A stretch of 38,929 nt of DNA, taken from NCBI GenBank assembly GCA_001783515.1, contig MFMN01000016.1, positions 1-38,929 of the forward strand, given 5' to 3'. This DNA is from Candidatus Kaiserbacteria bacterium RIFCSPLOWO2_12_FULL_50_10 (GTDB lineage: Bacteria > Patescibacteriota > Minisyncoccia > Phycocordibacterales > UBA918). The position numbers and the translations under genes were made by a program. The notes below the pieces were generated by a model. The model was not told the DNA's origin and made no database searches. It saw only the letters and a program-made list of their open reading frames with translations. Positions 1 to 38,929 of this stretch are shown one piece after another. Each line of letters opens with the position of its first letter. The stretch's first letter is position 1.

Positions 1-15
1 AGCAAACGACCTTTG

Positions 16-104
16 GGAGTATTGTTTCCAAAGACCCGGGGATCCATGGATAGTATGCATCGTTCCCAAACCATGGATCCCCGGATATGTGAAAGTAATA
101 CTCC
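16..104. repeat. Nested inverted repeat upstream of pheS
   Basis: CCGGGGATCCATGG (36-49) pairs with CCATGGATCCCCGG (71-84), perfect 14 bp; outer GGAGTATT (16-23) pairs with AATACTCC (97-104). Confidence 0.8.
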
Positions 105-170
105 GCTTACGCTACGTTTACTTTCAACATTCCGAGGATGACAAAAATTGAGCGTTAAACCAAAAACATT

Positions 171-884
171 ATGCAAACCACAAAAGGACACATTCACCCC
201 ATCTCGCAAACCATCAGCGAAATCAACCGCATTTTTGCGGAGCTCGGTTTCGTGTTTGCCGAAGGCCCCGAGCGCGAACTCGTGAAGTACAACTTCGACA
301 TGCTCAACGTCCCCAAAGACCATCCGTCGCGCGACATGCAAGACACGTTTTATGTGAGTGCCGACACCGTCATGCGCACGCACACCTCACCCGTCCAAGC
401 ACGCTACATGGAAGCGCATCAGCCACCCATTCGCATCATCGCGCCTGGCAAAGTCTTCCGCAACGAAGCCACCGACGCCACGCACGAAGCACAGTTCTAC
501 CAGCTCGAGGGGCTTGTTGTCGACAAAGACATCTCCCTCGCACACCTCAAAGGCACGCTCGAACATTTCATCAAAAAACTCTTCGGTGACACCGCAGAAA
601 TCCGCTTCCGCCCGTCGTTCTTCCCCTTCGTCGAGCCCGGCGTCGAAGTCGACATGCGCCTCACGAGCGAAGACGCGCCAGCAAAACTTAAAGGCAAATG
701 GATAGAAGTCCTCGGCGCCGGCATGGTTCACCCGAATCTGCTGCGCGACGCAGGTATCGACGCCACGCAGTACCAAGGCTTCGCATTCGGCATCGGCATC
801 GACCGCATCGTCATGCTAAAACACGCCGTAGACGACATCCGCCACTTCTACTCCGGCGACCTCCGCGTCGTCAATCAGTTTTAA
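171..884 (+). CDS. pheS: Phenylalanine--tRNA ligase alpha subunit, short form without the N-terminal coiled coil
   Basis: Class II aaRS motifs: GKVFRNEATDATHEAQFYQLEG, FRPSFFPFVEPGVEVD, GFAFGIGIDRIVMLKH. Confidence 0.95.
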   Translation: MQTTKGHIHPISQTISEINRIFAELGFVFAEGPERELVKYNFDMLNVPKDHPSRDMQDTFYVSADTVMRTHTSPVQARYMEAHQPPIRIIAPGKVFRNEATDATHEAQFYQLEGLVVDKDISLAHLKGTLEHFIKKLFGDTAEIRFRPSFFPFVEPGVEVDMRLTSEDAPAKLKGKWIEVLGAGMVHPNLLRDAGIDATQYQGFAFGIGIDRIVMLKHAVDDIRHFYSGDLRVVNQF

Positions 885-895
885 GCAAAGTATAG

Positions 896-922
896 AAAAC
901 CAGAAGCAAAACGTCTGGTTTT
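896..922. terminator. Terminator-like hairpin after pheS
   Basis: AAAACCAGA (896-904) / TCTGGTTTT (914-922). Confidence 0.6.
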
Positions 923-1003
923 ATGTTGCTCGTAAAGTGTGCTAGCATTTTTAATTTAAATATCCAATATGACATTCTTAGGAATTAGATAAATTCAACA
1001 TTT

Positions 1004-1792
1004 CTATCTTAAGGAATTTTGAATCGTATTTCTCAAATCTTCAATCTCCTTGCGCAGTCGGCTAGATTCTTTCTTGTCTGTTGGCGTCATTATCCTTAAG
1101 GCAACAATAAGCAGATCCAGTGCTTCCGTATCTTTCTTACGACCACCGACTTTATGGAGAGACACAGCCAACGCATACAAATTAATCCAGCCATTATCTA
1201 TAATTCTTTTTGCATAGATTAGACTTATCATCTCGACACTCAAATGACGCAGCGGTAGACCAATCGCAATCTTTTCATCAAGATTTAAATAATCTCTAGG
1301 TTTAATTAATGTTGCATATCCTTTCATATATGCAGTCCGAGAATGGTCATCAATTAAGTCTCTGAGGAACCCTTGCCGATTATATTGTATAAATTCACCA
1401 CTCGTTCGCCCTTTCTTCTCGTGCAATAGCGGAGTGCAGGGCTTATACCTGGTATTGTCTATCAGGGCTTCGAAAGGGAGGTTTTCCAGTCTTCCTTGTC
1501 CCTTCTCCTTTTTAATCCAAAAGATGTATACGGGTATTGGTGAGGATTTCCAATAATTCCATGTCGCGAGTTTAATGACGGGCTCAACAATGGTGTATTT
1601 TACCTGTACATAGAAGAGTAAATTTGTCGGTGATTGATCATGAACTAGCTCGCAGATAAAATCATTCCCAACATCATTGCTTCCATCAATTTTATGTACG
1701 AGAGTAAAAAGTGAAAGCAGGTATTGGACATAAGCTTCCCCTATGTTCCCCTGCATCTTGTTTGCAGTGTATTTTGGTAATTGTTTTGTCAT
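1004..1792 (-). CDS. DUF4365-like (PD-(D/E)XK-type) putative nuclease
   Basis: N-terminal GNIGEAYVQYLLS, then NDVGNDFICEL..LLFYVQVKYT, then W..SPIPVYIFWI; matches the DUF4365 pattern. Confidence 0.55.
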   Translation of the reverse strand: MTKQLPKYTANKMQGNIGEAYVQYLLSLFTLVHKIDGSNDVGNDFICELVHDQSPTNLLFYVQVKYTIVEPVIKLATWNYWKSSPIPVYIFWIKKEKGQGRLENLPFEALIDNTRYKPCTPLLHEKKGRTSGEFIQYNRQGFLRDLIDDHSRTAYMKGYATLIKPRDYLNLDEKIAIGLPLRHLSVEMISLIYAKRIIDNGWINLYALAVSLHKVGGRKKDTEALDLLIVALRIMTPTDKKESSRLRKEIEDLRNTIQNSLR

Positions 1793-1811
1793 TTTAATTT
1801 TCTTATCTATC

Positions 1812-2633
1812 TTATTTATATTCGATGTTGGTCTTAGCCCTCAACATGTACTTTGAAAAGATGTAGCTGCCAGTACCAGCATCAATACCGAGATATTCAA
1901 TTGAATCAATCCGGTCAAACGGCACCATTGTTACTTTTACTTTATCTGTTGAGGGGGCGAGACTCTCGTACAGAAGATAATCTGGTGTTTGATAGATTAT
2001 TCGAACAAAAGTTGGTTCTTGATTTTGAACACCCTCTACCAAAATGGCAGCCATGATTTGCCTCCCTCCCCCAAGGTAAGTTGGGACACTTGGATAGATT
2101 AGGTTAGCAAATAAAGCAATGTTAAAAACGGTAATAGCGACAAGAAAAAATATTCGGTTAAGAACTTTATATCCATTTACAATATCTTTAAAGTTATTGA
2201 TTAATATATTTTTTGTATCAAGCAAAGCTGTGATGATGAAATACAAGACGAGATTGAGCACAATCCATAACCCAAAATCGACTTTGAAAATCGCGTCTGG
2301 TCCGTGACCCGCTACTGCGTCAATACGATTAACGAACACAATATCAAGAAAAAATATGAGGGCGCCTGCTACACATAAAAATAATGGTATGCGTACGTAC
2401 CAGGCTCTTTCTTTGTAACTCAGATCGGCGTATTGAAAGCAGAAATAAACTCCTAATGACAAAAAGAGGAAAAGGAAGCCTACTGGGATAAACTTTACAT
2501 GGAAGAATGAAAATTCTGCAAACGCAAAATTTGCAAGGTAAATATTAGTTATAACAAAACCGACTACATATGAAAGTATTGTGATTAGGGCAATATCTTT
2601 CGTTTCTATCGTTCTGATTCCTTCTATTGTCAT
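1812..2633 (-). CDS. Multi-pass membrane protein with soluble C-terminal domain
   Basis: Several hydrophobic helices, then a ~75-aa soluble tail; ends 20 bp before the nuclease ORF. ORF track starts at a GTG (2642); ATG at 2633. Confidence 0.6.
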   Translation of the reverse strand: MTIEGIRTIETKDIALITILSYVVGFVITNIYLANFAFAEFSFFHVKFIPVGFLFLFLSLGVYFCFQYADLSYKERAWYVRIPLFLCVAGALIFFLDIVFVNRIDAVAGHGPDAIFKVDFGLWIVLNLVLYFIITALLDTKNILINNFKDIVNGYKVLNRIFFLVAITVFNIALFANLIYPSVPTYLGGGRQIMAAILVEGVQNQEPTFVRIIYQTPDYLLYESLAPSTDKVKVTMVPFDRIDSIEYLGIDAGTGSYIFSKYMLRAKTNIEYK

Positions 2634-2869
2634 AATAGACACAGTATACGCTCAGCAATAATTTTGACAATTTACACTGAAGACGCAGTGTATTGATTTA
2701 GAAGTACAATCATACTTCCCCTTGATTTTGATAGCACTCATTACTTCTGCTTGGGATGTCTTCATCTTGTGAATTTAAAATAAGGATGACGAATTGAGGC
2801 AGACGAAGACTTCTGGTTTTCTTAACTCAAGGTATCTAAACTGTCGGTACTACTTCTCTGTCCGAAGTA

Positions 2870-2906
2870 AAAAACCGCGGCAGTTTTTTGACTGGGCGCG
2901 GTTTTT
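2870..2906. terminator. Terminator-like hairpin
   Basis: AAAAACCGCG...CGCGGTTTTT followed by a T-rich tract. Confidence 0.5.
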
Positions 2907-2966
2907 GTTTTTTTGGGAGGCTGTGTGCGTGTTTGCTAGCGAATGCCTTGTTGCTTCCTTTGTGGG

Positions 2967-3863
2967 TTACTTCGGTTGGGGCAGGTTTGCGCGAGGGCCT
3001 TCTCCTTCGGGATATTGCGCATATTCGAGAAACATGGCGATGCAGGCGTTTGCGATGGCTTCGTTTTTATCACGGGCTGCTTGGGTGCTCACGTAGGGTG
3101 TCTGCCCGCTGTCTATCACGCAGGGCAGCTTGAGCGCTACTTCGAGAAGCTCGTGCTCATACTCAGGAAGCTTTTGCTCTGCAATGAAGCGACCGAATGC
3201 CGCATATGCCGCATGCCTGTACGTGTTGCTTTTTTGCCACCACGCAGGCTGACCTTCTGCAGTTTTCCATAACCCTTGCCCCTGCGAGGTGCACCATCCA
3301 TCAATACGCGCCATGGCGAAGGCAATGCCTTCACACTCAAGGAGCGTACCGTATTCGATGAGGGTTTTGAGCGAATCCACGGGCACGACCATGTCGCGGT
3401 CGAAGAATGGTGATTCCGCAAGCTTCTCAATATTTTCTGCAAGCTTACTTCGCAGGAACGTGCCGCTCCCTCCGTGCTCATCTGCATATTTTTTGACATG
3501 CGGAAAAATCAAGAACAAGAGATGTGCCGCATGGGTCGCAAGAAGACGTGCGAGCTCCGGATTTTCCTCTTGCTCCTCGAAATGGTTGTGAAAGCAATAG
3601 AATGACGGGCAGACACCCGCTTTGTCCAGGGCGAGCCCGTGACTACGCCTGTTCTCGATGCATTGCCCGAGACTCTGCGCGATGCTGGAAATTTCACTCT
3701 TCCTGCGCGGCGACCAGTCGTACCAGAACGGCACGGCGGCGCGAAGCAGGATTTCTGCGGTCTGCAGAAACGGCACGAATGCGTAGAGATACAGTTTCTC
3801 GCTTCGGTCTTTCTGCGCCCAGTAGGCCTGCCAATGGGGGTCGTTACGGAAGAAGGTACGCAT
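2967..3863 (-). CDS. Hypothetical protein
   Basis: Long ORF; ATG at 3863 preceded by SD-like AGAGG. ORF track extends to 4085 but the extension looks non-coding. Confidence 0.55.
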   Translation of the reverse strand: MRTFFRNDPHWQAYWAQKDRSEKLYLYAFVPFLQTAEILLRAAVPFWYDWSPRRKSEISSIAQSLGQCIENRRSHGLALDKAGVCPSFYCFHNHFEEQEENPELARLLATHAAHLLFLIFPHVKKYADEHGGSGTFLRSKLAENIEKLAESPFFDRDMVVPVDSLKTLIEYGTLLECEGIAFAMARIDGWCTSQGQGLWKTAEGQPAWWQKSNTYRHAAYAAFGRFIAEQKLPEYEHELLEVALKLPCVIDSGQTPYVSTQAARDKNEAIANACIAMFLEYAQYPEGEGPRANLPQPK

Positions 3864-4174
3864 ATTCAGCCTCTCTTTCAATGAACAGTTAAGGGACGGG
3901 TTGCTATTTTGGAGTATAGCGAAAAAGCACATGATTGCAAGCGACTCGCCAAGGAGCATGTGTGTGCACAGGAATGAGGACATCCACTCTGTGAGGACTT
4001 TTTGAGAGCGTGTCACGAGACCTGCTCTGTTTTCCTTGCGCATGCTATCTATATATGCTAGGTTTGTTCTATTACTAACCCCCAAAAGAACACGGCAACA
4101 CTCCGCCTTTCTTTATCTACACCCTGACTCTTGTAGTCTGCTCGTACACAACGTTCTATTCATATGTTGTGTGT

Positions 4175-5419
4175 ATGTCTATTTATATTCTCATGCATTC
4201 AAAAAAAGCAATTAGTGACAACCCATTGACACAAATACTTCCCGCTTCTTCACCAAGAAACTCTATCCAAGGAGGCGGCTTGAAGATAGCGATGATTCAT
4301 AATGAAAAGCGAATTGCAACAGGCGCACACCATATCAATGAGCTTATGATGCACGCTCTCGTACAGCATGGTGCGAAGGTGCGCAACTTCTTCCCCCGCA
4401 TACAACTCACCAACACACCCATACGCATGCGTGGACTTTCAAGCATTCTTTTCTTCCACTCATTACTTGAGCGTAAAAATGAAATTCTGCGTCATCATAT
4501 TATCCAAGGCACCACCTACACACCACTCCCTTTTCTTTCATTCAACACACCAATCGTGAGTCATTTTGGTTCGACAACTGCAGGGTTTCTCACTGACACG
4601 CCGAAAACATCAAAGCTTTTGCCGAGCGAGCGAGCTATTTGGCGTGAGCTCTGCAATCTCGATATTATCCCCGAAATGGAACTTCAAACATTCCAACCAC
4701 TTCGGGATATTGCGGATATGGAAGAACTTGTTGCAACACAGGTCACTCGCTGTATTGCAACATCAGAACGTGTACGAACGGAACTTATCGGTATGGGAGT
4801 ACTGCCCGAAAAAATTAAAGTTATTCATAACGCCATTGAAGACTACTGGTTCAATCGACAGGATGCGCCTCCGCTTTCTCCTCCGCACATTGTGTTTCTT
4901 GGTCGTCTTGGCGGCGACGTCTTCACCCTCAAACTAAAGGGGCTCGATCGACTCATTGCACTGTATCGCTCGTTTCCAAATGTTCCGAAAATAACGATTT
5001 GCATGACTACGAACAAGAAGCTCCGAGAATGGCTTCGTGTCGCGTTCCCTTTGCATCAATTGCACACGAATACACGCAAGGACCTTATTCCCAATCTACT
5101 GACTCGCTACTATGGAAGTATTCTTTTTGTGACTTCTCGCTATGAAGGGTTTTCACTCAGTCTCGTTGAGGGTATGTCGCAAGGACTTGTACCAATATCG
5201 TATGCGGTTGGCGTTGCGCCTGAGATTATTGAAAACGGCGTGAATGGATTTGTTGTGTCATCAAGTGACGAAGCACAAGAAAAGGTTTCGTATCTGCTCG
5301 CAAACCCGAATCAACGTCTCGCCATGGCAGCCGCCGCACAAAAAACTGCCGAACGTTTTCGCGGGAACAAAATCGCCAATAAGTTGCTTGCGCTCTATCA
5401 TGAGATACTTGCCTCATAA
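4175..5419 (+). CDS. GT4-type glycosyltransferase (GT-B fold)
   Basis: IVFLGRLGGD...KGLDRLI and SRYEGFSLSLVEGMSQGLVPISYAVGVAPEIIENGVNGFVV. Confidence 0.85.
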   Translation: MSIYILMHSKKAISDNPLTQILPASSPRNSIQGGGLKIAMIHNEKRIATGAHHINELMMHALVQHGAKVRNFFPRIQLTNTPIRMRGLSSILFFHSLLERKNEILRHHIIQGTTYTPLPFLSFNTPIVSHFGSTTAGFLTDTPKTSKLLPSERAIWRELCNLDIIPEMELQTFQPLRDIADMEELVATQVTRCIATSERVRTELIGMGVLPEKIKVIHNAIEDYWFNRQDAPPLSPPHIVFLGRLGGDVFTLKLKGLDRLIALYRSFPNVPKITICMTTNKKLREWLRVAFPLHQLHTNTRKDLIPNLLTRYYGSILFVTSRYEGFSLSLVEGMSQGLVPISYAVGVAPEIIENGVNGFVVSSSDEAQEKVSYLLANPNQRLAMAAAAQKTAERFRGNKIANKLLALYHEILAS

Positions 5420-5426
5420 TCACTAT

Positions 5427-5449
5427 AAAAACGAACTGGGTTCGTTTTT
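5427..5449. terminator. Bidirectional terminator hairpin
   Basis: AAAAACGAAC TG (G)GTTCGTTTTT between convergent genes. Confidence 0.7.
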
Positions 5450-5463
5450 ATATTTTTGATATG

Positions 5464-6297
5464 CTATTCACAAAAGACAACTTCGTCTTCGGGGATTTCT
5501 AGATGCTTTGCGAAGATTTCTTGCGCGGTTTGTTTGTCACCAAGGCGGTCGATGAGTTTATGTTCGAGCGCAAGACTTCCTGGCATGCTCGAGCCGTCGG
5601 CGAGTGCGGCGACTTCGGTGATGCTGAGCTCGCGATTTTCGGCAACGAGCGCGACGAAGTGGTCGTGATAGATTTTGAGGTCTCGCTCGAGGAGTGCTCG
5701 TTCGTCAGTCGTGAGTGGTTTGTTGGGGCTGCCGTAGTCTTTGTAGATTGCCGAGGTAAGCGGCACATAGCGCAAGCCGTCTTGTTCATTTTGCGCAACG
5801 TTCTCAAGATACGACATGGTGACGCCGATACTGCCGACATCAGAAAATGGTGACGCAAGAATCATATCTGCCGCAGAGGCGACAAGGTAGCCTGCGGACG
5901 TGCCGATTTCGCGGATAAGTGCAATGGTCGGAAGTTCAGAATTTTTAATGGCCGATGCGATAATTTCTGCGGCAACAGGAGTGCCTCCTGGTGAGTCGAT
6001 TTGAAGGAGAATGCCTGCAATCGCGGGGTCGCTCGCGGCGAGCGCAATATCCGCAACGACGCTGTCGGCCCCTACAAACTCACCAACGGTTTCTTCGGGC
6101 GTGTATCCGATACCGATTTCACCCATCACGGGTATCACTGCAATGTTGCATGATCCATCACTCACAAGCGGCGCCTCTGCGTAGTAGCCATTCCATTCAT
6201 CATTCCAATTACCCCAAATAATGAGCGAGGTAGAAAAGAGTGCAAGAAACAATATTGAGAGGCCGAGCGTCCAGCCGATTTTTTCAAACGTAGTCAT
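5464..6297 (-). CDS. sppA: S49 family signal peptide peptidase (SppA-like)
   Basis: IDSPGGTPVAAEIIASAIK...GTSAGYLVASAADMILASPFSDVGSIGV; N-terminal TM. Start set at ATG 6297, 6 nt after TATACT. Confidence 0.85.
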   Translation of the reverse strand: MTTFEKIGWTLGLSILFLALFSTSLIIWGNWNDEWNGYYAEAPLVSDGSCNIAVIPVMGEIGIGYTPEETVGEFVGADSVVADIALAASDPAIAGILLQIDSPGGTPVAAEIIASAIKNSELPTIALIREIGTSAGYLVASAADMILASPFSDVGSIGVTMSYLENVAQNEQDGLRYVPLTSAIYKDYGSPNKPLTTDERALLERDLKIYHDHFVALVAENRELSITEVAALADGSSMPGSLALEHKLIDRLGDKQTAQEIFAKHLEIPEDEVVFCE

Positions 6298-6375
6298 GCG
6301 TGTAGTATATACGATTATCTGAAAAAGATTGTGCTGCATCTTGTGGATATCGCCGCGGAGCCGCGCGCTCTCTCG

Positions 6376-6417
6376 ATTATGCAAACTGCTTGCATAATGA
6401 GCGGTACATGCTATAGT
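6376..6417 (+). promoter_or_regulatory. Promoter with palindromic operator upstream of znuA
   Basis: Perfect 9-5-9 repeat ATTATGCAA-ACTGC-TTGCATAAT (6376-6398) overlaps -35 TTGCAT (6390-6395); 16-nt spacer; extended -10 TGCTATAGT (TATAGT 6412-6417). Confidence 0.65.
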
Positions 6418-6424
6418 CATTTGC

Positions 6425-7354
6425 ATGAACATAAAATATATTATTGGTGCACTCGTCATTGTTGGCGTCGTAGCACTCGGGAGCACCCTGACCGCGCTCC
6501 GCACAACTGCGCCCGACGCGGCGATTGCCGCGAGCTTCTATCCGATTGCTTTTTTGACGGAGCAGATTGCGGGGAGCGCTGTGCCAGTTTTCTCGGTAAC
6601 TCCTTTCGATACAGAACCTCACGACTATGAACTCACGCCAGAAATGGCGCTACGCCTCTCGACAAGCCCGCTCTTTATCCATACGGGAGCGCATCTTGAG
6701 CCGTGGGCAAACGCGATAATTACTGCTCGAAACGCGCAGGAGCTCCCTTCACTGACGCTGCTTACCGAAGAAAATGCACTCCTCGGAGAAGACATTCCTG
6801 CGGACGAGCCGGGCGATGCTGGCAGTGAATTCGATCCGCATTTCTGGCTTTCGCCGAAGCGTGCGGTTGGCGCAACCGGGCAGATTGCCCTCGTGCTTGC
6901 GAATCTTTATCCTGCACACACCGCAACTTTTGTCGCAAATTCAGCCGCACTCACGAGTGAGCTCACCCGCATTGATACCGAATATCGCAAAGGCCTTGCT
7001 ACCTGTGCATCTCGCATCATTGTGACCGATCACGACGCATTCGGCTATCTCGCCCACGACTACAACCTCACGGTCTATGCAATCCGCGGTATTTCTCCAG
7101 ATGAAGAGCCGTCAAGCGCAACACTTGCAAACATTACCGAGATTGTGCGGGCAAACGGCGTCAAAACCATCTTCACGGAAGAGCTCGTTGCACCCGACAT
7201 CGCCGAAACTATCGCCCGCGAAACAGGTGCGACAGTTTCCCTTCTCTCGACCATCGAAGGACTTACCGAGGACGATATTGCAGCAGGCAATGACTACCTT
7301 TCCAAACTTCGTGGTAATCTGAAGACACTTACCAGTTCTTTGGAGTGTGAGTAA
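6425..7354 (+). CDS. znuA: Zinc/manganese ABC transporter substrate-binding protein (ZnuA-like)
   Basis: Cluster A-I pattern: F.VTPFDTEPHDYELTPEMA, DPHFWLSP, TDHDAFGYLAHDYNL, FTEELV. Confidence 0.85.
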   Translation: MNIKYIIGALVIVGVVALGSTLTALRTTAPDAAIAASFYPIAFLTEQIAGSAVPVFSVTPFDTEPHDYELTPEMALRLSTSPLFIHTGAHLEPWANAIITARNAQELPSLTLLTEENALLGEDIPADEPGDAGSEFDPHFWLSPKRAVGATGQIALVLANLYPAHTATFVANSAALTSELTRIDTEYRKGLATCASRIIVTDHDAFGYLAHDYNLTVYAIRGISPDEEPSSATLANITEIVRANGVKTIFTEELVAPDIAETIARETGATVSLLSTIEGLTEDDIAAGNDYLSKLRGNLKTLTSSLECE

Positions 7355-7360
7355 TTCAGC

Positions 7361-7492
7361 CTGGATCCCATCCTTACTGACAAAAGTGACGGGTAGTGTT
7401 TTAGATCGATACGTAGTTAACGTGAACGTGGATTTAACTACTCAATAATCTTAATCATTACATTTCCCTTTTGTCATTCAGGAGGAATCCAG
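7361..7492. repeat. Imperfect inverted-repeat (MITE-like) element between znuA and znuC
   Basis: Left end CTGGATCCCATCCTTACTGACAAAAG resembles the reverse complement of the right end CCCTTTTGTCATTCAGGAGGAATCCAG; inner TAGTTAA...TTAACTA. Confidence 0.55.
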
Positions 7493-7506
7493 AAGCACCA
7501 TTCGTC

Positions 7507-8178
7507 ATGCAATGTAAATCATCCGACCCAATCCTTACCTTTCAGAATGTCTCCTTCGCCTATGACCGCGAGGTGACCCTTTCTGACGTCTCATTCACCA
7601 TGCATCGTGGTGATTATTTCGTGATTACCGGCGAAAATGGTTCGGGCAAGTCGACAATTACGAAGCTTGCGCTTGGATTACTTACCCCAGATGCTGGTAC
7701 GATCACCTTTGCAACCAAGAGAATCGGCTACGTTGCCCAGCACGCAACCCATATCGACCCACTCTTCCCTGCAACGGTGCACGATATTGTCTCGATGGGC
7801 GTGCGCGCGGAGGATGCCGCGAACCGCGAGGCGCGTATTCGTGGTGCGCTCGAGCATGTATCGCTCGCCGCACACATCCACGACCATGTCGCGGAACTTT
7901 CTGGCGGCGAGCGCCAGCGCGTCATGATAGCGCGCGCACTCGCGAGCGACCCAGAAATCCTCATCCTCGATGAGCCGACCGTCGGCATCGCACAAGCTGT
8001 GCGCGATAATTTTTACGCACTCTTGCATGAACTGAACACAAAGCACTGCGTCACGATTCTTCTCATCACCCACGACAATAGCCGTGCGCACCAAGACGCC
8101 ACCCATGTTGTCTGTGTCGAAAACGGCGGCATTCATTATCACGAAGACCCGCACGAGTCGCACCATCACGCACACTAA
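7507..8178 (+). CDS. znuC: Metal ABC transporter ATP-binding protein (ZnuC-like)
   Basis: Walker A GENGSGKST, signature LSGGERQR, Walker B ILILDEPT; His-rich C-terminus. The ORF-track N-terminus lies within the repeat; ATG 7507 preferred. Confidence 0.9.
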   Translation: MQCKSSDPILTFQNVSFAYDREVTLSDVSFTMHRGDYFVITGENGSGKSTITKLALGLLTPDAGTITFATKRIGYVAQHATHIDPLFPATVHDIVSMGVRAEDAANREARIRGALEHVSLAAHIHDHVAELSGGERQRVMIARALASDPEILILDEPTVGIAQAVRDNFYALLHELNTKHCVTILLITHDNSRAHQDATHVVCVENGGIHYHEDPHESHHHAH

Positions 8179-8192
8179 TCTATGTTCACGCT

Positions 8193-8984
8193 ATGTTTAC
8201 CTACACATTTTTAGAACACGCAATCCTCGCCTCTCTTATCACCGCCGTTGTCGCGCCGACCATCGGTTTCTTTCTTGTGCTCCGTCGCGAGGCGCTTATG
8301 GCAGACACGCTCGCACATGTTTCGCTTGCGGGCGTTGCTGCAGGTATTCTTATTGGATGGAATCCGCTTGCCACCGCGCTCATCGTCGCAACCAGCAGCT
8401 CCCTTGCTATCGAGCACCTCAAAACAAAACGCGTCGCCAGCGAGTGGGCGCTTGCGCTGTTTCTCTACGGCTCGCTCGCGGTAGCTATTATTCTTTTCTC
8501 GCTCGGCAGCAACGTAGGGAGCAAAGTAACCTCGTTCCTTTTTGGGAATCTGCTCACCGTCACAACTTCTGATTTGCTCCTTATGGCGGCGCTTGGGGCT
8601 GTCGTTATGGCAACGGTCGCCTTCTTCTTTCAGCCGCTCCTGACCCTCACGTTCGACGAAACCTTTGCACGTACTATCGGACTTCCTGTTCGTCGCCTCA
8701 CTGCAGTACTTGCCGCGCTTACCGCCGCCGTTATCACCCTCGCCATTCCTACACTCGGCGTTCTCCTTATCGGCGCTATGATTTCCATTCCCGTCATCGC
8801 CGCCCTACAGCTTCGCGCAAGCGCGTTCGCGACGCTCCTGACCGCCATAGGCATCGCGCTGATCGGCACCCTTTTTGGACTCACCCTCTCTCTCACGCTT
8901 AACATCGCTCCATCAGGCTCAATTGTTCTCACTCTCATCGGCATCACACTCCTCATCCGCCTGAGTCTTGCCATAAAAAAATAG
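8193..8984 (+). CDS. znuB: Metal ABC transporter permease (ZnuB-like)
   Basis: Multi-TM ABC-3 family: LVLRREALMADTLAHVSLAGVAAG. Confidence 0.88.
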   Translation: MFTYTFLEHAILASLITAVVAPTIGFFLVLRREALMADTLAHVSLAGVAAGILIGWNPLATALIVATSSSLAIEHLKTKRVASEWALALFLYGSLAVAIILFSLGSNVGSKVTSFLFGNLLTVTTSDLLLMAALGAVVMATVAFFFQPLLTLTFDETFARTIGLPVRRLTAVLAALTAAVITLAIPTLGVLLIGAMISIPVIAALQLRASAFATLLTAIGIALIGTLFGLTLSLTLNIAPSGSIVLTLIGITLLIRLSLAIKK

Positions 8985-9006
8985 CACAGGGAGACTCTCC
9001 CCGTGC
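8984..9006 (-). terminator. Terminator for the minus-strand HD gene
   Basis: GCACAGGGAG...CTCCCCGTGC followed on the minus strand by a T run. Confidence 0.6.
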
Positions 9007-9023
9007 CAATGCTTCACGCTGCG

Positions 9024-9665
9024 CTATTCCACCTTCGCAACAGGCGGGAACGACCCCTGAATACGCACAATGACCGCTTCGATTTCGTGAACAAGAACAA
9101 TCTCCTTCTCGGCGAGCTGCAAATAGAAGTCCTGCGTCTCGCGCACCTTGCGACGCTGTTTTTCTTCGGGAACCGCCCAAAGCGTCAGGAGATTATGCAG
9201 TCGATCGGCGAGCTTTATGATTATTGCCCACCGCGGCGCACATCCAAGATTTTGATGATACGCGCGATTCCGTGCTTCTTTATCTCCGGAGTACAAGTCA
9301 ACCGACGGTTTGGTAACCCACCACACCAGTTGCGCAACACCCTTATTGAACCTGAGTGCAAGACGCTCCTCGTTCCATCCTTCGATATCCTCAATAATGT
9401 CGTGGAGGAGCGCCGCCGCAATCACGTTCGCGTCGCGAATACGCAGATACTCCATCAAAATCAAGGCAACACCGCGGAGATGCTCGAAGTACCGCGTCGC
9501 GCCATCGTCGCGCAAGTGCAGACGGAAAGCGTTTTTCGCGGTGTCGTACGCCTTTTCTATCAGAACATACTCCTCTGAAAATATCGGGAAATGCCTCCCG
9601 ACGATGGCAAAGAACTCTTTTCTGCTGCTGTTTGCTGCAAAAATGTTTTCAATACGAAGTAACAT
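9024..9665 (-). CDS. HD-domain protein similar to the RelA/SpoT hydrolase domain (small alarmone hydrolase-like)
   Basis: RYFEHLRGVALIL, ALLHDIIED, KLADRLHNLLTL; no synthetase domain; SD AGGAG before ATG. Confidence 0.75.
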   Translation of the reverse strand: MLLRIENIFAANSSRKEFFAIVGRHFPIFSEEYVLIEKAYDTAKNAFRLHLRDDGATRYFEHLRGVALILMEYLRIRDANVIAAALLHDIIEDIEGWNEERLALRFNKGVAQLVWWVTKPSVDLYSGDKEARNRAYHQNLGCAPRWAIIIKLADRLHNLLTLWAVPEEKQRRKVRETQDFYLQLAEKEIVLVHEIEAVIVRIQGSFPPVAKVE

Positions 9666-9793
9666 GATGGACTCCTTCTCTGAAATGAATTACCAACGTA
9701 TACTGGCAGCGTATATGTTCCCTTGCTCTTTGTCAACAAATCGCACTATCGCTACGCCACACGCATTCGGACGAATCATGCTATAGTAGTCGT

Positions 9794-10267
9794 ATGGATG
9801 GACGATTCGCACGTATAGAATGGGACGCGCTTCCGCACTTTCCGCATGAGCGCGGTGATGATTGGTACTGGGTGCTCGGCATTGTTGGTGTCTCAAGCGC
9901 CATTGCGGCATTCGTTTTAGGTAATGTGCTTTTTGGTATTCTGATTATTCTTGGCATTCTTGTCATTGTTATCTACACCACGCTTGATACACATGAGCCT
10001 ATCACCTATGTAATTTCTCAGGCGGGCGTCACCGTAAACGACGTCACCTTTCCCTACGCGAAGCTCACCTCGTTCTTCATCGACCGCGAGCACCGCCACG
10101 GCCCTCACCTCCTTATTCGCAAACCCGACGGCATGAATGAGCTTCTCATTATCCCTATCCCCGAGGAACATCTCGACGACATCGACGAAACCCTCTCGTA
10201 TTATCTCCCCGAGGAACATCTCGAGGAGCCACTGAGTAACCGCATCCTCGAACTCTTAGGAATCTAA
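9794..10267 (+). CDS. Conserved membrane protein, two TM helices plus C-terminal domain
   Basis: Hydrophobic pair then a charged domain with repeated PEEHLDD/PEEHLEE; TGCTATAGT 6 nt before ATG. Confidence 0.65.
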   Translation: MDGRFARIEWDALPHFPHERGDDWYWVLGIVGVSSAIAAFVLGNVLFGILIILGILVIVIYTTLDTHEPITYVISQAGVTVNDVTFPYAKLTSFFIDREHRHGPHLLIRKPDGMNELLIIPIPEEHLDDIDETLSYYLPEEHLEEPLSNRILELLGI

Positions 10268-10353
10268 TCACGATTACCATGTCACGTCGCGCAGCATGCG
10301 TGACGTTTTTGTATCTTCGCCTTTTCTTGAAACGGCCGTATACTGTAGACAGT

Positions 10354-12081
10354 ATGCAACTTACTGACGCACAAATAAAACGCTTCGTGCTCGACACCGC
10401 ACTCGTCACCCGAAAAGACGTCGACACCGCTGCAGCACTTGCGTCCGAGCGAGGGATTTCATTTGCCGATGCGCTCCGCAGCCAGGGCTCCTTAACGCAA
10501 GATGACATTCGTCGGGCAAGCGCCTACGTGCTCGGCGTACCCTACGTCTCGCTTGTAAAGCGCGCTATCGATTCGCAGGTCATGCTCCTCATGCCCGAAG
10601 CAATTGCCCGCACCTACAGCGCAATCCCCTACGCCATGACAGACGACACCGTCGAAGTTGCGCTTCTTGATCTTGCACACATCCCCGCGCTCGAAGGACG
10701 CATGCGCACAGGCGGACGCCGTATTGTGGCGCGTCTCACCGACACTGCATCCATTCAGTCAGCACTAAGCCGCTACCAACGACATCTCCACACTGCGTAC
10801 AGCGAGACCATTCGCCGCGCCGCAGACACCCTTAAGCATGGAGGAGCGCCCGAGGAAGTAGAGCGCCACGCCCGCACACTCCTCGACACGCTCATGCATC
10901 ACGCACTCACCCAAGGCGCACGCGTTATTCATATTGAGCCGGGCGAGACCTGCATGATTCGCTATCGCATCGGGACGACGCTCCATGACGCCATGGAGCT
11001 CCCGAAGCATGTGCAGCTTCCTCTTGAAGACACGGTCGCCTCACTCGCAAGGCTCCCGTCTCTTGGCGCCGTCGCGCGCGATGGCCGTTTCCGCATCACT
11101 CGCAATGGCGAACGTGTCGCCGTACGTGTCCGCACCATGCACACGCACGCTGGCACTGCCATTGCGCTCACCCTCGTGCGCGCAGGCGGACACGGCTTCA
11201 CCCTTGATGGCCTTGGTTTTCACGGCGCTCTCCTTGAAGAATTCCTCCGCGCGTCCGCAGACCCGCGCGCAAGCATACTGCTCAGCGGCCCCCTCGGCTC
11301 GGGCAAAACAACCACCCTCTATACCCTTCTCGACACGCTGCGTACTCCGGCGACCAATGTTATTACCGTTGAATCATCTATTGGGGCACCACTTACCCGT
11401 GTGCATCAAGTGAGCATTCGCCCGGACATCGGCTTCGACACGCAAGCAGCTGTCCGCGCCGCCCTCGCCCAAGATCCCGACATTATCGGCATCGACACAG
11501 AGAGCGACCCTACCGAACTCACGCACCTTCTTGCTACGGCACGTCTTCGCGCGATTCGCACTATCACGAGCGCATCCTTAGGTGCCGCCTGTGAAGCACT
11601 CGAAGTGTTCGCCAAAGCAACTGGTGACGCAACCCTTCCCTTCACGCACGTGCTCGGCGCTGCAACCGTGCGTATGCTCGGCGGAAACCGCGAGGCGTAC
11701 CACCTAAGCGCGCGCGACATGGACAATCTCCGCGATGTCGCTCGCATGCACGACATCCTGGAGGTACTCAAGGAAGAGAGAGTCATTCCGCAGAAAGCAA
11801 CCTGGAGCAGCGTTTCTTTCTATCGCGCACCGCTCGAAACGCCAGAACACGAAGTCTACACAGGCATGATCGGTGTACATGAGCTCCTCACCGTGACGCC
11901 CGAACTCCTCACCATCTCTAAAAAGCCTGACGCCTCAAACTACCTCGCCCACGCCGTCGAGCACGGCATGTTCACCCTCGTCGAAGACGCCATCATGAAA
12001 GCCGTCATGGGCATTACCACCCTTGACGAAGTCTGGCGCATCGTCGCGCTCTACTATGGTGAAAACGCACTACCGCACTAA
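10354..12081 (+). CDS. Divergent PilB/GspE-like secretion ATPase
   Basis: N-terminal T2SSE-N-like region; Walker A GPLGSGKTTTLYTLL; ALAQDPDIIGIDTESDP in the Walker B region. Internal ATG 10354 preferred. Confidence 0.75.
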   Translation: MQLTDAQIKRFVLDTALVTRKDVDTAAALASERGISFADALRSQGSLTQDDIRRASAYVLGVPYVSLVKRAIDSQVMLLMPEAIARTYSAIPYAMTDDTVEVALLDLAHIPALEGRMRTGGRRIVARLTDTASIQSALSRYQRHLHTAYSETIRRAADTLKHGGAPEEVERHARTLLDTLMHHALTQGARVIHIEPGETCMIRYRIGTTLHDAMELPKHVQLPLEDTVASLARLPSLGAVARDGRFRITRNGERVAVRVRTMHTHAGTAIALTLVRAGGHGFTLDGLGFHGALLEEFLRASADPRASILLSGPLGSGKTTTLYTLLDTLRTPATNVITVESSIGAPLTRVHQVSIRPDIGFDTQAAVRAALAQDPDIIGIDTESDPTELTHLLATARLRAIRTITSASLGAACEALEVFAKATGDATLPFTHVLGAATVRMLGGNREAYHLSARDMDNLRDVARMHDILEVLKEERVIPQKATWSSVSFYRAPLETPEHEVYTGMIGVHELLTVTPELLTISKKPDASNYLAHAVEHGMFTLVEDAIMKAVMGITTLDEVWRIVALYYGENALPH

Positions 12082-12188
12082 GCTGCGGTTTTGTTTTTTA
12101 CATCCTCAATTGCATTCGTAACGCCTTTTTGATAGAGTGCTCTCGATAGATCGTTTGCTCTTTTCATCCCCACCCCCTGGAGACCACT

Positions 12189-13295
12189 ATGACTGGTATT
12201 GTGAAAAAACTCGTACTCACGGGAGGCCCGTGTGCAGGAAAAACATCCGCCCTCTCCTTTTTGGAACAAAATCTGAGAGACAGAGGCTGGCATGTCCTTG
12301 TTGCACCAGAAATTCCAACCATGCTTATGCAGCACGGCGTACACCCAAACATGCTCAGCACGTTTCAGGAACACGTGCTCGCCATGCAGGTCGCCTTCGA
12401 AAAGGAGCTCTCTCGTGCCGCAGAAATGTTGCCGGGGGAGAAGGTGGTCATCATCTACGACAGAGGCATCATGGACCAAAAGGTCTATCTGCCGAACTAT
12501 GCCGCGTTCATCAGTCTGGTTGAAGCACAAGGCCTGAATGTCGTCGAAGTACGCGACGGTCGCTATGATGGCGTATTCCATCTACGCACGGCCGCTCACG
12601 GTGCCGAGCATGCCTACGGGAACGCAACCAATGCACACCGCCTTGAATCAGTCGAGCAAGCTCGCGCTGTTGACAAACTCACCGAGGAAGCATGGCTCGG
12701 AACGCCCCACCTGCGGATCATTCCCAACAAAGGAACATTCGCAGATAAGCTGCATCACCTCCTCAGTGAAGTGCTTCAGGCGCTTGGCGAACCCGTGCCG
12801 ATTGAGTTTGAGCGGAAGTACACCGTCCGTCTCACCGAAGCAATCCCGCCTATCCCCTCTTCGGTGCGTGTGCTCATCACGCAGGACTATCTCGTTGCGA
12901 CGAACCCTGGCGTTGTTGAGCGGGTCCGGTCACGAGGCCAGGATGCGACGCTCCTCTATTACCACACCACCAAAAAGCCCACAGGGGTGTGCGGTGAATC
13001 GGTAGAAGTGGAGCGGAGAATTTCTGAACGGGAGTATCTCGAACTTCTTGCACGCAAGGATCCGTGTCGACACACGGTTGTAAAAGAGCGGACGTGCTTT
13101 GTGTACCGCGACCAGTATTTCGAACTTGACGTGTTCGCCGACACTCGTCTGCCGCACGCGCTGCTCGAGATTGAACTGCTCAGCGAACAGCAAACGGTGG
13201 AACTTCCTTCTTTTCTCGACATCATTGAGGAAGTGACGGGGGACGCCGCCTGGTCGAATTTCAGCATCGCCCACAGGCTTGCGCAAAAGGACTAG
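12189..13295 (+). CDS. P-loop ATPase/kinase (AAA_28/NadR-like) fused to a CYTH domain
   Basis: N-terminal LTGGPCAGKTSAL; C-terminal EFERKYTVRL...VERVRSRG...EVERRIS...LEIELLS. SD GGAG 6 nt before ATG. Confidence 0.8.
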   Translation: MTGIVKKLVLTGGPCAGKTSALSFLEQNLRDRGWHVLVAPEIPTMLMQHGVHPNMLSTFQEHVLAMQVAFEKELSRAAEMLPGEKVVIIYDRGIMDQKVYLPNYAAFISLVEAQGLNVVEVRDGRYDGVFHLRTAAHGAEHAYGNATNAHRLESVEQARAVDKLTEEAWLGTPHLRIIPNKGTFADKLHHLLSEVLQALGEPVPIEFERKYTVRLTEAIPPIPSSVRVLITQDYLVATNPGVVERVRSRGQDATLLYYHTTKKPTGVCGESVEVERRISEREYLELLARKDPCRHTVVKERTCFVYRDQYFELDVFADTRLPHALLEIELLSEQQTVELPSFLDIIEEVTGDAAWSNFSIAHRLAQKD

Positions 13296-13370
13296 CTCTC
13301 GTTTGAGTGTCCTCTGCCCCTTCTTTACACGACACGCCCCGCGCGTGTCTTTTTTTGCTTGCCGGGTACT

Positions 13371-13404
13371 CACAAAAAATCTCCACGAATGGAGATTTTT
13401 TGTG
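13371..13404. terminator. Bidirectional terminator
   Basis: Perfect 15-bp stem CACAAAAAATCTCCA-CGAA-TGGAGATTTTTTGTG. Confidence 0.85.
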
Positions 13405-13407
13405 AAG

Positions 13408-13863
13408 CTATGCTGCTGCGGGAGTTTCCTCTGCGGCTGGCGCTTCTTCGGCGGGAGTTTCTGCTTCTGCAGCCTTGGCTGCTTCTGCTTCTTCTTTTGC
13501 CTTCGCTTCTGCTTCAGCTGCTGCCTTTGCGTCTGCCTCGGCTTTCGCCTTTGCTTCAGCTTCAGCCTTAAGCTTTGCTTCGTCGATAATTGGTGACTTC
13601 TTTGGAAGGACGTTTACTTTTCGTCCTTCGAGCGTTCCCTGAGTGATAAGAAGGTTTCGTACAGTATCCGATACTTGTACCCCCTTCGCAATCCAGTCCT
13701 TGGCGCGCGCACCATCGATCTCAATCCGATTGAATTTCGGAGAATATGAGCCGATAGTGTCAGCGTGTTTGCCACTTTTAGGACCGTGACGCGAGTCGGT
13801 TACAACAACACGGAATGACGGATCATTCTTACGCCCAGTTCGCTGCAATCGCATTTTGAGCAT
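13408..13863 (-). CDS. rpsP: 30S ribosomal protein bS16 with long Ala/Glu/Lys-rich C-terminal extension
   Basis: MLKMRLQRTGRKNDPSFRVVVTDSRHGPKSGKHADTIGSYSP; low-complexity tail. Confidence 0.93.
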   Translation of the reverse strand: MLKMRLQRTGRKNDPSFRVVVTDSRHGPKSGKHADTIGSYSPKFNRIEIDGARAKDWIAKGVQVSDTVRNLLITQGTLEGRKVNVLPKKSPIIDEAKLKAEAEAKAKAEADAKAAAEAEAKAKEEAEAAKAAEAETPAEEAPAAEETPAAA

Positions 13864-14007
13864 GGGTAGAAGATACCAGAAAATAAGGATAAGTCAACAC
13901 AATCAGTTGTTCTAGGCTCCAGCACGTCTTGCTCTTTGCTACTTTGTATAGTATATACAATCTATCAGTTCCTGATGTTCTTTTCTTTCCTATACGGAGG
14001 TATTCTC

Positions 14008-14376
14008 ATGACTTCTCTCCTTGTGATTCTTTTTGTGGGCATTGCATTCATCGTTATGGTGTATAAGATGCTGACCGCGCCGCCTCGCTCACGCACAGGA
14101 AAGCGCGGCCATGTTGTTGAAAAACGCTTTGAAGGAGCGCATACGGAAGTGGAGCAGCTCTGGAATGACGCGGCGGGAATGAATCTCACGCATACGTTCT
14201 TCTACCCCGACCGATGGTTCGTTACTATGCGACCAACGGGTGAATTCTATAACTTCGTTGAAGTCGAAGTCTCGCAAGAACTCTACGAAAAACTTTCGTA
14301 CGGCGACGCCGTTGAAGCCTACGTTACCCACGACTGGTTCAGTCCGGTGACGGAAGTAACGCTCGAACGCGCCTAG
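14008..14376 (+). CDS. Hypothetical membrane-anchored protein
   Basis: N-terminal TM; SD GGAGG before ATG 14008. Confidence 0.6.
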   Translation: MTSLLVILFVGIAFIVMVYKMLTAPPRSRTGKRGHVVEKRFEGAHTEVEQLWNDAAGMNLTHTFFYPDRWFVTMRPTGEFYNFVEVEVSQELYEKLSYGDAVEAYVTHDWFSPVTEVTLERA

Positions 14377-14397
14377 CAGCGCACAAGCATGCAACAC

Positions 14398-14430
14398 GCC
14401 ACGAAGCGCCCCGCTTCGTGGCGCTTTTTT
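14398..14430 (+). terminator. Rho-independent terminator
   Basis: GCCACGAAGCG/CGCTTCGTGGC stem then T run. Confidence 0.85.
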
Positions 14431-14482
14431 AATGCAAAAAAAACACCGGCATTGCTGCTGGCGTTTCTTTTGTGCGATGCAC

Positions 14483-15037
14483 TTATTTCTTCTTCACCTG
14501 CAAGAAGTCGAGTTCAACCGGTGTTTCGCGGCCGAACATATCGACATTCACGGTGATGCGGCTCGCGCGAGGGTCAACCTTCACGACTTGTCCTTCAAGG
14601 TCTTTGAATGGACCATCGAGGATAACCACGTATTCGCCGGGTACCATGTCGGCCGTATGCTTCTTCTCTTCGGTAATACGGTTTGAAAGCTGGAGGAATT
14701 CTGCCTCCGTGAGCGGCACCGGTGTTGTACCTGCTCCCACGAAACCAGTTACGCGTGGCGTGTTACGCACGGTGTACCATGATTCGTCGGTCACAATCAT
14801 ATTCACGAGTACATACCCCGGGAACACCGTGTCTGACTTCTCAATACGCTTGCCGTTTTTGATTTCGACGCGCTCTTCTGAGGGTACGAGCACTTCGAAG
14901 ATAAGCTCTTTCATGCCGGGGATGGTGTCAATACGCTGACGCAAGTTGCGGGCAACTGCCTGCTCGTAGCCAGAGTAGGTATGCACCACGTACCAGCGCG
15001 CGACATTGTCGCCGTGTTGTTTACGAATTTGAGACAT
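14483..15037 (-). CDS. nusG: Transcription termination/antitermination protein NusG
   Basis: WYVVHTYSGYEQAVARNLRQRI, FPGYVLVNM, NTPRVTGFVG, KOW-like VVILDGPFKDLEGQVVKVD. Confidence 0.95.
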   Translation of the reverse strand: MSQIRKQHGDNVARWYVVHTYSGYEQAVARNLRQRIDTIPGMKELIFEVLVPSEERVEIKNGKRIEKSDTVFPGYVLVNMIVTDESWYTVRNTPRVTGFVGAGTTPVPLTEAEFLQLSNRITEEKKHTADMVPGEYVVILDGPFKDLEGQVVKVDPRASRITVNVDMFGRETPVELDFLQVKKK

Positions 15038-15044
15038 AGTGATG

Positions 15045-15224
15045 TTAGTTGGTGAACGACTTAATGAACTGGAGCGCGCCAAAATCGATGCCCGCCGCAA
15101 ACAGCGCAACCACCACAGAAAGCACAACCACAATGCCGGTATAGGTGAGTGCTTCTGCGCGAGATGGCCAGGTAACGTGATTCATTTCCTTACGCACATC
15201 GGCGAGGTACTTCGTGATATTCAT
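15045..15224 (-). CDS. secE: Preprotein translocase subunit SecE
   Basis: KYLADVRKEMNHVTWPSRAEALTYTGIVVVLSVVVALFAAGID, directly upstream of nusG. Confidence 0.92.
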   Translation of the reverse strand: MNITKYLADVRKEMNHVTWPSRAEALTYTGIVVVLSVVVALFAAGIDFGALQFIKSFTN

Positions 15225-15304
15225 ATAAGATAAGTTAACTTTATTAAAAGCCCTCTCGGGCTCTGGATACACCCACGATACCACATGCGCAGGCAAAGTC
15301 AAAG

Positions 15305-15330
15305 AAAAACCCCAGAACTCCGGGGTTTTG
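15305..15330. terminator. Terminator-like hairpin
   Basis: AAAACCCC...GGGGTTTT. Confidence 0.6.
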
Positions 15331-15358
15331 AATCCGCAACAGCGGAAGGTGCGCGTTT

Positions 15359-15715
15359 TTACGCGAGGCTAATGAGCGCACGGTATGCCGAAGCGTCGCA
15401 ACGTTCGTCAATCCCCCTGAGGAAATCGTTATTGCTCGCTGTGAAGAGAAACAACCGATTCTGGTTGTAGTGATTTCGCACGGCAGGAATGTTGAGATCT
15501 TTGAGCGCTCGCTCAAACGAATACGTTGGGGTCCTCAAGATGTCTTCAAATTTGACGAACAAGGAATCCCCGCCGCGACTGAACGGGTGCGGAAATGGTT
15601 GCCCCAGCATTTTCAGGTATGAAATCGAGAGCTTCTCATTGATCAAGTAGACAGAAATATAAGTCTCTCCATCAATAAGTTCGCTAACCTCAGTGACAGG
15701 CTTACACGTTTCCAT
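15359..15715 (-). CDS. Hypothetical protein
   Basis: 118-aa ORF with SD GGAG before ATG and downstream terminator. Confidence 0.5.
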   Translation of the reverse strand: METCKPVTEVSELIDGETYISVYLINEKLSISYLKMLGQPFPHPFSRGGDSLFVKFEDILRTPTYSFERALKDLNIPAVRNHYNQNRLFLFTASNNDFLRGIDERCDASAYRALISLA

Positions 15716-15790
15716 GGGAACTCCAAAGGTAGTTGAACAATAGAATTAACATTCTACATATAGAATGCATTCTGTCAATGGATATTCTGC

Positions 15791-16372
15791 TTATCTCTCT
15801 AGCATTTCCCTCACCACACGCTCGATTGCGCGCTCGGCGGCGGCGACTTCGCCGTCTTTATTAACGATGACGGCGTCGGCTTCGGGTTTGATTGCCATTT
15901 CGATATCGTAGCTTTCTTTACGAAGGGCGAGCTCCTCTTCGCTCATGGGTGCACGACCGAGAATGCGACGCTTGAGATGATCCCAGTCACCGCCGTCAAT
16001 AAATATGAGGCGGTACTGATCGTGCGGAAGTTTTGCTTTGATTTGCTGGTAGCCTTTATGCTCGAGTTCACGGAAGAGAATCTTCCCGTTTTCGAGCGCA
16101 TCTTGCACGGCATCTAGCGGAATACCATAATAATTTGCCCCGTATTCTGCCCACTCAATAAACTTCCCCGCGTCGCGCAGTGCTTCAAACTCCTCGCGCG
16201 AAACATAGTGATAGGTTTTGCCGGGGACTTCGCCGGGGCGAGGCGCGCGACTGGTGTACGAGGTTACAAACGAAAGCTGGTCGCCAAACACTTTTTCAAC
16301 ATGCGCCTTGAGCGTATTCTTCCCAGAGCCCGACGGCCCCATGAGGAGTATGAGCATACCTTTTTTCTGCAT
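15791..16372 (-). CDS. gmk: Guanylate kinase
   Basis: LILLMGPSGSGKNTLKAHV, SYTSRAPRPGEVPGKTYHYVSREEFE, FIEWAEYGANYYG. Confidence 0.93.
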   Translation of the reverse strand: MQKKGMLILLMGPSGSGKNTLKAHVEKVFGDQLSFVTSYTSRAPRPGEVPGKTYHYVSREEFEALRDAGKFIEWAEYGANYYGIPLDAVQDALENGKILFRELEHKGYQQIKAKLPHDQYRLIFIDGGDWDHLKRRILGRAPMSEEELALRKESYDIEMAIKPEADAVIVNKDGEVAAAERAIERVVREMLER

Positions 16373-16378
16373 AGTCGC

Positions 16379-16437
16379 AGTATACCCAGGAAAAAGAGCG
16401 ATGCAATTTTGCAAACGCCCAAAAATGTTGCTACCAT
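16379..16437. promoter_or_regulatory. Back-to-back divergent promoters for gmk (-) and ung (+)
   Basis: gmk: TTGCAT-16-TATACT-6-ATG (minus). ung: TTGCAA (16409-16414)-17-TACCAT (16432-16437)-6-ATG. The -35 boxes are separated by 2 nt in TGCAATTTTGCA. Confidence 0.75.
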
Positions 16438-16443
16438 GCGCCT

Positions 16444-17097
16444 ATGGATACCAGCTGGAAGACGCGATTGTGTAATGAGTGTGCGCAACCATATTTCACG
16501 GAACTCATGGCGTTTGTACGGCAGGCGTATGCTGCTCGCACCATCTACCCGCCCGAAGCCGATATCTTTCGCGCGCTTTCCCTTACCTCGTTTGAAGATG
16601 TGCGCGTTGTGATTGTTGGGCAAGACCCGTACCACGGCGAGGGCGAAGCGCACGGGCTTTGTTTTTCAGTGCATGACGGCGCAAAGACGCTGCCATCGCT
16701 GCGAAATATTTTTAAAGAAATCGCTTCTGAATATGGGAACGCTCCGCAAAGTACCGATCTCACCTCGTGGGCGAAGCAAGGTGTTCTCCTTTTAAATGCA
16801 ACCCTCACTGTTGAAAAGGATTGTGCAGGAAGTCACCAAGGCAAAGGCTGGGAAACCTTTACCGACGCTATTCTCAAGAAAATTTCCGACGAGAAAGAGC
16901 ATGTTGTCTTCCTTCTCTGGGGCAATTACGCTCGCAAAAAAGCTGACCTTATTGATCATGGAAAGCACCTCGTCCTCGAATCAGCCCACCCATCCCCTCT
17001 TTCTGCCCATCGTGGATTTTTCGGCAACAAGCACTTCAAGCTCACGAACGAATATCTCACGGCTCACAAAAAACAGCCGATTAACTGGCATACGTAG
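16444..17097 (+). CDS. ung: Uracil-DNA glycosylase (family 1)
   Basis: VVIVGQDPYHGEGEAHGLCFSV, GVLLLNATLTVE, HPSPLSAHRGFFG. Confidence 0.96.
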   Translation: MDTSWKTRLCNECAQPYFTELMAFVRQAYAARTIYPPEADIFRALSLTSFEDVRVVIVGQDPYHGEGEAHGLCFSVHDGAKTLPSLRNIFKEIASEYGNAPQSTDLTSWAKQGVLLLNATLTVEKDCAGSHQGKGWETFTDAILKKISDEKEHVVFLLWGNYARKKADLIDHGKHLVLESAHPSPLSAHRGFFGNKHFKLTNEYLTAHKKQPINWHT

Positions 17098-17127
17098 GTA
17101 TGTTGTATCTCATGCTAGTATTCGTGA

Positions 17128-17514
17128 ATGGAAAAAGAATTTGATGCGTGGAATGCGCGTAAGAAAATTACCGAGCAAGAAATAAACCGTCTCTATACCG
17201 CCCGAGAAGTGTGGTGGTGTCGACTTGGAGAAAACATTGGTACTGAACAGAATGGAAAGGGTGAATGGTTTGCTCGCCCCTGCATCATCATGAGGGGTTT
17301 TGGCCCAGATGCGTGTTTGGTTGTGCCAATTTCAACCTCTGCAAGAAATCATCCCATGCGTCCATCAGTCGGTGTTGTTGATGGAAAGAACGCACGCGCA
17401 AATATTTCTCAAATACGAGTCATTGATACGAAGCGACTTGCGCAACGCATTGGTTTTCTAGAAGAGGCTGAATTCCTGGCATTAAAGAAAATCATCGGAA
17501 ACTTGTTCCGATGA
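17128..17514 (+). CDS. MazF/PemK-like protein, no adjacent antitoxin
   Basis: REVWWCRLGENIG...GEWFARPCIIMRGFGPDACLVVPISTS...ANISQIRVIDTKRL. Confidence 0.75.
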   Translation: MEKEFDAWNARKKITEQEINRLYTAREVWWCRLGENIGTEQNGKGEWFARPCIIMRGFGPDACLVVPISTSARNHPMRPSVGVVDGKNARANISQIRVIDTKRLAQRIGFLEEAEFLALKKIIGNLFR

Positions 17515-17519
17515 TTTTC
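17487..17519 (+). terminator. Hairpin overlapping the mazF-like stop codon
   Basis: Perfect 14-bp stem GAAAATCATCGGAA-ACTTG-TTCCGATGATTTTC; TGA stop in the 3' arm. Confidence 0.65.
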
Positions 17520-17594
17520 GTCATACTTTATCCTCCTTGCGGAGGCGAGGCCGAAGCCAACTGTATGTGTATACTATCTCTACTATTGGAAAAG

Positions 17595-18734
17595 TCAAGC
17601 GAGATCTTCTGTGACCAAATCTATAACGGGGAGCGTGCCTGTTTCAAGGAATGTGAGCATGGCGCCGCCGGCGGTTGAGAGGTGGGTGAAGGCGGCGGCA
17701 GTGCCAGTTTCTTCTATAGCGGCAAGCGTGTCGCCGCCGCCGACTATCGTTGTCGCATGCGTATTTGCCGCAATGCGTTTCGCGCACTCTTTGGTGAAGG
17801 TATCGAACCCGCCTTCGTAGTAGCCAAGCGGCCCGTTCCAGACAATAGTTACAGCGGTATCAATATATTCGGCAAGTTCGGCAAAACTTCGCTGCCCAAT
17901 ATCGACAACCATTGCGTCCGGCAAAATTTCTGTTGCGTCATCTTGGACCACTTCACCGCTCGCTTCCTGTATACGCACATCAAACGGCACTACGAGATTA
18001 GGGAGCGCAAGAATCTCGGGATCGATTGCTCCGAGAGAGGCAACAGACTTCCCTATTTCATAGCCACGAGCTTTGTAGACATCATTGATAAGCGCGCCAC
18101 CGATGAACACGTGCGTGTATTTTTTTGCAAGTGCTTTGATGAGTGGTGTTTTTGTATCGAATTTTGCACCACCGATAATCGCAAGCGAGGGAGATTTCGG
18201 CTCGACAACAAGCAAGAGTGCGTTGTATTCCTGCATGAATGAAAGCCCAAATACTGTGGGGAGGATTTTTGCAATGCCGGTAACCGACGCGTGTTCACGG
18301 TGCGCGTCGGCAAATGCGTCAATCACAAAATAGTCAGCGAGCGCTGCCATAGATGCCGCGTACTGCGGGTCATTTTTTTCTTCACGCTCGTCGCGGCGGA
18401 CATTTTCGAGCATGACAATCTCGCCGTCACTGAGTGCATCGATTCCCTGCATTGTTTCTGGAGCATCGTATGCAGTATTGATGAATGTTACCGGCACATA
18501 TTTTGCAAGCGCATCTGCCACCACGCGCAAACTTTCACCCTCGCGTCCGAGATGTCCGAGTAAAATAATTTTTGCACCTCGTTCCTGCAGTACTTTAATA
18601 GTGGGAAGATTTGCGCGAAGGCGCGTCTCGTCAGAAACATTTCCATGGAGAAGCGGCACATTGAGCGATGCACGCACAAGGACGCGCTTTCCTTGCACGT
18701 CCGGCAGTGCATCAATCGTGGGGAGTGTTTTCAT
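17595..18734 (-). CDS. pgk: Phosphoglycerate kinase
   Basis: KRVLVRASLNVPL, ILLGHLGREGES, GGAKFDTKTPLI, WNGPLGYYE, IVGGGDTLAA. Confidence 0.95.
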   Translation of the reverse strand: MKTLPTIDALPDVQGKRVLVRASLNVPLLHGNVSDETRLRANLPTIKVLQERGAKIILLGHLGREGESLRVVADALAKYVPVTFINTAYDAPETMQGIDALSDGEIVMLENVRRDEREEKNDPQYAASMAALADYFVIDAFADAHREHASVTGIAKILPTVFGLSFMQEYNALLLVVEPKSPSLAIIGGAKFDTKTPLIKALAKKYTHVFIGGALINDVYKARGYEIGKSVASLGAIDPEILALPNLVVPFDVRIQEASGEVVQDDATEILPDAMVVDIGQRSFAELAEYIDTAVTIVWNGPLGYYEGGFDTFTKECAKRIAANTHATTIVGGGDTLAAIEETGTAAAFTHLSTAGGAMLTFLETGTLPVIDLVTEDLA

Positions 18735-18735
18735 A

Positions 18736-19512
18736 CTATGCAATGCAAGCCTTAATAATTACGGCAAAGCGCACGGCTTCGAGCGACGCGCCACCGACAA
18801 GAAATCCATCAATCATGCCATTTTGCATGAACTCGAGCGCGTTTTCTTCCGTGACCGAGCCGCCATACAGTACGCGCACTTTATTCGCAACGGCGTCGCC
18901 ATATTTTTCATGCAAATATTTTTTGATGGCGAGACGCATGGTCGATACGTCTTCTGCGGTTGGCGTAAGCCCTGTGCCGATTGCCCATACTGGTTCATAC
19001 GCAACCACAACACGCGTCGCTGCCGTTCCGCCAAGATTCGCAAACACTGCGTCGAGCTGCTCGTGGACGATATGGTAAAAATCACCTTCGGCGTCGCGGC
19101 TTTGTTCGCCAATACATACCACCGGTATCATTTTCGCCGCAAGCACTCCTGCCGCGCGCGCCGTAACTTGTGCATTATCCTCACCGCGCGCACGACGTTC
19201 TGAATGTCCGACGATTACAAACGCCGCGCGTCGTTCCGCAAGCATTCCCGCTGACACTTCGCCTGTTTCCGCACCAACCGCGCCAGCTGCTGCATTTTGC
19301 GCGCCGAGCATAATCGGCTTGCCTTTGGTAATCTTGCCAATCTCGTCAAAATACAGCGTCGGCACGGCAATACCAATGTCGCACGAAGCGGTACCGCGCG
19401 CCTTAAGCGCCTTCGTCACTACATCCTTACCCAGCCTCTTCGCCGCTTCCAAAGTCGCTGGATGCATTTTCCAGTTTCCAATCACCAAGGGAGTACGTTT
19501 TACTTTCGCCAT
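18736..19512 (-). CDS. tpiA: Triosephosphate isomerase
   Basis: LVIGNWKM, VIVGHSERRA, VAYEPVWAIGTG, VLYGGSVTEENA. Start at ATG 19512. Confidence 0.95.
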   Translation of the reverse strand: MAKVKRTPLVIGNWKMHPATLEAAKRLGKDVVTKALKARGTASCDIGIAVPTLYFDEIGKITKGKPIMLGAQNAAAGAVGAETGEVSAGMLAERRAAFVIVGHSERRARGEDNAQVTARAAGVLAAKMIPVVCIGEQSRDAEGDFYHIVHEQLDAVFANLGGTAATRVVVAYEPVWAIGTGLTPTAEDVSTMRLAIKKYLHEKYGDAVANKVRVLYGGSVTEENALEFMQNGMIDGFLVGGASLEAVRFAVIIKACIA

Positions 19513-19558
19513 ATGCAGAGAGTATACCATAGGCGATGGCATATTCTGTGTAATCAAG

Positions 19559-19580
19559 ATATACTTCATGAGAAGTATAT
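19559..19580. promoter_or_regulatory. Palindrome between tpiA and the 19606 gene
   Basis: Perfect ATATACTTC-ATGA-GAAGTATAT. Confidence 0.4.
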
Positions 19581-19605
19581 TTTTTACTATATAGCCAACC
19601 AAACT

Positions 19606-20130
19606 ATGAGCATAGAAAACCCATCCAATCAACCACCAATAAAAACACCCGAACAACAAGGCGAGAAACCAGTCGGGCGAGAAATATCTTACGTTATAGG
19701 AAAAGAACTTGCCCATACATATGAACCAATAACTGAGCAGCAGAGACTAAGCCAGATTCAAGCAGAGAAGGAACAATATGAGCAGTGGATGCGAGATAAC
19801 CCAGAACTATTGGTGTCTTTAGACAATCTACGTGAAGCTGGGCCAGAAATTAAAGAAATTGAAGACATGATTGCTTCATTTGAAGCAGCACACTCTCTTG
19901 AAGAGCTTCATTCCATTACTGAGATAGGACCAGGTGAGGAAGTGAACTTCCCGTTGCGAGAATCAGCAAAAAAAGCGATCATTCCTATCGTTGAAAAAAT
20001 GAAAGCACTGGAAAAGGAGACGAATATTTCAAGCCAGGCATATAGTGAAGTGCGTGCCGCATATAAACGCCTCCGTAACGCAATCGGTGCCATAAACAGC
20101 TTCACTAACAAAGTAGATCACAACAGGTAA
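19606..20130 (+). CDS. Hypothetical, charged/helical protein
   Basis: ORF from ATG 19606, followed by a strong terminator. Confidence 0.55.
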   Translation: MSIENPSNQPPIKTPEQQGEKPVGREISYVIGKELAHTYEPITEQQRLSQIQAEKEQYEQWMRDNPELLVSLDNLREAGPEIKEIEDMIASFEAAHSLEELHSITEIGPGEEVNFPLRESAKKAIIPIVEKMKALEKETNISSQAYSEVRAAYKRLRNAIGAINSFTNKVDHNR

Positions 20131-20140
20131 CAGTCCATAC

Positions 20141-20170
20141 AAAACAAAACCGCTAGGGCGGTTTTGTTTT
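20141..20170. terminator. Terminator hairpin
   Basis: AAAACAAAACCGC-TAGG-GCGGTTTTGTTTT. Confidence 0.85.
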
Positions 20171-20173
20171 GTA

Positions 20174-20281
20174 TTAGATTTTTGTAGGGTCAGCAGCTTC
20201 TTCCTTCGGGTAGGCGTTTTTTATTTCTACACCTTCACGTTTGAGAATTGCTTCGTAGTCATCGCGTTCGAGGGTTTTAGT
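20174..20281 (-). pseudogene. Remnant of an ftsH 3' end
   Basis: Minus strand reads [33 protein letters not shown], nearly identical to the FtsH C-terminus encoded at 21790-21900. Confidence 0.85.
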
Positions 20282-20407
20282 AGATTGACGCAGCAGAAGG
20301 CTTCTTGTATTAGAATATACGAAAACTTGCAAAAAAAATGTATCTGTTATTCTATAGTAGTTAGTTAATTCTGACTAACTTTGTTCTTTACACTACAGGA
20401 GCCCCTC

Positions 20408-21094
20408 ATGGAGCAACGCCTTATCCGTACTCTTACCGTAATTCTGCTCATGTTTGGCATGAACCAAGTATACGCAGGCTTTTTAAAATTTCCCGTTCCA
20501 CAATCTGGATATACCCCATCGACCGTACCTATTACGGCAGTTATGGACCATGACTCTGACTGGAATAAGATTAAAACCCGCACAGGAGAAACTGGATCTT
20601 ATGCAAACGGATGTCTTGCGTACGTTAGCGGAAATGTGAGTTGCACCTCGAGTAACACAAGTTATCCTTGGGCATACAAGCGGCCTGGTGGCGCAGCGTG
20701 GTCAACTCCCGGAATAAACTATATTGACCTTGCTCCCGGTAACAATGTGTGGATGTGGTACGACAATCACCATGGCTACGATTTTTCAGTTAGCCAATGG
20801 CTACCCGTTGTTTCTGCTGAGTCGGGAACGGTAACTGATATCAACACCAGCTGGGGCCAGGTGACAATCACACACAGCAACGGGTATCGAACCACCTATA
20901 CACATATGTATCTCAACTTACCCATGCCACAAACGGTGTCAAAAGGACAGCATATCGGCTGGGTCTCTAACGTCGCACCATCATCGCAAGCGGTTGGCGT
21001 CCATTTACACTTTGTGGTTGAACGTAATACCGGCGGACACTGGTATCAAGTTGATCCGTATGGCGGCAGCGGTGAGCCTGTGCTTTGGGACTAA
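20408..21094 (+). CDS. Secreted M23-family metallopeptidase
   Basis: Signal peptide; HHGYDFSV, VSAESGTVTDI, HMYLNLPMPQTVSKGQHIGWV, VGVHLHFVVE. SD AGGAG before ATG 20408. Confidence 0.8.
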   Translation: MEQRLIRTLTVILLMFGMNQVYAGFLKFPVPQSGYTPSTVPITAVMDHDSDWNKIKTRTGETGSYANGCLAYVSGNVSCTSSNTSYPWAYKRPGGAAWSTPGINYIDLAPGNNVWMWYDNHHGYDFSVSQWLPVVSAESGTVTDINTSWGQVTITHSNGYRTTYTHMYLNLPMPQTVSKGQHIGWVSNVAPSSQAVGVHLHFVVERNTGGHWYQVDPYGGSGEPVLWD

Positions 21095-21118
21095 GACCCT
21101 TTTGCTCTTTTAATGAAG

Positions 21119-21160
21119 GCCCTCTCCATGCTAGCGTGGAGAGGGCTATTGTTATTTTTT
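21119..21160. terminator. Terminator hairpin
   Basis: GCCCTCTCCA/TGGAGAGGGC then T-rich tract. Confidence 0.8.
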
Positions 21161-21736
21161 ATACACCTCGAATGAGTTGTATATTCCATCGAGTATTTTA
21201 AGATATTCGGGGTACTCATTCACCCACTCTGTGAGCTGTTGATTTCCTATTCCTTCTAGCCAATCAGTTGCATATGTATGCTCGGGGTTCATTCCTTCTA
21301 AGACAAAGGTAAACACGTTCCCCTGTTCATCTCGATACACACGAATATCACCACGCTCACTCGTATGCTGTGTACTGGATGCACTTCTTGTTATATTGAT
21401 TTCATAATTCAAAAATGTTTCCTGATCATATGGATGCGAGGATTTAATGTTTGGATACTTCGCAGAAAACTCGATAAATACAGCTTCGGGTAAGTCATAT
21501 AGTGCATATTTTGGACTAGTTCCTCCTATCACTTCTAGATTTTTAGGATACCGAAAACGATATCCATACTCTTTATTATCATAGACTACCCATTCAGAAA
21601 TATTCGTCGTACTAGTACTCACCGAGTCATTAGCCGATCTATATTTCTTGGAAACAAGAAAATACAGACCAGCGACAAGCAACGGCATTAAAACGCCTAT
21701 GAGTGCTGTGGCTTTGAGAGTATTGCTTTTCATCAT
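21152..21736 (-). CDS. Hypothetical single-TM extracytoplasmic protein
   Basis: N-terminal TM then EWVVYDNKEYGYRFRYPKNLEV. Confidence 0.6.
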   Translation of the reverse strand: MMKSNTLKATALIGVLMPLLVAGLYFLVSKKYRSANDSVSTSTTNISEWVVYDNKEYGYRFRYPKNLEVIGGTSPKYALYDLPEAVFIEFSAKYPNIKSSHPYDQETFLNYEINITRSASSTQHTSERGDIRVYRDEQGNVFTFVLEGMNPEHTYATDWLEGIGNQQLTEWVNEYPEYLKILDGIYNSFEVYKK

Positions 21737-21789
21737 GTAATAACGTTATACCATGTAAATCCCCAAAATGATTTTGAGAATTTATACTA

Positions 21790-23733
21790 CTAGATATTTG
21801 TTGGATCAGCAGCTTCTTCTTTCGGGTAGGCGTTTTTGATTTCCACGCCTTCTCTTTTGAGAATTGCTTCGTAGTCATCGCGTTCGAGAGTTTCTAGTTC
21901 GATGAGTTTCTCGGCGACAGCGTCGAGAGCTTTGCGATGTACCGTGAGCGCTTCACGAGCGCGGTCTTCTGCGGTGCGCATAATGCGGGTGACTTCTTCG
22001 TCGATTTCGCGGGCTTTTTCGGTTGAATAGCCTCGGTCTTCAGAGATGCCACCGCCAATAAGGCGTCCGCCTGTCCCCTCAAGGGCTACAGGGCCGAACT
22101 TTTCGGACATGCCGAAGCGTACCACCATGTCACGCGCGAGATTTGTCGCAACTTGGAGGTCATTCGATGGACCAGTCGTAAGGTCGTCGAAAATCATAAT
22201 CTCTGCAACATAGCCGCCGAGTGACATTGCGATGTCGTCGAGGAACTCTTTGCGTGACTGCATTTTACGGTCGGTGTCAGGGAGCTTGAGGGTATAGCCA
22301 GCCGCACGTCCGCGAGAAATGATAGAAATCTTCTGGACCGGGTCGGCGTATGGAAGCACGGACGCGACGAGCGCATGCCCCGCTTCGTGGTACGCGGTGA
22401 TTTTACGCTCTTCCTTTGTGAGCAAGTGACTCTTGCGCTCAGGGCCGAGCATGACTTTTTCAATCGAGCGAATCGCGTCGAACTGCGCGACTTCTTTACG
22501 GCCTTCGCGTGCGGCGAGAATTGCGGCTTCATTCATAAGCGACGCAAGGTCGGCACCTGAAAATCCTGGTGTACGCTGCGCGATAATCTCTAGGTTCACG
22601 TCTGCCGTGAGCGGCTTCTTGCGTGCGTGGATTTTGAGGATTTCTAGACGGTCGTCGCGGTCAGGAAGGTCGATGGTGACCCGGCGGTCGAAGCGCCCCG
22701 GGCGCATAAGTGCGGAGTCAATAACGTCAGGGCGGTTCGTTGCCGCGATAACAATGAGTTTTTCGGTTGGCTCGAAGCCGTCCATTTCGGTGAGGATTTG
22801 GTTGAGTGTTTGTTCACGTTCATCGTTGCCGCCACCCATGCCACTGCCGCGGGCGCGACCGACAGCGTCGATTTCGTCGATGAAAATAATAGCAGGCGCC
22901 ATTTTCTTTGCAGTTTGGAAGAGGTCACGCACACGCGATGCACCAACACCCACAAACATCTCAACGAATTCAGAGCCAGAAATCGAGAAGAACGGCACGT
23001 TCGCTTCACCCGCAATTGCGCGTGCGAGCAGTGTCTTTCCCGTACCTGGTGACCCCATCATCATCACACCCTTTGGCACCGCTGCGCCAATGTCGGTGAA
23101 TTTCTTTGGATTCTTGAGGAAGTCGACGATTTCTTCGAGTTCGATTTTTGCTTCTTTGGCACCCGCAACGTCCTTAAACGTCACTTTCTGCTGTTCGTCG
23201 TCAGGGTGAATCATGCGTGCTTTTGACGCGCCGAAGTTCAGCGCTTGCACGCCCATACCCTTCATCGAGCGTGAGAAGAAGAATACGATAAAGCCAAGGA
23301 GAAGGAGCGGGAACAAGAACGGCGAAAGGACGCCGAGCCAATAGGCGAGCCCTGTTTCCTCTTTTACTTCAAGCGCAATCGCGCGGAGCTCTTCGGCGGT
23401 GACGCCGAGATTTACGAGCGTTTCGGTAATCGGCGTTGCGTAGCCTTCTTTTTTCGCAATACCTACCGGACGCGCTTCGTCACGATGATGCACTTCGACA
23501 GTATCGCCGCGCACCACAAGTTCCTTTACGTCACCTGCATGAATTGCTTCTGCAACCTTTGTAAGAGTCGTGTCTTCCGTGTTTTTCTTGTCGGTACCGT
23601 ACCCGTAGAGGAGCGTGAACATCATGAGTGACAACACGCCGACGGTAAGGATATTCCAGAGGCTGCTTGGCTGCTGCTTTTTGCGATGCTTCGGCACGGG
23701 CTTCTTCGGTGCCTTTTTTCCTTGTTCTTTCAT
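21790..23733 (-). CDS. ftsH: ATP-dependent zinc metalloprotease FtsH
   Basis: [59 protein letters not shown]. Start at ATG 23733. Confidence 0.97.
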
Positions 23734-23806
23734 ATCGCCAGTATACGAATGGTACTGCGAATGTCCAGCGCAAATCTCTCGAAAACCTGCATGGAGAACT
23801 ATGCGG

Positions 23807-23926
23807 TTTCCCCTAAGCTGGATGAAGTTGCGTTGGCTGGAGCAATTTTTTTCTGGAAACGTACCACAACGTACGGTGGAAGAAAAAATTTGTGAAGCCA
23901 ATGCAAATTCGTCAGCTTAGGGGAAA
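23807..23926. repeat. 120-bp imperfect palindrome between ftsH and smpB
   Basis: Perfect terminal arms TTTCCCCTAAGCTG (23807-23820) / CAGCTTAGGGGAAA (23913-23926), with degenerate pairing inward. Confidence 0.75.
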
Positions 23927-23944
23927 GTGTGCTATATATAGTAC

Positions 23945-24391
23945 ATGTCGCCATCTGCAACACTAGTGAGTCATCCGCGAGCACGATATGACTTTGAGAT
24001 TTTAGAAACCCTTACCGCCGGGGTGTCGCTTTTGGGCACCGAAGTTGCGTCCCTGAAGAAAAATCAAGGAAAACTCGTTGGCTCGTATGTGAAGCTTATC
24101 AAAGGCGTACCAATGCTTCTCGGCGCCCATATTCCGCCATTCCAAGTAGCAAACGCGCCAAAAGACTACTCCCCCACTCGCGACCGCGCACTCCTCCTCA
24201 ATAAAAAAGAAATCGCAAAGCTCGAGCGTGAACTCCACGAAAAAAACCTCACGCTCATCCCGCTCCGTTTCTTCCGTGGCGGCCCGCACATCAAACTAGA
24301 AATCGCCCTCGCCAAAGGCAAAAAGAAATTCGACAAACGCGAAACCATTAAGAAGCGAGATATCAGCCGCGATATTGCCAGAAAAATCTAA
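23945..24391 (+). CDS. smpB: SsrA-binding protein SmpB
   Basis: RARYDFEILETLTAGVSLLGTEVASLKKNQGKLVGSYVKL...REL.EKNLTLIPLRFFR...KKKFDKRETIKKRD. Confidence 0.96.
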   Translation: MSPSATLVSHPRARYDFEILETLTAGVSLLGTEVASLKKNQGKLVGSYVKLIKGVPMLLGAHIPPFQVANAPKDYSPTRDRALLLNKKEIAKLERELHEKNLTLIPLRFFRGGPHIKLEIALAKGKKKFDKRETIKKRDISRDIARKI

Positions 24392-24401
24392 TCAAAAAAA
24401 T

Positions 24402-25049
24402 ATGACAAAAGAAAACATAAAACTCATATGCCTCGATATTGATGGCACGATTATTACCCAGAATAGTTGGTATACACTCAACATGGCGCTCGGACTTTCG
24501 CATGAGGAGGATCAGGAAATGTATGATGCGTATGGTGCAGGAACGCTATCCTACGAAGGCTGGATTGCAAAACTTGTTGAGCTTTACAAAAAGTACGGCA
24601 AAGCGACAAAAGAAACAGTTGTTGCCGCGCTTACTGGCTACACCTTTATAGAAGGTACTGAAGCACTTGTTGCAGACCTACAAGCAAAAGGCTATGAAGT
24701 CGTCCTTGTTTCTGGATCATTCCAGCTTCTTGCGGAAGACATCGCAAAGAAACTCAACATCAAAACCTTCAAAGGTAATACTGAGATTATCTTTGATGAA
24801 AACGACGTGGTAGAAAATCTTACCGTCGGTGGCGATGAACCCGTCGCAAAACTCCGCTACCTCAAGGAAATCGCAGACGCTCGAAATATCCCCCTAAGCG
24901 CAATCGCCTGCATCGGCGACGGCTTCACTGATATTCCTCTTTTTGAGGCAACAGGAAGCGGTATCACCTTCACACACTCAAAACCAAATGTCCAAGCTGC
25001 AGCAGCACAGGTTGTTGAAAAGCTCTCAGATATTTCAACTATTCTCTAG
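24402..25049 (+). CDS. HAD-family phosphatase (SerB-like)
   Basis: LICLDIDGTI, VVLVSGSFQLLAEDIA, ACIGDGFTDIPLFEATG. Confidence 0.8.
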   Translation: MTKENIKLICLDIDGTIITQNSWYTLNMALGLSHEEDQEMYDAYGAGTLSYEGWIAKLVELYKKYGKATKETVVAALTGYTFIEGTEALVADLQAKGYEVVLVSGSFQLLAEDIAKKLNIKTFKGNTEIIFDENDVVENLTVGGDEPVAKLRYLKEIADARNIPLSAIACIGDGFTDIPLFEATGSGITFTHSKPNVQAAAAQVVEKLSDISTIL

Positions 25050-25052
25050 CAT

Positions 25053-25313
25053 CTATCGGTAGACATCATGACTTCCAACATCAAGCAGACACGCTTGATG
25101 TTTTTTGTCATAAGAGAAGATTATACGAGTACTATAATTTACAGAAAAACTGTACGTGCTCCCTAGTCTCCCCTGCAGCTTATGAACTTTTAGTTTCTCG
25201 TGATTCTGCTCATCCCTAAAAAGCTCGATACGTTCAACAACATCATCCTGCAGTGCTGGCTCTAATTTCTTGAAACTTCGAACAAAAGATGGCGCATATA
25301 TAATTTCAACCAT
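25053..25313 (-). CDS. RelE/ParE-superfamily toxin
   Basis: MVEIIYAPSFVRSFKKLEPALQDDVVERIELF...KVHKLQGRLGSTYSFSVNYSTRIIFSY...LLDVGSHDVYR. Confidence 0.8.
   Translation of the reverse strand: MVEIIYAPSFVRSFKKLEPALQDDVVERIELFRDEQNHEKLKVHKLQGRLGSTYSFSVNYSTRIIFSYDKKHQACLLDVGSHDVYR
25077..25106 (+). terminator. Plus-strand terminator inside the minus-strand toxin gene
   Basis: AACATCAAGC-AGACAC-GCTTGATGTT followed by TTTT. Confidence 0.7.
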
Positions 25314-25317
25314 AGTG

Positions 25318-25542
25318 CTATGCATCGAGCTGAGCAGCAAGCATTCGCAGATCACCGCGAAGCCCCTTACCTTCATCTATTTCGCGCTGCGCACGAAGCA
25401 CTCGCTCAACAGCCTCGTCCTCCGCAGCTTTTATGAGCGCACGCCGAACAGCATCTGCTTTATTTGCAGCATAACCAGTTGAAACTAAGTGGTGGAGCAT
25501 CTGTTCAAGAGATGCTGAAAGTGGTACCGATATTGTCGTCAT
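25318..25542 (-). CDS. Putative ribbon-helix-helix antitoxin
   Basis: MTTISVPLSASLEQMLHHLVSTGYAANKADAVRRALIKAAEDEAVERVL; directly upstream of the toxin. Confidence 0.75.
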   Translation of the reverse strand: MTTISVPLSASLEQMLHHLVSTGYAANKADAVRRALIKAAEDEAVERVLRAQREIDEGKGLRGDLRMLAAQLDA

Positions 25543-25548
25543 GCACAC

Positions 25549-25577
25549 ATGGTATCATATGATATTATAGTACGCAA
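25549..25577 (-). promoter_or_regulatory. Toxin-antitoxin promoter with palindrome between -35 and -10
   Basis: Minus strand: TTGCGT-17-TACCAT-6-ATG; TATCATATGATA (25553-25564) lies mainly in the spacer. Confidence 0.65.
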
Positions 25578-25652
25578 CCCGACCCGTATCCTTGACAATA
25601 TCTCATTTTATGGGAGAATACGTGCACTTCCCTTCAAGGTTCTCCTGAAATT

Positions 25653-25716
25653 CCCGCGCAGGGCTGGCCGCCACCGCTTGTACTACTTGTAGTGCGAGCA
25701 ACCAGCCTTGCGCGGG
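25653..25716. repeat. Long hairpin overlapping the tmRNA 5' end
   Basis: CCCGCGCAGGGCTGG (25653-25667) / CCAGCCTTGCGCGGG (25702-25716), one wobble, plus inner CTTGTACTAC-TT-GTAGTGCGAG stem. Confidence 0.8.
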
Positions 25717-26112
25717 GATGACAGGCTTTGACGGTTATGGTCCGTGCGAACGGCGCGTGTCGAAGATGGTGTTGTCCTTCGTAAAAACACACCAACCCTT
25801 AATTGCAAAAGCAATCAAGAGTCCTTACGCGTCTAACGTGTTTGGATACGCTTACGCTGCGTAGGTTGAGTTTTTAACTCCCTCGCCCGTTGCGCGTTAC
25901 GCTTCGTTCGTCATATCTCGAAGCAGTGGCGTTATATCGATATGACTCGGCAGTCGCAGTGCGTTCTCACTTCGACACCTAAAAAATAGGAACTGCACTT
26001 CGCCTTCTCGTTCACTCTCCCGAAAGCGAAGTTAAGCCTTCAGAGTGTCCTACACACGTAGACACCCTCGCACACCATAATTCGGACGAGAGTTCAATTC
26101 TCTCCATCTCCA
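25714..26112 (+). ncRNA. ssrA: Transfer-messenger RNA (tmRNA)
   Basis: GGGGATG (25714-25720) pairs with CATCTCC (26105-26111); T-arm GAGAG-TTCAATT-CTCTC; tag frame KTHQPLIAKAIKSPYASNVFGYAYAA then TAG at 25862-25864. CCA not encoded. Confidence 0.93.
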
Positions 26113-26125
26113 CAACAGTAAACAC

Positions 26126-26154
26126 AAAGGCTCGGAGTACTCCTCCGGGCCTTT
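26126..26154. terminator. Hairpin after tmRNA
   Basis: AAAGGCTCGGAG / CTCCGGGCCTTT; no long T run. Confidence 0.5.
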
Positions 26155-26471
26155 CGCGTATGGCTTTGAGCGAGTTCAAATATTTCTCGGGAATGGGGAG
26201 ATGGCGAGACCGATTAGAAACCTCCTGTAAACCTTGGGGCTTTTCGAGGATGGTAGGTCAACTACATAGTAAAAAGCCAATAAAATAAGGGTATTTTCGT
26301 ATGTTCGTGATTTCGTCTTTTGTCCAAATAGCTGTTTTGTCAATATCGAAGTTATCGCAGATTCTGAAGCAATGAACGAAATATGGCTTTAAATATAGTT
26401 TTTATTGTGCTTGCGTTGCGCTACGTCCTATGATATCGTTCTTAGAACTTATTACAAGGTAAAATAAATCT

Positions 26472-27218
26472 ATGACTGATTCAAACACTACTGCAGAAAC
26501 GAAGAAGGCGCTCCCTGCGTACCTCAACGTAACTAAGTTGCAGAAACTTATCGAGATCCTCTCCACGACAAGGGTGACCGTAATTACGACCGAGAGCCTT
26601 AAGGGCGAATTCGGTGCAACCGATGCCTCTGTTGCCATGGGCACACTCCGATTTCTTGATTTGATCGACGAAACTGGGAAAGCGAGGGATGCGGTACGAG
26701 GCTTCCATCTTAGTGGTGAGGAGCGAACACAGGCGGTCGCAAAGATTGTCGAGACTGCTTACGCACAACTCTTTGAGTTTGTTGTCGGAGATAAGCCCCA
26801 GAACCTAGCTCAGGACAAACTCACCAATCACTTCGTGAAGGTTTATGGTGTCGTGCCGCGAATCGCAACACCGGCGGTGCGCGCCTTCCTATTTCTTTGC
26901 GAGGAGGCTGGAATGAAAGAGAAGAGTACTGTACCGCGCGTGCAAACACCGCGCGTGAAGAAACCTAACGTGACACACACAAAGCCGACAGCGGGTTCAG
27001 TAACCAGAAATCCTCAACGATCTCCCGCTACTCATAATGCGAATGAAACGGCGATACCTTTCGCCAAAGGACAGATCTCTTTCGTGCTCCCAACAAAAGT
27101 CTTAAGCAACCCAGAGCTCATTGGAGACTACAAGGACGTTCTTACTGCGATTAATACGTTCGTGTCCAAATGTGAGCCGTTTTTGAAGGAAGACTCTCAA
27201 CCTAATGACAGCGAATAA
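26472..27218 (+). CDS. DUF5343-family protein
   Basis: YLNVTKLQKLIEILSTTRVTVITTESLKGEFGATDASVAMGTLRFLDLIDETGKA...TAYAQLFEFV resembles DUF5343. Confidence 0.7.
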   Translation: MTDSNTTAETKKALPAYLNVTKLQKLIEILSTTRVTVITTESLKGEFGATDASVAMGTLRFLDLIDETGKARDAVRGFHLSGEERTQAVAKIVETAYAQLFEFVVGDKPQNLAQDKLTNHFVKVYGVVPRIATPAVRAFLFLCEEAGMKEKSTVPRVQTPRVKKPNVTHTKPTAGSVTRNPQRSPATHNANETAIPFAKGQISFVLPTKVLSNPELIGDYKDVLTAINTFVSKCEPFLKEDSQPNDSE

Positions 27219-28173
27219 CTCACTCTCCGCTAGTAGTTGGTCTGTGTGCGAAACACAGCTAAAACACATTGTCGAAGGCGACACGGCTGAGTTCGAGTCG
27301 TTGCCTTTCTTACGGGCATGCGGAATTGTGGGTGCCGAAGTGCCACCCATTGCGAGTCCGTTGGGGCAACGGTATTACGAGGCTCGTTTCATTCGTAACG
27401 ACGATGTTGCTGCTCAGGCCGTATTACGCGACGGTTTACTGCAACACCCTGCTGTACAGGCGATACTGCAACTCCTACATGGGGTCCATAACGCAAAGCG
27501 AGATAATGCGTTGTCTGTACTTAAAAGTCGCGGTATGTGGTCTTATACTGATGAGCGACCTCTAACGAACCTGCTTTTATCGATGAACAATGCGGGCCTT
27601 GTCTCATACTCGAAAAAACACGGCTCGGTACGAGTTCTCTACAATCCTACAGAGCAACAGGAAGGAGTCCCCTCAAATATATTTATAGATCCAAAGCGAC
27701 CTTACGGGAATAAAGCATGGATGAAGCGCGTGCTGGCAGAGTGCGAAGGTCATATTCACTGGATCGACAAACATTTCATACCTACTGGTCTTGAGTATAT
27801 TTGGGAAGTCGCCGATGCAAACAAACTACAAGAGGTGACCATACTTTCTCTCTACCTGCCCGACCTAATCGGTAAGGGAGCTGTAAAGCAATATAGAGAC
27901 CTCCAAACCGAACTGGCTGCAAAAGGCATCCAGCTTCGCTGGATGGTGATAGATAGCAAACTTATTCGTGACAATCACGACAGATGGATTCTCTCAAAGA
28001 ACGAGGCTTGGAATCTTCCTGATTTAAATACCGTCATATCTGGCAATCGTTCGGAAATCACAAAGAGCATTAACGGGGCAGAAATGGAGAAGGCTTTCAT
28101 CTCCTATCTCACAAATGCAAAAGAGATAACGACCGCAAGCGTCCCCGTAGTCACTTTAGCTGCTACAGGGTAG
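27205..28173 (+). CDS. Winged-helix plus PLD-like domain protein, translationally coupled to the DUF5343 gene
   Basis: wHTH-like LTNLLLSMNNAGLVSYSKKHGSVRVLYNP; C-terminal HIHWIDKHF...LRWMVIDSKLIRDNHDRWILSKNEAWNLPDLNTVISGNRSEI. Confidence 0.55.
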   Translation: MTANNSLSASSWSVCETQLKHIVEGDTAEFESLPFLRACGIVGAEVPPIASPLGQRYYEARFIRNDDVAAQAVLRDGLLQHPAVQAILQLLHGVHNAKRDNALSVLKSRGMWSYTDERPLTNLLLSMNNAGLVSYSKKHGSVRVLYNPTEQQEGVPSNIFIDPKRPYGNKAWMKRVLAECEGHIHWIDKHFIPTGLEYIWEVADANKLQEVTILSLYLPDLIGKGAVKQYRDLQTELAAKGIQLRWMVIDSKLIRDNHDRWILSKNEAWNLPDLNTVISGNRSEITKSINGAEMEKAFISYLTNAKEITTASVPVVTLAATG

Positions 28174-28375
28174 GTTCAAACTAGTGCCTTCGGCACATAC
28201 ATTCCTGGATTCATCCACAGAATGAACATTGTGCACTATCGTCAGGTTCTAATCTCGACGACTCATTCCCTCTCAAACGGCCGCACGAGCCACTCGGAGA
28301 AATCAAAGTATTCCAGATTGGATACTCCACCATTAATCAAACAGGTTCTAAAGGAGTAAAGTAGCCTCCACCCTT

Positions 28376-28404
28376 AAAAAGCGCCTTATCGAAGGCGCTT
28401 TTTT
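28376..28404. terminator. Bidirectional terminator
   Basis: AAAAAGCGCCTT-ATCG-AAGGCGCTTTTTT. Confidence 0.88.
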
Positions 28405-28415
28405 GTAACTATGTC

Positions 28416-29543
28416 CTACGCGTGTGATTGCCACACATCGAGCATTGCTTCGTATTCGTTGATGTGGACGACGGCGATTTTTGTGGTGCTTGTTGCGGCG
28501 CTTAGGAGTATGTCGTTTTGAGTATCGGCGTGTGCTGTGTTTTTGTTTGTGTCGAGTTTGATGCCGATGCCTGCCAGCGGCGAAAGTATGCGCTCGCGCA
28601 TTACAGTCGAGCGTTCAGACACGGTGCCAGAAAATATAATGAGATCGGCGCCGCCGAGCGTTGCCATTGCGCCGCCGATGTAGTGACGGACGCGGTGTGC
28701 GTAGGCGTCGAGTGCTTCTTTTGCTTCTAGATTGCCGTTTTCTTCGAGTGTTATGAGTGTGCGAATGTCATCAGAACCGCCAAGACCTTTGAGTCCTGAT
28801 TCGGTATTAAGGTACGAGCGCATTTGCACTGGCGTCATCCCCTTCGCTTCCATGAGCGTAAGTACGGCACCAGGATCAATAGCCCCAACACGCGTTGCCA
28901 TGAGGAGCCCGTCGAGCGGCGTTGTGCCCATTGAGGTATCGAGAGACTCTCCGTCACGCACAGCGGTCACACTTCCGCCGCCGCCGAGGTGACACACAAT
29001 TACTCGAGACGGAAGCGCGTCGCAAAGCAAAGTTCCCCGCGAGAGCGCAGATGAAATTGCTAGCCCGTGATACCCAAACTTCCGAATATCATAGACGTCC
29101 GCATCGCTGCGCGGAATTGCATAGCGCGCAATGTATTCAGGAATCGTTGCATGAAAGGCGGTGTCGGATATGCCAACAAACGCTGCCTGCGGGAGCATTT
29201 CCTGCAAGCGTACTAATTCCTCGTGCTGTGCATGCACATGGAGCGGCGCGGTGTGTTCGGCCTCGACGAGGTGCACAAAATATTCATCGCTAATGACTTG
29301 ATGTTCTTGAAAATATCGCCCTGGCGCAACAATTCGCATCAGCACCGTATCTATATCGGCAGGTTGTACCTGCTGCGCTTCGAGTAACGCAAGAAACGTT
29401 TGATGCGCGCGGTCATACGCTTCCACAGAAATCTCACTCACCTCATAATGCGCCGCGACACGCACCTGAAATGCACCACCATTCACCTTATCCGCAAGCG
29501 CATATTTCTTTGAGGCACTCCCAATGTTCGCAAGAAGAATCAT
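28416..29543 (-). CDS. ackA: Acetate kinase
   Basis: ILLANIGSASKKYAL, CHLGGGGSVTAVRDGESLDTSMGTTPLDGLLMATRVGAIDPG, IFSGTVSERS. Confidence 0.92.
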   Translation of the reverse strand: MILLANIGSASKKYALADKVNGGAFQVRVAAHYEVSEISVEAYDRAHQTFLALLEAQQVQPADIDTVLMRIVAPGRYFQEHQVISDEYFVHLVEAEHTAPLHVHAQHEELVRLQEMLPQAAFVGISDTAFHATIPEYIARYAIPRSDADVYDIRKFGYHGLAISSALSRGTLLCDALPSRVIVCHLGGGGSVTAVRDGESLDTSMGTTPLDGLLMATRVGAIDPGAVLTLMEAKGMTPVQMRSYLNTESGLKGLGGSDDIRTLITLEENGNLEAKEALDAYAHRVRHYIGGAMATLGGADLIIFSGTVSERSTVMRERILSPLAGIGIKLDTNKNTAHADTQNDILLSAATSTTKIAVVHINEYEAMLDVWQSHA

Positions 29544-29647
29544 GACACCATACTACCATTACTTCAAAAAATTGCTGTCACAGAGCCTGCGTTCAAGAAT
29601 AAGCTTTTAGGGCGCCCGTGCTATAGTACGAAGAATATACACAATCT

Positions 29648-30301
29648 ATGCACATCATTCCAACCATTAAAGACCCGTATAGTGATTTTGACACTACAAC
29701 GCATACCAAGCAAGGTAGTATTGCGCGCGCACTTACCTTAAACGACATCTTCTTCTTGGGGGGTATTTCATTTGTGGGTGTTGTTATTACACTGTTTATT
29801 GTTACCTTCATCGAAGGCGCTACCGTTGAACATGTTGGTATTGCGTTTATGATTCGACTTTTGGCACGCGCAGTATTTGCGCTCCCCATTGGTACCTTTT
29901 TTGATAAACATAAAGGATATACGGACGAGATTTGGGGATTGTGTTTTTCTACATCTCTCTTTGGGATTCTTCATGTAGCACTTGGATTTTCAACGAACAT
30001 CTGGCAGTTGTACGTTATCATGTTCTTCCTTGGTGTTCTTGAGGCAGCCAATGCATCTTCGTGGAGAATTCTTTTTTTTGGAAGTATATCAAGGGCATTC
30101 CTTGGAAAAATTACTGGCGTCTACGATATGTTCTACTCGGTAGGAACGGCACTTTGCTTAGTGCTTGGCGGATATGTTGCCGCAAGCATTGGATACGACA
30201 ACACCGTTATCGTCGGAGGATTATTTATTATGGTTGGAGGTTTTCTTCCTCTCTTAATCCGCGGATATTTGTCCAAAAATGAGCTTACGGGTACTAAGTA
30301 G
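29648..30301 (+). CDS. Half-size MFS-like transporter (about 6 TM)
   Basis: RLLARAVFALPIGTFFDKHKGYTDE loop and hydrophobic helices; only 217 aa. Confidence 0.65.
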   Translation: MHIIPTIKDPYSDFDTTTHTKQGSIARALTLNDIFFLGGISFVGVVITLFIVTFIEGATVEHVGIAFMIRLLARAVFALPIGTFFDKHKGYTDEIWGLCFSTSLFGILHVALGFSTNIWQLYVIMFFLGVLEAANASSWRILFFGSISRAFLGKITGVYDMFYSVGTALCLVLGGYVAASIGYDNTVIVGGLFIMVGGFLPLLIRGYLSKNELTGTK

Positions 30302-30316
30302 GAATGCACACTTCAC

Positions 30317-30350
30317 AAAACCCCTCCATTAGTGGAGGGGTTTGTCTTTT
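30317..30350. terminator. Bidirectional terminator
   Basis: AAAACCCCTCCA-TTAG-TGGAGGGGTTT. Confidence 0.85.
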
Positions 30351-30355
30351 GTTTT

Positions 30356-32731
30356 CTACTGAGGACTCTTAGCTCGTGGCGTCCATGTCCAGGCGTCGAT
30401 TTCTTCGGGGTCGGTGCCGTTTTGGATGATGTAGGCGCGGTGGTCAGTAAGCTTTTTGCGATACTGCTTGATGAGTTCGTCTGCCTTGGTGCGATCGACA
30501 ACTCCTGCCTGCACCATTTCTTCCCAAACTTCTATGGCGAGGCTATAGCGGTCGGTGTTGTTGCGGATATGCATGTCGAACGGGGTTGTCGTTGAACCGT
30601 TTTCTTCGTAGCCGTGGACTAAGAAGCGTCGTCCACTCCCGTTGCAGGCGTACTCAAAGAGCATTTGCTTGAGTGTTTGTGGGTAGCCATGGAAGTTGAA
30701 AAGGACTGGCTTGTCATGCGTGAAATAGTCGTTGAAATCTACATGAGGCATAACACATTCGCCGGAGCCGATACCGAGCGCGTTGAGCGTGATAATGTTC
30801 ACAAAACGTATGCGTACATTTGGTGTTTCTTGCTTCACAATGTCGAGTGCTGCGAGACCTTCCTTGGTGAGGTAATCGCCGATGGTTGCGATGACAATGT
30901 CGGGGCGGTCGTCGGAGGCGAAGTCCCACGTCATAATGCCTGCGTCGACTGCTTTCTGCGCTTCCGCGGGCGTGAGCCAGCGTGGTTCAAGGGTCTTCCC
31001 TGCGGTGATGATGTTGATTTCTTGTGTCGACGCGAGACATCGCCGCAGGCACGCGAGCGTTGTGTTGCCGTCGGGTGGGTAGTAAGCATTCACGAAGCAG
31101 CCTGGGCGGTTGAGCATGTCGTCGACGAAGCCGGGGTTTTGGTGTGAGAATCCGTTATGGTCTTGTCGCCAGCCGGACGAGGTGAGGATATAGTTGAGCG
31201 ACGGAACTTTGCCACGCCACGAGACGCTGCGGGCGATTTTCAAAAACTTTGCATATTGGTCAACCATCGAAACGACGATTTGAATGAATGCTTCGTAGGA
31301 GGCGAAGATGCCATGGCGCCCCGTGAGTACATAGCCCATGTACATGCCTTGGAGGGTGTGCTCGGAGAGCATTTCCATGACTCTGCCGTTTGGTGCAAGG
31401 TCTTTATCCCAACTTTCGCGCTTCCCTACCCATGCACGCGCGGTTTTGGTAAATACATCGTCAAGTTTGTTTGAATAAGTTTCATCAGGAGAAAAGAGAC
31501 GGAAGTTTTTTGCGTCGTTATTGCGTGCAAAGACTTCGGTGAGGTACGCACCTGCGCGACGCATTGATGATGAGCCTACTGTTCCTGGAACAGTCGCATC
31601 TTCGGTGAACGTGGCGATGTCGGGAAGTTCGAGTGGCGTATATGCGGGCGAGCCGCCACGCGCATGTTTACTTGCGCCCATGCGAAGTTCGGCAGGCGGA
31701 ATTATCGCGCGAATATCTTCGGCGAATGCGCCCTTGGTAAAGAGCTCGGGGAAATTATATGAGCGAAGCCAGGTTTCGAGCGCGCTAAGATGTGCTGGAT
31801 TTGTTGCTGCTTCTTTTGCAATGACTTGGTGCGACAAATGATTTCCTTCGAGCTTTTCGCCGTCGAGCTCAGCAATACCTGTCCAGCCTTTGGGTGTGCG
31901 CAAGATAATCATTGGCCATTTGGGCACTTCTACTACTTGTACTTCGCTACTTCTCGCAGCGTCTTGGATTGCATGAATCTGCACATGCGCCGCCTTAAGC
32001 GTTGCTTGCATCACGGCGTATACGTCGCGCGGATCTGACGCATCAACAATGTAGACTGTGTAGCCATAGCCGGTGAAGAGGTGGGCAAGTTCGGTATCGG
32101 TCATTCGCCCGTAGATTGTCGGGCCAGAAATTTTGTAGCCGTTCACATGCACAATCGGGAGCACAGCGCCTGAAGTTTTTGGGTCAACGAATTTATTACA
32201 GTGCCACGCGGTTGCCGTTGGACCTGTTTCTGCTTCGCCGTCACCGATGAGTACAGCCGTTACGAGGTTGGGGTTATCAAGCACCGTGCCATAAGCGGTT
32301 GCGAGCGCATAGCCGAGTTCGCCACCCTCAAGAATAACGCCAGGTGCCTCAGGGTTGCTGTGTGAAGGATACCCATACGGCCAGCTGAAATTTTTACACA
32401 AGTGTGCAATACCTTCTGCAGACACCGGAAGGTTTACATCGACATCGCCAAGCGAACCTTCAAGGAAAAGGTTTGCTTGGAGCGCAGGAAATCCATGTCC
32501 CGGGCCGAGCACAAACATCATTTCTTGCTCTTTTTCCGTAATGAGCGCGTTGAGTTGTGCATAGGTAAAATTAATCCCCGGGCACGTTCCCCAGTGCCCT
32601 AAAAGGCGCGGCTTAATGTCAGTGTGCGCAAGCGGCTTTTCGAGCAGCGTATTGTCGCGCAAATAAATCTGCGCCGCAGCAAGATAGTTCGTCGCACGAA
32701 CGTACCGTTTGAGAGCATCGATAGTTGTCAT
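30356..32731 (-). CDS. xfp: Phosphoketolase (Xfp family)
   Basis: LLGHWGTCPGINFTYAQLNALI, VLGPGHGFPALQANLFLEGS, LIGDGEAETGPTATAWH, NGYKISGPTIYGR, SSGWRQDHNGFSHQNPGFVD. Confidence 0.97.
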   Translation of the reverse strand: MTTIDALKRYVRATNYLAAAQIYLRDNTLLEKPLAHTDIKPRLLGHWGTCPGINFTYAQLNALITEKEQEMMFVLGPGHGFPALQANLFLEGSLGDVDVNLPVSAEGIAHLCKNFSWPYGYPSHSNPEAPGVILEGGELGYALATAYGTVLDNPNLVTAVLIGDGEAETGPTATAWHCNKFVDPKTSGAVLPIVHVNGYKISGPTIYGRMTDTELAHLFTGYGYTVYIVDASDPRDVYAVMQATLKAAHVQIHAIQDAARSSEVQVVEVPKWPMIILRTPKGWTGIAELDGEKLEGNHLSHQVIAKEAATNPAHLSALETWLRSYNFPELFTKGAFAEDIRAIIPPAELRMGASKHARGGSPAYTPLELPDIATFTEDATVPGTVGSSSMRRAGAYLTEVFARNNDAKNFRLFSPDETYSNKLDDVFTKTARAWVGKRESWDKDLAPNGRVMEMLSEHTLQGMYMGYVLTGRHGIFASYEAFIQIVVSMVDQYAKFLKIARSVSWRGKVPSLNYILTSSGWRQDHNGFSHQNPGFVDDMLNRPGCFVNAYYPPDGNTTLACLRRCLASTQEINIITAGKTLEPRWLTPAEAQKAVDAGIMTWDFASDDRPDIVIATIGDYLTKEGLAALDIVKQETPNVRIRFVNIITLNALGIGSGECVMPHVDFNDYFTHDKPVLFNFHGYPQTLKQMLFEYACNGSGRRFLVHGYEENGSTTTPFDMHIRNNTDRYSLAIEVWEEMVQAGVVDRTKADELIKQYRKKLTDHRAYIIQNGTDPEEIDAWTWTPRAKSPQ

Positions 32732-32805
32732 GCGCGCAGTATACCACCAAGCGCCAATATCAGTACAAAAAAACCGCGAGCGCTATCTCGTAGTTTTTTT
32801 GGAAC

Positions 32806-33450
32806 CTAATCAATGATGAGGAGGTTGGTACCTACCTCATAAAGATCTGAGCTGTCGCCGCCGTCGGTTGCCATTTTATTGGTACCGCCTTCATCGACGT
32901 CAACATCGCCATAGGCAATACTTTCAAGGCGGGCGGTAAGCTCAAAGGCAAGCGGAGCATCTGAACATGCGTAGCGATAAATCGGCGTACTTGTCGCGAT
33001 ATCATTCACATCAAAGGTGCTTGCCTGTGACGGATCGAGCGGGAGTGCAGCAAGGGGTGAGCCTCCTGCAATTGCGCTGAAGTTAACAGGAATCCATCCT
33101 GTACCATCCACGGCGGTAACATCAGTACCTGCATAGACAACACCTGCAACTGTTGTAGTTGCGGCATCTTGACTGAGATACACAATGCGATTGGTTGGAT
33201 TTGATGGCGTAAGTGCACATTCTCCAAGCTGTGGATTTGGTGTCACCGTCATATACATCGCAATAGCAGTACGTACTGACGAAAGGTCAGAGAGACGCTG
33301 TACGTCGCGGGCGCGACGGAGTGTTTCTACTGGGTTAATAACAATAACGAGTATGGTCGCGAGAATGGCAATAATCGCGATCACAATGAGGAGCTCGAGG
33401 AGCGTGAAGCCCTTGGCCGTAGTAGGTGATGATGTTGAACGCATATACAT
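32806..33450 (-). CDS. Type IV prepilin-like protein
   Basis: KGFTLLELLIVIAIIAILATILVIVINPVETLRRARD prepilin N-terminus. Confidence 0.9.
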   Translation of the reverse strand: MYMRSTSSPTTAKGFTLLELLIVIAIIAILATILVIVINPVETLRRARDVQRLSDLSSVRTAIAMYMTVTPNPQLGECALTPSNPTNRIVYLSQDAATTTVAGVVYAGTDVTAVDGTGWIPVNFSAIAGGSPLAALPLDPSQASTFDVNDIATSTPIYRYACSDAPLAFELTARLESIAYGDVDVDEGGTNKMATDGGDSSDLYEVGTNLLIID

Positions 33451-33584
33451 AAATTAATTAATTCTTGCCAGTTCGCGGCAATGCAAAAAGTATACTACAC
33501 ATATCTGAAAATATCTTGTGGACAACACCATATACACTTACTATGCACATCATGTTTTTTCAAAATGGACGTATACTCTCCTTG

Positions 33585-34724
33585 ATGAGTTTCTTTGCGC
33601 ACCTTATGAAAGATGAACGTATTGCAGCGCTGCACATCGCGGAAGATGCGGTGTCGGTTCTTTCGTTTACTCGCGCATCAAAAGAACTTCCCCATGCACG
33701 TATCACGCGCATACCGCTTCCTGAAGGCACAATTGTGAAGGGGCGTGTTGTTGACCTCACCGCACTTACCCGCGCACTTCGCGACCTTCGCATACAAAGT
33801 AAGGCATACCACCATGTGATTGTTGCCATCCCGCATCCTGCCATTTTTACCAAAGCAGTCGTGTTCCCGCCATCACTCGATGCCGCTGGCGAAACATCAC
33901 GCGCGGTCGAAGCCGCAAATCTCGCGCTCGAATGGAACGTCCCTTTTGCACCCGAAACACGCTATGCCGACATCGACATGCTGCAGGAACCTGTGAGGGG
34001 CATGCAGATCCACGCCATTCCTATTGAAGACGCAACACCATACCTGAGCGCTGTCATGCGCGCTGGATTCAAACCGGTCGCACTCGAATCCGAACTCGAC
34101 GCGGTCGCACGCGCGGTAGACCCTGGGCAAAACGTCATCACCACCTTCCCAAGCCACAGCTATGAAAACATGCTTGCTTGTTTCGGTGGATTCGCGATAT
34201 TCCAAAACACCTACGCGCACGACGCCTTCCCTACTAAAACAGCACGCGCTGCCGAGCAAAAGCGCATCGCAGAATTCGTCGCCGCACGCTTTGGCAAACG
34301 CCCTACCGCAAAGCTCTTCGAAAAACTCCCCCTTCTCGACGAAGTCCAAGGCGTCATTGCATCAAGGAACGACACTTCACTTATCCCGCTCCTTGGCGCA
34401 GCGCTCCGTGCTCGCCTCCCCCGTAAAAACGACATCGCCGCAAGCCTTCTCCCCGTCGGCACCGAAGAGGCATATGAGTACCAGAAGCTTGAGACATTTA
34501 TCGGCTCGCTCGGCACACTTACCCTCGTGACCGCACTCATCATTGCGAGTGCTTCCGTTGCTGCATGGTACGGCGTACGCACCGAGCTTGCTACCCTGCC
34601 CCAAAGCGATATCTTCACCGAAACCTTCGCAGCCGACGCCACCTTCACTGAGGAGCGTGCCGACTACGAGCGTTGGAGCACGGTTATCGCCACCGTTGGC
34701 CCCCTTGCGACCGAAGAAACTTAA
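33585..34724 (+). CDS. PilM-like protein fused to a PilN N-terminal TM/coiled coil
   Basis: PilM-like region then LGTLTLVTALIIASASVAAWYGV TM and helix; TATACT 7 nt before ATG 33585. Confidence 0.7.
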   Translation: MSFFAHLMKDERIAALHIAEDAVSVLSFTRASKELPHARITRIPLPEGTIVKGRVVDLTALTRALRDLRIQSKAYHHVIVAIPHPAIFTKAVVFPPSLDAAGETSRAVEAANLALEWNVPFAPETRYADIDMLQEPVRGMQIHAIPIEDATPYLSAVMRAGFKPVALESELDAVARAVDPGQNVITTFPSHSYENMLACFGGFAIFQNTYAHDAFPTKTARAAEQKRIAEFVAARFGKRPTAKLFEKLPLLDEVQGVIASRNDTSLIPLLGAALRARLPRKNDIAASLLPVGTEEAYEYQKLETFIGSLGTLTLVTALIIASASVAAWYGVRTELATLPQSDIFTETFAADATFTEERADYERWSTVIATVGPLATEET

Positions 34725-34733
34725 TTCGCTCGC

Positions 34734-34997
34734 ATGACCACCTTCCTTCGACGCTACGCCATTGCGGGCATTGCACTTCGCGATATAGCTGCAGACGGTG
34801 CCACCGTTCGTGTCGCCGGCATGGCACGCAGCCGCACGCACCTCAACGCGTTTCGCGATACACTCAGGGCTGCCCCCGAAGTCGCAGCTGTAGACCTCCC
34901 CATCACCGACGCTGAACTTCGTGGCGACATTCCGTTCCAAATGACGATTACGTTCACTCCTCAGGTTTGGAAATCTTGGACGGGCGCACTACAATAA
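34734..34997 (+). CDS. PilN-like C-terminal domain, in frame with the preceding ORF after one TAA
   Basis: FLRRYAIAGIALRDIAADGATVRVAGMARSRTHLNAFRDTLRAAPEVAAVDLPITDAELRGDIPFQMTITF. Confidence 0.7.
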   Translation: MTTFLRRYAIAGIALRDIAADGATVRVAGMARSRTHLNAFRDTLRAAPEVAAVDLPITDAELRGDIPFQMTITFTPQVWKSWTGALQ

Positions 34998-35006
34998 AGT
35001 ATCTCT

Positions 35007-35588
35007 ATGACACACACTTCATTCCCAAAATCTATCGTCATTCGCATCACGATTCTCGTGCTGCTTCTGTGTGTCATTGTGGGCATTAAGGTGTACGCAA
35101 CGCGCGATATGAACGCCATACTCCGCGATATTCGCGCGCACTATACGCAAGTTGCAACCATTCGCACAACACGCGACGCATCCGTCTCTCTTCTCTCGTC
35201 ATTCACCGCAATAAAAGGAAATGAATCCCGCATTCGTGCAGCACTCCCCTCTGCTGACTATATCGTCCCGTTCCGTGACGCGGTCGAGGACGCAGCAACG
35301 CGCGTAAGCGCAACCGTGAGCGTAACCTACGGCAACCCCGAAGCGACAACCTTCCTTCTTCCGCCGCGCGAAAACAGCACCTCAAGTGAGCAGGTATATA
35401 GCATCGCCACCAGCATTTCCATTGAGGGCGATGCGCGTGCGCTCGAGCAATTCCTCACCGAGCTCGAAGCGCTCCCCTACTACTTCACGCTCCTCGATAT
35501 GAAAAGCACGAGCGCGCAGCAAGACGGCTGGGAAGCAGGAACACGCACCTCGCTCCGCGGTGTGCTCTACACGATTCACGAAATCTAA
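35007..35588 (+). CDS. PilO-like protein
   Basis: N-terminal TM, coiled coil, then ISIEGDARALEQFLTELEALPYYFTLLDMKS; order after PilMN. Confidence 0.65.
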   Translation: MTHTSFPKSIVIRITILVLLLCVIVGIKVYATRDMNAILRDIRAHYTQVATIRTTRDASVSLLSSFTAIKGNESRIRAALPSADYIVPFRDAVEDAATRVSATVSVTYGNPEATTFLLPPRENSTSSEQVYSIATSISIEGDARALEQFLTELEALPYYFTLLDMKSTSAQQDGWEAGTRTSLRGVLYTIHEI

Positions 35589-35603
35589 TAATACTTTCGC
35601 CTT

Positions 35604-36176
35604 ATGCACACACACCCTTTCTACACAACGCGCACCTTCTATATCGTCATGACGGCGACATTCGTTTTGGCGCTCGCCATTCTCTTCACCACAACCACCC
35701 GCGACCTCCGCGCCGTGATTGAAGACGCCTTCGTTGCAGAAACAAGCGCCGTGCAGGAACTTACCGTTGAGAACGAACACTACCTCGCCCTCAAACAAAA
35801 ACTGAAGCTTCCCGATGTCGCCCCGAGAGAAGTGGCGGGTGCACTTCCGGCGACATCCACCACCCCTACTGAAGTTGCCGCCACAAGCACGCCGGCACTC
35901 GTCCCGAGCGACTACACGCTCGCGGTGCGCAACGGCACGAGCGTGAACGGGCTTGCCGGCAAACTCGCGGATACCCTCCTCACTGCTGGGTTCGCAAAAG
36001 CCGTTACCGGCAACGCAACACCGCAAGCCGTCACCGAAATCTACATCAAGGAAGACATCCGCACCGAAGTCTTCGCTCTCCTCAAAACAACCGCCCCAGA
36101 ACTTCTCGAGGGGGCACAGCTCATGGCAAACAACCCCACCAGCGCCGACATCGTCATCATCCTCGGCAGCAAGTAA
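35604..36176 (+). CDS. Membrane-anchored LytR_C-domain protein
   Basis: TM helix, then YTLAVRNGTSVNGLAGKLADTLLTAGFAKAV...IVIILGSK. Confidence 0.7.
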   Translation: MHTHPFYTTRTFYIVMTATFVLALAILFTTTTRDLRAVIEDAFVAETSAVQELTVENEHYLALKQKLKLPDVAPREVAGALPATSTTPTEVAATSTPALVPSDYTLAVRNGTSVNGLAGKLADTLLTAGFAKAVTGNATPQAVTEIYIKEDIRTEVFALLKTTAPELLEGAQLMANNPTSADIVIILGSK

Positions 36177-36211
36177 CAAAAACACTCGCAGGATTCTGCG
36201 AGTGTTTTTGT
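36176..36211. terminator. Bidirectional terminator
   Basis: Perfect 16-bp stem ACAAAAACACTCGCAG-GATT-CTGCGAGTGTTTTTGT. Confidence 0.9.
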
Positions 36212-36214
36212 GTG

Positions 36215-36712
36215 TTAGTTGACCGTGAACGGTGTCATAACGCCCTCAACCATTTCGAATGTTGTTTCGAAGTCAGTTGCTTGTGTGTAGAAGACTACGG
36301 CGTAGCTCTTGCCTGCTTCGGTTGCGCGGAAGAGATCAACCTTTGCGGGGTACCTTCCGTCGCTCTGTGAGTAGCGTGATGCGCCGAGAACATTGCCGAG
36401 TGCGCCGTCAGTGTAGTCGCGGATGGCAACCCAGCCGTCAGTTGCGGGATACTCAGTAACGGTAACTGCTACTGAGGTACCTGCGGTGACATCGCCAGCT
36501 ACTGCAACCTTTCCTGCGCCAATAACTGGTGCGGCAGCTGTTGTTGTCGCGTCTGCGGCTGCAACTGCAGCAGCGCTCATGTCGGTTGCGCTTTTTGCAA
36601 CAGGTGCTGCTTCTTCAGCGGAGAAGACCCACACGAGGAGTCCGCCAATAAGGAGGCCTGCGACGAATGCAACGACGCTCTTCTGATAATCCTGATTTGT
36701 AAGTGTGTTCAT
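36215..36712 (-). CDS. Putative cell-surface protein with N-terminal TM
   Basis: VAFVAGLLIGGLLVWVFS anchor, Ala-rich linker, beta-rich domain. Confidence 0.6.
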   Translation of the reverse strand: MNTLTNQDYQKSVVAFVAGLLIGGLLVWVFSAEEAAPVAKSATDMSAAAVAAADATTTAAAPVIGAGKVAVAGDVTAGTSVAVTVTEYPATDGWVAIRDYTDGALGNVLGASRYSQSDGRYPAKVDLFRATEAGKSYAVVFYTQATDFETTFEMVEGVMTPFTVN

Positions 36713-36808
36713 GTTGGAACTCTATTATCTGTTACTAGTGGTAATGTGCCAAGTATACCACCGTGAATTTCTCATACCCCTTGACAACACCCCACTCTTG
36801 CATGTCGA

Positions 36809-38068
36809 TTATGTAATGCTCCCGAGGTAGGGGATGTCGAGCACTTTGTGGGAGTGAGGGATTTTTAGGAGCGGTGTGCCACCGCCGTCCTCTTCATGCC
36901 GCTGCGCGCGGAGGCTTGAGGCACGTTCGAGCGGGAGTCCTCCTTGTGCAAACATGAGCGAATCGACGACCGTATTGAGGGTGTCGCGCTTTTTTTGGGC
37001 TTCGTCTTCTTTGGTTGTGAAAAGTTTTTCTTGCGTTTCGTGCGCGAGCGCGCCATGGGTGCCGACATACACCGCGCGGTATTTTGTGCTGCGACGGAAT
37101 ATTGCTCGCAACTCTGTTTCGGCAAGGGACATAATCGTGCCAGCATCGTTTGATGGCGCAGGACACTTTACCGTGCGCGTAATAAGCGTATGCACATCGG
37201 GAAATGCTTTGTAGCCAATCGTCACGGCGTTTGTACGAGCATGTTGTGCGCGAAGTTTCCGGCAGACCCGCTCGACATTGCGCGAAAATTCGGTAAGAAG
37301 CGGTGTGAATTCCATGATTGGCTCGAGAAACGCTTGAATACTACTGACGCTCTGTGTTCCTTCGCGTGTTTCGAGCGCACGCACTGCGGTGCCGCGAAGT
37401 TCATACGCAAGCTCGACAAGCGGCTTATTGAAGCGGCGCGCTATTTCTGCTTGTTCGAGAACGAGGAGATTACCGATAGTGACAATCCCCTCTCCTGCAA
37501 GTTTCTCCTCAGTACGCCCGCCAATGCCTGGGACGTTACGAAGCGGAACATCATGGAGCACTTCAAGATGTTCTGGCGTCACTATCGTAAGCCCGCGCGG
37601 TTTTTTAAACCCTGAAGAGATTTTTGCAATCGTCATCGTTGGACCGACACCAATAGACACCGTGAGTCCAAGCTTTGTGCAAAGCTCCTCCTGAAGCGCT
37701 TCCGCAAACGCCCGTACCTCATGCCATGTTGTCACTGCCGAGACGTCCGCGAAGGTCTCGTCTATCGAACCTTCGGAGATATCGGACACATACCGCCGCA
37801 CGATATTCTTCATACGCTCTGAAAAAAGTTCATACTTGCGATAATCCGAAGCGAGCAGTGCAACCTGCGGAAACTGCCGCCGAAGCTCCGTCTCACTCAT
37901 CGGCCGCTTCACCCCGAGCGCCTTTGCCTCATACGAAATAGCCGTCACGATACCGCGCTCGCGCCCGACCGCTATCGGCTTCCCGCGCCACTGCATATTC
38001 GTCGACTGTTCGCACGACGCAAAAAACGCATCGCCGTCGACATGCATAAAAATTTTATTCGCTGCCAT
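36809..38068 (-). CDS. Y-family DNA polymerase (DinB/UmuC-like)
   Basis: IFMHVDGDAFFASCEQ, YRKYELFSERM, EGSIDETFADVS, SIGVGPTMTIAKISSGFKKP, VPGIGGRTEEKL. Confidence 0.93.
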   Translation of the reverse strand: MAANKIFMHVDGDAFFASCEQSTNMQWRGKPIAVGRERGIVTAISYEAKALGVKRPMSETELRRQFPQVALLASDYRKYELFSERMKNIVRRYVSDISEGSIDETFADVSAVTTWHEVRAFAEALQEELCTKLGLTVSIGVGPTMTIAKISSGFKKPRGLTIVTPEHLEVLHDVPLRNVPGIGGRTEEKLAGEGIVTIGNLLVLEQAEIARRFNKPLVELAYELRGTAVRALETREGTQSVSSIQAFLEPIMEFTPLLTEFSRNVERVCRKLRAQHARTNAVTIGYKAFPDVHTLITRTVKCPAPSNDAGTIMSLAETELRAIFRRSTKYRAVYVGTHGALAHETQEKLFTTKEDEAQKKRDTLNTVVDSLMFAQGGLPLERASSLRAQRHEEDGGGTPLLKIPHSHKVLDIPYLGSIT

Positions 38069-38411
38069 ACTTCCGAATACACGCGATTACCTTCCCTTCT
38101 ATATTGAGTGACTCCTGCGGCACAAGTTTTGGATACGCGTCATTCGCCGCTTCAAGATACTGCTCACCGCGACCATTCTTCCGCAAAAAACGCACCACGT
38201 AGTCGCCATCAATTTCTGCCACCACAATATCACCAGCACGCACCGTTCGTGTCCGCTGAGTTAAAAGAAAATCGCCGGGTGCAATCTGCGCATCAAGAAG
38301 CGCATCGCCGTCCATGGAGATAAGATACGTCGCATCAGGATCTGCCAAAAGCCACGCCTCGAGCGAACCAACATCACGTCCATCATCAATAGGTGACCCA
38401 AATCCTGCCAT
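38055..38411 (-). CDS. UmuD'-like S24-family protein lacking the Ser-Lys dyad
   Basis: AGFGSPIDD...PDATYLISMDGDALLDAQIAPGDFLL...AGDIVVAEIDGDYVVRFLR aligns to E. coli UmuD from the cleavage site; overlaps the polymerase ORF by 14 bp. Confidence 0.85.
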   Translation of the reverse strand: MAGFGSPIDDGRDVGSLEAWLLADPDATYLISMDGDALLDAQIAPGDFLLTQRTRTVRAGDIVVAEIDGDYVVRFLRKNGRGEQYLEAANDAYPKLVPQESLNIEGKVIACIRKYGSE

Positions 38412-38493
38412 CGCATGAGTATAGCATCACGCAGAGCATCGCACATCTTTCACATTCTTTGCATTCTATTTTTCAAACAGGTATACTGCGTGC

Positions 38494-38929
38494 ATGGAGA
38501 AGGTTGAACAACAGGCGTCGCCCTCGGCGCGCCGTGAGTCTTTTGGCGAAACCGTTCGTTTCGTTGCGACGGCAATTATTGCGATTGTACTCATTCGTAC
38601 CTTCCTTGCATCACCCTTCATTGTCGAAGGCGCATCGATGGACGCAACCTTCCACAACAGTGACTATCTCATCGTCGACAAACTCTCTTACCGCTTCGTA
38701 GAACCGCAGCGTGGTGACATTGTCGTCTTCCGCTATCCGTACAATCCATCGGTCCACCACATCAAGCGCATCATCGGCCTTCCCGGCGACACCGTCTCCG
38801 TGCAGAACGGCACCGTCACCATCTCAAATACCCAGTGGAAAAACGGCACCATTGCGGAACCCTATGTCCTCGAGGGTAACAACCTCGCCACAATGAACGA
38901 TACCCGCACACTCGGCGAAAACGAGTATT
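38494..38929 (+). CDS. lepB: Signal peptidase I, truncated by window end
   Basis: ATG 38494, 6 nt after TATACT; IRTFLASPFIVEGASMDATFHNSDYLIVDKLSYRF, RGDIVVFRYP, HIKRIIGLPGDTV. Confidence 0.92.
   Translation, partial: MEKVEQQASPSARRESFGETVRFVATAIIAIVLIRTFLASPFIVEGASMDATFHNSDYLIVDKLSYRFVEPQRGDIVVFRYPYNPSVHHIKRIIGLPGDTVSVQNGTVTISNTQWKNGTIAEPYVLEGNNLATMNDTRTLGENEY

What the first reader, a model, noticed from the sequence alone, without database searches (positions are those of the whole stretch)
26472..28173. DUF5343 + wHTH/PLD-like two-gene cassette downstream of tmRNA: candidate defence or mobile module
Seen: two plus-strand ORFs overlap by 14 bp and form one unit between the tmRNA and a strong terminator (28376-28404). 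The first resembles DUF5343; the second combines a winged-helix-like segment with a C-terminal HDRWI...N..SEI pattern resembling a PLD-superfamily half site. TAAAAT lies 6 nt before the first ATG. Known: ssrA loci are frequent island integration sites. Inference: a sensor/regulator plus nuclease-like effector system. No integrase or clear att duplication was seen.
Basis: partly seen in the sequence, partly recalled or inferred. Interest (0 to 1): 0.7.

Follow-up and report, generated by a model that had tools for sequence, protein, structure and literature searches.

The report
Two-gene defence-like cassette beside ssrA
A tiny bacterium carries a two-gene cassette, inserted right at the end of its tmRNA gene and missing from its closest relative, whose second protein joins DNA-binding domains to a phospholipase-D-like domain that is also attached to several known antiviral proteins in bacteria and archaea, so it is probably a small, movable immune or toxin system, though no activity has been shown.

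Summary
Gene A (26472-27218) passes the Pfam DUF5343 cut-off and matches PADLOC candidate PDC-M34A. Gene B (27205-28173) overlaps A by 14 bp, has no family match of its own, and is predicted to be winged-helix segments followed by a phospholipase-D fold. In a same-genus genome tmRNA runs straight into the ackA terminator, so A+B lies in a ~2.25-kb insertion exactly at the 3' end of ssrA. Full-length relatives of B, each preceded by an adjacent A-like gene, occur sporadically in Bacillota, Methanosarcinia, an Asgard MAG and a 'Ferroglobus' MAG; some sit in defence neighbourhoods. The B C-terminal module (W-[IV]-D-K-x-F...H-D-R...N-x-P...G-x-x-S/A-E) is also fused to GmrSD_N+HNH, ORF6N (PADLOC PDC-S05), BrxL and a UPF1-like helicase. 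DUF5343 in other Patescibacteria pairs with a HEPN_Swt1 protein or a DpnII/MboI-type nuclease. Best reading: a sensor/adaptor plus PLD-fold effector conflict module; nuclease activity is inferred, and the D of the HKD motif is not conserved. Homology between A of the window and the other A proteins is weak. New variant of a known kind.

The parts
25714..26113 (+). ssrA (tmRNA); its 3' end CTCCAC (26108-26113) is the left boundary of the insertion
   Evidence: ARAGORN and Rfam; aligned with sibling genome L074
26114..28371 (.). about 2.25-kb insertion absent from the same-genus genome G732; ends in a second CTCCAC copy (28366-28371)
   Evidence: BLASTN: window 25710-26113 maps to L074 11295-11696 and 28366-29564 to 11691-12887; junction alignment
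26472..27218 (+). gene A: DUF5343 protein (248 aa), predicted helical N-terminal part, disordered linker about 150-215, C-terminal strand-helix motif
   Evidence: PF17278 E 1.7e-8; PADLOC PDC-M34A E 4.4e-10; structure model poor, pLDDT 41.6
27205..28173 (+). gene B: winged-helix plus PLD-fold protein (322 aa)
   Evidence: full-length homologues in 7 other loci; AF2 pLDDT 80.7, pTM 0.51; Foldseek TrmBL2, MITD1, NucT
27205..27645 (+). B N-terminal part, about aa 1-147: two winged-helix-like segments (second about aa 82-147)
   Evidence: AF2 secondary structure H82-90, H99-108, H118-129, E133-136, E141-144
27676..28122 (+). B C-terminal PLD-like module, about aa 158-306: W186-I-D188-K189-H-F191, H258-D259-R260-W261, N270-x-P272, G280-x-x-S-E284
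   Evidence: conservation over 45 unique homologues: H258 45/45, D188 45/45, P272 45/45, R260 44/45, N270 44/45, G280 44/45, E284 43/45; position 265 variable
28325..28377 (+). two near-identical 12-mers CTCCACCATTAA (28325) and CTCCACCCTTAA (28366), resembling the tmRNA 3' end of the sibling (CTCCACCATAAAAAG)
   Evidence: repeat scan D18; weak, CTCCACC alone is not rarer than chance in the window
28376..28403 (.). terminator hairpin, ancestral terminator between ssrA and ackA
   Evidence: inverted repeat I12; directly follows ssrA in L074

Best explanation
A and B form a horizontally acquired two-gene conflict module, most likely anti-phage or anti-plasmid, inserted at the 3' end of ssrA. B is the effector: N-terminal winged-helix segments bind nucleic acid, and its C-terminal PLD-fold module (H-D-R motif) probably pairs with a second B subunit, as single-motif PLD nucleases do, to form a phosphodiesterase site that cuts nucleic acid. 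A (DUF5343) is the partner that senses the trigger and holds or recruits B, the role it would also play next to HEPN_Swt1 and DpnII/MboI-type nucleases. Shown: pair, insertion, predicted fold, conservation, shared module. Inferred: cleavage, dimerisation, sensing, defence.
For: Absent from the same-genus genome, boundary exactly at the ssrA 3' end. B plus an adjacent upstream A-like gene (gap -23 to +16 bp) in 8 further loci: L013, L014, L015, L016, L017, L049, L082, L083. Rare: 1 of 345 genomes in the order of L016, 3 of 238 in the class of L014, none other of 384 in the window's class. Neighbours: C5-methylase, HATPase and Z1 after L017, HsdM-like protein beside L082, two serine recombinases before L016. 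B proteins form one clade with the window (98/90). Module fused to GmrSD_N+HNH, ORF6N/PDC-S05, BrxL, UPF1-like helicase. DUF5343 pairs with HEPN_Swt1 or DpnII-MboI. PLD fold. PMC12839542 reports 1030 of 2913 type-1 BREX BrxL proteins with a C-terminal 'HKD-endoDNase' with K to R.
Against: No experiment. The D of HKD is not conserved (K 21, E 14, D 5 of 45), so catalysis is uncertain. The best Foldseek hit is TrmBL2, a non-enzymatic DNA-binding protein. An HMM of the other A proteins does not find A of the window, and they have no Pfam DUF5343 match. No relatives in the phage, plasmid or viral contig collections with full-length B. Only one sibling genome is available, so a deletion there is possible though less likely.
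Confidence: 0.5

Rival explanations
1. B is a TrmB-like transcription regulator: winged helices bind an operator and the PLD-like domain binds a small ligand; A is an associated regulator, and the pair has no effector activity.
For: Best structural matches are TrmBL2 and TrmB, with the same order of winged helix and PLD-like fold; two winged-helix segments in B; A proteins also look winged-helix-like.
Against: No Pfam TrmB match. A strictly conserved H-D-R/N-P/G-E pattern that a mere ligand-binding fold would not need. The module is reused in GmrSD, BrxL, ORF6N and helicase proteins, and the pair is rare and mobile.
Confidence: 0.17
2. Toxin-antitoxin pair: B is a toxin held by A, and the cassette maintains itself; any defence is a by-product.
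For: Two short overlapping genes, A before B, sporadic distribution and an insertion lacking other genes; DUF5343 elsewhere sits beside HEPN_Swt1 proteins, HEPN being a common toxin fold.
Against: B is large with its own DNA-binding segments; the same module sits in restriction-type multidomain proteins rather than in known toxins.
Confidence: 0.18
3. The PLD-like module is a non-catalytic binding domain (as in MITD1), used to tether defence proteins to a nucleic acid or lipid; B is an adaptor.
For: MIT_C (PF16565) is the nearest Pfam family: 9 of 20 module sequences match at E up to 1, best E 3e-4; MITD1 is among the Foldseek hits; GmrSD fusions already carry an HNH nuclease; third HKD position variable.
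Against: Very strict conservation of H, R, N and E; a published analysis treats the BrxL version as a nuclease (PMC12839542).
Confidence: 0.15

Closest known systems
PADLOC candidate PDC-M34 (DUF5343 plus HEPN_Swt1)
   Same: First gene: DUF5343, PDC-M34A E 4.4e-10; two adjacent genes on one strand
   Different: The HEPN RNase-like partner is replaced by the winged-helix plus PLD-like protein
BrxL with C-terminal 'HKD-endoDNase' (K to R), type 1 BREX
   Same: L030 and L035 carry a BrxL-type N-terminal part followed by the same module family as B
   Different: B has winged helices instead of the BrxL ATPase, and no BREX genes are adjacent
PADLOC candidate PDC-S05 (ORF6N proteins)
   Same: C-terminal half is the same module (L018: PDC-S05 E 1.7e-65)
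   Different: N-terminal ORF6N DNA-binding domain and single gene; B has winged helices and a partner gene
GmrSD-type (DUF262) restriction proteins with a C-terminal extension
   Same: Same C-terminal module (L002, L008-L010, L024)
   Different: No GmrSD_N or HNH domain in B
TrmB family regulators
   Same: Winged helix plus PLD-like fold (TrmBL2, Foldseek E 3e-6)
   Different: No sequence match to TrmB; conserved HDR/N-P/G-E residues; paired with A
MITD1 / MIT_C
   Same: PLD-like fold; weak Pfam matches of related modules
   Different: Window B itself has no MIT_C match; no MIT domain; prokaryotic

Membership tests
DUF5343 (PF17278) | Score above Pfam gathering cut-off (27 bits) | tested here: met
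   35.3 bits, E 1.7e-8; independent HMM 4e-10
PDC-M34 | M34A (DUF5343) component | tested here: met
   PDLC04589 E 4.4e-10
PDC-M34 | M34B (HEPN_Swt1) partner | tested here: not met
   B has no PADLOC or Pfam match; L003-L005 partners do
PLD superfamily | PLD fold | tested here: met
   Foldseek of the AF2 model: PLD3, NucT, Zucchini, MITD1, FAM83-type hits at prob 1.00; a predicted model, not a solved structure
PLD superfamily | H-x-K-x4-D catalytic motif | tested here: not met
   H-x-R, and the D position is K in the window and variable in the family
PLD nuclease | Hydrolysis of nucleic acid | not testable with these tools
   needs biochemistry
BrxL-HKD module family | Sequence homology of the C-terminal module | tested here: met
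   B of the window finds the L030 and L035 modules at 4e-21 and 6e-20; Pfam BrxL domains in L030. That these equal the published BrxL-HKD proteins was not tested directly
PDC-S05 (ORF6N) | N-terminal ORF6N domain | tested here: not met
   no ORF6N match in B
TrmB regulators | Pfam TrmB family match | tested here: not met
   no match at E up to 1
MIT_C (PF16565) | Score above cut-off (25 bits) | tested here: not met
   no match for the window module; 9 of 20 relatives match with best E 3e-4, scores not shown
Integrative element at ssrA | Insertion boundary at the tmRNA 3' end | tested here: met
Integrative element at ssrA | Flanking att direct repeat | tested here: inconclusive
   6-bp CTCCAC at both ends; short, 7-mer not rarer than chance window-wide
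Integrative element at ssrA | Own integrase | tested here: not met
   only A and B in the insertion; genome has one tyrosine recombinase hit (C14) and one serine recombinase (C18) elsewhere

The most novel reading that the evidence does not exclude
A previously undescribed two-gene immune system, winged-helix/PLD effector plus an A partner, shared by Patescibacteria, Bacillota, Methanosarcinia and Asgard archaea. It would use one member of an exchangeable H-D-R PLD module that evolution plugs into GmrSD, BrxL, ORF6N and helicase proteins, with a catalytic site that does without the HKD aspartate, while DUF5343-type partners swap between HEPN, DpnII/MboI-type and PLD effectors.
Probability: 0.35. 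Interest if true: 0.68.

Novelty: new variant of a known kind. Interest (0 to 1): 0.52.

Why it matters
It links a DUF of unknown role (DUF5343) to three different nuclease-type partners and shows that one PLD-like module recurs in several separately described defence proteins. That gives a directly testable prediction: the module is the common effector and DUF5343 the common switch. It also documents immune-type cargo gained at ssrA in a streamlined patescibacterial genome, a group whose defences are poorly known.

Tried and rejected
Structure of A: AF2 model too poor to interpret (pLDDT 41.6), its Foldseek hits discarded. PDB sequence searches with B, the two-row module alignment, the 20-row module alignment and L011 gave only chance-like hits. 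No relatives in phages, plasmids or viral contigs by full-length B; one helicase fusion on a Leptolinea plasmid by the module. ssrA as a general hotspot in the family: downstream genes differ among relatives but no shared defence cargo was recognised, not pursued. GC content does not mark the insertion as foreign (0.47 against 0.48-0.51). Claiming that all A proteins are DUF5343: rejected, profile comparison is weak (probability 32-43%; 33-71%, the highest only when the window A is in the profile). Papers: none holds 'DUF5343'; the Menshen paper said to report BrxL-HKD is not held. Errors without data.

Full report
Observation. The window holds tmRNA at 25714-26113 followed by ORF A 26472-27218 and ORF B 27205-28173, overlapping by 14 bp. 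A passes the Pfam DUF5343 cut-off and matches PADLOC PDC-M34A. B has no match in Pfam, PADLOC, NCBIfam or PDB sequences. The genome is 819 kb and 95% complete. It is inferred to be Patescibacteria because a same-phylum genome, G511/L009, carries the same protein as the Ca. Woesebacteria chromosome locus L053.

Insertion at ssrA. In the only other genome of the genus held (G732, ackA 83% identical) window 25710-26113 aligns to L074 11295-11696 and window 28366-29564 to 11691-12887. The sibling tmRNA runs into CTCCACCATAAAAAGCGCC, the terminator shared with convergent ackA; the window has CTCCAC|AACAG... at the left and ...CTCCACC|CTTAAAAAGCGCC at the right. So about 2.25 kb, holding only A and B, sits exactly at the end of ssrA. 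Insertion is more likely than deletion in the sibling because tmRNA is separated from its terminator in the window, but one sibling cannot prove it. The 6-bp flanking repeat is suggestive only. No integrase is inside.

Relatives of B. One scan of 85,000 genomes found 46 loci. Full-length relatives of B: L013 (Ferroglobus MAG, 4.2-kb contig, assignment uncertain), L014 (Methanococcoides alaskense), L015 (Gemmiger), L016 (Massiliimalia), L017 (Bacillota MAG), L049 (Thorarchaeota MAG, N-terminal part divergent) and L082 (Methanosarcinia); L083 holds a B cut at a contig end. Each is preceded, on the same strand and within -23 to +16 bp, by a 235-297-aa gene with a similar plan: winged-helix-like start, linker, strand-helix end. 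The pair is rare in each group. L017 continues into a C5-methylase, HATPase and Z1 protein; L082 faces an HsdM-like protein; L016 follows two serine recombinases. On a tree of the C-terminal modules all eight pair-type B proteins, window included, form one group (98/90), though the window branch is long.

The C-terminal module. The other loci share only B residues from about 155 onward. Their N-terminal parts include GmrSD_N with HNH (L002, L046), GmrSD_N (L024), ORF6N (L018, PADLOC PDC-S05 E 1.7e-65), BrxL_N+BrxL_ATPase (L030; L035 looks the same), a UPF1-like SF1 helicase (plasmid L012) and TPR repeats (L036). Conserved in 43-45 of 45 unique sequences: D188, K189, F191, H258, D259, R260, N270, P272, G280, E284; the position of the HKD aspartate is not conserved. 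The AF2 model (pLDDT 80.7) matches TrmBL2, FAM83-type (BJ-TSA-9), MITD1, PLD3, NucT and Zucchini. The nearest Pfam family is MIT_C, matched weakly by 9 of 20 module sequences but not by the window. A 2026 BREX study reports that 1030 of 2913 type-1 BrxL proteins end in an HKD-type DNase with lysine replaced by arginine (PMC12839542); the L030 and L035 modules are probably the same kind, not tested directly.

Partner gene. In other Patescibacteria DUF5343 is followed by a Swt1-like HEPN protein (L003-L005, PDC-M34B) or a DpnII/MboI-type nuclease (L006). This points to DUF5343 as a common partner of different effectors. The A proteins of the other B pairs are not recognised as DUF5343 by Pfam, and profile comparison is weak though collinear; the partner relation rests on position, size and plan.

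Mechanism. Shown: gene pair, insertion, predicted fold, conserved residues, shared module, neighbours. Inferred: A senses and controls; B binds nucleic acid by its winged helices and cuts through a paired PLD site. From general knowledge, single-motif PLD nucleases such as NucT act as dimers, TrmB-type PLD-like domains bind sugars, and MITD1 binds lipid without catalysis; these are the basis of the rivals.

Verdict. A real, mobile, probably defence-related two-gene module; new combination of known parts; function untested.

Noticed in passing
L074:13436-15579 (sibling G732), corresponding to window 29564-30375: Between ackA and the phosphoketolase gene the sibling has an AAA_21/AAA_15 ATPase plus DUF4276 pair (PADLOC HEC-01/AriA-like), where the window has an MFS-type gene and little else: a second variable defence-like spot 2 kb away.
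   Followed up: partly
window 25053-25548 (-): Overlapping small genes resembling a ParE/HigB/YafQ-type toxin with a short antitoxin-like gene just upstream of ssrA; the smpB-ssrA interval shows no DNA match to the sibling.
   Followed up: partly
window 26108-26115: The tmRNA 3' end reads CTCCAC|AA, while the sibling encodes CTCCACCA; the encoded CCA seems to have been lost at the insertion boundary.
   Followed up: partly
L030:2572-5101, L035:4609-7134: Bathyarchaeota BrxL whose Lon-like end is replaced by the HDR PLD module, after a large protein with a DNA-methylase-like segment and before a JAB-type protein.
   Followed up: partly
L012:1866-5489 (AP024711.1, Leptolinea plasmid): 1208-aa SF1 (AAA_11/AAA_12) helicase carrying a divergent copy of the module at its C-terminus.
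   Followed up: no
L006:774-2037: DUF5343 gene paired with a DpnII-MboI-type nuclease-like protein (PADLOC Aga_Helical-REase match).
   Followed up: no
L013:191-1552: A third gene before the A+B pair, 454 aa with weak winged-helix matches, overlapping the A gene; serine recombinase fragments occur at both ends of the 4.2-kb contig.
   Followed up: no
window 28325-28336 and 28366-28377: Two tmRNA-end-like 12-mers 41 bp apart at the right end of the insertion, possibly traces of two integration events.
   Followed up: partly

Follow-up and report, generated by a model that had tools for sequence, protein, structure and literature searches.

UmuD normally requires self-cleavage before it switches on an error-prone polymerase. 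A UmuD' that is born processed is already known, the precedent being HumD of phage P1, whose record states functional complementation of UmuD'. The HumD family (NCBIfam NF051876) also includes N15 gp26, phiKO2 gp23 and HK140 gp28; the family has the processed start MGFPSP, and the N15, phiKO2 and HK140 homologues start at GFPSP and have an eroded Ser region. In E. coli Pol V (UmuD/UmuD'-UmuC-RecA), UmuD' binds mainly at the C-terminal tail of UmuC (PMC6511836), and in models of the complex its arm lies close to the active site (PMC11791011). In Acinetobacter, a genus without LexA, a single S24 protein, UmuDAb, joins repressor and UmuD features (PMC4807011, PMC11332147). No dead UmuD is described in the accessible part of the PolB2/UmuD' paper.

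Here, we describe a locus in a window of 38,929 nucleotides (the whole stretch of DNA that was analyzed) from a Candidatus Kaiserbacteria genome, in which a 118-aa S24 protein is encoded next to a Y-family polymerase (Table 1). This protein is probably a headless, protease-dead member of the LexA type that, in the manner of UmuD', serves the adjacent polymerase as a constitutively processed small subunit. It resembles HumD in starting at the processed N-terminus and in the altered Ser region seen in several HumDs. However, HumD is a phage or plasmid gene of the true UmuD lineage, with no cognate polymerase beside it; it mostly keeps the Lys, and an SOS box is annotated in P1 and phiKO2. The likeness to Pol V includes the UmuD' fold and N-terminus, the position upstream of a Y-family polymerase and, in that polymerase, a clamp motif, a RecA-NT-like motif and a conserved tail, whereas the window system has no arm, dyad or proteolytic step, a polymerase of another subfamily and, most likely, LexA-type ancestry. 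The nearest systems in both the S24 and the polymerase trees are LexA-like HTH-S24 and Y-polymerase cassettes of the same order (e.g. L043-L045), which have the same gene order and polymerase subfamily but carry a wHTH, a cleavable linker, the Ser/Lys dyad and, in many cases, an SOS box, all four of which the 118-aa protein has lost. UmuDAb is described as the opposite direction, a UmuD that became a repressor, and keeps both head and self-cleavage. New in the present system are its LexA-type ancestry, a polymerase encoded alongside, the absence of both dyad residues and the fact that such losses recur.

Table 1. Features of the S24-polymerase locus and TATACT-N6-ATG sites in the window
Feature	Position	Strand	Remarks
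S24-fold UmuD'/LexA-CTD-like protein, 118 aa	38055..38411	-	ATG start, begins MAGFGSPIDDG
Retained N-terminal arm MAGFGSP	38391..38411	-	A/G-F of the ancestral cleavage site
Ala37, codon GCG	38301..38303	-	motif GDAL; UmuD Ser60 position by PDB alignment
Arg74, codon CGT	38190..38192	-	motif VVRFL; UmuD Lys97 position by PDB alignment
-10 element TATACT, leaderless promoter	38418..38423	-	extended (TGc); exactly 6 nt 5' of the ATG
Y-family polymerase, 419 aa	36809..38068	-	overlaps the S24 ORF by 14 bp
Polymerase catalytic D	38021-38038	-	DGDAFF
Polymerase catalytic DE	37754-37768	-	SIDET
Beta-clamp-binding-like motif	37019..37033	-	QEKLF; relatives QxDLFG
RecA-NT-like motif	36911..36994	-	partly degenerate (KFG to AQG); motif per PMC6511836
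Polymerase C-terminal tail TPLLKIPHSHKVLDIPYLGSIT	36812..36877	-	proposed S24-binding tail; class of S24-linked polymerases
TATACT-N6-ATG site	38409-38423	-	
TATACT-N6-ATG site	38482-38496	+	
TATACT-N6-ATG site	32729-32743	-	
TATACT-N6-ATG site	23731-23745	-	
TATACT-N6-ATG site	20458-20472	-	
TATACT-N6-ATG site	16370-16384	-	
TATACT-N6-ATG site	6295-6309	-	

The 118-aa protein matches Pfam S24 with 55 bits (cut-off 23.3) and is aligned by phmmer with UmuD' (1UMU, E=1e-11) from UmuD' residue 1. As in UmuD', the S24 beta fold begins at the equivalent of GFPSP and, as in HumD, the N-terminus is born processed, although the score against the HumD family model is 23.6 bits (cut-off 120). The sequence-only reading had placed the start at the equivalent of the UmuD cleavage site and had noted a TGA codon in frame at 38427-38429; both observations hold, so that the UmuD-type arm with its Cys/Ala-Gly site is absent and there is room for just five extra codons upstream. 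Alignment with the PDB structures of UmuD' and UmuD likewise bore out the proposed replacement of Ser60 by Ala and of Lys97 by Arg, and the self-cleavage dyad of UmuD and LexA is therefore missing. An alternative Ser/Lys pair elsewhere in the protein seems unlikely, as the sister species does not share Ser32. Proteolytic gating in cis is impossible for this protein. Profile searches detected neither the wHTH DNA-binding domain of LexA in the 118-aa protein nor a split-off HTH gene near its ORF. The AF2 model (pLDDT 73.6) matches LexA C-domains and UmuD', and its MAGFGSP arm is disordered, with low pLDDT.

Within the genus, the comparison involved one other genome, Candidatus Kaiserbacteria MFLE01000014.1 (G001, locus L033). 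Its S24 protein is 84% identical to that of the window, starts with MAGFGSP, carries GEAL and VVRFL and is encoded upstream of the same polymerase. Arm loss and the two substitutions, whose co-occurrence and polymerase linkage in relatives had been put forward as a check, are thus found together in the sister species, which has no intact arm or dyad that would point to a local error. For this single pair of species, the NG86 dN/dS ratio is about 0.14 for S24 (0.105/0.728, 117 codons) and 0.13 for the polymerase (0.155/1.17), and the identity of the S24 proteins exceeds that of the polymerases. Since the same armless A/R protein occurs in a congener and dN/dS is ~0.14, both a sequencing error and a pseudogene can be rejected. 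The armless start and the dyad loss have become fixed in both species compared, and the S24 gene is under purifying selection. Genes flanking the S24-polymerase pair differ between the two genomes, indicating that the two genes have stayed together as a unit. The 14-bp overlap reported earlier is real in the window but is not a general trait, being replaced in G001 by a gap of ~180 bp. The insert in this gap (L033 5355-5530) has terminal inverted repeats, GGATCCCTCCTGGATGACAAAT and ATTTGTCATCCAAGAGGGATCC, and resembles a small mobile repeat.

The 6-nt spacing between TATACT and the ATG is identical in the sister species, and the conserved TATACT-N6-ATG arrangement therefore places the start of the S24 transcript at the MAGFGSP ATG, which points to leaderless transcripts beginning at this codon, with no coding sequence upstream of it. 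An upstream ATG, considered as an alternative start in the sister species, overlaps the -10 element. The arrangement is found seven times in the window, against 0.1 expected, and six of the seven sites coincide, by coordinates, with ATGs that lie in frame with long ORFs, lepB and phosphoketolase among them; judging from these sequences, leaderless promoters look common in the window genome. The phosphoketolase (XFP) gene is complete (30356-32731, minus strand).

The partner polymerase has the IMS domain with the catalytic D and DE of the Y-family. Its top score is with DinB/Pol IV and not with UmuC, which makes its dependence on a small subunit less certain. It keeps the clamp-like QEKLF and the tail KVLDIPYLGSIT, and its RecA-NT-like motif is weak. 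The tail is of the IPYLG class, and the polymerase falls in a clade separate from UmuC, lacking the YTTxW-type UmuC tail that UmuD-linked polymerases carry. Across related genomes, in counts uncorrected for phylogeny, 36 of 38 polymerases with an IPxLG-type tail have an S24 gene upstream, and S24 linkage is seen in 2 of 25 members of the DLLFL tail class, a single clade related to the IPxLG polymerases. Members of the DLLFL clade (L197, L206, L209, L214 and others) end in DLDRDLLFL and have no upstream S24 gene; as their clade is nested among S24-linked polymerases, partner and tail were seemingly lost or replaced together. Phe follows the cleavage Gly in 44/49 polymerase-linked versus 27/61 unlinked HTH-S24 proteins (also a correlation uncorrected for phylogeny), and the window protein keeps this Phe despite being uncleavable. 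From the retained GF arm and the partner-specific tail, we infer that the 118-aa protein may bind the polymerase. Downstream of the polymerase (36215-36712, minus strand), a secreted-looking protein with a weak DUF7282 match is encoded.

Loss of the dyad recurs in related bacteria: it affects 7/57 polymerase-linked S24 proteins versus 0/61 unlinked HTH-S24 proteins (p=0.005, with kinship ignored, phylogeny uncorrected and groups set by hand). At least four lineages are involved, the starred branches forcing at least four changes each in the S24 tree and the polymerase tree. Further headless and/or dyad-dead polymerase-linked S24 proteins are found in G113 (starting with MGF, Lys to Arg), G103 (MRTGF, Ser to Gly), G300, G141 and G269 (Lys to Gly), as well as in the UmuD-class G012 and G013, and independent headless copies keep the GF neo-N-terminus. 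In G113, G103, G300 and G141, a perfect SOS box precedes the cassette, and another S24 gene of LexA size is present elsewhere; both are absent from G012, G013 and the window genome. Headless forms therefore vary in transcriptional control, occurring with or without LexA, but have the loss of proteolytic control in common. The UmuD-class S24 proteins of G012 and G013 (L242, L243) are ~100 aa long, read GDGP/GSGP where the Ser would be, lack a GFPSP arm and are encoded beside a polymerase with a UmuC tail in genomes without LexA, representing a second, separate decay.

The usual SOS box, GAACN4GTTC, lies upstream of 22/39 polymerase-linked and 10/54 unlinked HTH-S24 genes, near position -27 (shuffle maximum 4). 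It is absent upstream of the S24 genes of the window and of G001 and is not enriched in the window genome (16 boxes versus 18 for the control pattern). Profile searches of the window genome and G001 revealed neither a LexA S24 protein nor a LexA_DNA_bind match, of which the S24 result weighs more because the HTH profile has little power in this group. RecA is present in the window genome. A literature search on LexA in CPR returned no paper.

The sequence-only reading had the processed cofactor encoded directly, bypassing proteolysis, a proposal that stands as far as the start, the dead dyad, the linkage and the purifying selection are concerned but not in the UmuD ancestry that it assumed. 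The nearest relatives, from the same order, are not UmuDs with a 24-aa arm but LexA-like proteins of ~190 aa, in which a wHTH is joined by a linker (LGLVEAG/FPSP) to an S24 domain with intact Ser/Lys; they are mostly encoded immediately upstream of a Y-polymerase of the same subfamily as that of the window, and one member of the f86 HTH-S24 group passes the NCBIfam LexA cut-off. In the S24 tree, the window protein and its G001 counterpart join the f86 HTH-S24 and polymerase cassettes in a starred clade (98/94), apart from the UmuDs (100/99), and the polymerase tree independently joins the pair to the same cassettes (98). Placement among such cassettes in both trees thus argues for a headless, dyad-dead LexA-type protein rather than an armless UmuD, the polymerase tree being the stronger argument, and what was lost is most likely the DNA-binding head and the protease; SOS control of transcription, by SOS box and LexA, is missing as well. 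A true short-arm UmuD that lost its arm and dyad, with a LexA likeness due to divergence or long-branch effects, is unlikely, although MAGFGSP does align with the first residue of UmuD', a UmuD grouping of the S24 domain survives the AU test (p=0.18), the PRK10276 (UmuD) score of the protein is slightly above that of lexA, albeit below the cut-off, and other genera of the family do have short-arm UmuDs. These UmuDs accompany another polymerase class, the YTTxW UmuC, from which the HTH-S24-linked, IPYLG-tailed polymerase of the window is far removed.

The loss of every repressor feature would also be expected of a decaying remnant kept solely for translational coupling with the polymerase, which the overlap or adjacency of the genes could provide. 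We consider this highly improbable, as the S24 gene has a dN/dS of about 0.14 over its 117 codons and its protein is better conserved than the polymerase, the sister species lost the overlap yet conserved the protein, and independent headless copies retained the GF neo-N-terminus. The least probable of the alternatives is an antagonist of the RecA or LexA type, i.e. a dominant-negative partner or a RecA-filament binder, instead of a polymerase subunit. The AF2 fold does match PDB 8GMT and 8GMS, in which S24 C-terminal domains bind RecA filaments, and RecA is available, but the window genome has no LexA to antagonize, and both the linkage and the tail class favor the polymerase as the partner; antagonism could be an additional role.

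If the protein is indeed a processed LexA-type subunit, its ancestor would most likely have been an autoregulated SOS repressor, with a wHTH, a cleavable VEAG/FPSP linker and an S24 Ser/Lys protease, whose gene lay directly before that of the polymerase. What is gone in this genus is the head, along with the dyad and the GAACN4GTTC operator, and no LexA remains; the S24 fold was retained, as were the GF arm left after cleavage and the C-terminal tail of the polymerase that is specific to the partner. The S24 domain would dimerize and bind the polymerase, its arm may reach the polymerase active site, as modeled for Pol V, and gating might now occur via RecA or clamp contacts instead of transcription or proteolysis. 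We give about even chances to a broader proposal, in which the polymerase-linked LexA-like proteins of the order are bifunctional: the intact protein would repress its own operon, and the C-terminal half released by RecA-stimulated cleavage would be a UmuD'-like subunit of the adjacent polymerase. The window genus and at least three other lineages would have kept only the second job, with the subunit made ready; here, where LexA and the SOS box are absent, neither transcription nor proteolysis would subject lesion bypass to SOS control.

If this is true, nature has repeatedly pulled apart the two roles of a LexA-type protein by removing head and protease, an argument for regarding the LexA-type C-terminal domain as a polymerase subunit by itself. 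This would also reveal a route from an SOS repressor to a constitutive TLS cofactor and make testable a mutagenic bypass free of both LexA control and RecA-triggered cleavage. Bacteria with reduced genomes, such as the Kaiserbacteria-type lineage with its tiny genome, would then have in the 118-aa protein a cellular equivalent of phage HumD that is linked to a polymerase.
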